From a virus, in IMG/VR virus record IMGVR_UViG_3300025151_000065, positions 1-46,540 of that record: a stretch of DNA of 46,540 nucleotides; one strand, written 5' to 3'. Shown here piece by piece: positions 1-46,540 of this stretch. The first letter of the stretch is position 1, and every line of letters begins with the position of its first letter. The notes beneath the pieces are model-generated. The model had not been told where the DNA came from and did no database searches. It was given only the letters and a program-made list of their open reading frames with translations. The position numbers and the translations under genes are program-made.

Positions 1-500
1 TTCGACTCGGTCGCTCGTTTCTTAATCAACTCTTCGAGTCGAGTGAGTATGTCGTCCTTGGACATCATGTCGATCTTCGCGGTCAACACCTCGCGTCTAT
101 CGATGTAGAGTCCGCCAGCCTTGCCTCGATGAACCTCGGCGGTGATGGCTGCGGATATCTGACCTTGGTCCTTTGCCTCTTCTCGTAGATCGTGGAGCGT
201 GGACAGGTGGCTCTCCAAAGAAACTGCATCTCGCTCCGCGAGTGACATTTCTAACTCAATGAGGTAGTTTCGAACGACTGGGTTATGATTGAGTAGAACA
301 CTGCCTTGAGTCTTAGCCCCCTTGCGATCCTTCGTATAGCCTGCTTTCATCGCAGCATCAGTGGCTGTCATGCCTTTAATGTACTCTCGACAGAACTTCT
401 TTTGCTTGGCGTTAATGGGTTGCCATTTCTTACCGCTTTCGTCGATGAGTGAGTTTCCGTCTTCGGATGGAACGAGTGGAGTATAGGTCAGTTGTTTCAT
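1..500 (-). CDS. terS: Terminase small subunit, 3' end cut by window edge
   Basis: The reading frame starts at ATG 500 and stays open to base 1, so about 166 residues are visible and the C-terminus is missing. After a short N-terminal stretch it reads INAKQKKFCREYIKGMTATD, then AAMKAGY and a segment ending in NPVVRNYL. This is the helix-turn-helix pattern of the Terminase_2 small-subunit family (AKQ.KFC.EY...G.ATDAA..AGY). A later stretch, ISAAITAEVHRGKAGGLYID, is also typical. The family recognises the packaging site on phage DNA and recruits the large subunit. It lies downstream of an unusual promoter region and is probably the first gene of the packaging and head operon that continues off the left edge. 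Assignment is by motif recognition only. Confidence 0.85.
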   Translation of the reverse strand, partial: MKQLTYTPLVPSEDGNSLIDESGKKWQPINAKQKKFCREYIKGMTATDAAMKAGYTKDRKGAKTQGSVLLNHNPVVRNYLIELEMSLAERDAVSLESHLSTLHDLREEAKDQGQISAAITAEVHRGKAGGLYIDRREVLTAKIDMMSKDDILTRLEELIKKRATES

Positions 501-767
501 TCTATTTACCAACATTTCTAATAGAGTTATTACAATAATAATAGAAAATTAATAAATAAAATAGTTTTCTCGTGCCCTCTCTCCTTCTTACCTGTTCATT
601 TCTAATAGTTTAATAGAATTCTATTACTTTTGCTTTTTCACACAATCCACTGTCCACGAGCCTTTCAGCTCGATTCTATTAGTTTATTACTTCTATTAGT
701 AGTTCTCGTAAACTTTTTTCAAAAACTTTTTTATTTTCTAAAACTACTAATAGGACTTTTCTAATAA
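501..767 (-). promoter_or_regulatory. AT-rich control region upstream of terS
   Basis: Gap of 267 bases holding no gene. Read on the minus strand it has GAGAGGGCACGAG (569-581) followed by AT-rich DNA and then the terS start. CTATTAG heptamers lie in the terS direction at 518-524, 602-608 and 747-753 and in the opposite direction at 676-682 and 693-699. A perfect 16-base palindrome, TAATAGAATTCTATTA, occupies 611-626. The same 13-base element and heptamers occur upstream of the plus-strand helicase near 23690. No good TTTACT-type promoter is seen here, so this may be a late promoter of a different class. Role is inferred. Confidence 0.6.
611..626. repeat. Perfect 16-bp palindrome (TAATAGAATTCTATTA)
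   Basis: The sequence equals its own reverse complement over 16 bases and contains two half-sites of the CTATTAG-like repeat plus a central GAATTC. It sits between two heptamers about 30 bases upstream, on the minus strand, of the GAGAGGGCACGAG element. It fits a dimeric repressor or activator site; no protein can be named. Confidence 0.6.
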
Positions 768-1190
768 TCACATTCCGTCTTCGTCGTAATAAATCGCCGA
801 CTCGGTTACTCCGAAAGTTTCACCTTGTCTCGGTGCTGGATCAATCGGTTCGAGTTCATATCCTACAACTTTGTAGTCTTTATCGTACTTATGTACATAC
901 CAGAACTTTTCGCCTGTTTCGATATCCTCGAGCAACGCATCTGGATCCAACCCTTCTAGTTCCTCTACTATAGTGCTCTCACTAATAGGATCGTTTAAGT
1001 TTTGAGCTTCAGGTGATCTCCAAGCTTCATTATTCCCTGTATAAAGCACCCTCCATAACTCGTTATAGAGGTCGAGTATCTTTTCTATCTTATCAACTGT
1101 AGTGACACAAAGGAACTCTCGGTATTGGTTTGGGTTCCTTTCTTGCTCATGAAAATGACATAAGCTAACTCTATATAGTTTATTTTCCAT
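768..1190 (-). CDS. Small acidic hypothetical protein
   Basis: A 140-residue acidic protein with no recognised domain. The start is preceded by AGAAAGGAGAAAGAA, the strong ribosome-binding leader used throughout this region. Segment DKIEKILDLYNELWRVLYT aligns by eye with VVEWYDKLWRETID in the 2143-2529 protein and IYEIVRGYEKVYM in the 2526-2813 protein. A YELEPI stretch near the C-terminus recalls GLEPIKEA in the last of these. The three may be diverged copies of one phage accessory family. It is the last gene of the early region before the terS control region. Function unknown. Confidence 0.65.
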   Translation of the reverse strand: MENKLYRVSLCHFHEQERNPNQYREFLCVTTVDKIEKILDLYNELWRVLYTGNNEAWRSPEAQNLNDPISESTIVEELEGLDPDALLEDIETGEKFWYVHKYDKDYKVVGYELEPIDPAPRQGETFGVTESAIYYDEDGM

Positions 1191-1203
1191 TTCTTTCTCC
1201 TTT

Positions 1204-1554
1204 CTATAAATACTTTTTGTTAAACTGTGGTTCTCGAGTCATAGTATATCCATAACATCCGTCAATCCAAGCCATCTTTATATGGTAAATATATCCTTCG
1301 TAAGCATACGCAAAACATTTCACCTCGTGTTCTGAATTGTAATCTTCATCTTCCCACTGCATGTCTATATATAGTTTATTTTCTGTTTCAATAAACTCTA
1401 TATTTGCAGCGGTCAACTGTTCACACAATTCGTAAATATCTAACTCTGATCTCTCTATGGGCATGTATGCTTCACGGTTCAATACCTGAGTCCCAAACGG
1501 GCAACTGGTCTCGTCCCATAGTTTATCGTTAGCGTATATTTCGTATAGTTTCAT
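1204..1554 (-). CDS. Hypothetical protein, aromatic and acidic
   Basis: A 116-residue protein rich in Tyr, Trp, Glu and Asp, with no membrane segment, signal peptide or recognised domain. The start is supported by a GGAGAAAGAA ribosome-binding site. The gene is 13 bases from its downstream neighbour (768-1190) and probably cotranscribed with it from the promoter at 1778-1806. Function unknown. Confidence 0.65.
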   Translation of the reverse strand: MKLYEIYANDKLWDETSCPFGTQVLNREAYMPIERSELDIYELCEQLTAANIEFIETENKLYIDMQWEDEDYNSEHEVKCFAYAYEGYIYHIKMAWIDGCYGYTMTREPQFNKKYL

Positions 1555-1564
1555 TTCTTTCTCC

Positions 1565-1726
1565 TTATCCGTTATTGTTAAGTTCGTACCATGCTTTCAC
1601 ACATGCTCGTACTACGTTGGGTCGAGAGACTTTCATTCCTGTCTGACTTTCCATAATATCTTTAATATCATTTATGTCGTCCACTAGATCAGGTGTTTTT
1701 ATTTGGATCGGTTTAATTTCTTTCAT
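1565..1726 (-). CDS. Small protein, possible ribbon-helix-helix
   Basis: A 53-residue frame begins at ATG 1726 with GGAGAAAGAA just upstream and ends in TAA. It starts MKEIKPIQIKTPDLVDDIND. The C-terminal half, MKVSRPNVVRACVKAWYEL, has the look of the helix pair of ribbon-helix-helix DNA-binding proteins (vsR..VvR.al..w), and the KPIQIK start could supply the strand. It is the first gene after the promoter at 1778-1806 and its palindrome, so a role in local regulation is plausible. The RHH call is tentative. Confidence 0.55.
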   Translation of the reverse strand: MKEIKPIQIKTPDLVDDINDIKDIMESQTGMKVSRPNVVRACVKAWYELNNNG

Positions 1727-1749
1727 TTCTTTCTCCTTTCTTAGTTAAT

Positions 1750-1770
1750 CGCGGTAAAATCTTTACCGCG
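1750..1770 (-). promoter_or_regulatory. Perfect inverted repeat at transcription start (operator or hairpin)
   Basis: CGCGGTAAA and TTTACCGCG are perfect 9-base arms around a 3-base loop. The repeat begins 8 bases downstream of the -10 hexamer at 1778-1783, so it covers the likely start point. It could be a repressor operator or a 5' mRNA hairpin protecting the transcript. It is not followed by a T run on the minus strand, which argues against a terminator. Confidence 0.6.
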
Positions 1771-1777
1771 TATATAT

Positions 1778-1806
1778 ATTATATAAGGGGAGCAAAATAG
1801 AATAAA
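1778..1806 (-). promoter_or_regulatory. Phage promoter, TTTATT-N17-TATAAT
   Basis: Minus strand: -35 TTTATT at 1806-1801, preceded by CTGC; 17-base spacer; perfect -10 TATAAT at 1783-1778. Same architecture as eight other sites in the window. It would drive the 1726-768 genes. Confidence 0.75.
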
Positions 1807-1829
1807 GCAGCGTACGAAAGCGCACCCGA

Positions 1830-2003
1830 CTAGCGCTTATACTTTCGCTGTTTCTTAAGCCTCTCGCGCTCCCAATCGTCCAAAGGATATGAACCCTTGG
1901 GTCGCGCACCGCTGATATATACTGGTCGCTCGAGTGGCAACCGTTCGATAATTTCGTGGGCTTCCGCCTTACTTTCTAATTCGATTGTTACGCAATACTT
2001 CAT
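1830..2003 (-). CDS. Small basic hypothetical protein
   Basis: A 57-residue frame from ATG 2003, overlapping the stop of the upstream gene as ATGA. It begins MKYCVTIELESKAEAHEIIE and ends with a strongly basic tail (LKKQRKYKR). The overlap suggests translational coupling. A small hairpin (AAGCGC/GCGCTT, 1818-1838) covers its stop codon, just before the next promoter. No domain recognised. Confidence 0.5.
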   Translation of the reverse strand: MKYCVTIELESKAEAHEIIERLPLERPVYISGARPKGSYPLDDWERERLKKQRKYKR

Positions 2004-2146
2004 CGGTAGCTCCCGTCTTCCATCTTGGTGAATGGGACGTCGCGAATCGGAACACGTTGGAATATTAATCTAGTCGGGTAGATATGATCTCTTGCAGGCG
2101 CTGTCATTATCCGCTTATATTCATAATCTTTTCTATGACTTTTCAT
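2000..2146 (-). CDS. Small hypothetical protein, coupled
   Basis: A 48-residue frame, MKSHRKDYEYKRIM and onward, linked at both ends by ATGA overlaps (2143-2146 and 2000-2003). The double overlap with clear neighbours is the main evidence that it is translated. Basic, no domain recognised. Confidence 0.5.
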   Translation of the reverse strand: MKSHRKDYEYKRIMTAPARDHIYPTRLIFQRVPIRDVPFTKMEDGSYR

Positions 2147-2529
2147 AATAGATCCTCTACTGGCGTACCTTTAGGTATGAATTTGCCGTCGCCGACCTCA
2201 ACCCAGTTTCTTTGTGTGTCGTGGTCTTCCCACTCGTATAAGCCATTACAATAGAGTATTTTAGAACTGAATCGACTAAACGCTAATATTTCGCTACCTT
2301 CCCAGTTTTGTAATATAACATCATCGGTCAACGCATCGACGCCTACGCGCTCAAAATCAGGGTCTAGGTGTTCGAGTTGTTTATCAATAGTCTCGCGCCA
2401 TAATTTATCGTACCACTCTACAACTCGCGTTGCTTGGGTCAACGTAGCCGCGTACTGTAATAAATATGACTCATGCCCACCTACTGATAGGCTTGGGTAA
2501 AGTCGAATTGTGTAATATTCGTTTCTCAT
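2143..2529 (-). CDS. Hypothetical protein, putative paralogue
   Basis: A 128-residue acidic protein starting MRNEYYTIRLYPSLSV. The stretch VVEWYDKLWRETID followed by DDVILQNWEGSEI resembles IYEIVRGYEKVYM followed by NDPIVRHWETGRI in the gene immediately upstream (2526-2813), and the helix also resembles part of the 768-1190 protein. It overlaps both neighbours by four bases, so it is in one coupled unit. Function unknown. Confidence 0.65.
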   Translation of the reverse strand: MRNEYYTIRLYPSLSVGGHESYLLQYAATLTQATRVVEWYDKLWRETIDKQLEHLDPDFERVGVDALTDDVILQNWEGSEILAFSRFSSKILYCNGLYEWEDHDTQRNWVEVGDGKFIPKGTPVEDLL

Positions 2530-2813
2530 ACTGCCTCCTTAATTGGTTCTAATCCGTAGCCGCCCTGTACTTCAACATAATTGAAACGCTCGCGGGTTTT
2601 GCTATGGGCTACCACAATCCTGCCAGTCTCCCAATGTCTAACTATCGGATCGTTCGATACTATTTTAATATCGAAGCCTGACGCGGTCAGCGTCATATAG
2701 ACCTTTTCGTAACCTCGAACTATTTCATAAATCCTTTCGGGTTTATCGTCAGGTACTAAACCTAATAATTCTCGATCAGTGTCTGTCTCGAGCCATATCT
2801 GTAATACGTCCAT
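2526..2813 (-). CDS. Hypothetical protein, putative paralogue
   Basis: A 95-residue protein, start supported by AAAGGAGAAAGAT. The pattern PIVRHWETGRIVVAHSK matches VILQNWEGSEILAFSRF in the downstream protein in spacing and aromatic positions, which suggests a tandem duplication followed by divergence. The C-terminus GGYGLEPIKEAV recalls GYELEPIDPA in the 768-1190 protein. No function can be assigned. Confidence 0.65.
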   Translation of the reverse strand: MDVLQIWLETDTDRELLGLVPDDKPERIYEIVRGYEKVYMTLTASGFDIKIVSNDPIVRHWETGRIVVAHSKTRERFNYVEVQGGYGLEPIKEAV

Positions 2814-2826
2814 ATCTTTCTCCTTT

Positions 2827-3003
2827 CTAATAGTTATTATTGACTAAATACTGGTCTTCTCCAATCTTCGTGACAAACTTGGAAGCTAATGCTTTTTCTA
2901 ATAGTTGGTCTCCGTCCAGTTCAAAATTAAAATTAGGTGCTTGGCTCAACCACAGCTCCTCTTTTGTGAAAACTGTTCTGTTTTCTTCTTTGTTATCGGA
3001 CAT
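2827..3003 (-). CDS. Small hypothetical protein
   Basis: A 58-residue frame from ATG 3003, preceded by AAGAAAGGAGAAAGAT and directly downstream of the promoter at 3035-3063. It starts MSDNKEENRTVFTKEELWLS and is acidic. The ribosome-binding site and promoter make this the real coding strand; the overlapping plus-strand frame is a shadow. No domain recognised. Confidence 0.6.
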   Translation of the reverse strand: MSDNKEENRTVFTKEELWLSQAPNFNFELDGDQLLEKALASKFVTKIGEDQYLVNNNY

Positions 3004-3034
3004 ATCTTTCTCCTTTCTTAGTTAATACTTATAT

Positions 3035-3063
3035 ATTATAAACGCGGAACAAACGCGAATAAA
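3035..3063 (-). promoter_or_regulatory. Phage promoter, TTTATT-N17-TATAAT
   Basis: Minus strand: CTGC then -35 TTTATT (3063-3058), 17-base spacer containing two CGCG blocks, -10 TATAAT (3040-3035). Nearly the same from -35 to ribosome-binding site as the promoter at 6604-6632. Drives 3003-1830. Confidence 0.78.
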
Positions 3064-3079
3064 GCAGTACCACGAGCCG

Positions 3080-3223
3080 CTAGACATTATCCACTTCTGC
3101 CGCTACGTCTTTAATTAACAACGCCATCGTTTCGTCAGAAAGACTCGCGTTACCGAGCTGTCGTATAAACTCGCCGTTTGGCTTATATACTGCTATTTTT
3201 ATCGAAATTTCAAAATCTTCCAT
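3080..3223 (-). CDS. Small hypothetical protein
   Basis: A 47-residue frame starting MEDFEISIKIAVYKPNGEF. Its ATG overlaps the stop of the upstream membrane protein gene by one base (TGATG), typical coupling in this genome. Acidic, no recognised domain. Confidence 0.5.
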   Translation of the reverse strand: MEDFEISIKIAVYKPNGEFIRQLGNASLSDETMALLIKDVAAEVDNV

Positions 3224-3423
3224 CAGATATAAATAATTTCAAACTTGATTTCTGCTACTGTATCTATCCAGAAAAACACTACATAAATGAACAAAGATGC
3301 TATAAATAAACCTATCGTGGCTTTAATAATTGTTCTCCATTTGTATAAGATTAAGTCTATAACTCTGCTTATAAAGTTAAAAACTTTTTCTCTTTTTTGT
3401 ATTTTCTTTTTTGGTCTACCCAT
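3223..3423 (-). CDS. Small membrane protein, basic N-terminus
   Basis: A 66-residue protein. Residues 1-15 are strongly basic (MGRPKKKIQKREK), followed by an amphipathic stretch and one hydrophobic segment (TIGLFIASLFIYVVFFWID). By the positive-inside rule the N-terminus would be cytoplasmic. It lies in a cluster with another single-span protein (3432-3560). Such early phage membrane proteins often target host functions, but nothing here shows which. Confidence 0.6.
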   Translation of the reverse strand: MGRPKKKIQKREKVFNFISRVIDLILYKWRTIIKATIGLFIASLFIYVVFFWIDTVAEIKFEIIYI

Positions 3424-3431
3424 TTTTTCTC

Positions 3432-3560
3432 CTATTGATTAATAAATTTTAATACCTCGATATCAGCTAAAACGGCATTGGCTACAACTAAAATTGCAAA
3501 GGACAACAAAAGTATGACAAACAATATAAAAACTATGATGACCACACCCAACCATTTCAT
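3432..3560 (-). CDS. Small single-span membrane protein
   Basis: A 42-residue frame from ATG 3560: MKWLGVVIIVFILFVILLLS, then a shorter hydrophobic run and a short polar C-terminus. Almost the whole protein is a transmembrane helix. The upstream AAAAAGAAATG leader is weaker than its neighbours'. Function unknown. Confidence 0.5.
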   Translation of the reverse strand: MKWLGVVIIVFILFVILLLSFAILVVANAVLADIEVLKFINQ

Positions 3561-3579
3561 TTCTTTTTCTAGTTCTTTT

Positions 3580-3780
3580 TCAAATATTTTCTTCACTACT
3601 TTTCTCCTCGTGGTTTTTAATTATTAAACCGTTTTCTACGACTGTTTGTTCGTCTTGTATTTCTTTTAAATCGGACAAGATAAAATCTTTTATGCTTTTA
3701 TGGTCGATCTTTTCAACCTTATTTATTAGATTTTTAGTTAGCTCTCTAATACGTTGTTGTTTCTGCATTATTTCTCGCAT
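3580..3780 (-). CDS. Small helical charged protein
   Basis: The chosen start, ATG 3780, gives 66 residues (MREIMQKQQRIRELTKNLIN). It overlaps the dut stop as TAATG and has GGGGAGAAAAG at the right distance. An ATG five codons upstream would lie inside dut. The protein is rich in Lys and Glu and probably all helical or coiled-coil. Function unknown; cotranscribed with dut. Confidence 0.6.
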   Translation of the reverse strand: MREIMQKQQRIRELTKNLINKVEKIDHKSIKDFILSDLKEIQDEQTVVENGLIIKNHEEKSSEENI

Positions 3781-4238
3781 TACTTTTCTCCCCATCCCTT
3801 GCCTGTGCTACCGAATCCGCCTTCGCCACGTTCCGTGGTATGACTAAAATCGGACACTACTGAAAACATCACGTGCTCGATAGGCATAAATACTAATTGA
3901 GCGATACGGTCGCCGTTAGATACGAGATATGGCTCGTTCCCATGGTTTTTAAGGTACACCATTAACTCTCCCTGATAGTCAGAATCGATTAATCCTAATA
4001 CGTTTGCGGGCATAATGCCTTTTATTCCTAAACCCGATCTGGGCATAATCATTGCGCAAATCGTATGGTCACCGATATAGATTGAATAACCCATGGGAAA
4101 TTGTACGGTCTCTCCAGGATGGATCATAGCGTTATCGCAAGATCGTAAATCTAATCCCGCAGATCCTACGGTCGCATATTCAGGAATCCCGCGCTCTTCA
4201 GCGCGGGGATCGTTAAAGATAATTTCTATTTTAGTCAT
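3780..4238 (-). CDS. dut: Deoxyuridine 5'-triphosphate nucleotidohydrolase (dUTPase)
   Basis: This enzyme hydrolyses dUTP to dUMP and pyrophosphate, keeping uracil out of DNA and supplying dUMP. All five motifs of the trimeric dUTPase family are present in order: VGSAGLDLR (about 24-32), PRSGLG (66-71), GLIDSDYQGE (82-91, with the catalytic Asp), GDRIAQLVF (109-117) and the Gly-rich RGEGGFGSTG (137-146). At 152 residues it is full length. It sits in the early region with unrelated small genes, but its product dUMP is the substrate of the thymidylate synthase family enzyme at 14557-15606. In a phage that may modify thymine it could also help exclude unmodified precursors; that part is inference. 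Confidence 0.95.
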   Translation of the reverse strand: MTKIEIIFNDPRAEERGIPEYATVGSAGLDLRSCDNAMIHPGETVQFPMGYSIYIGDHTICAMIMPRSGLGIKGIMPANVLGLIDSDYQGELMVYLKNHGNEPYLVSNGDRIAQLVFMPIEHVMFSVVSDFSHTTERGEGGFGSTGKGWGEK

Positions 4239-4250
4239 TATCGGACTCCT

Positions 4251-4541
4251 CTATTCATAAATTACGAAATAATCATTACCTTTACATCTTCCCCCGTCAG
4301 GGTCGACATAAGCCCACTTAACATCATAGAAATCTGCTATTTCATCTATCCAATCTGCATCGCAATCGCTAAAATCTTCTAAGTATAGATCCCATTTTTC
4401 TTTTGTTTCATATCCAGCATCTACAAAAAATTCTTTAAATGTCTCATAACATACTGTCCATATACTATATGGTTGATCAATAACTTTTATAGATGTAGGT
4501 ATGTTGTGATCTTCTAATGTTGTTTCAAATTGTTTTTTCAT
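4251..4541 (-). CDS. Hypothetical acidic protein
   Basis: A 96-residue very acidic protein (pattern DADWIDEIADFYDVKWAYVD) overlapping its upstream neighbour by four bases. It is acidic enough to resemble a DNA-mimic anti-restriction protein, but no family motif is recognised, so that idea is only a suggestion. Confidence 0.6.
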   Translation of the reverse strand: MKKQFETTLEDHNIPTSIKVIDQPYSIWTVCYETFKEFFVDAGYETKEKWDLYLEDFSDCDADWIDEIADFYDVKWAYVDPDGGRCKGNDYFVIYE

Positions 4542-4939
4542 AGTTCTTTAGTCCCGACTGTATGAAAACCTTCGTTAGCTTTAACAGTTTCGTTATATGC
4601 TTGGTTAACACCCTCTTCAGAATACTCACTAGCGTAATCCGTATCGTGGTCAACGATTTCCCAGTTTCGAATCCAATAGACGCCGTTGTCGCCTGGATCG
4701 CCGAAGTTGCCGTAACATCCAACACCGAGTGATAACGTACTTCCAATCGCGTTACCGATAACTTGTGTTAATCTAGCGATGCAATACGTCGGATCGTTAC
4801 CTCGTATACCGAAGTCTTTCGCGGCTTTCAAAAAGCCTTCTACGGTACTACGACTACCGTTCCAATGTAAGTATATCGCTGGACATTGATCTTTTTCTCT
4901 ACGTTCGTCATCGAACGCTATTACTGCTCTATTTCCCAT
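4538..4939 (-). CDS. Conserved phage hypothetical protein (MGNRAVI family)
   Basis: The start is taken at ATG 4939 because AGGAG lies six bases upstream of it, whereas an ATG two codons earlier directly abuts that site. Related phage proteins are remembered as starting MGNRAVI. The 133-residue product contains YLHWNGS near residue 23, IARLTQVIGNAIG, LSLGVG and a DNGVYWIRNWEIV block, a recurring but uncharacterised phage family. Acidic, soluble, no catalytic motif recognised. Confidence 0.7.
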   Translation of the reverse strand: MGNRAVIAFDDERREKDQCPAIYLHWNGSRSTVEGFLKAAKDFGIRGNDPTYCIARLTQVIGNAIGSTLSLGVGCYGNFGDPGDNGVYWIRNWEIVDHDTDYASEYSEEGVNQAYNETVKANEGFHTVGTKEL

Positions 4940-5033
4940 CTTCATCTCCTAAATAATACATTGTTATAATAAGTATCGCCAATACGAAAAACGGGGCGAT
5001 TACACCGATTAATAGCATAGTCTCTTCTGTCAT
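4929..5033 (-). CDS. Very small single-span membrane protein
   Basis: A 34-residue frame from ATG 5033, overlapping the upstream stop as ATGA. A short acidic N-terminus (MTEET) is followed by one hydrophobic helix and a polar tail. Its 3' end overlaps the start of 4538-4939 by 11 bases and supplies that gene's ribosome-binding site. Size and overlap suggest a real gene of unknown role. Confidence 0.5.
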   Translation of the reverse strand: MTEETMLLIGVIAPFFVLAILIITMYYLGDEDGK

Positions 5034-5341
5034 GCTGTCTCCTTATTTTTAGTTGTTATTGCGGCTATTTGACCATTTTGTTTTACGCTGAAAGTATTAG
5101 TTTTCGGATCGTGACGTAATATAAAAGTACTGCCCGAATCTTCTTTATCGTAATAAATAAAGGTCAAACTTTCGATAGCTTCGACAAAACCGTCGTGGAA
5201 TGTTTTACCACCTCGTATCGGTGGTGAGATAGGCATCGATACCGTATCGGTTTGTCTGTAGTAAGCATGGTCGACTTTACTCGCTAATTGCTCACCTGTT
5301 GCTGAAACGTAGAATTTATCTATTTTATCAAATCCTTTCAT
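5030..5341 (-). CDS. Hypothetical protein
   Basis: A 103-residue protein starting MKGFDKIDKFYVSATG. The C-terminal half alternates hydrophobic and polar residues (SLTFIYYDKEDSGSTFILRH), suggesting a small beta-rich fold. It directly abuts the upstream gene. No domain recognised. Confidence 0.6.
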   Translation of the reverse strand: MKGFDKIDKFYVSATGEQLASKVDHAYYRQTDTVSMPISPPIRGGKTFHDGFVEAIESLTFIYYDKEDSGSTFILRHDPKTNTFSVKQNGQIAAITTKNKETA

Positions 5342-5617
5342 TTATATTCTCCCTTTTAGTGTTTCTTCCACAGCGAATCTGACCCAGTCAGACTCTCGCC
5401 TAGCTCGATCAATATCATCGCCATAGAGGTTATGTAAAAATTCGTTAACGAGTGCATGTATCTCGTTTAGATGCGGGTTATGCGGTCTGTCGCTTTCCGC
5501 GATCAAATCACATATATGATCTGTACAAGCATTTTGTACTTCGTCAACTTCGTTAAATAATAATTGGCAGACTTTTTCGCCGACTAGGTCTTTGACCGTC
5601 TCGATAGGTTTGCTCAT
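5342..5617 (-). CDS. Hypothetical acidic helical protein
   Basis: A 91-residue protein, probably all-helical, with scattered His and Cys (CTDHICDLIAESDRPHNPHL) that might bind metal. Start is supported by AGAAAGGAGAAAGAT. It is the first gene after the promoter at 5649-5677. Function unknown. Confidence 0.6.
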   Translation of the reverse strand: MSKPIETVKDLVGEKVCQLLFNEVDEVQNACTDHICDLIAESDRPHNPHLNEIHALVNEFLHNLYGDDIDRARRESDWVRFAVEETLKGRI

Positions 5618-5647
5618 ATCTTTCTCCTTTCTAGTTAATAACTATAC

Positions 5648-5668
5648 TACTTTACTTTACAAAGTAGC
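5648..5668 (-). repeat. Inverted repeat overlapping the -10 region
   Basis: CTACTTT and AAAGTAG form 7-base arms around a 7-base loop and overlap the -10 hexamer and spacer of the promoter at 5649-5677. A protein bound here would block the promoter, so an operator is likely. Confidence 0.45.
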
Positions 5669-5677
5669 CAAAGTAAA
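5649..5677 (-). promoter_or_regulatory. Phage promoter, TTTACT-N17-TAAAGT
   Basis: Minus strand: TGC then -35 TTTACT (5677-5672), 17-base spacer, -10 TAAAGT (5654-5649). The same hexamers and spacing occur at 7512-7540 and 8666-8694. It would drive 5617 and the genes to its left. Confidence 0.65.
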
Positions 5678-5680
5678 GCA

Positions 5681-5884
5681 CTAACCAGAACGCTTTGATT
5701 TTACGATCTTCTTCATAGCACGATAAACAGCTCGCCCACCTTTCGGGTCTTGGAAGATACGCTCTAGGCGTTTTTCGTTACCCTCGTGGTCTTTTACTAT
5801 TTGTTGTACAGGTCTTGAATCACTCCAATCAACGCTCTGTTCTTTTAGCATTTTACGCATTCGTTTTGCTTTTTTAGAATTCAT
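5681..5884 (-). CDS. Small basic hypothetical protein
   Basis: A 67-residue, highly basic protein (MNSKKAKRMRKMLKEQSVDW at the start, KKIVKSKRSG at the end) with a charged middle. Likely binds nucleic acid, but no fold is recognised. It lies just upstream of the promoter at 5649-5677. Confidence 0.55.
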   Translation of the reverse strand: MNSKKAKRMRKMLKEQSVDWSDSRPVQQIVKDHEGNEKRLERIFQDPKGGRAVYRAMKKIVKSKRSG

Positions 5885-5893
5885 TATTTCTCC

Positions 5894-6235
5894 TTAATCA
5901 GATGCCCAAACAAAAATCGCCAATAACCCAATCAGTGAAATTAAAATAAATGAACAAGATGTTATTTCTATAGTTCTACCTAGTTTGTTAAGGTAAATCG
6001 TATCTTGTTCTGCATTATAATTTTCGTCCTCATAAATATACTTGTCTCTAGGAAAAGGTCTTTTCTTTGGCATAGGTTCAAATATTACGTTGTCTATTGA
6101 GACTAACTGTTCTCTTTCTATTCTTTTTACTTCTGCCTCTTGGTACTCTGTCCATTTCTTACCATACTTTTCATACATAATATTGTTGAAATCTGCATCT
6201 AAAAATGCTTGGTCTTCTGGTTTATTTTTCTTCAT
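5894..6235 (-). CDS. C-tail anchored membrane protein, hypothetical
   Basis: A 113-residue protein with a charged soluble N-terminal domain and a C-terminal transmembrane helix (SFILISLIGLLAIFVWASD). This topology would place the domain on the cytoplasmic side. The ATG overlaps the upstream stop (TAATG). Function unknown. Confidence 0.6.
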   Translation of the reverse strand: MKKNKPEDQAFLDADFNNIMYEKYGKKWTEYQEAEVKRIEREQLVSIDNVIFEPMPKKRPFPRDKYIYEDENYNAEQDTIYLNKLGRTIEITSCSFILISLIGLLAIFVWASD

Positions 6236-6336
6236 TATTTCTCCTTAATGAAAAAGCGGCGAGGGGTTGGCTGCATTTCTTTAGCCCTCATTAAGTGTTC
6301 GTTGTCGACTCTGCCAGAACACACCACTATTCTCAT
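6235..6336 (-). CDS. Very small basic protein
   Basis: A 33-residue frame, MRIVVCSGRVDNEHLMRAKE and onward, linked by ATGA to the upstream gene and by TAATG to the downstream one. The double overlap is its main support. No domain can be assigned. Confidence 0.45.
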   Translation of the reverse strand: MRIVVCSGRVDNEHLMRAKEMQPTPRRFFIKEK

Positions 6337-6572
6337 TTCTTTCCTATATATTTGACTTGGTCAGTAGGTATCACCTGATACCCTCCTTTATTATACGCGA
6401 CTGCGATAGTGTAGTTTTTACTAACTTCTCGCTGATATGACGTATCTTCAACCACCATTGGTTTATTGGTTAGTAATGAAGGATATTTCTTACGATGGTC
6501 TCTATCTTGATCGGCTATGTCTTTATAACGATCACGATTAGCAACGTCCATCTTCCCATGTATTTTTCTCAT
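6333..6572 (-). CDS. Small hypothetical protein
   Basis: A 79-residue protein rich in Lys, Tyr and Asp, first gene downstream of the promoter at 6604-6632 with an AGAAAGGAGAAAGAA leader. The C-terminal part (YTIAVAYNKGGYQVIP) looks like a short beta hairpin. Function unknown. Confidence 0.6.
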   Translation of the reverse strand: MRKIHGKMDVANRDRYKDIADQDRDHRKKYPSLLTNKPMVVEDTSYQREVSKNYTIAVAYNKGGYQVIPTDQVKYIGKK

Positions 6573-6603
6573 TTCTTTCTCCTTTCTTAGTTAGTACCTA
6601 TAT

Positions 6604-6632
6604 ATTATATAAAGGCAACAACGCGGATAAAA
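6604..6632 (-). promoter_or_regulatory. Phage promoter, TTTTAT-N17-TATAAT
   Basis: Minus strand: CTGC then -35 TTTTAT (6632-6627), 17-base spacer, perfect -10 TATAAT (6609-6604), then the same leader as at 3003-3040 down to the ribosome-binding site. Drives 6572 and the genes to its left. Confidence 0.75.
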
Positions 6633-6637
6633 GCAGT

Positions 6638-6690
6638 GCTGAGAGCGGTAAACTAAACCCAAACTATAGGCGACCTCCCCCACTCTCAGC
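6638..6690 (-). terminator. Stem-loop between operons, terminator-like
   Basis: GCTGAGAG (6638-6645) and CTCTCAGC (6683-6690) are perfect 8-base arms around a 37-base loop. On the minus strand the stem is followed by ACTGCTTTTAT, a short T-rich run that is also the -35 region of the next promoter. It could end the upstream transcript. The loop is long, so efficiency is uncertain. Confidence 0.4.
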
Positions 6691-6747
6691 TTTCTTAACC
6701 ATTGCGTCTGCTATACACACAATATTATTCAGGAGGTTCTTAGGATA

Positions 6748-7143
6748 TCAAAGGTAGCCTGCTAACTCCATTCCAGGCTCGTCATAAAATGCAGTAATAC
6801 TTGCGTCTGGGTAGAGTTCTCTAAGTTTAAAGATGACTCCTTCTGGTGGACCCCATGCAGTATTAAAAGTATATTCAACTTGGTCATCTTCCATGATCGT
6901 AACTTCACATTCAGAACTATTCCATTTAGTCCCCCAGTTTTGTACACGCCAGTCCCACCACTTAGGCATACTAAAATCGCTATCATCTTTTTCGAAAGTA
7001 GGTTCTACTTCGATTTTCTCGTAATCAGGTTCAGGTACTATTTTTGCAAAATCAAAAGGTGTTTCTTCTGATGCAATTTTTTCGGCAATTTCTTTTGCTT
7101 CTTCCCCGTAAATCTCGACTCTGTTATAACACCAATTAGGCAT
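6748..7143 (-). CDS. Api92-like protein with ferredoxin-like domain (DUF1281 type)
   Basis: A 131-residue protein starting MPNWCYNRVEIYGE, the hallmark N-terminus of the Api92/YubB-like family of phage and plasmid proteins. These carry a small ferredoxin-like fold after an MPNWC start. A Trp-rich middle (PKWWDWRVQNWGTKWNSSE) and the segment YTFNTAWGPPEGVI also fit the family. Function is unknown. It follows and overlaps the zinc-ribbon gene 7136-7294 in one operon. Confidence 0.75.
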   Translation of the reverse strand: MPNWCYNRVEIYGEEAKEIAEKIASEETPFDFAKIVPEPDYEKIEVEPTFEKDDSDFSMPKWWDWRVQNWGTKWNSSECEVTIMEDDQVEYTFNTAWGPPEGVIFKLRELYPDASITAFYDEPGMELAGYL

Positions 7144-7294
7144 TTTGACCTCCTCGTAACTGTAGTATTCTCATAGGAATAACTGTTGTCGCGTTACATT
7201 CATTACAACATCTACCTGTCGCTGCAGGCTCTGCATTGTTGCCGTGAGGATCTCCTAGTGGCAAGTTACATAAAACACATTTCAAGTTTTTCAT
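7136..7294 (-). CDS. Small zinc-ribbon protein
   Basis: Start chosen at ATG 7294 because GAAAGGAGAAATAT lies just upstream; an earlier in-frame ATG has no such site. The 52-residue product has CVLC at about 6-9 and CCNEC at about 30-34, then NATTVIPMRI. Paired Cys motifs followed by N-x-x-x-VIP are typical of a recurrent small phage zinc-ribbon family. Likely binds zinc and perhaps nucleic acid or a host protein. Known only by motif. Confidence 0.7.
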   Translation of the reverse strand: MKNLKCVLCNLPLGDPHGNNAEPAATGRCCNECNATTVIPMRILQLRGGQNA

Positions 7295-7506
7295 ATATTT
7301 CTCCTTTCTTTCGTTGAAAAAGTGAGCGTAGTCAGGCTCTATAGTATTATCTCTCACCGACCTAACTACACTCGGTTATACTCTTGGCTTCCTATACAGG
7401 GTAACTGCTAAGAGCGAATGTAGTGTGGTTGTATCTTAAGTAGTGATAAGAAAGATTATCCAATCACACTACACTCTAGGTTATCCATAATAGGTAAAAT
7501 AACCTA
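7295..7506 (-). other. Structured untranslated leader
   Basis: About 210 bases between the promoter at 7512-7540 and the zinc-ribbon gene. It holds an interrupted inverted repeat, TGTAGTGTGGTTG (7419-7431) with CAATCACACTACA (7461-7473), pairing over 13 positions with one mismatch, and several related ACTACACT-like copies. For a genome this compact such a leader is unusual and could be a regulatory RNA structure. No riboswitch class is recognised. Confidence 0.45.
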
Positions 7507-7509
7507 TTA
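7488..7509 (-). promoter_or_regulatory. Perfect inverted repeat at transcription start
   Basis: TAATAGGT and ACCTATTA are perfect 8-base arms around AAAATA. The repeat begins directly downstream of the -10 hexamer at 7512-7517, covering the likely start point, as at 1750-1770 and 10526-10543. A repressor site is the simplest reading. Confidence 0.5.
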
Positions 7510-7632
7510 GTACTTTACTTTAGATTTACGCCAGAGTAAAGCAGCCTTACGACGACGCGAGGGCTTCACTAAGCCATTGGCTTCGTCTGGACAGTTCTTA
7601 CGCCAGTGTTCTTCTAGTTCTTTCATGTTCAT
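7507..7632 (-). CDS. Small basic protein overlapping a promoter
   Basis: A 41-residue frame, MNMKELEEHWRKNCPDEANG then a very basic tail with SRRRKAALLWRKSK. Its ATG overlaps the upstream stop as ATGA, supporting translation by coupling. Its 3' end contains the complete promoter at 7512-7540, so the DNA has two roles if the gene is real. Confidence 0.45.
   Translation of the reverse strand: MNMKELEEHWRKNCPDEANGLVKPSRRRKAALLWRKSKVKY
7512..7540 (-). promoter_or_regulatory. Phage promoter, TTTACT-N17-TAAAGT
   Basis: Minus strand: CTGC then -35 TTTACT (7540-7535), 17-base spacer, -10 TAAAGT (7517-7512). It lies inside the end of the 7507-7632 frame and would drive the zinc-ribbon and Api92-like genes. 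Confidence 0.65.
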
Positions 7633-7910
7633 TGTATTGTCCCCTCAACTTCTTCAAATATTGCACGAATACCTTCATTACCTTCAACAACCATTATATG
7701 TTTAAATTCTGTTAAAGTTTCTTGTACGTGCTGAAGCATTCTCTCCCCAACTTCTTGAGAGACTTCTTTTCTTTCTATTAGTTCTTCAATAAAATCTATA
7801 TACATCTGCATAGATGTACAAAGTGCTATAAGTGCTACAAAACTTACTTCCAACTTAATGGTTTTATCGGGTATTTCCCCGATATTTGTTACTAAAACGT
7901 CGTCATCCAT
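7629..7910 (-). CDS. Hypothetical helical protein
   Basis: A 93-residue acidic protein, mostly helical by composition (YIDFIEELIERKEVSQEVGE). It overlaps 7903-8067 and 7507-7632 and so belongs to one translational unit. No recognised domain. Confidence 0.6.
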   Translation of the reverse strand: MDDDVLVTNIGEIPDKTIKLEVSFVALIALCTSMQMYIDFIEELIERKEVSQEVGERMLQHVQETLTEFKHIMVVEGNEGIRAIFEEVEGTIQ

Positions 7911-8067
7911 TTTTATTCACTAACTCCTCAATCTCATCATATATGATATTAGTTAATACTGGGTCAGGTATTTCAGTTTCATTTAATTGTTTTGCTAAAT
8001 GGCGGGCGATTGTCTCGATTCTGAGAGTGACCACAGTGCCGTCAGCTTTTGTTACTTGTATTTCCAT
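7903..8067 (-). CDS. Small hypothetical protein
   Basis: The start ATG 8067 is preceded by TATAGGGGAAACT and gives 54 residues (MEIQVTKADGTVVTLRIETI and onward). A much longer frame reading upstream to 8277 would run through the intergenic hairpins and into the end of the next gene, so it is rejected. Likely a short beta hairpin followed by helices; function unknown. Confidence 0.6.
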   Translation of the reverse strand: MEIQVTKADGTVVTLRIETIARHLAKQLNETEIPDPVLTNIIYDEIEELVNKNG

Positions 8068-8092
8068 AGTTTCCCCTATAGTTAATAAAATG

Positions 8093-8171
8093 TTGTGCTG
8101 GGATTCTCCTTTTAGTTTTGTTATTAAACCAGCCCCAGCACAATGCCCCTTTGAGTAACAGAGTAGGGGCA
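8093..8171 (-). terminator. Tandem stem-loops after the H1-like gene
   Basis: Two inverted repeats follow the 8186-8587 gene: AGGGGCA/TGCCCCT (8165-8171 with 8144-8150) and CCCAGCACAA/TTGTGCTGGG (8134-8143 with 8093-8102). On the minus strand the second stem is followed by CATTTTATT, a T-rich tail. Together they look like a terminator or a transcript-stabilising structure. A GGAG-like site lies in the second loop but no start codon follows. Confidence 0.5.
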
Positions 8172-8185
8172 ACACTCCGATAAGC

Positions 8186-8587
8186 CTACACTTCAGCGAA
8201 GTAGCCTTCATCAATAAGACGTTTTCTATAGAACCTAAAGATTCTAAGAGGATCCTGTCTCGTTGACAAACAACCATTCTTCACTGCTAGTGCAACACAA
8301 TCTTGCGCTGTAAAGCTAGAAGAGTCAAGCTCTTCTTTCTTCGCGTCAGCGACCGTATCGACCAAAGCCAGTAACTGAGCTGTAGTTTTATCTACATTCT
8401 CAGGATATTTGCCCGTATATTTGTACAATTTACGGACTGATCCTTTCCCAGTCGTAGTAGGTTGAGGAACTATTGTTCCCACTTTGCCACTACCGTTAGT
8501 CTTAGCTTTCGCTTTGACTGGGGCTTTTTTAGCAGAGACTTTCTTAGCGGGTGTTTTTACACTCGCCGCAGATAATGCTTGTGCCAT
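8186..8587 (-). CDS. Histone H1-like basic protein
   Basis: Start taken at ATG 8587, where GAAAGGAGAAATAGAT lies upstream; the longer frame to 8617 lacks such a site. The 133-residue product begins MAQALSAASVKTPAKKVSAK and continues with Ala/Lys/Pro-rich sequence like bacterial and eukaryotic H1 tails. A globular C-terminal part of about 80 residues follows, with LYKYTGKYPENVDKTTAQLL and RQDPLRIFRFYRKRLIDEG, possibly a winged helix. It probably binds DNA. It stands alone between a promoter (8666-8694) and a terminator, so it may be expressed separately and strongly. Confidence 0.7.
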   Translation of the reverse strand: MAQALSAASVKTPAKKVSAKKAPVKAKAKTNGSGKVGTIVPQPTTTGKGSVRKLYKYTGKYPENVDKTTAQLLALVDTVADAKKEELDSSSFTAQDCVALAVKNGCLSTRQDPLRIFRFYRKRLIDEGYFAEV

Positions 8588-8665
8588 ATCTATTTCTCCT
8601 TTCTTCTTTCTACACACACATCTTTCGATGCAACCTTATCTACCTTGTAGTAGAACATAGTAAGT

Positions 8666-8694
8666 ACTTTACTTGAGAATAACCTAAGAGTAAA
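8666..8694 (-). promoter_or_regulatory. Phage promoter, TTTACT-N17-TAAAGT
   Basis: Minus strand: TGC then -35 TTTACT (8694-8689), 17-base spacer, -10 TAAAGT (8671-8666). It starts right after the stop of 8698-8919 and would drive the H1-like gene through a leader of about 75 bases. Confidence 0.65.
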
Positions 8695-8697
8695 GCA

Positions 8698-8919
8698 CTA
8701 AACCGAACGCTTATCAAACTCAGGATCCTGTGTGATATATTCACTTTTTGGACCATGTAGACGCTCATTACCAATAGCTATCGCTTCTTTTAGTTCTATA
8801 GTCATATCTTCTGGTCGAATACATTCAACCGTTTCTATTAACATAGAGTCGAGAGCCTCGCGTAAGTCATTAATCTCTGATAAAAGTTTTATCTTCCACA
8901 GTGTTTCTGCTTCAGACAT
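8698..8919 (-). CDS. Small acidic helical protein
   Basis: A 73-residue protein, LWKIKLLSEINDLREALDSM at the N-terminal side, probably a coiled coil. Its start directly overlaps the stop of 8919-9215. No function recognised. Confidence 0.6.
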   Translation of the reverse strand: MSEAETLWKIKLLSEINDLREALDSMLIETVECIRPEDMTIELKEAIAIGNERLHGPKSEYITQDPEFDKRSV

Positions 8920-9215
8920 TACTCAGTCCTCCACACTCGAACACCTGATATCTCGTTTTCTAATCTCGTACGTAATATAAATTTACGTTCAGGATCTTGA
9001 CGTTTACCAAACGTTCTTGAAGCTTGTGATAAACGATTTTTAAGCCTATCGGCGTTGTCGCCTTCAGGTACAGTTATAAAGAAAGAATCGCCAACCTTCA
9101 TTTTACCGAACGGATATTTGACATTCGCTCTTCTATCTTCGGGCAATGGAACATTGCCTTGTATTAATATACCTGTCTCTTCATCGAGACCAATTTTCAT
9201 TTCAATCTCACCCAT
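8919..9215 (-). CDS. Conserved phage protein, DUF7303-like
   Basis: A 98-residue protein with KYPFGKMKVGDSFFITVPEG near the middle, then RLSQASRTFGKRQD and a C-terminal GVRVWRTE. The order KYPF.KMKVGDSFF, basic helix, GVRVWR is shared by a widespread uncharacterised phage family. Structure is probably a small beta-rich fold with one helix. Part of the DUF932 operon. Confidence 0.7.
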   Translation of the reverse strand: MGEIEMKIGLDEETGILIQGNVPLPEDRRANVKYPFGKMKVGDSFFITVPEGDNADRLKNRLSQASRTFGKRQDPERKFILRTRLENEISGVRVWRTE

Positions 9216-9216
9216 A

Positions 9217-9459
9217 TTAATTTAACTCCTTATCATTTGTAGGAACAACGTGTAGGATATTTCGTTCTTCCATATAGTTTTTCCAAAACATCAGGATAAG
9301 GGATGGATCATCCACCCCCACAAGTTCCTGACAACCTTGAGCAATCATCGTATCGGATACTACACGAGCCAGTTCGTCATGTCCTGACTCGTATAATGCC
9401 GACCAGACTATACCCAATACATCCGCGTCCAGCGTGTACTTTTGAGGGTTATCTGCCAT
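9217..9459 (-). CDS. Small acidic hypothetical protein
   Basis: An 80-residue protein (MADNPQKYTLDADVLGIVWS and onward). Its ATG overlaps the DUF932 stop as TAATG, so it is translated together with that gene. No domain recognised. Confidence 0.6.
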   Translation of the reverse strand: MADNPQKYTLDADVLGIVWSALYESGHDELARVVSDTMIAQGCQELVGVDDPSLILMFWKNYMEERNILHVVPTNDKELN

Positions 9460-10493
9460 TAAGCCACCTTCGCGTATTTAACAGCAAGGTCTAGGGCTTT
9501 CGATTTACGAAGTGCTCCTGCACCGAACCATGCACTATGTAGCGCGTTGCCTTCGGTATGGGACTCACGTAAGTGGTCTTCTACGTAGGTAACTGCATTT
9601 AGTGCACCCCACCACGTACCTTTGGAAGACTTCAGGTTTGCACCTGGTTGTTGCTCAAGAGCATCAACTACAAGTCTAGGATAGGCGTTAAACCTATCAA
9701 CTAAAGGTTCGAGTTCACCAACAACTTTCCCTTGGTCTTTTAGTTTCAGCTCGTGCTGATACTCATCGTAAGTGGTAGGTTGGTATAGCTCAGTAATAAA
9801 CTCAAGCACATTAGAGTGTTTAGCTTTCTGTTTAGAAAGATACTCAGCCGCTTGTTTAAACTCAGCCATTCTGCCTGCAGATAGTCCTAACGCCTCTTCA
9901 GCACTTTGCATAACATCGTCATCAAAGGCTTTTATATGAGGCATACGGAAAGATGCTGTACCGCCCATACCTAGAGCAAATGTAAGCGTATTGTTACATA
10001 CAACTCTAATAGGTGTAAGCTTGATAGTCATCGATCTACCTACAACGTGTGGTTGGTTAAAAAGAAGATAACCTTTAATCTCGTCACCACCAACGAGTTC
10101 GAAGTCTTCAGAGATTTTAGCTAAACCCCAAACTTCCTTACCGTCTTTTAAACTGCCCGCAGTTTCCATAGTCATATGACCAGCTTCTGTAAAGCGTTTA
10201 AAAAACTTAAATACATCTTCATTTTGGATCGGAACGTAGTCGTTACCGCAATGACTTAGTACTTGGTTATCAGAATCACGAACAATGTGGAATGTATTAG
10301 GTGCTTGTATAAGCCCCACATCTTCGCTCCATTCAGGCGCGTCTAGCGTATAACTAGGACGTTTACTAACAGTCCAGTCAAGCTTTGCCGCTTCCTGCAT
10401 TTGTAATGGCGTTAGGTCGTTAGATACCTCGACACCCAATCCGTGCCAAGGCTTATCTCCCGTCCAAGCCATAGTTTCTACTTCATGTGCCAT
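9459..10493 (-). CDS. DUF932 (phage/plasmid-like protein, TIGR03299 type)
   Basis: A 344-residue protein starting MAHEVETMAWTGDKPWHGLG, the characteristic N-terminus of the DUF932 family, with TPIRVVCNNTLTFAL in the middle (family signature P.RVVC.NTL) and a C-terminal TWWGALNAVTYVEDH. Members occur in phages, plasmids and bacteria and have no settled biochemical role; links to DNA metabolism have been proposed. It is the first gene after the promoter at 10550-10578 and leads a four-gene operon ending at 8698. Length is normal for the family. Confidence 0.9.
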   Translation of the reverse strand: MAHEVETMAWTGDKPWHGLGVEVSNDLTPLQMQEAAKLDWTVSKRPSYTLDAPEWSEDVGLIQAPNTFHIVRDSDNQVLSHCGNDYVPIQNEDVFKFFKRFTEAGHMTMETAGSLKDGKEVWGLAKISEDFELVGGDEIKGYLLFNQPHVVGRSMTIKLTPIRVVCNNTLTFALGMGGTASFRMPHIKAFDDDVMQSAEEALGLSAGRMAEFKQAAEYLSKQKAKHSNVLEFITELYQPTTYDEYQHELKLKDQGKVVGELEPLVDRFNAYPRLVVDALEQQPGANLKSSKGTWWGALNAVTYVEDHLRESHTEGNALHSAWFGAGALRKSKALDLAVKYAKVA

Positions 10494-10525
10494 ATATTTC
10501 TCCTTTCTTATTGCACGTTAATGAT

Positions 10526-10543
10526 CGTAGCTGTTAAGCTACG
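10526..10543 (-). promoter_or_regulatory. Inverted repeat at transcription start
   Basis: CGTAGCT and AGCTACG form perfect 7-base arms around GTTA, 6 bases downstream of the -10 at 10550-10555. A related GGCTACG lies in the promoter spacer. This pattern suits an operator that controls the DUF932 operon. Confidence 0.5.
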
Positions 10544-10549
10544 CCGTAT

Positions 10550-10578
10550 ATTAAATAGTACACGGCTACGAAAGTAAA
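10550..10578 (-). promoter_or_regulatory. Phage promoter, TTTACT-N17-TTTAAT
   Basis: Minus strand: CTGC then -35 TTTACT (10578-10573), 17-base spacer, -10 TTTAAT (10555-10550). The -35 lies inside the end of the VRR-NUC gene. Drives DUF932 and the three genes after it. Confidence 0.65.
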
Positions 10579-10955
10579 GCAGTATAAAGAGCATCCCATT
10601 CGTAAGGAATATCCAGAGTTAACAGACTATCAGATTTATAACCATTTTTAACGAGTTCTTGAGCACGTTCGATACCATCGACATGAAAGAGCTTTATTTG
10701 ATTGTTTTTCCGAGCGAGTACGAACACCTGACCACCGTGCATTGCACGTTTAGAAAGCCAAGCGACTTGCATTGGACGTAGAGTGAGTGAGTTACCTGAG
10801 TGTATTTCTTTTAGTTCAATCCAGAACTCTTTGCCTTTAGCACAACCGTTAACGTCAGGTACACCAGAACCTGTCATCCCTGTTTCGATACGTTGCCAAT
10901 GTACTTCTTTTATATTGTCTCTAAGTAGAGCCCATAGATTTTTTTCTTTGGACAT
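10566..10955 (-). CDS. VRR-NUC / PD-(D/E)XK family nuclease
   Basis: A 129-residue protein with the core signature SGVPDVNGCAKGKEFWIELK at about residues 29-48. The Asp after GVP and the E-x-K of WIELK are the expected catalytic residues of the PD-(D/E)XK superfamily, VRR-NUC branch. A following QVAWLSKRAMHGGQVFVLAR matches the family's Q..W......GG pattern. Such stand-alone phage nucleases are thought to act on branched DNA during recombination or replication. It overlaps the preceding zinc-finger gene by 35 bases. Confidence 0.85.
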   Translation of the reverse strand: MSKEKNLWALLRDNIKEVHWQRIETGMTGSGVPDVNGCAKGKEFWIELKEIHSGNSLTLRPMQVAWLSKRAMHGGQVFVLARKNNQIKLFHVDGIERAQELVKNGYKSDSLLTLDIPYEWDALYTALLS

Positions 10956-11700
10956 TATCTAATATCTCCGCGATTGATTTACCACTTTTTGTTTTCATGG
11001 GGGCTATAGTAGCGAATCCTGGATTCTCTATTTCTGCTTCCGTCGGCATTGTTTCTTTAGGTATCTCCCCTCGTCTTACTTGGTGGTGTTGTAGTATTTT
11101 TAAATCAAAATTGTGATACCTTACGCTACTTAATCTTGTAAGCCCTAATTGTTCTCTGCGGTGATTTTTTAAAATTTTTGCTTCCCAGTAACGTTTACCA
11201 CTATATTTGGCTTTCGCTCTTTTTTCATACCTAGCTTTAGTGAGGGAATATTCACTGCGTAAAATTTGATGTAAGTCATCTACGTCTTCATGGATTGAAC
11301 AACTATATCCATAATTTTCTTCTAAAGCACATTCCGAGTAGAGTTCCGCTTGAGCTAGTATTTCAGGCGGAACATAATATTCTCCATAAGTGCCTGATTG
11401 TTCGTGGTAATTCTTTTCCGTAAGGTCAGTAATAGAAAAAGGATTTTTATTTAAGTCATACTGATATTGTTGTTTACATTCATTGTCACAAAACAGTTGA
11501 GCTTTCTTAATTGCTACGAAAGTTTTATAACAATGTTCGCAAGATCTTTCTTCTGCAAATTTTTCTGTGGTATTGTTTTTATCTTTTCTTTTCTTATATT
11601 TACGAGTATTTACCCAAGGTTCACGAGGTTTGGGAAATGTGATATTCCCTAGAAAAGGTAGCATTTCTAGTAGAGTAAACAAACCTTTTATCTGAGCCAT
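10921..11700 (-). CDS. Zinc-finger-like hypothetical protein
   Basis: Start placed at ATG 11700, where it overlaps the upstream stop as TGATG, giving 259 residues. A Cys4 cluster, CEHCYKTF then FCDNECKQQY, lies near residues 52-77 and is probably zinc-binding, like fingers found in HNH and DNA-binding phage proteins. The rest is basic and helical, with no HNH catalytic residues seen. It lies between an HTH protein and a nuclease in the polymerase operon, so a DNA-related role is likely but unproved. Confidence 0.65.
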   Translation of the reverse strand: MAQIKGLFTLLEMLPFLGNITFPKPREPWVNTRKYKKRKDKNNTTEKFAEERSCEHCYKTFVAIKKAQLFCDNECKQQYQYDLNKNPFSITDLTEKNYHEQSGTYGEYYVPPEILAQAELYSECALEENYGYSCSIHEDVDDLHQILRSEYSLTKARYEKRAKAKYSGKRYWEAKILKNHRREQLGLTRLSSVRYHNFDLKILQHHQVRRGEIPKETMPTEAEIENPGFATIAPMKTKSGKSIAEILDNVQRKKSMGST

Positions 11701-12044
11701 CAGAACATATCCCATCCTGTATGCGGCGCTACTTTTTTATTATTACCAATCACTCGTATCTTATTATCTTCTAGCCATTCATTAAAAGCTAATCGAGTTT
11801 GTTCTTTGTCTTTATAAGTAGTGTAGAGTTCAGACCATTTATCTCTAGCGAGCTTTACCCCGTAATAATAATCACCGTTACCGAGTTTGCACCTAGTAAT
11901 GATCTGCCACATACGTTGTTTAGTTACGTCATATTCTTCCCCTAGTTGTTCTAAGGTTAGTTCATCTTCCGATAACCACTTATCGTAGATAGACCTATAA
12001 CGTACTGCGTTTTCATCTGCTTTTTGTTTTGAGATTCCTCTCAT
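11700..12044 (-). CDS. Helix-turn-helix DNA-binding protein
   Basis: A 114-residue basic protein. Residues of about 28-53, ELTLEQLGEEYDVTKQRMWQ then IITRCKLG, have the spacing of a sigma-region-4-like helix-turn-helix (tL.elg...gvt..rv.qi). It is a candidate regulator for the phage promoters, but it could equally serve packaging or replication. TAATG overlap with polA shows coupled translation. Confidence 0.65.
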   Translation of the reverse strand: MRGISKQKADENAVRYRSIYDKWLSEDELTLEQLGEEYDVTKQRMWQIITRCKLGNGDYYYGVKLARDKWSELYTTYKDKEQTRLAFNEWLEDNKIRVIGNNKKVAPHTGWDMF

Positions 12045-13903
12045 TATATTTCCTCCGTTTCACCCCAGTTTGGACCGAGTTCAGTATCTACTACAAGGGG
12101 AACAGCAAGTTCTACACAGTTTTCCATAATTCTTGAAACCTTCGCTGCTTGTTCATCATCTTGTATAGATATGTCCACCTCGTCGTGAACCTGTACGTGA
12201 GGAACTATTCCTTCCTCCCACAGTCCGAGCATCGCTAACTTTGTCATATCAGCTGCCGAACCTTGAATCAGTCTATTAAGGGCTTTATATGTATAAGACC
12301 TCTTTAGAACGTCTCCGTATTTTTCTCTAGCCTCTTCCAATGGCAACGGTACGCTTTTATCGTACTTATGTTCCCATAGGTCGAAGTGACACCTTCTTCC
12401 CGCAAGTGTTCGTATATATCCCCTATCCATAGCTACTCGAGCACATTGATCCTGCAGTCCTTTTATAAAAGGAACTTTCTCATGGTATTGACCGAGTAAA
12501 ACCTCTGCTTCCGCATCATCTAAACCAAGCTCCCGTACGAGCTTAGATTTACCCATTCCATAACTAAGTCCTAGATTAATATTTTTAGCCTGTTTACGCG
12601 GTATTTTAGCCATATCCGCTACTATCTGGTGGAAGTCTGCGTTCTTATCTGTATAGGCGTTTACGGCGTCCCTAGCGCCTATTAAATTCATCAGGTTAGC
12701 GTAGTGTACAGTAAGTCTAGGTTCTTGTTGTGAGTAATCGAACACACCCCACTGACAGCCTTCCTCAGGAACAAAGATAGAGCGAATTAAATTACCTATC
12801 TCTGGATCACGTGCAGGCACTTGTTGTAGATTAGGATTACTATAACTAAACCGACCACTAACCGTGCCGCCCGCATCGTTACGTAGAGGATGAGCTTCTG
12901 CGTGTATTCTTCCTTCTACCGCATGTTCTGATATCATCTTTTCAATAAACGTAGTCCTAGCTTTATTTAATTTCCTTGCCTGTACTATCATCTTAGGAAG
13001 CTCGTGTTCGTGGCTTTCTAACCACTGTCTTTGGAAACTAGCCATACCCTTTTCGGTTCTAGGATAGGGTAGATTGTTTTTATCGAATACTTTTTGTAGA
13101 GAGGCATTAGCCCATAGATTTACATCTTCTCCGTATTTACGTTTTATTTCGACTAATAGTTTTTGTTCTTTTAACGATAGATCCTTACTGATCTGATCTG
13201 CTTTTTCTTCATCCACTCTAACGCCGCGCCACCTCATCTCAATAAGTAAGGGGATTAGACTGCATTCTAGGTCGTAGATTTGTTCTAAATTTTGTTCTTG
13301 TATCTCTAGTTTTAGTTTCTCATATAACTTCAATGTCAAAGCTGCATCTTGTTCACCATATGGTCCAACATACTTAGAATTAAGTTTATACATTTCTGAC
13401 TTAGGGTTGATGCCCCAAGCCAAGGCAGCGTCTTGCAATAAAGACTCATCTTTCTTTTCGCCACAATATAGATGCCCTAATGAATCGAGAGAGTAAGAGT
13501 ATCGGTTTTCATCTACGATTGGAGCAGCAAACATAGTGTCAAGGATTTTACCCTTTACGTCTACTCCCTCTCTTCTCAACCACCCAACATCATAAAGTGC
13601 GTTATGAAAGATTACTTCCCTCTTCGTAGAAGATAGAGTATTTTTCACCCACCGCAAAACAACTGCCTCGTCAAGGTTGCCACCGCCTTCATGACGAATC
13701 GGAAAGTAGCCTTTCCAATCTTTAGTGGCAACGCCCACTCCAACTATATGACCTCTGTTCGTAGCCCATCCTGGACCTGACGTTAGGAGATGAGGATCAT
13801 ACGTTTCTAAGTCTACAGCGATACGCTCGTTATCTGCAAACTTAGGAAAGATCTCTGGTATTGACCAGTCGCTTTCTGGAGCGAACATAGGGGACTGTTG
13901 CAT
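12044..13903 (-). CDS. polA: Family A DNA polymerase with 3'-5' exonuclease
   Basis: The replicative polymerase. N-terminal proofreading domain: Exo I AVDLETY, Exo II HNALYDVGWL, Exo III YGEQDAAL, all acidic ligands kept. Polymerase domain: motif A with Asp389 (DYSQQEPR), motif B RKQAKNINLGLSYGMG, motif C with His573-Asp574-Glu575 (VQVHDEVD). There is no 5'-3' exonuclease domain, and 619 residues fits phage PolA. The residue equivalent to E. coli Phe762 in motif B is Leu444. In viral PolA work this Leu form is associated with slower, more accurate synthesis and with temperate or slow life styles. Lies in one operon with the modification genes. It must copy any modified template. Confidence 0.96.
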   Translation of the reverse strand: MQQSPMFAPESDWSIPEIFPKFADNERIAVDLETYDPHLLTSGPGWATNRGHIVGVGVATKDWKGYFPIRHEGGGNLDEAVVLRWVKNTLSSTKREVIFHNALYDVGWLRREGVDVKGKILDTMFAAPIVDENRYSYSLDSLGHLYCGEKKDESLLQDAALAWGINPKSEMYKLNSKYVGPYGEQDAALTLKLYEKLKLEIQEQNLEQIYDLECSLIPLLIEMRWRGVRVDEEKADQISKDLSLKEQKLLVEIKRKYGEDVNLWANASLQKVFDKNNLPYPRTEKGMASFQRQWLESHEHELPKMIVQARKLNKARTTFIEKMISEHAVEGRIHAEAHPLRNDAGGTVSGRFSYSNPNLQQVPARDPEIGNLIRSIFVPEEGCQWGVFDYSQQEPRLTVHYANLMNLIGARDAVNAYTDKNADFHQIVADMAKIPRKQAKNINLGLSYGMGKSKLVRELGLDDAEAEVLLGQYHEKVPFIKGLQDQCARVAMDRGYIRTLAGRRCHFDLWEHKYDKSVPLPLEEAREKYGDVLKRSYTYKALNRLIQGSAADMTKLAMLGLWEEGIVPHVQVHDEVDISIQDDEQAAKVSRIMENCVELAVPLVVDTELGPNWGETEEI

Positions 13904-14250
13904 TATTTCTTTTTAGTCCTAACTACTTTTACGACTTTTTTCTTAGGTTTTGACTTAGGTGCTTTACCACCAACCCAAGCTTCGTTAACGTCAGGCGTAG
14001 ACTTATCGTCTGCCTTATACGTTCCCTTCTTAGTCCTAGCCCTTTTTGGTTTCGGGGCTTCTTTAACTACTTCGGCTTCCTCAAACTTTTGAAGTTCTAC
14101 AGTTGCGTCTTTCATCTTTTCAGAAATAATATCTTCTTTCTTACTTTCTTGTGACAAGATATCTTTAGCTTGCTCGTAAGGGCTTTGACCCTTAGAGTCA
14201 GCTACTATTGGTCTTGTTCGTTTTCTTCTGAACCAGTCGAACCATCCCAT
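13903..14250 (-). CDS. Basic low-complexity hypothetical protein
   Basis: A 115-residue protein with a Trp/Arg-rich start (MGWFDWFRRKRTRPIVADSK), a charged middle and a Lys-rich C-terminus (KSKPKKKVVKVVRTKKK). The gene begins inside the preceding one (46-base overlap) with GGAGGAAGAGTC upstream. Mostly disordered by composition. It could be a DNA or polymerase accessory protein given its position directly before polA. Confidence 0.55.
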   Translation of the reverse strand: MGWFDWFRRKRTRPIVADSKGQSPYEQAKDILSQESKKEDIISEKMKDATVELQKFEEAEVVKEAPKPKRARTKKGTYKADDKSTPDVNEAWVGGKAPKSKPKKKVVKVVRTKKK

Positions 14251-14567
14251 GACTCTTCCTCCATATTATTATTAACATCACCTGAGTTGTTAAGAATATA
14301 CTCCTCAACAAGTATCAGATACCTACGTAAGTCACGGATATCGTCGAGTAAGCCAGCCTCACCTTTATAGACTTCTCCAGCTTCAAATACATCCCACCCA
14401 TGCTTTTCAGCTTGGTGCTCGATCCTATCGAACTTACGTGCCAACATCATGAAAGCACCCACGCCACCGCGTCGCCTCCACGAATTCCCATATGACTCTT
14501 CAGCTTTTTTAAGAGCTTGCAAGTCTAACTGCGCGATATCGCGCATATTTTCCCACTTATTTTCCAT
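14205..14567 (-). CDS. Nucleotide modification associated domain 1-like (DUF1599) protein
   Basis: A 120-residue protein with the block SYGNSWRRRGGVGAFMMLAR followed by KFDRIE and a C-terminal LLDDIRDLRRYLILVEEYIL. The order YG.SW, GG.G, RK.DR.E, DL..Y is that of the Nmad1/DUF1599 family. That family was named from its repeated presence beside DNA-base modification genes in phages. It probably binds or acts on nucleotides, but the reaction is not established. It overlaps the thymidylate synthase family gene, the strongest contextual support. Family call from memory of the pattern. Confidence 0.7.
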   Translation of the reverse strand: MENKWENMRDIAQLDLQALKKAEESYGNSWRRRGGVGAFMMLARKFDRIEHQAEKHGWDVFEAGEVYKGEAGLLDDIRDLRRYLILVEEYILNNSGDVNNNMEEESWDGSTGSEENEQDQ

Positions 14568-15606
14568 CGTTTCCTCCTTCTGTTTTAAGTGTCCAAGATA
14601 AATCTCTCTTTTTAATCCAATCGAAACAGGCTGTCATCCAGTCGTTCGGTAGTATTTTCATTACTTCTCTATATGCTTTTATATAGTCTCTTTCCCTATG
14701 TGCGTTAAAAGTCTTAACCATTGGGACTGCTATATTTTTAAAAGCTGGATTCACCCACGTATCATCATCGTATGAAGCCATATCTTCAGGGATAATATGG
14801 AAAAATCTATCTAGTTCCCAATCGAAAACTTTCGGGTCGGTAATGAAATTTGTATACGCGATACCATCTAACGCATCGTACGGGTTCTTTAAATTAGAAT
14901 AGTTCCATGGGTCTATCTCCACGCCTTTTACTCTTTCCCATACTTCGTTATGGTATACGTGGAAACTATCGCTAACTTGCCTATACGTTCCCATATCTAC
15001 TTTTAAATGAGCCGCTATATATTCTTGTAACATAGACATATGTACTGCGTTAGCGCCGTACGCTCCCCAAAGCATATCGTTAGAACGGTTACATACGGTC
15101 ATATGTAATTGTTTATCTCTTATTTTGAAATAGATACTCGTATTACAAGGCACGTCTTTACTGTTTCTTCCAAGGTCTTTATTCGCATCCCACATCTGTA
15201 AAACGCAACGTCTATCTTCTGGATTAGTTTGTAACATTTCTATAACAGATTTAATCTGGTCTTTATGAAAATAACTGCGCCACCTCCAACCGTACGCCCC
15301 CCATAAAGTCTCTCCGTCATCAGAAAAGTTCTCCATAGACTTAACGTATCGAGTTAAAGGTGCTAAGTCTTTACGACCTGCAAGCATCCATAAGCCTTCT
15401 ATAAAATGGAAAAAAGGATTAGCATCTCGTATCTTAAGAAGTAATACTCTTTCCCATGGTTTTTCATAAACTGTTGTTACAGGTTCAAGTGCCTCGTATG
15501 TCGTTCCGTTTCTGCTTTCTTGCTCGCGGAAGTTACGAGGGTCTTGGAATAAATCCAATCCCAATAATAGAGCATCGTTTACATTTCTTGCTCGAATTAC
15601 TTTCAT
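14557..15606 (-). CDS. Thymidylate synthase family enzyme (dTMP synthase or dUMP hydroxymethylase)
   Basis: A 349-residue member of the ThyA fold. It has the nucleophile Cys154 (DVPCNTSIYF), the phosphate-binding Arg174-Ser175 in CNRSND, Asp177, and the dUMP-recognising Asn186 in WGAYGAN (retention of Asn rather than Asp points to a uracil, not cytosine, substrate). A C-terminal DSFHVYHNE holds the usual H-x-Y. It converts dUMP with methylenetetrahydrofolate either to dTMP or, as in phages with modified thymine, to 5-hydroxymethyl-dUMP. The sequence cannot separate these two. Gene order next to the Nmad1-like and pyrophosphorylase-family genes favours hydroxymethylation, as inference. No fused domains. 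Confidence 0.88.
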   Translation of the reverse strand: MKVIRARNVNDALLLGLDLFQDPRNFREQESRNGTTYEALEPVTTVYEKPWERVLLLKIRDANPFFHFIEGLWMLAGRKDLAPLTRYVKSMENFSDDGETLWGAYGWRWRSYFHKDQIKSVIEMLQTNPEDRRCVLQMWDANKDLGRNSKDVPCNTSIYFKIRDKQLHMTVCNRSNDMLWGAYGANAVHMSMLQEYIAAHLKVDMGTYRQVSDSFHVYHNEVWERVKGVEIDPWNYSNLKNPYDALDGIAYTNFITDPKVFDWELDRFFHIIPEDMASYDDDTWVNPAFKNIAVPMVKTFNAHRERDYIKAYREVMKILPNDWMTACFDWIKKRDLSWTLKTEGGNDGK

Positions 15607-15824
15607 ATCGAATCGTGGTACGCGCCTGTTATTTCATTGATTAAAAAATGTAACTGTTCATCAGTTAGTTGAGGTAGTTTCTTTTTTAAAAACGCTATAG
15701 CCATTTCATAGCTTGCTGGAACTTTCAAAAAGAACGCAACTTCTAAAAACTGTGTGTAGTATATATCTACTATATCGCCGTATTGATCTAATAGATCAAT
15801 GGCTACATCACTCATTCCGCTCAT
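15603..15824 (-). CDS. Small hypothetical protein
   Basis: A 73-residue acidic, helical protein (MSGMSDVAIDLLDQYGDIVD and onward). It is between the pyrophosphorylase-family gene and the thymidylate synthase family gene, overlapping the latter by ATGA. Good AGAAAGGAGAAAAC site. No domain recognised; its placement makes it worth testing as an accessory of the modification pathway. Confidence 0.6.
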   Translation of the reverse strand: MSGMSDVAIDLLDQYGDIVDIYYTQFLEVAFFLKVPASYEMAIAFLKKKLPQLTDEQLHFLINEITGAYHDSI

Positions 15825-15836
15825 GTTTTCTCCTTT

Positions 15837-16721
15837 CTATATATCTTCTATTAACGGTAAATTTTCGTCATATTTATAAACACTTCGTGTTCGCCCCTCT
15901 TCATTAAGTATTCGAGAGTATTTATCGAATTCACAAAGCCCCCCTTCTATTTCCCTCATCTCAAACCGACTTAGATCGATTAAGTTAGGGTTAAGTCTTT
16001 CGCGAGATATTTCCCATAGCTCACGCATTTCATCGTTCCACGGATGGCTACGCCTAGAAAAATCTAAATCTCTGCCTGCTAACCTATTGAGTCCTCTCAT
16101 CGCTCCTGGACCAGCATTAGCCCATGTCAAAATATCTTTAGCGTCTCGTAATAGATAAGTATGGCGTAGGTCTGTTATAACTTCGTACGCCATGAATGGA
16201 CCCATGTATGGGTAATCACGCAAGATCTCCCAAGATTTCTCTAACGATTTGGTAGCAAGTATTTGGTCTACAAGTTTTTCTCTATCACCCCACATATGGG
16301 ATATACACTCTGCTACACCTGTCACCTTATCCATACGGTTCGGTGTTTTAACGATATACGCACCTGTTACCCATTTATCTTGTTTCGTTATTTCTTCGAT
16401 AGCTTTCTTTCTATCCCACTCGATATGTAAGTTATGGCGCACTAAAGTTCTTCCTGTCTCGATAAAATTAAACCAACGGAAAATTACAGTAGCCATTAAA
16501 ACTTCAGGATCATCGCGCCACACATTACGTATATGGCGTTTAAACCAACGAGTCGTTCTATCTTCTTCTCGAAACACCTGACAAAACTTAAACTTTTGTA
16601 AGATAGGATCATCTGTCCACGGTGGTTCGTGTCGTAATACTTCTTTATTAATACGAATGGTCTCCCGTTCGTGTATCCAATAGAAGTATAAATCGAGCCT
16701 ATCTCGTAGTTCGTGAATCAC
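15837..16721 (-). CDS. Alpha-glutamyl/putrescinyl thymine pyrophosphorylase family protein (HMUDK_hel / amino acid:DNA transferase type)
   Basis: A 294-residue protein, GTG start overlapping the methyltransferase stop as GTGA. Early signature FYWIHERETIRINKE, then PPWTDDPILQKFKFCQVFRE and EDRTTRW, is the hallmark of the aGPT-PPlase family (also called the 5-hmdU DNA kinase helical domain). Further on, GPFMAYEVITDLRHTYLL, WANAGPGAMRGLNRLAG (a helix-hairpin-helix-like GPGA.RG) and ALL-family C-terminal CEFDKYSR fit too. Family members are proposed, and some are shown in phage studies, to add an amino acid or polyamine to pyrophosphorylated 5-hydroxymethyluracil in DNA. Here it stands alone with no kinase domain fused. 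Recognition is by motif, and I am fairly sure of the family but not of the group attached. Confidence 0.85.
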   Translation of the reverse strand: MIHELRDRLDLYFYWIHERETIRINKEVLRHEPPWTDDPILQKFKFCQVFREEDRTTRWFKRHIRNVWRDDPEVLMATVIFRWFNFIETGRTLVRHNLHIEWDRKKAIEEITKQDKWVTGAYIVKTPNRMDKVTGVAECISHMWGDREKLVDQILATKSLEKSWEILRDYPYMGPFMAYEVITDLRHTYLLRDAKDILTWANAGPGAMRGLNRLAGRDLDFSRRSHPWNDEMRELWEISRERLNPNLIDLSRFEMREIEGGLCEFDKYSRILNEEGRTRSVYKYDENLPLIEDI

Positions 16722-17587
16722 TTCTTAACGAGCCTCCATGCACAGTTGTTAGCTATCTCAGGATAGAACACAGCCGCAGCCATTCTTAAAAACTGTTTAC
16801 CGAAACGTTCTTGTAATAATAACATTTGTTCTACGCTCCAGCCATTTTTATTTATTTGGTCATAATCCTTAGTAAAGTTATCCGCATTCATAGCTTTCTT
16901 TAATTTAGGCATCTGTATAAACGTACCTGTTACTGCTTCTATACGGAAGTTCCTTTCTAGTTCTTCTTTTAGTTCTTGAAAGCCCCACTCGTAGACATGA
17001 TCCTCGGGCAACTTATCGTTAGAACCGTCATGGTTAGGCGTTGATATATACGCGATGGCATCGGGTCGCATAACCCTTGCCGCCTCATCAAGCCAAGCAG
17101 GAACAAACTCTCTACCCATGTGTTCAATAACTTCTGTCGACCAAAAGAAATCTATACTTTCATCTGGTAGGTCTAGTATCGGATTAGTTGTTAAATCTTG
17201 TATACGTATCTCGCCGTTGAAGTTCTTAAACCAAGTAGAATCTTTTAGTTCTCCTCCGCCGTTTGACCAAAATGGATTTTCTAGTTCACAAGCTGGATCG
17301 ATATCGTAGCCATAATAAGAACGAATAACGTCAGACTTTTTGATAACATAAGCCTTATACAGTACTCTTAATGACCAACACTCACCACAACCTATTTCTA
17401 AAGTATCTAGTGGTCTACCTAATAATTTAGATTCTTCTATGGCTAGACTAGCTATCTTATCAAATCTACTCATATGAGCTAATTCATCAGGTCGCCAGTT
17501 TCCTAGAACACCCGCAGACGCTAAATCCATACGGGTATTTTTACTATCGTTTTCGTTAACTTTTAATTTTCTTCTTATAGATGACAT
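16718..17587 (-). CDS. Class I SAM-dependent methyltransferase
   Basis: Start chosen at ATG 17587, which has GGGAGG five bases upstream; the longer frame would use TTG. The 289-residue protein has motif I TLEIGCGECWS, an acidic motif II region with YYGYDIDP, a post-II IDFFWSTEVIEHMGREFVPA, and ARVMRPDAIAYISTPNHD. These identify a Methyltransf_23/11-type Rossmann methyltransferase. No DNA-methylase catalytic motif such as DPPY or PC is seen, so its target is more likely a small molecule, protein or modified base than plain adenine or cytosine. It overlaps both neighbours in the putative modification operon. Confidence 0.85.
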   Translation of the reverse strand: MSSIRRKLKVNENDSKNTRMDLASAGVLGNWRPDELAHMSRFDKIASLAIEESKLLGRPLDTLEIGCGECWSLRVLYKAYVIKKSDVIRSYYGYDIDPACELENPFWSNGGGELKDSTWFKNFNGEIRIQDLTTNPILDLPDESIDFFWSTEVIEHMGREFVPAWLDEAARVMRPDAIAYISTPNHDGSNDKLPEDHVYEWGFQELKEELERNFRIEAVTGTFIQMPKLKKAMNADNFTKDYDQINKNGWSVEQMLLLQERFGKQFLRMAAAVFYPEIANNCAWRLVKK

Positions 17588-18072
17588 GGTTCCTCCCACC
17601 AAGTTGGTTTATTTCTACCCTTTTCCCACTTAGCGTAGTGCTTTTCGTGGATACAGTAATCTCTGTATGCTTTAACAGGGTCTTCGTTTTTATATTGATC
17701 AGGCATTGCCTGTGCTACTGGTGTTATATCACCTACTTTTATATTTCTAGGTCTTCTACATAAAGGTCTTTCAAGTTTTACAAAACTAGCGTGTTCTTTA
17801 CCATACCTATATTTATATTCCTCACTCAATGCTAAGAAATGGTTCAACAACCACCAGTAATTACCACTAGATTCTCTAGCCCATATTGTGCACGGATGAT
17901 TCCAGTATGCTCGTTTGTAAAGTCCATTAGCATCTGCATAACCATCACCGTCAAGCTCTCTATGAGCGGTACATAACATCTGTGCTGTTTCCAATGGCAT
18001 CTTCACTAGCATCTTGTCAGGTTGTGCTCGTGCAGCAACTTCTGGATCTTCGTCAAAATAAAATATATTCAT
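17575..18072 (-). CDS. Conserved phage protein of unknown function
   Basis: A 165-residue protein starting MNIFYFDEDPEVAARAQPDK, with KMPLETAQMLCTAHRELDGD, then AYWNHPCTIWARESSGNYWW and EYKYRYGKEHASF. This order (a D-x-D-P start, KM.LET.Q.L..AHR, NHPC..W.R.S..NY.WL, RYGK.H.S) recurs in many phage and some bacterial proteins, but I know no established function. It is the promoter-proximal gene of the modification operon (promoter 18101-18130), with a strong AAAGGAGAGTT site. Conserved His, Cys and Asp residues could be catalytic. Confidence 0.75.
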   Translation of the reverse strand: MNIFYFDEDPEVAARAQPDKMLVKMPLETAQMLCTAHRELDGDGYADANGLYKRAYWNHPCTIWARESSGNYWWLLNHFLALSEEYKYRYGKEHASFVKLERPLCRRPRNIKVGDITPVAQAMPDQYKNEDPVKAYRDYCIHEKHYAKWEKGRNKPTWWEEPCHL

Positions 18073-18100
18073 AACTCTCCTTTCTAAAATAACAGATTTA

Positions 18101-18130
18101 ATTATCCTTTACTTTTAGTTGCAAAGTAAA
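18101..18130 (-). promoter_or_regulatory. Phage promoter, TTTACT-N18-GATAAT
   Basis: Minus strand: -35 TTTACT (18130-18125), 18-base spacer, -10 GATAAT (18106-18101). It sits between the UvrD-like helicase and the 18072 gene and would give the modification and polA operon its own transcription. Confidence 0.55.
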
Positions 18131-18137
18131 GAAGTTT

Positions 18138-19634
18138 TTATATCTGAAAGCAGCGCGTTGTTGCGGGCTCAATAAGGTACAAATTTTCTTTTGCCCTTGT
18201 AAGCCCAACATAAAAAACTCTATTCTCATCATCTGGGTTTTGTTGGTACGTTTTATAAACTCTGGTCGTTATATCCGTAAGTAAAACTACATTAGTTGCC
18301 TCACCACCTTTAGCGGCATGTATGGTCGATAACCTAATTCTAGGTTCTTTAGTAATTTTTTCCCCCCTACGGAGCATGGCTCGGATATAACTAATGTCTT
18401 TTGGACTTAAACCTGTAAGTGCATCGTACCAATCTCCGTCAGGTAACTCAGGAAAGCGTTCTCTGAGATCAGCTACGGTCATCGTTACGTCAATCTCTAA
18501 AACATCTAGGGAGTTAGCCTTACGAACTTTTACAAATTTTAACAGATTGACGCATTCTGATAGGGGTAAACTCTCTCCTTTTTGTAATCTTTGCCAATTT
18601 AGTACCGCTCTGACTTTTGATTCAGAAATACTAGGTCTGCCCTTCACTTCAAAAAACCAACCTTCGTTTCTACAGTGGTCGTCTATTTGTTCAAGTAAAT
18701 AATTAGTACGAGCAAGTACCAACCAGTCACCTTTTTCCATGTCAATTAATTCGATGGACGGTTCCCACCTAACTAAACCTGTTTCTTTTCTCGGTAGCCA
18801 TGATTTATGTATCCTGGATCTAACTTGATTTATACATCGACTCGCTAGTTCGTGAACAGCTGACGGTATGCGATACGACTGTTCTAATATCGTAGCGTGT
18901 GTTGCGTTCTTAATTAAATAATCTACGTCAGCTCCCGCCCATTTATAAATTGCTTGATCATCGTCACCAGCAACATAAACACGGTCAGCGTTTTCAATTA
19001 TCTTACGAACCACTGCCCACTGTAAGGGAGATAAGTCTTGAGCTTCATCTACAAAAACTGCTTCTAATTTAGGCACGTCGCCTTTTTCTAAAAACAGTTT
19101 TAACATATCTGTGTAATCTACTAACAACCTATCTTCTTTAAATAACTGTAATCCCCTAGCATAACGTTCTAACTCGAACCAACCCACTGCATCGTCAACA
19201 TCATGCCATTGATCTTCTAACGCCACCTGTCGCATACGGGCAAGGTTTTCTATAAACGCTAATCGATCATCGTGGCTCATACCGAACAGATGTCCTGAGT
19301 CTGTATTCGCCCCACCCGTTAGACGTAGATTTAAAATCTCATTTAGTTCTTTTATATCTTTTAGATCCATAACGCTTTCTTTAGAAAGCCCTAGTTGCCT
19401 AAACGCTAACGAATGGAGTGTGCGAAAGAAAGGTAAATCTTTTTGTGATAAATCAAACTTCTCCATAGCACGTTGCTTCCCTTCGTTTACAGCTTTTTTA
19501 GTAAACGTAAAGAAACCTATCCGTGTAGGATCTGTTCCTCTTTCTAGTTCATCCTCTATCAACCCTAGTAATGTGCTTGTCTTTCCTGTCCCTGGTGGTC
19601 CAAGAATCACTTGCGTATGGGCTGGAAGTGTCAT
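18138..19634 (-). CDS. UvrD/Rep-like superfamily 1 DNA helicase
   Basis: A 498-residue ATP-driven DNA helicase. Walker A GPPGTGKT at residues 12-19, motif II VFVDEAQDLSPLQW, motif III GDDDQAIYKWAGAD, and late motifs IHAAKGGEATNVVL (V) and RVFYVGLTRAKENLYL (VI) are all in place and in order. It is shorter than cellular UvrD because the accessory domains are reduced, as in other phage forms. Its start overlaps the AlkB-like gene by ATGA. Probably serves replication or repair fork unwinding alongside the AEP primase and PolA. Confidence 0.93.
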   Translation of the reverse strand: MTLPAHTQVILGPPGTGKTSTLLGLIEDELERGTDPTRIGFFTFTKKAVNEGKQRAMEKFDLSQKDLPFFRTLHSLAFRQLGLSKESVMDLKDIKELNEILNLRLTGGANTDSGHLFGMSHDDRLAFIENLARMRQVALEDQWHDVDDAVGWFELERYARGLQLFKEDRLLVDYTDMLKLFLEKGDVPKLEAVFVDEAQDLSPLQWAVVRKIIENADRVYVAGDDDQAIYKWAGADVDYLIKNATHATILEQSYRIPSAVHELASRCINQVRSRIHKSWLPRKETGLVRWEPSIELIDMEKGDWLVLARTNYLLEQIDDHCRNEGWFFEVKGRPSISESKVRAVLNWQRLQKGESLPLSECVNLLKFVKVRKANSLDVLEIDVTMTVADLRERFPELPDGDWYDALTGLSPKDISYIRAMLRRGEKITKEPRIRLSTIHAAKGGEATNVVLLTDITTRVYKTYQQNPDDENRVFYVGLTRAKENLYLIEPATTRCFQI

Positions 19635-20212
19635 AAACCTGTCCTGAACGTTAAGTTAATACGTTCGCCTACACCACGTAATGTAGGAACAGAATGAGTA
19701 GCAGACATCTGAGATGCTCCGTCAAAAATAATAACATCACCGTGACTTAACAAATAATTATTTAGTTTAATAACTTTAGCGTCTTCAGTATTTATCTCAC
19801 TGGTATTGCTTTTAGTTTTTATGCGGCGATCGAATTGCTTCCATTGAAAGATCCTAGGTTCACCAAACGAGATAGAAACTACAAGATCTTTTTGAGTAGG
19901 TACAGTATCAGAGTGATGTGGAATACCTATACGACCATTTTTATACATACCACATAAACAAAAAGTAAACTCTACATCTTGTCCTGTAATATTTTTAGTG
20001 TATTCCTCCGCCCCTTGTTTTATCCATTCCATGTTTTTTGTCCACGGATCAGGTTCATATAACTTGCCTGCATATTCGAAAGACTTCGTTCCGAACGCTC
20101 TAGTTGGTCTACCCTCTACAACCTTACCGTTAAAAACTCTTTGAGAAGGTGCGTCCCATTTTTCTATATACGGAACGTATTCCTTCATAGCGTCTTTGTT
20201 ATAGTGGATCAT
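19631..20212 (-). CDS. AlkB-like 2OG-Fe(II) dioxygenase
   Basis: A 193-residue protein of the AlkB family. Iron ligands are His100 and Asp102 (PHHSD) and His173 (SATHSVP). The C-terminal RINLTFR (184-190) is the AlkB-specific R-x-N-x-T-x-R that binds 2-oxoglutarate and substrate, and SISFGEPRIF and LLSHGDVIIFDG are also typical. AlkB enzymes oxidatively remove alkyl groups from DNA bases. In a phage with probably modified thymine, either repair or base oxidation is possible; repair is the default. ATGA overlaps join it to primase and helicase. Confidence 0.9.
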   Translation of the reverse strand: MIHYNKDAMKEYVPYIEKWDAPSQRVFNGKVVEGRPTRAFGTKSFEYAGKLYEPDPWTKNMEWIKQGAEEYTKNITGQDVEFTFCLCGMYKNGRIGIPHHSDTVPTQKDLVVSISFGEPRIFQWKQFDRRIKTKSNTSEINTEDAKVIKLNNYLLSHGDVIIFDGASQMSATHSVPTLRGVGERINLTFRTGL

Positions 20213-21732
20213 ATTGGATTCTCGTTAAACTCAGGTAAGTCGTGAGACTCGGTCTGAGTTTCGAATTCATGAATACACCACACGTTTACACCTCGACCTT
20301 TTATATTGAAGAAGTGAGGACTGCCTTCCATTTGTTTTAACTTAGCAGTAAGTTTATTTCTAGGATATTCTTTAAAGTTATTCCTATGTAGGTACTCCAT
20401 TAAGTCAGCTAATCTGAAATAAGTTTTACCCATATCTGTCCACGGCTTATGAAGTAGTAGTTCATCTTTTTCACGTGCAGGTCTTTCGGTACAAAACGTT
20501 TCTAGTAGCTCTAAGAAATGTCCTTCGGTAGAAGATTCTTTAGGCACCTCAACAACGGTTAGACTATCTAACAACTGCTGTATTATCTGTCTCCAAACGT
20601 TATCTTTTACCTTCGGTGGTATCTTATTTAAGGCGTCCATACATTTACGTTGGAACCTATTTTGATTTAATAAATCATCTGTTTCTAGTTCTAATCGTCC
20701 TCCTTCAACGTCTAAGAACCAGATAGGTGGATCACTATCCTGTTTAGTTAAGTTACTAAATAATGGCGTACCGCCGTTAGCTCCTATACCGTGTTTCCTC
20801 GTTCTACATAGAGGACTATTACAATGGCTCGCTATCGGCTGATCGTTACACCTGTAGAAATAATCTTTCCTTTTTAGTTGTTTTGTTATAGTTAAGACTT
20901 CTTGAGCACCTAATGGAGGTTGCATATATTCTAGGTTTACTTTCTCTAACCTAGTTTCCCACTCATCAGGATACTTCTTACGTAAGAATACGCCTACGTT
21001 AAACAAACCAGAATTACGAGTTCCTTTCGGAAAACCTTGAACAACTAAATGTTGTATGCATGGAGGTGATTGATCTAACCACTCGATTTTATCAACTAGC
21101 GGACTTGCCTCTAGCTTTTCTAGTTCGTCTACAGTTAAGGTAATTTCCTTAACTCTTTCTATAAATTCTTCAGGACTTAATGCCTGACCTTCTTTTCCAT
21201 ACCCATACCTAGTAGAGCTTTCTCCACCGAAATATGGCATATTTAATGTACTACCTCTGTCTCCCCTGTCTAATAACAACTGTGTTTGTTTAGGAAATAT
21301 CTCAGCCTGACCATATCCGATGGACGCGGCTAACTGCCTAAGTTTTCTTTGTAATAGTGACGCGGGTACTGGCTCTTCAATGAACAAGTATATGTGCGCT
21401 CCACCGCTCTTACTACGACATAGGACTAGAGGTAAATCGTGTTTAGCTAACTTCTTAGATAGCCCTTTGAGATCCAACTGATATTCATCAACATCAATCG
21501 CACCCCAAACACAAGCATTGTTCTCGTCAATCGGAACGAGCCCAATGCTTTGTTCACCTGACAGGTGGTTATTCCATAACTCAAGAATATCTTTTTCAGA
21601 TAACTCTTTAGATATAGTAACGTTTCGACCACCTGCTTTCCCATCTTCCCGTGATTCATTCGTAGCGGTAAAGGTTCCATATGCTTGTCGCAATCCAGCG
21701 TAACGTGTAGCAAATTCCTCTGCTAACGACAT
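20209..21732 (-). CDS. AEP-type DNA primase (TOTE-primase-like)
   Basis: A 507-residue protein. The N-terminal half carries archaeo-eukaryotic primase motifs: WGAIDVDEY (catalytic Asp80 and Asp82), then SGGAH (109-113), and later EIFPKQTQLLLD followed by GSTLNMPYFGG. This order (DxD, SGGxH, and the Pro-Gln-rich loop) matches the primase of TOTE-type systems and related phage primases. A CHC-like segment CNDQPIASHCNSPLCR near residue 290 could bind zinc. The C-terminal domain is not recognised. No helicase domain is fused; the separate helicases may supply it. Initiates DNA synthesis for PolA. Coupled to the AlkB gene by ATGA. Confidence 0.85.
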   Translation of the reverse strand: MSLAEEFATRYAGLRQAYGTFTATNESREDGKAGGRNVTISKELSEKDILELWNNHLSGEQSIGLVPIDENNACVWGAIDVDEYQLDLKGLSKKLAKHDLPLVLCRSKSGGAHIYLFIEEPVPASLLQRKLRQLAASIGYGQAEIFPKQTQLLLDRGDRGSTLNMPYFGGESSTRYGYGKEGQALSPEEFIERVKEITLTVDELEKLEASPLVDKIEWLDQSPPCIQHLVVQGFPKGTRNSGLFNVGVFLRKKYPDEWETRLEKVNLEYMQPPLGAQEVLTITKQLKRKDYFYRCNDQPIASHCNSPLCRTRKHGIGANGGTPLFSNLTKQDSDPPIWFLDVEGGRLELETDDLLNQNRFQRKCMDALNKIPPKVKDNVWRQIIQQLLDSLTVVEVPKESSTEGHFLELLETFCTERPAREKDELLLHKPWTDMGKTYFRLADLMEYLHRNNFKEYPRNKLTAKLKQMEGSPHFFNIKGRGVNVWCIHEFETQTESHDLPEFNENPI

Positions 21733-21749
21733 ATGTTCTCTCCTTTATT

Positions 21750-22553
21750 TTAGAATGGAGCATCTTCCTCAGAGTCAGTAGGTATATCTACTACTGAAGC
21801 TCCGTCTCGTTGCTGCTCTTCTTTTACTTCTACATCACCCGCTCTCGCAGCATCCATAAACTCTTTAGCGAGTCGTGCTGTTTCTACGTCGGTTGGACCT
21901 TCTTGGTTTACAGTGAAACCGTTCCACGAACCCTTATCGTTAGATTGAGATAAAGTTCCCAAGTTATATTGATAAGCGAACATCGGTGCGGACACTGACT
22001 GACCTTTGCTAGTTTTTACTCTAGCCATTCTTAACATAGTTAGCCACTTCCTAGAAGCTCCTAACTGTGTCGAGGTAAATGCTACAACTGCTTGTTGTGG
22101 AGAAGGCTCTAAAACTAACACAAAAAACTGTGCAGTTTCTACAATCTCATTACCGTTATCGAGAAAAAGTCTACGTGACTCTGGATCTTTTTTACAAGAC
22201 TTAAGTATAGAAGCTCCGTGGTCAGCGTTAACTAAACCACCCCCCTTCTCACGTGGAACCCACTCGATATATTTTTTAACATAGGCACACGGCACAACCG
22301 TAATACCTTTTTCACCGTCATAAACTTCATTAGTTACTGTGTTGACAAGCATACCCGCTTGTGCATCAGGATTGTAACGTCCATCTTGTTTATTAAGTTG
22401 TGGGGACATTTGTTGAAGTACTCTAATAAATGGGATCGCAAAATCCTCAGTCGTAGTTTCTTCAAGTCCAGTGCCACCTGATAATAGATCATCGTCAAAA
22501 GTAGCGATTGCTGTTTGTTTCGCCTCAGCTAGGCTTGTTTTATCTTCTGCCAT
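21750..22553 (-). CDS. Single-stranded DNA-binding-like protein with acidic C-tail
   Basis: A 267-residue protein ending in an acidic run and aromatic tip (DIPTDSEEDAPF), the usual SSB C-tail that recruits replication proteins. The body resembles phage proteins annotated as ssDNA-binding: FAIPFIRVLQQMSPQLNKQD, a VVPCAYVKKYIEWVPREKGG block, and LEPSPQQAVVAFTSTQ. It is not the classical OB-fold SSB by sequence. It lies directly next to the primase gene, as expected. Function rests on tail and context. Confidence 0.75.
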   Translation of the reverse strand: MAEDKTSLAEAKQTAIATFDDDLLSGGTGLEETTTEDFAIPFIRVLQQMSPQLNKQDGRYNPDAQAGMLVNTVTNEVYDGEKGITVVPCAYVKKYIEWVPREKGGGLVNADHGASILKSCKKDPESRRLFLDNGNEIVETAQFFVLVLEPSPQQAVVAFTSTQLGASRKWLTMLRMARVKTSKGQSVSAPMFAYQYNLGTLSQSNDKGSWNGFTVNQEGPTDVETARLAKEFMDAARAGDVEVKEEQQRDGASVVDIPTDSEEDAPF

Positions 22554-22557
22554 AATA

Positions 22558-23133
22558 TTAATCCTTCTTAATAATAGCTTTGGAACCTATATAGATTCCA
22601 AATGGTTCTGTAGGTATGTCCTTCCCAGATGTTAACTGCTCTTTTACAAAAGCCTTTAACGTACTAGGATGAACGCTTTGACGTACCTCAGGCGCAAGTC
22701 CACGAGATTTTAGAGCGAGTACTGTTTCTTCAGCTACTCTTTCCTCGTCTCTACCGAACTTAAGCGAAACTTCATTTTTAATTAAGCCCGCATGTCCGTT
22801 CTGGATTAGCCATTGATACGCTGTGTCTTGATTAGCTTTAGATATATGAGCGTTATAAAACTCAGATATAGTGATCTTCTCACCTGTACTAAGTACTATT
22901 TCCGTCAGCCCTGCAGTTTGCATAGCCTCTGGTAACTCTTGTTCTGAAGTTAATCTAAACTCTTCTTTTTTAGCCTTAACAGCTTCTTCTAAACTCGCTA
23001 GTTCTTGAGCTAGTTGAACCTGTTTATTAGCTAAAGCAGAAACTAATGAAAGTTCACCTTCGTTAATCTCATTAAACGATTCTACATTTTCCTCGCCAAT
23101 GAGTTCTTCAAAAGTTGGGTTTTCTTTATTCAT
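22558..23133 (-). CDS. Conserved phage protein next to SSB (DUF7173-like)
   Basis: A 191-residue protein with an N-terminal coiled coil (LANKQVQLAQELASLEEAVK), then LSTGEKITISEFYNAHISKA, WLIQNGHAGLIKNEVSLKFG, and a late VHPSTLKAFVKEQL. This order recurs in uncharacterised proteins of many marine and other podo- and siphoviruses, usually beside the SSB-like gene. A role in replication or ssDNA handling is inferred from position. Short linker to 21750-22553. Confidence 0.7.
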   Translation of the reverse strand: MNKENPTFEELIGEENVESFNEINEGELSLVSALANKQVQLAQELASLEEAVKAKKEEFRLTSEQELPEAMQTAGLTEIVLSTGEKITISEFYNAHISKANQDTAYQWLIQNGHAGLIKNEVSLKFGRDEERVAEETVLALKSRGLAPEVRQSVHPSTLKAFVKEQLTSGKDIPTEPFGIYIGSKAIIKKD

Positions 23134-23450
23134 AATTCTCCTTTCTGATGTAGGTCGATATGGACGGGGTAATATACTCCTTCCTGTCTATCCCATTTAA
23201 GGATACTATAACGACCTCGATTAAAAAATGCAGCGATGGAGCACGCAACCCCAATAGCTGCTGGATCTCCAATTAATAATAAGTAGTCTTCATCTTTAAA
23301 GTCCTGAAGTATTCTTTTCATTCTTCTAACTGATGGACCTGCACTTAGCATTATATTGGTTTTGGGAGGCAACAAAACTTCAAAATCACCATACTGTCTA
23401 GCAGAGGCGATATTGCGTCCTGTTACTTCTTGAACAACATATACTGTCAT
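23130..23450 (-). CDS. Conserved phage hypothetical protein
   Basis: A 106-residue protein starting MTVYVVQEVTGRNIASARQY, with LLIGDPAAIGVACSIAAFFN and RYSILKWDRQEGVYYPVHID. Several marine phages have a similar small protein at the head of the replication operon, but its role is unknown. It is the first gene after the promoter at 23480-23508, with a GAAAGGAGAAAA site. Confidence 0.65.
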   Translation of the reverse strand: MTVYVVQEVTGRNIASARQYGDFEVLLPPKTNIMLSAGPSVRRMKRILQDFKDEDYLLLIGDPAAIGVACSIAAFFNRGRYSILKWDRQEGVYYPVHIDLHQKGEL

Positions 23451-23479
23451 TTTTCTCCTTTCTAATTTCTAGAGCTATA

Positions 23480-23508
23480 AAGATACTCCTCTAAAACGGC
23501 AAAGTAAA
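23480..23508 (-). promoter_or_regulatory. Phage promoter, TTTACT-N17-TATCTT
   Basis: Minus strand: -35 TTTACT (23508-23503), 17-base spacer, -10 TATCTT (23485-23480). It would start the replication operon (23450-18138) and so is probably an early promoter. Confidence 0.6.
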
Positions 23509-23559
23509 GGGATATTAGATATAGTTATCTGGGAAAATAAAAAATTTATAAAAAATAAT

Positions 23560-23700
23560 TTACGAAAAGTACTAATATTTCTAATAATCTAATAGATTTT
23601 TAAAGAAACGTTGGAATCTAGAGGGGTACAGTCTATTAGTTTTCAAAGAAAATCTATTAGAAACAGTGAATTCTATTAGAAATATGAGAGGGCACGAGGA
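23560..23700 (+). promoter_or_regulatory. CTATTAG repeats and GAGAGGGCACGAG element upstream of helicase
   Basis: Within the 322-base divergent gap (23451-23772) the plus strand carries CTATTAG at 23633-23639, 23654-23660 and 23673-23679, spaced 21 and 19 bases (about two helix turns). An opposite copy lies at 23589-23595. GAGAGGGCACGAG follows at 23686-23698, then AT-rich DNA with a possible TATAAT near 23740. The same components in the same order lead into terS. This looks like a promoter of the second class. The remainder of the gap is AT-rich with no gene seen. Confidence 0.6.
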
Positions 23701-23772
23701 AATAATTCTGTTTGGACTATATTTTATTTAATTTATATATAATATATCGGATTAGAAATTAGAAAGTTTGTT

Positions 23773-25215
23773 ATGAAATATAAGTTTAAAACGGAGCCGT
23801 ACGAGCATCAGCTTGAGGCGTTGAAAAGATCATGGGATAAGAAAGAATATGCTTATTTCATGGAAATGGGAACAGGTAAATCTAAAGTACTTGTTGATAA
23901 TATAGCTGTACTCTACGACAGAGGAGCTATCAACGCCGCTGTAATAATCGCACCGAAAGGCGTATATAAGAACTGGTCGGAACGTGAGATACCAACCCAT
24001 ATGCCCGAACATATAATAAGGCGTATAGGCGTATGGAACCCTGCACCAAATAAAAAAGAAAAATTACAGCTTACAAAGTTATTCGAAGTTACAGACGATT
24101 TAAAGATATTAGTTATTAACGTAGAAGCCTTTAGTACTAAGAAGGGTGTGGCGTTTGTAGAAAAGTTTTTACTAACTCATAACGCCATGATGGCAGTTGA
24201 TGAATCTACCACAATAAAGAACCCGAAAGCACAACGGACAAAGAACCTCGTTAAGTTGGCATTACAAAGCAAATACAGACGTATTTTAACAGGTTTTCCT
24301 GTTACCCAATCACCACTAGACCTATACAGTCAATCAGAGTTCCTATGCGCTCAGTTGCTCGGCTATTCGTCATTCTATACGTTTCAAAATCATTACGCGA
24401 AAGTAATTAATAGAAGCATGGGGCAGAGAACTTTTAGACAAGTGGTCGGTTATCAAAACTTAGACGAACTATCTGATAAGGTATCTACGTTTTCGTACCG
24501 TGTCCTTAAGAAAGAATGTTTAGATTTACCTGATAAGGTGTATCAAAAAAGAGAAGTAGAACTTACACCTGAACAAAAGAAAATATATAACCAAATAAAA
24601 GACTATGCTATCGCGGAACTTGAATCGAATGAAATAGTTAGCGTTAGCTCGGTTCTAACTCAGATATTAAGGTTACACCAAGTTACTTGTGGTTTTGTAA
24701 AACATGACCAAGGTGAAGAAATAGAAATTAAAAACAATCGATTAGAAGAATTATTAAAAGTATTGGAAGAAATACAGGGTAAAACAATTATATGGGCTAA
24801 TTACCAATACGATATAAAACGTATTTTAAATACTCTTAACGATATTGTAGGAACTGATGCGGTAGCTACCTATTATGGAGGTACGCCAGAGGAGGAACGA
24901 CAGCCTATTATCGATAGGTTTCAAGATCCCAACTCTAGCTTACAATATCTAATAAGTAATACTCAAACAGGTGGTTACGGAATCACATTACACCAAGCTA
25001 GTAACGTTGTTTATTACAGCAATAATTACGATTTAGAAAAAAGATTACAATCAGAAGACAGGGCGCACCGTATCGGACAGGTTAATAAAGTAACTTATAT
25101 TGATTTGATATCGAAAGATACAGTTGATGAAAAAATTGTGAAAGCTCTGCGGAACAAGCTCAACCTAGCACAAGAGGTGCTAGGTGATGATAAATGGAAA
25201 GATTGGATCGGTTAA
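23773..25215 (+). CDS. SNF2-like superfamily 2 DNA helicase
   Basis: A 480-residue helicase and the only plus-strand gene of the window. Walker A is GTGKS at residues 33-37, motif II AVDES (143-145), motif III LTGFPVTQSP, and late motifs SNTQTGGYGITLHQASNVVY and SEDRAHRIGQ (V and VI). These define a compact SNF2/Rad54-like ATPase without the extra domains. Phage versions are thought to act in replication or recombination. It converges on 25212-25691, whose stop codon overlaps its own (shared TTAA), so no terminator fits between them. The upstream 300 bases carry the GAGAGGGCACGAG element. Confidence 0.93.
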   Translation: MKYKFKTEPYEHQLEALKRSWDKKEYAYFMEMGTGKSKVLVDNIAVLYDRGAINAAVIIAPKGVYKNWSEREIPTHMPEHIIRRIGVWNPAPNKKEKLQLTKLFEVTDDLKILVINVEAFSTKKGVAFVEKFLLTHNAMMAVDESTTIKNPKAQRTKNLVKLALQSKYRRILTGFPVTQSPLDLYSQSEFLCAQLLGYSSFYTFQNHYAKVINRSMGQRTFRQVVGYQNLDELSDKVSTFSYRVLKKECLDLPDKVYQKREVELTPEQKKIYNQIKDYAIAELESNEIVSVSSVLTQILRLHQVTCGFVKHDQGEEIEIKNNRLEELLKVLEEIQGKTIIWANYQYDIKRILNTLNDIVGTDAVATYYGGTPEEERQPIIDRFQDPNSSLQYLISNTQTGGYGITLHQASNVVYYSNNYDLEKRLQSEDRAHRIGQVNKVTYIDLISKDTVDEKIVKALRNKLNLAQEVLGDDKWKDWIG

Positions 25216-25691
25216 CTTATTCTGTCTTTATACATACTGTCGTATAAATCATCTATCCCTCCACCATCAGCCATAAAGCCCATTTTCTTTCTTACGTCTT
25301 TATCAAGTTTAGGTAATCCTTTATTACCTTCAGGAATAGGTTTTAACGCTTTTCCTTCTGCGGCTCTTTGAGGCTCACGAGCAGCTGCTTCTAACATAGC
25401 TTTAGCGTCATCTAATAACATCAAAGCTTGTTGTACGTCTCCTCCTGTTCTACCAACTACAGCTTCTGCTAAAGCTCCTGCGTCTTGTTGTAACATCTCA
25501 CCACTGTCCGCAGGCATCTGTCTGTCCATCTCTGAACCTAAACTTGCTTCGTTACCCATAAGTGCCGCCATAGCTTCCATAGCTTCTGGTGGAGGTGCTC
25601 CAGCTTCTTTAGCAGGTGCATTAGGATTACCCATAGGTACGTCTGCTCTTTTGCCCATCATCATTATTTCTTCTGTTGGTGTCATCGCCAT
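25212..25691 (-). CDS. Ala/Met-rich hypothetical protein, late module
   Basis: A 159-residue low-complexity protein rich in Ala, Met, Gly and Glu, ending in GFMADGGGIDDLYDSMYKDR. Start MAMTPTEEIMMMGKR has a TAAGGAGATAAATATG site. It is the last gene of the late operon and overlaps the convergent helicase by four bases. Probably a virion or scaffold-type protein; no family recognised. Confidence 0.6.
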   Translation of the reverse strand: MAMTPTEEIMMMGKRADVPMGNPNAPAKEAGAPPPEAMEAMAALMGNEASLGSEMDRQMPADSGEMLQQDAGALAEAVVGRTGGDVQQALMLLDDAKAMLEAAAREPQRAAEGKALKPIPEGNKGLPKLDKDVRKKMGFMADGGGIDDLYDSMYKDRIS

Positions 25692-25693
25692 AT

Positions 25694-26920
25694 TTATCTC
25701 CTTGGTCTAAACGACTGTGCGAATAGTTGTGTTAGTTTATCGTTTTGTTGCATCGGTGGCAACCCGCCTAATCCTGAATTAAGTGCTCCTCCTCTTCTCA
25801 TCGTTAGATAACCTAGCTCAGGACGAGGATAACCTAGATCAGTAGAAGGATCTGGTGTACCTATAGTTGGGTTTGGTGTACCTATGGTTGTAACAGGTTC
25901 TTGTCCTGGTCTGCTTCCAAACTCTGCAGCAGACATAGGTCTAACGTATGCTTGTTGTTGTTGAGGTTGTGGGTTATATACTGCATTTTGTAATGCTGAA
26001 TTATACGCGGCTCTTTGTTGTTGTATTAAATTACTGACGGGAGATTGAACTATTCTTGTGAAGTTTGGATCCATTTCTGGCAGTCTTATTGGATCACCTT
26101 CAATTATAGTTCCAGCTGGCATTGGTGTTCCTTCTCCCATTGGCAAACCTAAGTCTTCTCCTGTTATTGGAAATGGTACTGGGTCGTCTTCTGCTAAAAT
26201 TACTTCAGAATCAGGTCTGTATGGTGCTTCGTTTTGTATGGCTATAAACCTTTCATCTTCGCCGCTCATATAATTTGGATTATAAGCGTCTATAGATGGG
26301 ATAGGTTCTACGAATGTAGGAAAATCTCTATCAGAGACAGCCTCTATGGTGTTGTCTGTTGGCACAATATAGTCTGCTACGCTTGTGCCTACAAAGGGGT
26401 TAACTGTCGGTGTGCGTGGAGGGTCAATCATGCTGGGAATACCTGATTCAGATTCAGGTACAACCTGGGCTGGTGGAAGTGAGTTTTCTATTATTTGTTC
26501 TATAGTTGTTTGTATGCTAGGAGGTAGAGGTGCTGAAGGCTCTACGAATGTAGGAAAATCTCTATCAGAAATAGCTTCTATGGTGTCAAATTGATTGGGG
26601 GATGCAGGAAAATCTTCGAAAGGTACTTTATCATTTACAACTGTATTCCTTATATCCTCATATCTATCAGGTTCCATAATGAATGTCTGCATTATTTCCT
26701 CTACAACAGGAGGCAACGAACCCAGTCCTGTTTGAAATTCATTAACTTGTTCTATTTTTGTTTCAGCCGCGTCTTTTTCGTATTCGTTAGTCGCCTCTGC
26801 TAATTCTTGTTCTGCAAGATATTGAGCGACTTGCGATGCAATGCCCGCGTTGATCTCATCTATGTTTAAGTCTGGTAACGCAAACCCACCTAAATCTATT
26901 CCGCCAAATCCTGGACCCAT
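25694..26920 (-). CDS. Pro-rich late protein with internal repeats
   Basis: A 408-residue protein of low complexity: Pro, Gln, Ile and Glu-rich, with the sequence EAISDRDFPTFVEP found twice (one copy EAVSDRD) about 65 residues apart. The C-terminus has GYLTMRRGGALNSGLGGLPP and ends in a basic FAQSFRPRR. Mostly disordered. The TAATG overlap with the large upstream gene indicates coupled translation. A linker, decoration or internal virion role is plausible; nothing more can be said. Confidence 0.6.
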   Translation of the reverse strand: MGPGFGGIDLGGFALPDLNIDEINAGIASQVAQYLAEQELAEATNEYEKDAAETKIEQVNEFQTGLGSLPPVVEEIMQTFIMEPDRYEDIRNTVVNDKVPFEDFPASPNQFDTIEAISDRDFPTFVEPSAPLPPSIQTTIEQIIENSLPPAQVVPESESGIPSMIDPPRTPTVNPFVGTSVADYIVPTDNTIEAVSDRDFPTFVEPIPSIDAYNPNYMSGEDERFIAIQNEAPYRPDSEVILAEDDPVPFPITGEDLGLPMGEGTPMPAGTIIEGDPIRLPEMDPNFTRIVQSPVSNLIQQQRAAYNSALQNAVYNPQPQQQQAYVRPMSAAEFGSRPGQEPVTTIGTPNPTIGTPDPSTDLGYPRPELGYLTMRRGGALNSGLGGLPPMQQNDKLTQLFAQSFRPRR

Positions 26921-29900
26921 TAGTTATTCCCTCTATTTAATAGTTGACTAGCTAATCCTTCATCGCTAAAAAGCTCGCTTACTCCAACAGCTGCCGTACC
27001 TGCGGCACCAACAGGACTGTATTCTAAAACTTCTCTTCCAGGAATGAAACCTTCTTTTGATCCTTTTACTTTCATCGTAGGAGGTCTGACAAATTCTATT
27101 AATTGTTCTCTGAATGCATCAGACCTAAAAGGATTTTCTCCTGTTTCATCATCTAAATAATTCAACTGTAATTCTCTTCCTATATCATGTGCGGTTACTG
27201 AATCTAAAGAATATAAAAATCTAATTGTTTGATCTATATTAGCTTTTCTATTAATTTGTTGCATAGTTTTATTTAAAAGTTCTGGATCTAAAACTAGCTC
27301 AGTTAAAAATTCTTGAGTTTTTTCAGCAAGAGCTCTTTGTCTCCAACCAATACGATAAGTCATTGGGTTTAGTGGTCCAAAAATTAACCTACCAAAAGTA
27401 GCAATATCTACATCTTCCTTAGCGCCTATTGCCCCCGCCTCTTCGAAAATATTCCTACCTGCTATTTTTCTTTGAACTTCACTTTGAACTGCTGCATTTA
27501 ATTTATAAAGATCGCGTATTTCTTCTGGGTTTAAGAAATTTTTATAAGCTTTTTTAAAACTTACAGAATCATCACTAACCCCAACTAAAAAATCTTTCGT
27601 TAAAAGATCATTAAGTTTTTGCGGATTAATTCTTAACAACCCTGTCATACCTCCTTTAGCAGGGTCAGCCTCTACAATTCGATTATATATATCTTTACGA
27701 ACCACCGCGTTCACCTCTTTTCGTAAAGTTTTGTCCTTACTTCTTTTGATTATTTGAAATAATTTATTCCTTGCAGCTTGGGCTCCTGCAGCATTTTCAT
27801 AACCTTCGCCTCGAATAATACTTAAAATCATTTCTTCAGGATTAGCTGTCCTGTTGTTTACTAATGCGTATTCATCGGCTATTTGTTGAAAAACTTTATC
27901 TCTTTCCTCTATTAAATTTTTAGTTAATCTTTGAGTACTATTCATATTGTTAAAAACATTAAAATCTTCATCAGGAAAAACTGATCGTAATAATCCTCCA
28001 TTTTTTTCCATCCACGAGTCATGAAGTTCTTTCATACCTGTGTAATTTCTTTGTTCTGCAAAAGGTTGAATAACGTCTCTATTGTATCTTTGAGCTACCG
28101 CTTTTTGAATAGCATTAATAGCGTCAAGTCCACCTTCTTCACTTTGTTCACGCAACATAGTCATCAAAGGTTTTGCGATTGGGTGAGAATAAGATCCTTT
28201 TTGATTTGCTGCCATAAGGGTTGGCAATAAAGATTCATCAAACTCTTCCCCACTTTTCATAAGTTGGTTAATGTATCTATTATTAGCTAGTTTCGACCTT
28301 CTTCTATACTCGATAAGTTGTTTCCAGTAGTCATTTCCAAACCCAGTTTCTGACATAAATTTATCAACACCTACCCCCTGAGGTTTAATATCTTTTGCGG
28401 CTCTCCTTAAGATTAAATCCTGTTGTTTTTCAACCGCACCAATTAACGAAGTTACTGCTTTATTTGAAGGTTCACTTAATTTCCCTGTTATAGTGTTTCT
28501 TAGTTCATGTAGCTGTATTCTAAAATCATGTAGTTCTCTAAAACTCATCGACTGTCCGCTACCAAATGGTCCGCCAGCTCGTCCTTCTAGTCTAGCGATA
28601 GATTTTCTAATATTTTCCCCATCTACGTTTTTAACTAAGTACTCTTTAAAAGCTTTATCTCTTCTTAAAATACTAAGCCCTTCCCCTTTCATAATTTTGT
28701 TAAACTCTTTTGCCATAGGGGATGTTGGAGTTAAGTTTACTTTTAAACCTCCGTATTTATTTAAAGATGCCTCTAATTCTTTTGTTACAGGAACTAAATA
28801 ATCTCTTTGTAGTCGATGAAGTCTACTAATCCTCGGATCCATTAATGCGTTTCTTTTCGAAGTAGGGTCTTGTATTTCTTTAAATAAATATTTACTCATA
28901 GCCACGTCATCACCTAATTCACCAGGTAATGCATCTGTGGCAGGTTTTAATCCAAAAACTGTTGCGTCTTCAATACCTAACTCTGATAAAATTCTTTGAT
29001 CAATTTTTCCTTGTTCTACTTGTTGTCTAAACACATTCCAAGACCGATCAATTTCTTCGTTCATCAATTTAGGAATAGTTTCGTCATTTAATTGTTGTCC
29101 TAATTCTGCTGCTGCTTTTTGTGCCCCCTCTTTTGTGCCTGAAGCTAAAAGAAGTTTTTGAGCAAACATATTTCGAGCAACTTCATTGTTCAATATTTGA
29201 TCTTGTAAAACCTCTACTGTTTTACTTTTAGGAAGCCCTAATGTTTCTAATTGACTTAACAAAGCTAATGCGAAATTAGCGTCCGCATTGTACTGACCCT
29301 CTCCTAAAAAAATTTTATAAGTTTGCCCAGTAACTTCTTCCATTCTTTTAGCAACTTCTGTAGGAGCTGCCCCTAATAGTTCATCAAATAAAGCTTTAGC
29401 TTCTGGAGTTCCTTCCTCTATGTTTCTATTTTTAAGCCCCTTTTGATAATCATCCCTAAGTTCTTTTAATCTCCGCACCATAAACACAGGGGGATTCTTA
29501 CCAGTAAAGAAATTATACGTTGCCCGCGTTCCGTTTAAAATTGCAGTTGCACCTCCCGCCCCTGCTGTGGCGTATGCTCCAATTAAACCTGATTCCCGCA
29601 TAGCTTCTTCCCATGTTAGATCAGGATCAACGTATTGAATTCCCGCAGTTAATCGCATAAAATCAGCAGCAGCCGTACCGAAACCTGAAGCAGCTGCAAA
29701 AGCCCCCCAATTTTTTACTTTAGACCAAGGACCCTCATAAAACTTTCCTTTTTGTCCTTTTTTAATTCTGTTTAAAATAACAGCAGAAACAGCAACATCT
29801 CCTGCTAGTGGGATAGCTTCACGTATTCCGTAATGTAAAAAATCTTCTGCAGTGACTCCTGGGTCATTAAATGGAAATATTTTTTCTATCGTTCCATCGT

Positions 29901-30666
29901 CTTTTCGGGTTTTACGAATAATCGGACCTTGTTGTCCTTCAGGTCTTCCTGGGTACAAAAATTCAGCGGTCAGGTCGAAAGGGTCTTCAGGAACAGGCTC
30001 TCCAGCAGCGTATGCTATGTTTGCTACTGTTTCTGGTTGAATTCCTCTTGGAACAAAAGCTGCTCTGAATCGTTCCCCTAATGGAGCTCCTTCGTCGTAG
30101 GGAACACCTGCTTTTGCTAATTCTTTTTGTTTTTCCCATTTACGAAGTCCAAAATTACTAGGTTTGAGATAGTCTAAACCTTTTGTTAAAAATTCTCCAG
30201 CACTTAGAGCATAGTCTGCTGTTCCTCGAGCTAAATTAGTTGGAACGTTTTCATCAACCGCTTTACGTAATTTCTCCATACTAAAATAAGGATTTGTTGG
30301 ATTAAGAATTTTACCTATTTTTTCAGGATCTGTGGTTGGTTTAAAATCTTTTTGTCCTGCATTAGAGGCTAAATAAGCCTGCCATTGATCTGTACTTGTT
30401 ACTTCTACGGGCAAAGGAGGGGGTTCTAAAGGTGCGGGCTGTGATCTATATCGATTATCTAAAAGACTTTCCATTAAATCTGAAAAAGAAATGCCTCGTT
30501 CTTGAAGCCACAGTTTATCTGTAGATTTTAAAGCTTCATCACTTATGGAGTTGTATTGATAAAGATATTGTAATTGCTCTTCGTCATACATATCCTTTAT
30601 TTTTATATTAGGATTATTTTCACTAGGTTGCTCTAGAAAATCTTCGTATGGAAGTACTGTACTCAT
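26920..30666 (-). CDS. Large internal virion or ejection-type protein
   Basis: A 1248-residue protein, the largest in the window. The N-terminal 250 residues are Pro-rich and charged; a central Ala/Gly-rich segment (GAFAAASGFGTAAADFMRLT and GAYATAGAGGATAILNG) may be membrane-active; the rest is long helical and coiled-coil sequence. Size, Ala/Gly patches and position among late genes fit the large internal proteins of podoviruses that form a channel during DNA entry. No lysozyme or protease motif is seen. A tape measure is an alternative, but predicted regularity is low. Confidence 0.55.
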   Translation of the reverse strand: MSTVLPYEDFLEQPSENNPNIKIKDMYDEEQLQYLYQYNSISDEALKSTDKLWLQERGISFSDLMESLLDNRYRSQPAPLEPPPLPVEVTSTDQWQAYLASNAGQKDFKPTTDPEKIGKILNPTNPYFSMEKLRKAVDENVPTNLARGTADYALSAGEFLTKGLDYLKPSNFGLRKWEKQKELAKAGVPYDEGAPLGERFRAAFVPRGIQPETVANIAYAAGEPVPEDPFDLTAEFLYPGRPEGQQGPIIRKTRKDDGTIEKIFPFNDPGVTAEDFLHYGIREAIPLAGDVAVSAVILNRIKKGQKGKFYEGPWSKVKNWGAFAAASGFGTAAADFMRLTAGIQYVDPDLTWEEAMRESGLIGAYATAGAGGATAILNGTRATYNFFTGKNPPVFMVRRLKELRDDYQKGLKNRNIEEGTPEAKALFDELLGAAPTEVAKRMEEVTGQTYKIFLGEGQYNADANFALALLSQLETLGLPKSKTVEVLQDQILNNEVARNMFAQKLLLASGTKEGAQKAAAELGQQLNDETIPKLMNEEIDRSWNVFRQQVEQGKIDQRILSELGIEDATVFGLKPATDALPGELGDDVAMSKYLFKEIQDPTSKRNALMDPRISRLHRLQRDYLVPVTKELEASLNKYGGLKVNLTPTSPMAKEFNKIMKGEGLSILRRDKAFKEYLVKNVDGENIRKSIARLEGRAGGPFGSGQSMSFRELHDFRIQLHELRNTITGKLSEPSNKAVTSLIGAVEKQQDLILRRAAKDIKPQGVGVDKFMSETGFGNDYWKQLIEYRRRSKLANNRYINQLMKSGEEFDESLLPTLMAANQKGSYSHPIAKPLMTMLREQSEEGGLDAINAIQKAVAQRYNRDVIQPFAEQRNYTGMKELHDSWMEKNGGLLRSVFPDEDFNVFNNMNSTQRLTKNLIEERDKVFQQIADEYALVNNRTANPEEMILSIIRGEGYENAAGAQAARNKLFQIIKRSKDKTLRKEVNAVVRKDIYNRIVEADPAKGGMTGLLRINPQKLNDLLTKDFLVGVSDDSVSFKKAYKNFLNPEEIRDLYKLNAAVQSEVQRKIAGRNIFEEAGAIGAKEDVDIATFGRLIFGPLNPMTYRIGWRQRALAEKTQEFLTELVLDPELLNKTMQQINRKANIDQTIRFLYSLDSVTAHDIGRELQLNYLDDETGENPFRSDAFREQLIEFVRPPTMKVKGSKEGFIPGREVLEYSPVGAAGTAAVGVSELFSDEGLASQLLNRGNN

Positions 30667-32420
30667 CAGGTGGTTGGTTGAGGTTTTGGATTAAAAATTC
30701 TACTGGTGGCGGGCGGCACAGGAACAGTTCCCTCAGCAGAGCCCTCAGGAAGTTGTTGATTCATTCTGTTTCGTAAAAAACTTTGATAGTCAAAACCTAT
30801 TAACGGGTCTTGAGAAATGACGGAGTCTCCGTACTTTTTTTGAGCTTGATATAAATTTTCTCTATATTTTAAAAGTTCTTCTTCTCCGCTTCTAATCCAA
30901 GAAGCAGTTGGAGAAATAATTTTTCTAATCAACTTTTCATCAGGCTCTCCTGAATACCATTTTTCTGCCCATGGCGTTGCTTGTTTTGTTAATCTTCTAT
31001 AATCCGCACCTAAACTACCTGTTTCTAATGCTCTTGCTTGAGTGTCTAGCTTTCTTATTTGATTACCATACCAATCTGTAATAGACCTAATAACTGCTTC
31101 AGGAGCTTTAGTTCCACCCCCTTCGAAAGGAGCACCTAGTTGTAGTAAATGTAAAGCTAAGTCTCTGTCTGATAATGCTTTTCCTGTGTTGCCCGTAGAG
31201 GCAGCAGCAACATAGGCTAAATTTAACATAGCTGATCTAAATGCTGCATCTTGAGCAATATCTCCAAACGTTGCCTTCCAGCTGTACGTTTTTTCAATAG
31301 TCATCATTTGACCTGTTTCAGGATTGAGCACTTCGTCTAAATAAACAAACTGGTCTTGACTTGTGTCCGATATCGCAGAGTTTTCATTCACCCCCTCACT
31401 GGGTTTATACCAAGTAATCTGACCATTTTTCTCTGCTAATCGGTATTCTTCTTCATTATTTTGAAATAATTTTTTAGCCGCTACGGTTACTTCTGTTTTT
31501 AACCTGTTTAAAGGAGAGAACCAAGTAGTTACTTCAGGACTTGAAATAGTAGTTTGCAAAACTGTGTTAATTGCAGGAAGTGCAGATAACAACATGTCAT
31601 TTGTTGTTTCGATGCCTGTACGAGCTTTTACCCATTCTTTTTCTGCATTATTGCTGCTTGTGTTTAGTTTTGATAAATCTGCTGCAGGAGGTTCTCCAAC
31701 TATCCAATCAGGACTTACATAATATTTTCCCGCCTCTATTAGATTACCTTGGACATCTCTATCTACTTCCTCACCTTTACTGTGTATAAAAAATTGACCA
31801 TTAGGACTTTTTATAGCATTTCTTGCTTGTGTTTCGTCCCCTATCTTGTATGCAGGAGCTACTCCGTAAGTTCTCCCCATTTGTGCTTTTACATAATCAG
31901 CTGTAAATTGTGCTTTAGGATCATCTTTTGTTGTTGCTTTACTTGAAAGAATATTTCCATAGGACTGAACATACGCAGCTTGTTCTGAGGGATCGTTAAA
32001 TGCTGCAGCTCCTAAAAAACTAGCAACAGGAGCAAGTTTACCAAGAAGATTTTTTTCTTCGAGAACAGTAGGTCCATATAATTGGTCTGCCATATAACCC
32101 GCTTGGTTTGAAATATACTCATCCATATCTTTTCGGGTTATTCCGCCCCTTCCTTCAAGAGGTAACGGAGCACGTTTTCTGGGTTGGACTGTTTTAGTTG
32201 TTCCGTATCTATCAGCTATAGCTTGAATTCCATATGGCAATAAAGCAGCTAATCCCGTATTGCTTCCTCTACTTCCTCCGCCTCCACCGCCTCCTGCTTG
32301 AGGAAACCTAATTGGTGCAGGTCTAAGTTGTAATTGCGGTATTACGCCACCTTGTCCGCCTGCATTAAACGTTGGGAATGGTAGTGTTCCTAATCCGCCT
32401 CTTTGTCTTCCGTTTGCCAT
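30666..32420 (-). CDS. Structural protein, unknown
   Basis: A 584-residue protein with a Gly/Pro-rich N-terminus (a GGGGGGSRGSNTG run) and a helical body. Its start is close to the preceding gene and its stop overlaps the 1248-residue gene as TGATG. Gene order with the Gly-rich 389-residue protein suggests a second internal or tail-associated virion protein. No family recognised. Confidence 0.6.
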   Translation of the reverse strand: MANGRQRGGLGTLPFPTFNAGGQGGVIPQLQLRPAPIRFPQAGGGGGGGSRGSNTGLAALLPYGIQAIADRYGTTKTVQPRKRAPLPLEGRGGITRKDMDEYISNQAGYMADQLYGPTVLEEKNLLGKLAPVASFLGAAAFNDPSEQAAYVQSYGNILSSKATTKDDPKAQFTADYVKAQMGRTYGVAPAYKIGDETQARNAIKSPNGQFFIHSKGEEVDRDVQGNLIEAGKYYVSPDWIVGEPPAADLSKLNTSSNNAEKEWVKARTGIETTNDMLLSALPAINTVLQTTISSPEVTTWFSPLNRLKTEVTVAAKKLFQNNEEEYRLAEKNGQITWYKPSEGVNENSAISDTSQDQFVYLDEVLNPETGQMMTIEKTYSWKATFGDIAQDAAFRSAMLNLAYVAAASTGNTGKALSDRDLALHLLQLGAPFEGGGTKAPEAVIRSITDWYGNQIRKLDTQARALETGSLGADYRRLTKQATPWAEKWYSGEPDEKLIRKIISPTASWIRSGEEELLKYRENLYQAQKKYGDSVISQDPLIGFDYQSFLRNRMNQQLPEGSAEGTVPVPPATSRIFNPKPQPTT

Positions 32421-32421
32421 A

Positions 32422-33591
32422 TTACATCACCGCTATCGGCATATTCATGCCGTATGTTTGTGTTCCTACAGTTGATCCGTATATACCGCCAAGATAAGGA
32501 TTCACCCCACCTCCCATAGGATTCGCTCCGCCGCCATAAAAGTTAGCACCTACTGTGCCCATTGGTCCTGTGTTTGGATAAAAAAGACTACCTGCATTTG
32601 CACCTGTATAATTAGTGTCAGCATCAAAATTAGATCCTGCGTATCCAAAACCACCTGCCATCGGTCCGAGAGCCCCTAATACAGAACCAACGTTACTTAA
32701 TGTAGTCATTGGTAAATTATAAGTTCCTACGAAATCAGAATAAGCTCTATCTAATTCAGATTGAGCTCTTCCCCTACCTAATGAACCTATACCCATAGTA
32801 CGATTAATATCTCCTTGCTGTAATCCCGCTAATTGTGCGCCTAATCCCGCCGTACTCGCTCCAAAACGCTGCATACCCGACGCGCCCACGTTACCTAAAG
32901 AACCTAAACCAGTACCTATACCTGTAAATAACTGTCCTGCTCCTTGGTCTCTGCGTCGAGCACCCTCAAAACCTGTCATAGCATTTTGAAGAGATGATTG
33001 AAAACCCTTACTACGTAAAGCTCCTACTTGTTCTGCTGCTCCTCTACCTACTGTTTCTGCTAATTCTTCTTGTGTTAATCTACCTCTAGAACCTCCGAAA
33101 GCTCCCGCGTCAACAGCTCTGTCTCTAAGCGCCATATCGCTTTTAGCTAATCCTTCACTAATATCAGATAAAGTTTGTTGAACTACTTGATCTTCATATG
33201 GATCAAAATATCTACTAGCGGAAGCTGGATCAAATTCACCTCTTCCTGCTTCTGCTGCTGCTCCTGCTTCTCCAAAAGCACCTAAACCTGCGCCTTGTAT
33301 ATTTCTTAAATCTTGTGCGCCTGTCGATAAAATATCTGAAGCATCTGCTACAAACGGTCTATACGAACCGATAGCCGCATCGGATAAATCCATAGCATAT
33401 TGTTCTCTAGGATCGAATTGCGCTATCCTTTCACCTGTATACGTAAACGGAGTTGCGTCAGGTCTTCCTATATTTGTAAATTGGTCTTGTAAAAAAGCAC
33501 CTAAATAAGGGAATATACCTTGTTGTAAAAAATCCCCTATATACCCTGCAGGGGCTTGAGCCGTATATTCTCGTTGCGTTCTATCAGCCAT
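32422..33591 (-). CDS. Gly/Ala-rich virion-type protein
   Basis: A 389-residue protein with FDPYEDQVVQQTLSDISEGL, then GAFGGSRGRLTQEELAETVG and a Gly-rich C-terminal half. The pattern DPY.DQVV...L.....(A)GAFGGSR recurs in structural proteins of many marine phages, where it is uncharacterised. Overlaps the 33584-34414 gene by 8 bases. Likely a virion component of the ejection or tail module. Confidence 0.65.
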   Translation of the reverse strand: MADRTQREYTAQAPAGYIGDFLQQGIFPYLGAFLQDQFTNIGRPDATPFTYTGERIAQFDPREQYAMDLSDAAIGSYRPFVADASDILSTGAQDLRNIQGAGLGAFGEAGAAAEAGRGEFDPASASRYFDPYEDQVVQQTLSDISEGLAKSDMALRDRAVDAGAFGGSRGRLTQEELAETVGRGAAEQVGALRSKGFQSSLQNAMTGFEGARRRDQGAGQLFTGIGTGLGSLGNVGASGMQRFGASTAGLGAQLAGLQQGDINRTMGIGSLGRGRAQSELDRAYSDFVGTYNLPMTTLSNVGSVLGALGPMAGGFGYAGSNFDADTNYTGANAGSLFYPNTGPMGTVGANFYGGGANPMGGGVNPYLGGIYGSTVGTQTYGMNMPIAVM

Positions 33592-34414
33592 ATCTCTGGT
33601 TTCCTAATTCATTAAAAGCTTCTAATCTAGCAATACCTTTGGAGTGGTTTCCACCGCCCGCTTGGTCTACCGCCGCTTTAGATAACATAAATTCACCGTT
33701 ACTTGCCATTACTGGTATTAAATCATCTTTCGGACCACCTGGACCTCTAACATCTCCACCATGAAACATGGGGTTAGCGGCGAACATTCTTCTATCCAAT
33801 ACCGCATCAACTTCGCCACCGTTTTTGTATTGTTTATATTCGAAAGGGTTAATAGTTGTGCCTCCGATTCTAAGGTCTTTATTTGATAACGCTCTTCCCC
33901 TTTGTCCTCTCGCTCCTGGAACTATATTACCTCGACCACGAATAGAAGATCGAGTTTCTGGGTCTAATAACTGTTTAGTTTCTGCTAATAAATCTATATA
34001 AGAAGCAACATCGGCTAACGTATCAGTCATAAAATCTCTACGTCTTTGTCTATCTATTTTCTTATCTTCTTCAAAAAATTCTTCTGGGGTTGGAGCTGTA
34101 GGGACTTCCATAGAAACTTCTATGTCTTCAAATAAATCACCAATACCTCCGCCATTTTCTGCATACAGCGGACCACCATAATACATTTGTTGTGGCTGTT
34201 CTTCTACCTGTTGTTTATACACGTCTTCTAAAAGAGCGTATTCGAAAGGAGTTATTTCTAAAGATTCTAAACCTACAGGAGTATAATTTAAATCGCTGCT
34301 ACCTGATTGCGTTTCTGCCGACACACCACCGCCACCGCCTGAAGATTCAGGATCGAAGGCAGATTTAGCCGAAGATAAGGCACTTACTACTGCAGCAAAA
34401 ACTTCTAAACTCAC
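33584..34414 (-). CDS. Phage structural protein with GPGGPxDD motif
   Basis: A 276-residue protein. The C-terminal segment GGDVRGPGGPKDDLIPVMAS then NGEFMLSKAAVDQAGGG is a common module in phage virion proteins (GPG.PtDD.ipa.LS.GEFV). The N-terminus is Gly/Ser-rich, the middle charged. Upstream gene spacing is short. Probably a tail or head-associated component; family function is not established. Confidence 0.65.
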   Translation of the reverse strand: MSLEVFAAVVSALSSAKSAFDPESSGGGGGVSAETQSGSSDLNYTPVGLESLEITPFEYALLEDVYKQQVEEQPQQMYYGGPLYAENGGGIGDLFEDIEVSMEVPTAPTPEEFFEEDKKIDRQRRRDFMTDTLADVASYIDLLAETKQLLDPETRSSIRGRGNIVPGARGQRGRALSNKDLRIGGTTINPFEYKQYKNGGEVDAVLDRRMFAANPMFHGGDVRGPGGPKDDLIPVMASNGEFMLSKAAVDQAGGGNHSKGIARLEAFNELGNQRYG

Positions 34415-34429
34415 AGCAGTATCCTTTCT

Positions 34430-34540
34430 TTATTTGATATGTTCTTTATTATTTGCATAGTGTTCCCAGTATGGTTTATTAGCGGATAAAGCCGTTCCCG
34501 AAGGCTGCAGTAAAGAACTGATGAGTTGATTATACTTCAT
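34430..34540 (-). CDS. Micro-protein, hypothetical
   Basis: A 36-residue frame from ATG 34540, MKYNQLISSLLQPSGTALSA and onward, in an otherwise empty 166-base gap (34415-34580). It has no clear ribosome-binding site. Its downstream end provides the AAAGGATACT site of the next gene. Coding status is uncertain. Confidence 0.35.
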   Translation of the reverse strand: MKYNQLISSLLQPSGTALSANKPYWEHYANNKEHIK

Positions 34541-34580
34541 GAGTATTAACTTTGTATATATTTATTGGTTTTCTTTATTT

Positions 34581-34928
34581 TTACTCTGCTAATGGGTTTT
34601 TATCTTTATTTTCTAATTTTTCTAGGTCTACTTGAATACGTTCAACACTAAGTGTTAAGCCAGCTATACTAGCTTTTAGGTCGCTGTTATCTGGTATAAC
34701 CATGCTATCTATTGATTTATTAATATATTCAACTGAAGTTTCTATTGCAGCAAATCTTTCCTCAATTATTTTTTGAGCGTCTTCTGTATCTCCAATACCT
34801 CCTATCTGCGCTTCAAGGTTTTCTAACCTATTAACATAAGTAGCTCCTGTATAGCCAAACCCCGCTAGGGTTCCAACAATACCAACTAAAGCTATTAGTT
34901 GTGTAGTTTTATTTTCGAACCATTCCAT
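34581..34928 (-). CDS. N-anchored coiled-coil protein
   Basis: A 115-residue protein with a single N-terminal transmembrane helix (LIALVGIVGTLAGFGYTGAT) and a predicted coiled coil behind it (KLENKDKNP at the end). The architecture resembles a small spanin or i-spanin-like or holin-associated protein, and it lies in the lysis and secreted-protein region. No family match is recognised. Confidence 0.55.
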   Translation of the reverse strand: MEWFENKTTQLIALVGIVGTLAGFGYTGATYVNRLENLEAQIGGIGDTEDAQKIIEERFAAIETSVEYINKSIDSMVIPDNSDLKASIAGLTLSVERIQVDLEKLENKDKNPLAE

Positions 34929-34937
34929 AAAAAACTC

Positions 34938-37079
34938 CTATAAATTTGGTTGTAATTGTATCATTTCACTTAATGTATTATAACTTTCTGTAGAAAGCCC
35001 GTAAAAGGCTTGATTATTGTCGTTAATCACCGCATCGGCATAGATATCTCTAGGGGTATACCACTCACTTTGTTTAGGCATTTCATAGCCTTTGTAAGCT
35101 TCAAAAGCTGGAACATACCCCAGATAAGCAACTAATGTTGATTGATCAGCATATTCTCCTGTTTCTTGTGCTTCTTCTTGCAGTTCTTCTTGTTGTTCTT
35201 CGATATTATTAGCAATAATTTGATCTGCTATTTGATCCGCTTCGCTTTGTGTCATTGCACCAGATACTGCTGTATCAATTTCACCCTGCATATTTTGTAC
35301 TTGTACTTCTGCCATGACTACCTGTGGGCTAGAATCTAGTGTAGCTAATGGTGTAATAATTGTAGTTACGCTTTGCGTTTGACCACTACTTACATCGTCT
35401 GTGGCTGTGTTTAAAGATAGCACCATATTATTTTGTGCATTGGCTGAAGTTATCTGCTCTGACATACTTGGTGAATTACTGGTACTAATTCCTGATGAAG
35501 ATGAAGCGTTGTTATTAGCTACGCTGTTTGTACTGTTAGATGCAGAGGTATTGCTAAAACTGGAAGAAGCTGCGCTTATTGTATTTCTTACTACGTTTAA
35601 CATAGTGGAGGTTATCCCACCCCTACTAGACGTTTCTTCTGCAACCAACTCTTCTGTTTCTTCTTCAAGTTCTTCTATAACTTCTTCATCATTTTCTGCA
35701 ATTTCTATTGTTTCTTCAATTTCTTCTATTATTTCCACAACCTCAACAGGTTCTGATTGTGCTTCTTGTTCTTGTTCTTGTTCTTGTTCTAATTCCTCTC
35801 TAATAATTGTTTCAAATTCAAATAGCTGTATAAGTTCTTCGGTATTTGCTAGTAAATCATTAGTTGTAAAGACTTCTACTAATTCTTCTGCATCAAAAAC
35901 ATCTATAACATTAACACTACTAACTAAAGATATGCTTTCAACGATAGGATCAAAATCATCTATTATTGGATCTACATAAAATTCATCGTCACTAAAATCA
36001 TCGAAATTAAAATTTTCAAACGCCTCTTCTTCGTTAAAATCTTCAAACGGCTCTGTATATAAAATTATTTCGTCCTCTGTTATTTGATATGTTTCTGGTT
36101 CATCAAATCCGTTTTGGGTAATCATAACTGCAAGCACCTCTGGAATATACCCAGAACAAGTTGGGCTGTATTGAGGATCTTGGTCACACTCGTAATCACG
36201 TAAAGCCTCTTCATAACCAGTGCAATCGGTTGAATATAACGAGTCTAAGCCGCATTGTTGAGTTAGGTAAGCAGCGTCATATCCAGTGCAATCGGTTGAA
36301 TATAAAGCGTCTAAATTGCATTGCTGTGTCAAGTAAGCTGCTGCATATCCTGGACAGCTAGAGTCGTTCAAAGAATTACTACAATCAATGCTGTTGCCAC
36401 TACCCAATCCGTATAAACTACCTCCGTTTTCTAAAGTTGTGTTGAACGAGGTGTCATTCCAATTCTGATTTACGCAAGTGCTAGAGTTTGTAGTTCCAGT
36501 ACTGCATTCGTCATGGTATAGATAAGTGTATGAGTTACTTGCATTAGATCCAACCTCACCAATCAAAACATCATGGCTAATAATATCTAGTTCTCTATAA
36601 CGAAAATCAAAAGAGTTATTGTTCCAAAGTATGATTTCAAAGCTGTTATCAGATGCGCGATTATATTCACGCATTTTATACCAACCAAAAATCATCTTGC
36701 TAGAATCACCCCAAGATTTCATACGGGAGTCATTATCTCTAATTAAATCAGTCCAAAAGGGATATAGTGTGTAAGTGTGTTGCCCATTAATAGGGTCTGG
36801 AGTGTAGTCAGAGCAATAGCTACCACTATTGCCAAAATGCAAACAGCCATTTGTTGCCATTCTTGCTTGTGAAAAAGTTGAGCCATAAAAAGTAAAATTA
36901 AAAGAAAGATCAATCGCAGGAGAGATACCATCATCTACAACTTCATACGCTAACTCTCCTTGAAAATTGTTAGCGTTATCGTGTAGGTCGTATAGTGATT
37001 GGTTAGCCTCGTAAGTGTAGTTTGCTTGTAAACTGTTAAACAGTAGTAAACAACTAACTAGCCATAAATTCTTCAACAC
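34938..37079 (-). CDS. Secreted multi-domain protein with NIDO-like domain and Cys repeats
   Basis: A 713-residue protein with a Sec signal peptide (MLKNLWLVSCLLLFNSLQA, cleavage expected after LQA). Residues of about 50-190 look like a nidogen-type (NIDO) domain: SFNFTFYGSTFSQARMATNG, YPFWTDL, and the FEIILWNNNSFDF region. Then three 22-residue repeats of pattern CxGYxxAYLTQQCxLDxLYS (third degenerate), an acidic Glu-rich low-complexity stretch, and a Ser/Asn-rich segment. A phage-encoded exported protein could sit on the host surface or in particles. It overlaps the following gene by 26 bases. Confidence 0.65.
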   Translation of the reverse strand: MLKNLWLVSCLLLFNSLQANYTYEANQSLYDLHDNANNFQGELAYEVVDDGISPAIDLSFNFTFYGSTFSQARMATNGCLHFGNSGSYCSDYTPDPINGQHTYTLYPFWTDLIRDNDSRMKSWGDSSKMIFGWYKMREYNRASDNSFEIILWNNNSFDFRYRELDIISHDVLIGEVGSNASNSYTYLYHDECSTGTTNSSTCVNQNWNDTSFNTTLENGGSLYGLGSGNSIDCSNSLNDSSCPGYAAAYLTQQCNLDALYSTDCTGYDAAYLTQQCGLDSLYSTDCTGYEEALRDYECDQDPQYSPTCSGYIPEVLAVMITQNGFDEPETYQITEDEIILYTEPFEDFNEEEAFENFNFDDFSDDEFYVDPIIDDFDPIVESISLVSSVNVIDVFDAEELVEVFTTNDLLANTEELIQLFEFETIIREELEQEQEQEQEAQSEPVEVVEIIEEIEETIEIAENDEEVIEELEEETEELVAEETSSRGGITSTMLNVVRNTISAASSSFSNTSASNSTNSVANNNASSSSGISTSNSPSMSEQITSANAQNNMVLSLNTATDDVSSGQTQSVTTIITPLATLDSSPQVVMAEVQVQNMQGEIDTAVSGAMTQSEADQIADQIIANNIEEQQEELQEEAQETGEYADQSTLVAYLGYVPAFEAYKGYEMPKQSEWYTPRDIYADAVINDNNQAFYGLSTESYNTLSEMIQLQPNL

Positions 37080-38085
37080 ACGTTCTTCCTGATTTCTTTT
37101 TACCTTTTGAATTACGAGTAGTTTTACATTTTTTAACGTACTTCGCTTTCAATTCTTCATAGTCAGGTCTATCTAATTTATTTTCTGTCCAAGCTACAGA
37201 TGCTTTTTTCCCAACTTCACCTTTATACGGACATGGTGTACCAGCCATTTCCATGGCTTGAAAAACCCTTGTGTCTTGACAAAGTATAGCTACAGAAGCT
37301 ACTTTCATGCCTGTATCGTATAAGTATTTAGATAGCTTTAATCTTTCACAGTTTTCATCTCTAACTGCCTTGCCTCCTGATAAACCAAAAACCTGTCCTT
37401 GAAAAGCACCTGATACTCCTGTGGTACATAGGTCTTGTGAGTAAGACATAATACTAGGAGCAATAGCAGAAGCAGGGGGAGCGTTTGTTTTAACATTTTG
37501 ATTTATTGTTTGCGTAGTATTTGATTCATTAATATTTCTATTAGTGTTGTCCGATACAGTATTGTTGTTGTTCGTATTTGTGTTGTCTGTTGTTACATTA
37601 GACTCAGATGTTGATTCGTTGTAATTCGTATTTGTACTGTTGTTTGTATTTGTATTTTCTGAAACCGTTGTGTTATTTACATTTTGATTAACCGTTGAAT
37701 TGACCGTAGACGTTGACGTATTAACGTTTGTATTAGTGTTGTTTGTTGTTGCAGTAGTTGTTGCAGTAGTTGTGTTTACGTTGGTGTTGTTTGACGTATT
37801 AGTGTTCGTGTTCGTATTTGTATTTGTATTCGTATTTGTGTTTGTATTAGTTGAAGTCGATGTGTTGGTATTTGTATTCGTGTTTGTATTCGTGTTTGTA
37901 TTCGTGTTTGTATTCGTGTTTGTATTCGTGTTTGTATTCGTTGTGGTTGTCGTGTTCGTTGTATCTAAACTGTTTTGTTCACAATATTGTGATCCAGCAG
38001 TACAGTCACCTGTTTGGTCAGCTGTGACGTAAAACGGCAATATAATTAACAAATATATAGGGTATTTTTTGATGTATTTTTTCAT
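37054..38085 (-). CDS. Secreted Thr/Asn-repeat protein
   Basis: A 343-residue protein with a signal peptide (MKKYIKKYPIYLLIILPFYV, likely cut after TA), then about 170 residues of Asn/Thr dipeptide repeats interrupted by short variants. A C-terminal domain of about 140 residues follows with Cys residues and DLCTTGVSGAFQGQVFGLSG, then SVAILCQDTRVFQAMEMAGT. The repeats are encoded by 12-base direct repeats (37873-37932). An extracellular or periplasmic stalk with a globular tip is the likely architecture. It overlaps 34938-37079. Function unknown. Confidence 0.7.
   Translation of the reverse strand: MKKYIKKYPIYLLIILPFYVTADQTGDCTAGSQYCEQNSLDTTNTTTTTNTNTNTNTNTNTNTNTNTNTNTNTNTSTSTNTNTNTNTNTNTNTNTNTSNNTNVNTTTATTTATTNNTNTNVNTSTSTVNSTVNQNVNNTTVSENTNTNNSTNTNYNESTSESNVTTDNTNTNNNNTVSDNTNRNINESNTTQTINQNVKTNAPPASAIAPSIMSYSQDLCTTGVSGAFQGQVFGLSGGKAVRDENCERLKLSKYLYDTGMKVASVAILCQDTRVFQAMEMAGTPCPYKGEVGKKASVAWTENKLDRPDYEELKAKYVKKCKTTRNSKGKKKSGRTCVEEFMAS
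37873..37932 (-). repeat. Five perfect 12-bp tandem repeats
   Basis: Unit TGTATTCGTGTT on the plus strand, repeated five times without change, with degenerate copies continuing on both sides (about 37800-37960). Each unit encodes four residues of the Asn/Thr tract. Slippage here would alter the tract length in steps of four residues without breaking the frame. Confidence 0.9.
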
Positions 38086-38561
38086 TAATCCGACTTATTT
38101 GAGGCGCCGAAATAAAAACTTATAACAGCACTAGCTAACCCACCAAGGTAGCCGAGTACAAGATTTATTAAAGCCTCTGAGTTTTGTTCAGGGGGCTGAA
38201 GGGTAACTAAAAATATATATCCCATAAACCCACCAACCACAGATACACCTACGATTCGAGCTGTCCAGTCTCTACTAAACGTCTTTCTAGCATCTTGAGT
38301 GTCCGCCACTTCTAGCTTAAACACATCTACATCAAGTTCTTTCATCCGTATTTCAAAGTCTTTTTCTGCTTTTTTAAGTTGTAGCATCTGTTCAGGCGTA
38401 GCATCCTCTATAGCTTTTTCGATCGCTTTAGGGTTATTTGGTACTCCTAACACCTCTGAAATCATATTAGCCGCTATTCCGCCCATTGGACCTCCAAGAG
38501 CAGTTCCTAATGTAGGAGCTACTGCTCCTACTACATTTTTTAATAATCCACCTATTTTCAT
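38085..38561 (-). CDS. 3TM holin-like protein (GTA_holin_3TM type)
   Basis: A 158-residue protein. N-terminal Gly/Ala-rich hydrophobic segment (VVGAVAPTLGTALGGPMGGI), a charged linker with KKAEKDFEIRMKELDVDVFK and RDWTARIVG, then two further hydrophobic segments and a short SFYFGASNKSD end. This arrangement resembles the holin of phages and gene transfer agents (holin_3TM family). It would form membrane lesions for lysis. It is next to the secreted proteins and near lysozyme at 40274-40717. Confidence 0.75.
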   Translation of the reverse strand: MKIGGLLKNVVGAVAPTLGTALGGPMGGIAANMISEVLGVPNNPKAIEKAIEDATPEQMLQLKKAEKDFEIRMKELDVDVFKLEVADTQDARKTFSRDWTARIVGVSVVGGFMGYIFLVTLQPPEQNSEALINLVLGYLGGLASAVISFYFGASNKSD

Positions 38562-38986
38562 TTTACTTCCTCAGGGTTAAATAAACCTTTTTCTATAAGA
38601 ACAGCTCTATTACGCATATGTTCCTCTTCTACATCATCTTTCGATTGTCCATGATAAGCTACTGCTAAATGACATTCAACCATAAGTTGATTAATATTTA
38701 CGTCATCTACAACTATATCCCCCAATACTCTACCATACTTTCCCTTAGAATCTTTAAGTTTTGTTTGTATGACTATTTTTTCTCCGTCTTCTATAGCCTC
38801 TTTTAAGAAAGCCCCAGCCATTTTTCCTCTAACCTTTTCATCTTTGTTACGAGTACGTGACTCGGGAGTATCAATGCCATATAAACGAACGCGACACTTA
38901 TGAAGAATGTCAAAGCCAAGATCCAAAGTAACATCGACAGTATCTCCATCGACCACCCTTTCAACTGTGCAACTATATTCATACAT
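38558..38986 (-). CDS. Thermonuclease (SNase-like)
   Basis: A 142-residue staphylococcal-nuclease fold protein. Motifs: VDGDTVDV (near residue 12), RLYGIDTPESRTRNKDEKVR with the Arg catalytic region and GKYGRVLGDIVV near residues 82-93, which supplies the second catalytic Arg. No signal peptide. In the late region it may degrade host DNA or help lysis and DNA release. It overlaps its neighbours by four bases. Confidence 0.93.
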   Translation of the reverse strand: MYEYSCTVERVVDGDTVDVTLDLGFDILHKCRVRLYGIDTPESRTRNKDEKVRGKMAGAFLKEAIEDGEKIVIQTKLKDSKGKYGRVLGDIVVDDVNINQLMVECHLAVAYHGQSKDDVEEEHMRNRAVLIEKGLFNPEEVK

Positions 38987-38987
38987 A

Positions 38988-39287
38988 CTAACACTTCCAT
39001 CTTTTACGAGCTTGCCGTAGTCTCGAGTTAGGGTTTTTTGCGGCTTTAGGAAACTTTTTCATCTGACCTGCAGAACGTGCACAATAAGACTTACGTCTTT
39101 TTGCTGCTTTACTGCCTTTTTTAACTTTACCTGTAACAGCTGTTTTAAGTTTAGATCCAGGGTTTTTCTTTCTATAGGCTTTTACACCTTTTTTGGTCAT
39201 ACCTGCCCCACTTTTCGTAGGTCGATAATTAGCGCCCTTTCCTTTTGTAGTGCGCTTTATAGGTTTTTCCTTACGTTTTTTTGCCAC
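38988..39287 (-). CDS. Very basic small protein, DUF6321-like
   Basis: A 99-residue Lys/Arg-rich protein with GMTKKGVKAYRKKNPGSKLK, then KRRKSYCARSAGQMKKFPKA and a C-terminal LRQARKRWKC. The pattern GmT.kGV.aYr.kNPGSkLktAV...skaakRRKSyCARs.GM is a recurring family in marine phages, uncharacterised. With three other very basic small genes nearby, a DNA-neutralising or virion role is a reasonable guess. Confidence 0.7.
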   Translation of the reverse strand: MAKKRKEKPIKRTTKGKGANYRPTKSGAGMTKKGVKAYRKKNPGSKLKTAVTGKVKKGSKAAKRRKSYCARSAGQMKKFPKAAKNPNSRLRQARKRWKC

Positions 39288-39478
39288 TATTTTTTCTTAG
39301 TTTTCTTTTTAATCTTCTTAGCAGTTTTAGCAGAACGTCTAAAGTCAGCAGCTGTAGGTGCTCCTTTGGCTCCTTTTTTACGAGGTTTTCTGCCCTCTTT
39401 ACGTTTTTTATTAATATTATAATAAAGACCTTTTTTAGCTGTTCTGCCGTCTTTAGTTTTATGTGTCTTTTTTGCCAT
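39287..39478 (-). CDS. Very basic small protein
   Basis: A 63-residue protein starting MAKKTHKTKDGRTAKKGLYY, with NINKKRKEGRKPRKKG and a Lys-rich end. The RTAKKGLYYNINKKRKEG motif recurs in small basic proteins of marine phages. Adjacent to 38988-39287 (shared end base), suggesting cotranslation. Function unknown. Confidence 0.65.
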   Translation of the reverse strand: MAKKTHKTKDGRTAKKGLYYNINKKRKEGRKPRKKGAKGAPTAADFRRSAKTAKKIKKKTKKK

Positions 39479-40155
39479 TACTCCTCCTGATATAAGTTAT
39501 TAAAAGTTATACTGGGGTCTAAATAACTTTCATGACCTTCTGCAGAATGCAGTGTTTGTGAAGGAGTAAAATCTGGTGCTCCTTCTCCAGTAACCCACAA
39601 AGCAGGGCTTGTTGCTCTTACTCGATTATTCGGTAATGCAACTAAGTTACCTTTCCATTCACAATCTTCTGTTATATATAAAACATGAGACTGCTTATGT
39701 TGTGCAGGACAATCCGCTATTTCGTTGTTTGTATAGTCTACAGTAAACATATATTTACCAGTATAAAACTTTCCATCTATTTTGCAAAGCCACGGACTAG
39801 AACTAACTCTATCCATAACGATTACAGAATGATCTCTTGATTCACAATCCCAAGGTTGAGCTATATGGTCTTCCATAGGCTCTCCCCACTCTTCTAAAGG
39901 AATATCGGCTACTAAACCTTGTATCGGCATTCTTGCCCACATAGCTCCGCCATGAATATTACCCTCTTCCCAATCGTCGTATTCTGTTTCACAACCTGTA
40001 AACACAACTTGAAAACTTAACGAACGGTCAGGAATAGTATTAACAGCGAACGCAATAGCATGCAAAAATTCTCCGTGGTAGTTACTATGATTAGCAGTAA
40101 ATTCCCTTCTCACCCAACATTTAAAATGTGGAATATTGCTAATTAAATGAGCCAC
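39478..40155 (-). CDS. Conserved phage hypothetical protein
   Basis: A 225-residue protein starting MAHLISNIPHFKCWVRREFT, with ETEYDDWEEGNIHGGAMWAR, WARMPIQGLV, and a late GNLVALPNNRVRATSPALW. The same order is found in marine phage genomes without known function. The tail end overlaps the 39287 gene start. It lies beside the lysis genes; a structural role is possible. Confidence 0.6.
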   Translation of the reverse strand: MAHLISNIPHFKCWVRREFTANHSNYHGEFLHAIAFAVNTIPDRSLSFQVVFTGCETEYDDWEEGNIHGGAMWARMPIQGLVADIPLEEWGEPMEDHIAQPWDCESRDHSVIVMDRVSSSPWLCKIDGKFYTGKYMFTVDYTNNEIADCPAQHKQSHVLYITEDCEWKGNLVALPNNRVRATSPALWVTGEGAPDFTPSQTLHSAEGHESYLDPSITFNNLYQEE

Positions 40156-40272
40156 CTATTTTCTTTTTTTGCGCGTCATTTTTCTTTTCTTAGCACCACC
40201 TTTTTTTGCATATTTAGAGGATTTCATAGCGCCTCCTCTTTTTGCATATTTAGTTTTTTTCATTCCAGGCAT
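40156..40272 (-). CDS. Tiny basic repeat protein
   Basis: A 38-residue protein with a duplicated unit KYAKRGGA/KYAKKGGA and a Lys/Arg C-terminus. Start MPGMKKTK has an AAAGGAGATTAAA site. Highly basic, mostly disordered, and part of the basic-protein cluster between the lysozyme gene and the nuclease gene. Confidence 0.55.
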   Translation of the reverse strand: MPGMKKTKYAKRGGAMKSSKYAKKGGAKKRKMTRKKRK

Positions 40273-40273
40273 T

Positions 40274-40717
40274 TTAATCTCCTTTTAACATTTTTTCTTT
40301 TAACCTGACTGCTCGATTACCTACTTGGGTAGCCCACTTAGAGTCCATCATCTCCTCAGCAGCTTTCTCCCAATCAGACGCTTGAACAGCGGTTAAAAAC
40401 TTAACAAATTTACTTAATCTAGGTAAACCTAAATTAAACGCCATATTAGCTAAAACACGTTGACGAACATCATCTAGTTCTGTCCACCATGCCATGTTTC
40501 TATCTAATTCTTTACATACAATGTCTATATCATTACGAAGACACTCTTTAATTCTTTGTTCTGAAACTGGTGTACCTACTGGTTTACCAAACTCCTCATC
40601 AGTTTCTAATATTAGATGCCCTACTCCAAATGTTGGGTAGCCAAGATGATCTAAATAAATCTCATATTCATAGCCCTCATCCTGTATTAATTCTTTTTCT
40701 AACTCATCTATATTCAT
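40274..40717 (-). CDS. T4-type lysozyme (GH24 endolysin)
   Basis: Start at ATG 40717, giving 147 residues. The catalytic triad Glu14-Asp23-Thr29 is placed as in T4 lysozyme (E11, D20, T26), in QDEGYEYEIYLDHLGYPTFG then VGHLI. The C-terminal LANMAFNLGLPRLSKF is typical of the family. It cleaves the glycan backbone of peptidoglycan to release phages. It has no signal peptide, so it needs the holin for access. It overlaps the upstream gene by four bases. Confidence 0.93.
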   Translation of the reverse strand: MNIDELEKELIQDEGYEYEIYLDHLGYPTFGVGHLILETDEEFGKPVGTPVSEQRIKECLRNDIDIVCKELDRNMAWWTELDDVRQRVLANMAFNLGLPRLSKFVKFLTAVQASDWEKAAEEMMDSKWATQVGNRAVRLKEKMLKGD

Positions 40718-41040
40718 AGTATTGATACCGTAGTTGATCCGTTTGTTGAAACAGAAATTTTTCCAAGAGAAGCCACACCCTCTACTCCATTTTCTGTTCC
40801 CGTATAAATATCTACCCATTGCTCACCTGTCCATAATTGTAGTTGGTCAGTGCTTAGGTTCCAAATAATATCACCTTTTTGAAACTGATTTTCGTTACGT
40901 TGTGTTTCGTTTACAGAAAGCGTTGAGTCTATGTCTACTTTATTAAGACTTAGCTCTAAAACTCTAACCAATCTGTTAAAAGTCTCAGGAGATATTTCTC
41001 CTATAGCGATTGGTAATTTTGTCTCTAATATCTTAGCCAC
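40714..41040 (-). CDS. Hypothetical late protein
   Basis: A 108-residue protein with NQFQKGDIIWNLSTDQLQLW in the middle, suggesting a small beta-rich domain. The start abuts the large 41040 gene by one base and the end overlaps lysozyme by four. A tail-associated or fibre-attachment role is likely but unproved. Confidence 0.6.
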   Translation of the reverse strand: MAKILETKLPIAIGEISPETFNRLVRVLELSLNKVDIDSTLSVNETQRNENQFQKGDIIWNLSTDQLQLWTGEQWVDIYTGTENGVEGVASLGKISVSTNGSTTVSIL

Positions 41041-42926
41041 TATCGCCTACCATTCGGCTGAACATCCATTCTAGTATCGCCTATTCTAAATCCAACCCCT
41101 AGATTATCTCCAGAAGTGTTATCGTCATCAGACTCAACTCTTAACACAACTTGTCTAGCTCGAATTCTAGTATCTATCTTAGATGTACTGCTTGTGCAAG
41201 TAGCTGTGGTAGCCGTTGATAAACTTTCAGCAGGAAAATTTCTAGTTTTCACGACCACATTTACAGTTTGTCCTGTTCCTCCGTCTCCTGTAAATTTTAT
41301 ATCAGGAATGATTCTTCTAATTGATTGAAAATCTTCTCCGTCGGCTAAGTTTAAGTCACTAGATTCTATAAAAACATTATCCATTGCAGCCCCATCTGCA
41401 TCATTACCTGTTTCATGATTATATAAATATCCTACATCGCTTGTGGTGTATGTCGCCATTGGATTATTAAATATGCCTTCATCTATCCAGGCACTTCGAG
41501 TAAGTTCTCCGATTGTCCAAGTTCCGTCTTCATAATTAAATACAACATATTTATCTATAACAGTAGAAGTTCCTGAACAATAAAACCAACCCACCTCATC
41601 AAACTCTTTATTTACAAAACCAAAAGTTTGAAAAGCTTGGCTTTCATTAAGGTCGCTAAACACATAGTTTTGAACAGTGCACGGTATATCTTGTACAGAG
41701 CCGTTGTACGTATAAAAGCCTTTTTTATCCATCCAAAACACTCCTTTAGGAGTATTAATTGCACTCTTCGGAGCAATAAGCCCGACACCTTCATTTACTA
41801 AATTTATGCCAAATGTAAAAGGCTGACCTATAAAACTCATAGAATATAAAGCTGTGTCAGTCCAAATTAAAGTTTCTTGTCTGGCTCGCAAGGCTCCTAT
41901 AATTTGAGACCCTGCGGATAATCGCAAAGATCCTGCTGTGTTTGTTGGTAAAGGCTCCCATTCTGTGACATTTTCTTGATCGCTCCAAGCGACTAACAAT
42001 GGATCTATGCTTCCTGACCTAGAGCTTCCCGATATAGGATCAGTTCCTAAACATATAACGTGTCTGTCTACATCACTGACTAATACTTGTAATGCTTTTG
42101 TTGGTGTCAAGTTTGCTCCTGCTAAATCTGATAAAGCTACAGCTCTAGTAGTTCCTAAAGTAGCTGCGCTTATGTCATAGTAAAACACACCCCCCGATCT
42201 GACGTTCATAACCAAGTCTTCACCAAAATTGTCGTGTGACCACAATCTCAGTTGGTTAGCAGCTGTAACTGCCGTAGAAGATCCCCATGTACCTGCTCCC
42301 CATGTGCTTACTCCCCAACCTGTGGATTCAACATAAACGTCTAAGCCTACATTAATTTGATAAGCACCAACAACTGAAGAACCTCCATTACCGCTGTCAC
42401 TGGCGTTTGCAGTCACAGTTGCATCCGAAGTGTCTTTCGCTGTAATTGTATAGCTATTAGCGTTAACAACCGTTGCTATTTGGTACTCTTGATTTAAAAC
42501 AGCAGCGGTTATATTTCCACCAAGCGTGGCGGCTCCAGAAAAAGTTACAAAATCATTTTGTTGTGCACCGTGAGCTGTGTCGGTTACTGTAAGTGTAGAA
42601 CTTCCGTTAGTGGCTGAAAACGTAACGTCTCCTGCGGCGGTTGTCAGTCTTATTGGTGTAATATCATAAAAGTTTGCACCTTCTTTTATGTAATATTTCC
42701 AAGTAGCTCCTAAACCAAGATACTTAGTTAAAGATAAATCTACCCAAGCATGTAAAGCTCGAACAGTTGACTGATAAGTATTTGAAGTAGCTTTTGCCCA
42801 GCCACCTATTTTTTCTGGTAGTCCTTTACGAAATCTAACAAGGTTGGCATTAAACCAGCCACCTTCGTTAGAGTAATCTGTTCCCTCTCGATTGATCCCT
42901 GGACGAAAAATATACTTCGTTAACAT
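41040..42926 (-). CDS. Large structural protein, tail hub / stabilisation type
   Basis: A 628-residue protein starting MLTKYIFRPGINREGTDYSN then EGGWFNANLVRFRKGLPEKI. The N-terminal pattern pGINre.T.Y.nEGGW.....VRFR.G.PEKiGGW is common in phage tail or neck proteins, some annotated as packaged-DNA stabilisation protein (P22 gp10-like). The body is beta-rich with repeated Thr/Ser stretches. Probably sits near the tail hub or nozzle and contacts the fibre. Family recognised by pattern only. Confidence 0.72.
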   Translation of the reverse strand: MLTKYIFRPGINREGTDYSNEGGWFNANLVRFRKGLPEKIGGWAKATSNTYQSTVRALHAWVDLSLTKYLGLGATWKYYIKEGANFYDITPIRLTTAAGDVTFSATNGSSTLTVTDTAHGAQQNDFVTFSGAATLGGNITAAVLNQEYQIATVVNANSYTITAKDTSDATVTANASDSGNGGSSVVGAYQINVGLDVYVESTGWGVSTWGAGTWGSSTAVTAANQLRLWSHDNFGEDLVMNVRSGGVFYYDISAATLGTTRAVALSDLAGANLTPTKALQVLVSDVDRHVICLGTDPISGSSRSGSIDPLLVAWSDQENVTEWEPLPTNTAGSLRLSAGSQIIGALRARQETLIWTDTALYSMSFIGQPFTFGINLVNEGVGLIAPKSAINTPKGVFWMDKKGFYTYNGSVQDIPCTVQNYVFSDLNESQAFQTFGFVNKEFDEVGWFYCSGTSTVIDKYVVFNYEDGTWTIGELTRSAWIDEGIFNNPMATYTTSDVGYLYNHETGNDADGAAMDNVFIESSDLNLADGEDFQSIRRIIPDIKFTGDGGTGQTVNVVVKTRNFPAESLSTATTATCTSSTSKIDTRIRARQVVLRVESDDDNTSGDNLGVGFRIGDTRMDVQPNGRR

Positions 42927-42934
42927 CTGTCATT

Positions 42935-43111
42935 TTAAAATAATTGTTCTGCTAAAATAGCACCAGCACTTAGTAATAAAGTAACTAAAGTAGCAATAAC
43001 AAAAAGTTCAAGACGTTTTATTCGATGGATAGTTTCTAACCAGCGTTCAGTACAAACTGCTTCGTGTCTTTCAATATGTGCCGCTACTTCCATTACGGTT
43101 TTTTTAGGCAT
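42935..43111 (-). CDS. Small C-tail membrane protein
   Basis: A 58-residue frame from ATG 43111 with a soluble basic N-terminal part and a C-terminal transmembrane helix (FVIATLVTLLLSAGAILA). The start overlaps the upstream stop as TAATG. A holin or anti-holin-like role is possible because it sits with another small membrane gene and lysozyme is nearby. Confidence 0.55.
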   Translation of the reverse strand: MPKKTVMEVAAHIERHEAVCTERWLETIHRIKRLELFVIATLVTLLLSAGAILAEQLF

Positions 43112-43269
43112 TATTTATCTTTAGCTTTGCCTATATTCAAAGCTAAAAAATCTATAACTTTATAAAGTTTTGCTAATAATTTATCTCCTTGAGGAGTTGG
43201 TGTAACCGCAGCTACAAGTGAAGCTATAGCTATAATCGCTGTTACCCACATAAATAAATTAATCCACAT
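43111..43269 (-). CDS. Small membrane protein, holin-like
   Basis: A 52-residue protein starting MWINLFMWVTAIIAIASLVA, a single strong N-terminal transmembrane helix with a short Lys-rich C-terminus. The gene overlaps both neighbours. Size and topology fit a pinholin or regulator of the 38085 holin, but no family is recognised. Confidence 0.55.
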   Translation of the reverse strand: MWINLFMWVTAIIAIASLVAAVTPTPQGDKLLAKLYKVIDFLALNIGKAKDK

Positions 43270-43978
43270 CATTTTCTTTCTCCGTTGTTAATGATTCTAC
43301 TGGAACATCCCAACAATTTAAGTTAGATGCTACTGTTCTTCTTTCACCCTCACCTTTAAAGGGATATACCATGTGCTGTAACCAAGATGGAAATACTAAA
43401 AGTTTTCCTACAGTTGGTTTAATTACAAAAGACTGAGGCGGTCTTAGTCTAGTTGTATTCATCAATTCGTTTCTTCCATATTGAAAAGCAATATAGCCAT
43501 CACAATCACCAGACTCGTTGTATAAAGAATACTCAGGAGAACCTGCCGAGGGTTGGTCTAATATTTGTTGGGGTATTTTTGTCCAACCAGTCGTTGATAT
43601 GCCCATAATGGTTTTAGTGCCATGATCGTGTATAGGGTTATAGTCGCCTTCGTAACTATGGACTGACCAAGTTTCGTCTATTGATACTGCTTTTGGTGAA
43701 TTTAAACTTGCACCTGTATTATTATGAAAAAAGTTTATGTAATCAGCACCGAGACTACACACAAACTCAGAATATTCTTTTACTCTAGAGTCTTCATTAT
43801 TCATCAACAGTTGCTCACCTTGTGATATTTGCCCTACTAAAGTATCAGCTAATGACTTTTTATCTTGATCTTCTTTGTACTCATCAAGATAATCGTTAAG
43901 GTCATTTACCATACTTAAAGGCATTTCTGTTTCCATAACAAAAACAGAGGGCATATTATGTACTGTGACTTCTGCCAT
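43259..43978 (-). CDS. 2OG-Fe(II) oxygenase, TIGR02466-like
   Basis: A 239-residue protein with TWSVHSYEGDYNPIHDHGTK (His117 and His119, or Asp118, as likely iron ligands) and a late LLVFPSWLQHMVYPFKGEGE then RRTVASNLN. The combination resembles putative 2OG-Fe(II) oxygenases of phages, thought to hydroxylate proteins or other substrates. It lies immediately after the tail fibre genes, where the substrate may be a virion protein or fibre. The enzyme class is fairly clear, the target is not. Confidence 0.78.
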   Translation of the reverse strand: MAEVTVHNMPSVFVMETEMPLSMVNDLNDYLDEYKEDQDKKSLADTLVGQISQGEQLLMNNEDSRVKEYSEFVCSLGADYINFFHNNTGASLNSPKAVSIDETWSVHSYEGDYNPIHDHGTKTIMGISTTGWTKIPQQILDQPSAGSPEYSLYNESGDCDGYIAFQYGRNELMNTTRLRPPQSFVIKPTVGKLLVFPSWLQHMVYPFKGEGERRTVASNLNCWDVPVESLTTEKENDVD

Positions 43979-44325
43979 TAACTAGGTACGTTAAAACTAT
44001 TATCTGGTGTACTTTCTGCTGGTGGGTTAGTAATAACGCTATCAAATTGTTGCGCAAATACTGTGTCCCATGTAGATACAGGACATATTGCTACTAAATC
44101 AGCGTTGCTCCAACTACCTTTAGCTTTAAGTGTAAAGTTAGTTGCTATTACATTACCTTCTAAATCAGTGTCTTTTTGATTAACTGTCTTAGAAAATCTT
44201 GATTTATAGTAAGTTGCATCACCTTCATTATCGTTTTCATAAGTCATTTCTATATCCCATCTATCAACTTTGTTATTGCTGTTAACATATGGAATACACT
44301 TTGTTATTGTTTTTGTTATTGCCAT
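43978..44325 (-). CDS. Small hypothetical protein near the fibre
   Basis: A 115-residue protein (MAITKTITKCIPYVNSNNKV and onward), beta-rich by composition. It abuts the 2OG oxygenase gene (one base overlap) and the fibre gene (2-base gap), suggesting a virion role. Function unknown. Confidence 0.6.
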   Translation of the reverse strand: MAITKTITKCIPYVNSNNKVDRWDIEMTYENDNEGDATYYKSRFSKTVNQKDTDLEGNVIATNFTLKAKGSWSNADLVAICPVSTWDTVFAQQFDSVITNPPAESTPDNSFNVPS

Positions 44326-44327
44326 TT

Positions 44328-46540
44328 TTACTCCTTGTTTTCTAATTCTTCAACTCTTGCCGAAAGTTCTTGTACTGCCTTAACCATTAAAGGCATCAAA
44401 GACGCTTCACCAATACGTTGTCTACCATCAGCTTCATCTTCTGTCCACATATCAAAGCCATCTTTTAAGTCGTATCTGTCAATAACTTCCTTGACTTCTT
44501 GTGCTATAAAACCATGATTGTACTTACCATTCATAACTCTTTTTTCAGACTCAGGATTATGTGCCTTCATTTCTGATGGTACGTCTTTAGCTTTTTTCCA
44601 TCTAAAAGTTACTGGTCTTAATTCATTTATAAAGTCTAGTCCAATCTTTTCATCCTCTATATCTTCTTTTAATCTTATATCAGAAGGTGCTGTTATTGTA
44701 GTAGCACCAAAAGCTATATTAGAGTCAGTAGTTCCATCACCAAATGTAAAATTACTATTACCTGAACAAGTTACGTTTTGCCCCATTGCGATTTGATTAC
44801 CACCGCTAGTAGATGAAAGAGAAGTATCTGTTCCTATGCAAATATTTTGACTGCCAGTAACTAGGTTGTCAGCAGCATTTGAACCTATCACAACATTATC
44901 GTTACCAGTTGTTAAAAGGTCTGCTGCAACTTTACCAAGACCTACGTTCCTTGTACCTGTTGTAACAGTATCTAATGCAGCTTTACCGACAGCAACATTA
45001 TCTGCTGCTGTTGTAAGACTGCCCAACGATTCTCTACCTATGGCTACGTTAAAGTTTCCAGTCGTATTAATTTTTAACGCTTCTTGACCCATCGCTACGT
45101 TACCACTCGATGTCGTAAGATTTTCTCCAGCCAAGTAACCTACTAATGTATTTTCTTCACCACCTGTTAAATCTTTACCAGCACCATATCCTACAGCAGT
45201 ATGTTTTTGACCAGCAATAACAGAGTCTAAAGATAAACTTCCTACTGCGGTGTTGTATGAACCTGTGGTGCATGATAGTAAAGCATTTCTACCCACCCCA
45301 ACATTATCATCTGCTGTGGTGTTTGCTGTCATAGCATTAACACCTACTGCTGTGTTGTTAGTACCTGTGGTGTTTGCTTGTAAAGTAAAATAACCAACTG
45401 CTGTATTATCAGAAGCTGTCGTGCTTGTTGACAAAGCACTTCTTCCTATGGCTGTGTTGGTTGAACCTGTAGTGTTTTCTGTTAATGCACCCCAACCTAG
45501 AGCAACATTATTATCGGCTGTGGTATTGTCTTCCAAAGCCCTTCGACCAACTGCGGTGTTATAGTTTCCTGTTGTATTTGAATTTAATGCTTTCGCACCC
45601 ACCGCAGTATTCTCTGAACCTGTAGTATTTGATTCTAAAGAATCTCTGCCCAAAGCAACATTACTTGCACCTGTTGTATTAGTATATAGTGCAGAACTTC
45701 CTAAAGCGGTGTTGTAACTACCTGTCGTATTGTTTAATAAAGCACTCCAGCCTACTCCTACATTTTGTGTTCCTGTTGTGTTAGCAGATAAAGCCTGATA
45801 ACCAACTGCAACATGGTAAGAAGCATCAGTTAAGGCATCTAAAGCAAATGAACCTACTGCAACATTATTAGTACCTGTTGTTAATGCTTGTAAAGCATCG
45901 TTACCAAAAGCTTCATTAGAACTTGCTGTAGTTAAAGAACTTAATGCTTTGTGTCCAACACCTGTGTTATTACCTCCTGTGGTTGCAGCATCTCCTGCTC
46001 TTTCACCTACAAATACGTTTTCTACACCTGTTGTTAAAACTTTACCAGCTTCTTTACCAACAACTGTATTACTGTGACCTGTGGTTGCTGCTTGTAGAGC
46101 ATAATAACCAACTGCTGTGTTGTCAGTAGCAGTTGTTGCAGTTTGTAAAGCATTTGCACCGACTGCAACATTAGTTGAACCTGTAGTGTTTGCCTCTAAC
46201 GCTCCCTTACCTACCGCAGTATTGTATTGTCCTGTAGTTGTTGCTGCTAAACTAAACGCACCTATTGCTACGTTTTCATCACCTGTTGTTAAAGCTGCAA
46301 AAATATCTACACCTAAACCTGTATTGTAGTTAGCAGCATCTATAGTACCAGTCGCATTATCTCCTATCATAAGAGAGCCTGTTCCAAAAGTTTTACTGGT
46401 TATTCCATTATAGCTTGCTGCTGTAGAGGCTCCTGTTGTAGCTAAATCTCCACCAATAGAAACATCATCTGTAACTGTTAAATCATCTTGTACTTTTAAG
46501 TCTACTGTAGAAAGACTTGCAAAAGCGTCAACTACTGCTG
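44328..46540 (-). CDS. Tail fibre with 17-residue repeats and S74 chaperone, 5' end missing
   Basis: The frame is open to the right edge (ATG 46370 is internal), so the N-terminus is missing; about 737 residues are visible. Roughly 30 tandem 17-residue repeats (NTAVG..AL...TTG.. pattern, from about residue 70 to 560 of the visible part) suggest a beta-roll or trimeric beta-helix shaft like YadA-type adhesins. The C-terminus has the S74 intramolecular chaperone: DIRLKEDIEDEKIGLDFINE, then VTFRWKKA, YNHGFIAQEV and a coiled-coil end. S74 domains cleave themselves off after trimerisation. This is the probable receptor-binding fibre. Confidence 0.93.
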   Translation of the reverse strand, partial: AVVDAFASLSTVDLKVQDDLTVTDDVSIGGDLATTGASTAASYNGITSKTFGTGSLMIGDNATGTIDAANYNTGLGVDIFAALTTGDENVAIGAFSLAATTTGQYNTAVGKGALEANTTGSTNVAVGANALQTATTATDNTAVGYYALQAATTGHSNTVVGKEAGKVLTTGVENVFVGERAGDAATTGGNNTGVGHKALSSLTTASSNEAFGNDALQALTTGTNNVAVGSFALDALTDASYHVAVGYQALSANTTGTQNVGVGWSALLNNTTGSYNTALGSSALYTNTTGASNVALGRDSLESNTTGSENTAVGAKALNSNTTGNYNTAVGRRALEDNTTADNNVALGWGALTENTTGSTNTAIGRSALSTSTTASDNTAVGYFTLQANTTGTNNTAVGVNAMTANTTADDNVGVGRNALLSCTTGSYNTAVGSLSLDSVIAGQKHTAVGYGAGKDLTGGEENTLVGYLAGENLTTSSGNVAMGQEALKINTTGNFNVAIGRESLGSLTTAADNVAVGKAALDTVTTGTRNVGLGKVAADLLTTGNDNVVIGSNAADNLVTGSQNICIGTDTSLSSTSGGNQIAMGQNVTCSGNSNFTFGDGTTDSNIAFGATTITAPSDIRLKEDIEDEKIGLDFINELRPVTFRWKKAKDVPSEMKAHNPESEKRVMNGKYNHGFIAQEVKEVIDRYDLKDGFDMWTEDEADGRQRIGEASLMPLMVKAVQELSARVEELENKE
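44890..46330 (-). repeat. About thirty 51-bp coding repeats in the fibre gene
   Basis: The protein repeat is 17 residues, so the DNA repeats with a 51-base period, diverged at most positions but with conserved N-x-A-V-G and T-T-G codons. Period and length give a shaft of about 500 residues. Recombination between units could change shaft length. Confidence 0.8.

Follow-up and report, generated by a model that had tools for sequence, protein, structure and literature searches.

The closest described counterpart of the locus reported here is the curli (type VIII secretion) module of pelagiphages, a multi-gene exported envelope system of marine phages that is shared by podo- and myoviruses, includes CsgG, CsgF and curlin genes, and has been proposed to serve aggregation ('sibling capture') or defence against superinfection (PMC7029224, PMC9599517, PMC9004378). 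The two-component spanins (Rz/Rz1) provide a second point of reference: the plan of the i-spanin is a single N-terminal transmembrane (TM) helix with a coiled coil, and 91 of 677 phages surveyed had no identified spanin (PMC6139136). Proteins with a carbohydrate-binding domain form a third group, and according to PMC3909814 no identifiable class is more frequent in metaviromic islands. Finally, the gliding adhesin RemA of Flavobacterium johnsoniae and other PF06119 proteins carry an N-terminal NIDO-like domain on an exported protein.

Here we describe a conserved three-gene unit, A-B-C, for which our literature searches returned no description. It lies in the window, by which we mean the whole stretch of 46,540 bases analysed, a virus record with podovirus-like genes for a stabilisation-type protein, an A-family DNA polymerase, helicases and a tail-spike-like protein. 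Compared with phage curli, A-B-C consists of other proteins, has a membrane coiled-coil partner and an exchangeable binding domain, and has no known pore, CsgG being absent from 30 module-bearing records. It shares with Rz/Rz1 the N-terminal TM helix and coiled coil of its C protein and the frequent proximity of lysis genes, whereas it has no lipoprotein partner, its partners are large, no Rz match exceeds the cut-off and the orientation of C is putative. Relative to RemA and the PF06119 proteins, all of B past the NIDO-like domain differs, namely Cys repeats, acidic and Ser/Asn linkers and a phage-specific C-terminal domain. Our preferred reading, to which we assign a probability of roughly 45%, is that the A-B-C proteins would be exported, form a complex in the envelope and present the exchangeable N-terminal domain of B on the infected cell, for adhesion or exclusion.

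Results

Gene B, the middle gene of the unit, is a 713-aa ORF with a GTG start at 34938..37079 on the minus strand, the strand being a detail that the initial annotation of this ORF had omitted. The ORF is real: relatives of B are encoded at 51 viral loci, and dN/dS values are 0.08-0.19 for the gene and 0.05-0.09 for its NIDO part. Because these values indicate purifying selection, gene B is functional and not a chance reading frame, and the 51 viral loci, the same dN/dS range and the variable repeat number argue that its individual parts are not due to chance either. All the parts previously read from the letters (signal peptide, NIDO-like domain, Cys repeats, acidic tract and Ser/Asn linker) were found again, together with a conserved C-terminal domain (residues 577-713) and a third gene at 34581-34928, both of which had been overlooked.

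The product of gene B, all parts of which lie on the minus strand, begins with a signal-peptide-like N-terminus (residues 1-19; 37023..37079), called by a home-made hydropathy, charge and -3,-1 rule and probably cleaved between about LQA and NYTY. The NIDO-like domain (residues 20-232; 36384..37022) shows the strongest conservation within the protein, at 74% mean pairwise identity. It is followed by three 22-residue Cys repeats (residues 244-309; 36153..36350), of which copies 1 and 2 are identical at 19 of 22 positions and copy 3 has diverged to only 8 of 22; by motif count, relatives carry from one to six copies, mostly two or three. Next come two linkers, an acidic low-complexity one (residues about 315-487; 35619..36137) with 35% D+E and 1% K+R, which has 41% mean identity and spans 156-284 aa among relatives, and a Ser/Asn-rich one (residues 488-576; 35352..35618) with 64% S/T/N/Q/G that spans 78-168 aa. 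The C-terminal domain (34941..35351) has 60% mean identity, contains a conserved motif of about WYxPxxIYxxxxIxDN and is homologous across the groups of B proteins described below.

The NIDO-like domain is detectable only through relatives of B and their profile, because the window protein as a direct query returned nothing in Pfam, PHROG or phage tblastn searches, its own copy of the domain falling below the Pfam threshold. PF06119 NIDO was matched by 4 of 21 B relatives (best E=1.4e-5), and the domain profile of the B family found RemA (PDB 8gl6_D; E=1e-9) as the one confident PDB sequence. AF2 predicted a beta-rich core within the domain, with pLDDT mostly 70-83 at residues 50-160; the model of the whole protein is of low confidence (mean pLDDT 43) and gave no match in Foldseek. 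Judged by these profile comparisons, the NIDO assignment of the N-terminal domain holds, and the adhesion-type domain of the initial annotation is real. In the product of a B gene in an Alteromonadales MAG contig (L159:6441-8582), NIDO is followed by about 14 copies, as counted by eye, of a Cys repeat that resembles the window's.

Gene A (37054..38085, minus strand) encodes a 343-aa, apparently exported Thr/Asn-repeat protein with a C-terminal 4-Cys domain. Its Thr/Asn repeat rod (37474..38019, minus strand) varies in length among relatives, and the A domain itself (37150..37473, minus strand), which served as the marker of the module, was modelled by AF2 as a beta-hairpin plus helices (pLDDT 82, pTM 0.63). 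This model had no PDB counterpart in the structure search, and its matches among viruses were mostly uncharacterised relatives, including a distant protein of Achromobacter phage phiAxp-2. The A domain is covered by phrog_20531, a family with no assigned function whose record holds no link to B and C. In phiAxp-2 the distant A-domain protein stands alone (L177:44598-45155) and adjoins an exported Gly/Ser-rich protein (45216-45710). At six alphaproteobacterial loci (L166-L171, mostly Hyphomonadaceae) the A domain ends chromosomal secreted repeat proteins of NGxNG collagen-like or Asn-rich type that are encoded without B or C, and repeat proteins of this kind are a possible cellular source of the domain. 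Gene C (34581..34928, minus strand) encodes a 115-aa coiled-coil protein with a single TM helix predicted by hydropathy (residues 11-29; 34842..34898, minus strand) and a terminal NPLxx motif (Asn-Pro-Leu; 34584..34598, minus strand).

The three genes are tightly linked. In the window, A and B overlap by exactly 26 bases, as had been noted for the Thr/Asn-repeat gene, and nearly all 51 viral B loci have the same neighbours A and C where the contig reaches. A profile scan found the A domain in at least 598 viral stretches, 80 of which were kept, so that the earlier description of B as rare in phages is wrong. Dereplication at 90% left 67 B proteins and 58 complete modules, counts that depend on a longest-ORF heuristic and on the closest relatives and that best describe the family's near neighbourhood. 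The order A-B-C is kept in all 58 complete modules, and both the A/B overlap and a short spacing between B and C recur in 64 of 66 dereplicated modules; co-occurrence of the A/B pair, which the initial annotation had proposed to survey, is thus strongly conserved. When the search was started from C, B lay directly upstream in 39 of 39 non-redundant C loci. The NPL end falls within the last 9 residues of C in 57 of the 58 complete modules, and in the remaining one an inserted IscU-like gene had been picked instead of C, a C-like ORF lying after the insert. By these counts the linkage of A, B and C appears obligate, and the two-protein system originally envisaged has to be extended by C. The inserted gene, which by eye resembles an iron-sulfur scaffold, lies between B and C at L104:7596-8009 in a single phage contig.

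The module reaches well beyond the window and its close relatives. Using A as the query, tblastn returned 11 annotated phage records, and we examined ten of those phage neighbourhoods: the Pelagibacter phages HTVC115P, HTVC202P, HTVC023P, HTVC033P, Baldr and the myophage Mosig, the Roseobacter phages CRP-207 and CRP-810, uvMED S28-C10 and a Manatee Spring phage. Carriers thus include Pelagibacter podo- and myophages as well as Roseobacter phages. Nine of the ten neighbourhoods have A, B and a C-like gene in this order, two of them with small extra ORFs, and eight of these nine phages retain the NPL end; the Manatee Spring phage is without C. The products of CRP-207 gp73 (L059:3292-3873) and CRP-810 gp51 (L060:6162-6584) are annotated as lysozyme and look like C, with a TM helix, a coiled coil and the NPL end.

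What changes among these phages is the N-terminus of B, where NIDO is often swapped for an unrelated domain. The ten phages named above have a B protein with a different N-terminal domain or, in the case of the Roseobacter phages, a B that is itself short and helical, and comparison of NIDO with the N-terminal domain of SAR11-phage B gave no similarity. By contrast, the C proteins of the window group and of the SAR11-phage group are homologous (hhalign probability 98.5), and the C-terminal domain of B can be followed from the NIDO type to the SAR11 type through an intermediate group (hhalign probability 97.4, then 84.8), which is the only connection, as direct comparison of the two types failed. 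An HMM of the B C-terminal domain also matched loci L150, L157 and L159 (E about 1e-7), the first two without NIDO. These comparisons show that B exchanges its N-terminal domain while the rest of the frame is conserved.

Signal-like N-termini, called by a simple rule of hydropathy, charge and cleavage site, were found in 57 of 60 A proteins and 62 of 67 B proteins, compared with 35 of 292 control ORFs, in agreement with the earlier view that B is exported. Cysteines past the N-terminus come in even numbers in almost every B protein. In the A domain, Cys68 and Cys84, the third and fourth of its cysteines, are both present in 106 sequences, both lost in 4 and never lost singly, as expected of a disulfide. 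A lipobox was found in none of 60 A proteins and, spuriously, in one of 67 B proteins, and no outer-membrane anchor was recognised on either protein by this criterion, a result that speaks against display at the cell surface. The charges that flank the TM helix of C leave either orientation possible.

Discussion

Taken together, our analyses lead us to a model in which A-B-C would be exported during infection and assemble across the host envelope. C would sit in the inner membrane, with its coiled coil and NPL end reaching into the periplasm, and the C-terminal domain of B would dock nearby, either directly or through A. The linkers of B, together with the Thr/Asn rod and the putatively disulfide-bonded domain of A, could then bridge the periplasm or the outer layers, so that the infected cell would expose, as the part that binds, the N-terminal domain of B, which is NIDO in this phage and something unrelated in others. 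In this way the module may alter the stickiness of the cell surface, for example to exclude competing phages or to hold neighbouring cells, and would resemble phage curli in its action while being a different system. The sequences themselves show the fixed and linked gene order, the signal-like ends, the pairing of cysteines, the exchange of N-terminal domains and the coiled coil of C; where the proteins reside, whether they form a complex, what is displayed and to what end is what we infer from this pattern, and the display model accounts for the export signals, the disulfides, the long linkers, the membrane partner, the kinship with surface proteins and the exchange of N-terminal domains. 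The initial annotation had suggested a surface system made late in infection for superinfection exclusion or cell aggregation, and A-B-C may be expressed late and act in either way. We also considered masking of receptors by a copied tail-fibre domain and rejected it: in three phages, the N-terminal domain of B had no match in the phage's own tail fibres. In a stronger form of the display model, which we regard as rather doubtful, A-B-C would be a previously unrecognised envelope machine unrelated to curli or spanins and common to phages of several morphotypes and hosts; reaching across the envelope from the inner membrane, it would leave recognition to the infected cell, and not the virion, in order to exclude rivals or capture new hosts.

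The main rival to the display model is a role in lysis, in which A-B-C would take the place of spanins and disrupt the outer membrane in an unusual way, with C acting as an i-spanin-like protein and B and A binding the outer membrane or the glycan layer. C follows the i-spanin plan, a search of 30 records with the module gave no Rz match above the cut-off, and the window encodes no convincing small lipoprotein. Among the genes near the module are those for lysozyme, amidase, peptidase M15 and a holin-like protein with two TM helices, and the frequent position near lysis genes fits a lysis role too and in that respect counts against the display model. However, the missing spanin is not telling, given the share of phages in which none has been identified (PMC6139136), and neither partner of C answers to the definition of an o-spanin, since no A has a lipobox and the one in B is spurious. 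B is also far larger than a known o-spanin, an exchange of recognition domains is not expected in a fusogen, and the module of Mosig has no annotated lysis gene next to it. Only 13 of 58 modules had a recognisable homologue of the window's own lysozyme, which leaves a strict linkage to lysis unsupported, although divergent lysis genes could be missed in such a count. We consider a lysis role unlikely, if still the most serious of the alternatives. Directly upstream of A, the gene at 38085-38561 of the window encodes two C-terminal TM helices and matches phrog_1544 (function not assigned); its product is holin-like by position and hydropathy, and among relatives the gene occurs on either side of the module.

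A second alternative, that B is a virion or receptor-binding component as the earlier 'host recognition' label implies, appears improbable to us. The N-terminal domains of B are of a binding type and the gene lies among structural genes, and the relevant part of PMC3909814 treats the carbohydrate-binding-domain proteins of metaviromic islands as receptor-binding proteins. The B proteins of uvMED S28-C10 and HTVC033P are annotated 'putative carbohydrate binding domain containing protein', the same annotation, and B may be among the 14 genes counted in that part of the paper, which makes no mention of an export signal or of partners A and C. Yet the signal-like N-termini of A and B, their many paired cysteines and the membrane partner C point to export rather than to assembly in the cytoplasm, and the tail fibres do not share the N-terminal domain of B. 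The display model is also in line with such proteins being the commonest identifiable island genes in that account.

Least probable of the rivals is that phage curli include the module or gave rise to it, with A as a curlin-like fibre, for although A is repetitive and Asn/Thr-rich and pelagiphages do carry curli genes, CsgG was absent from all 30 module-bearing records and detected in four of 14 control genomes, neither A nor B matched a curlin family in Pfam or PHROGs (phage curlins being divergent), and at the level searched HTVC008M and Melnitz have CsgG and lack the A domain, the opposite of Mosig. Curli and A-B-C may be mutually exclusive, a pattern that is suggestive only, as few named phages carry curli.

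Returning to the display model, phages as different as those of Pelagibacter and Roseobacter probably place a shared, unstudied protein system in the envelope of the infected cell. The module is a conserved, apparently exported three-gene unit of abundant ocean phages, and its genes, which have no assigned function, currently go under the labels hypothetical, carbohydrate-binding or even lysozyme. If it modifies the surface of the infected cell, phages in dilute seawater would have, next to curli, a second means of changing adhesion or keeping rivals out, and a class of genes now labelled 'hypervariable receptor-binding' would belong to the infected cell instead of the virion. Cultured Pelagibacter and Roseobacter phages are among the carriers, which makes the question testable.

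Further genes of the window deserve a brief mention. Two adjoining small and very Lys/Arg-rich proteins are encoded at 38988-39478, upstream of an SNase-like gene, and one of them matches the C-termini of several PHROGs without assigned function. The gene at 39478-40155, in the late region, matches phrog_3704, which is labelled ferredoxin, and a DNA helicase gene at 23773-25215 lies on the plus strand amid minus-strand genes.
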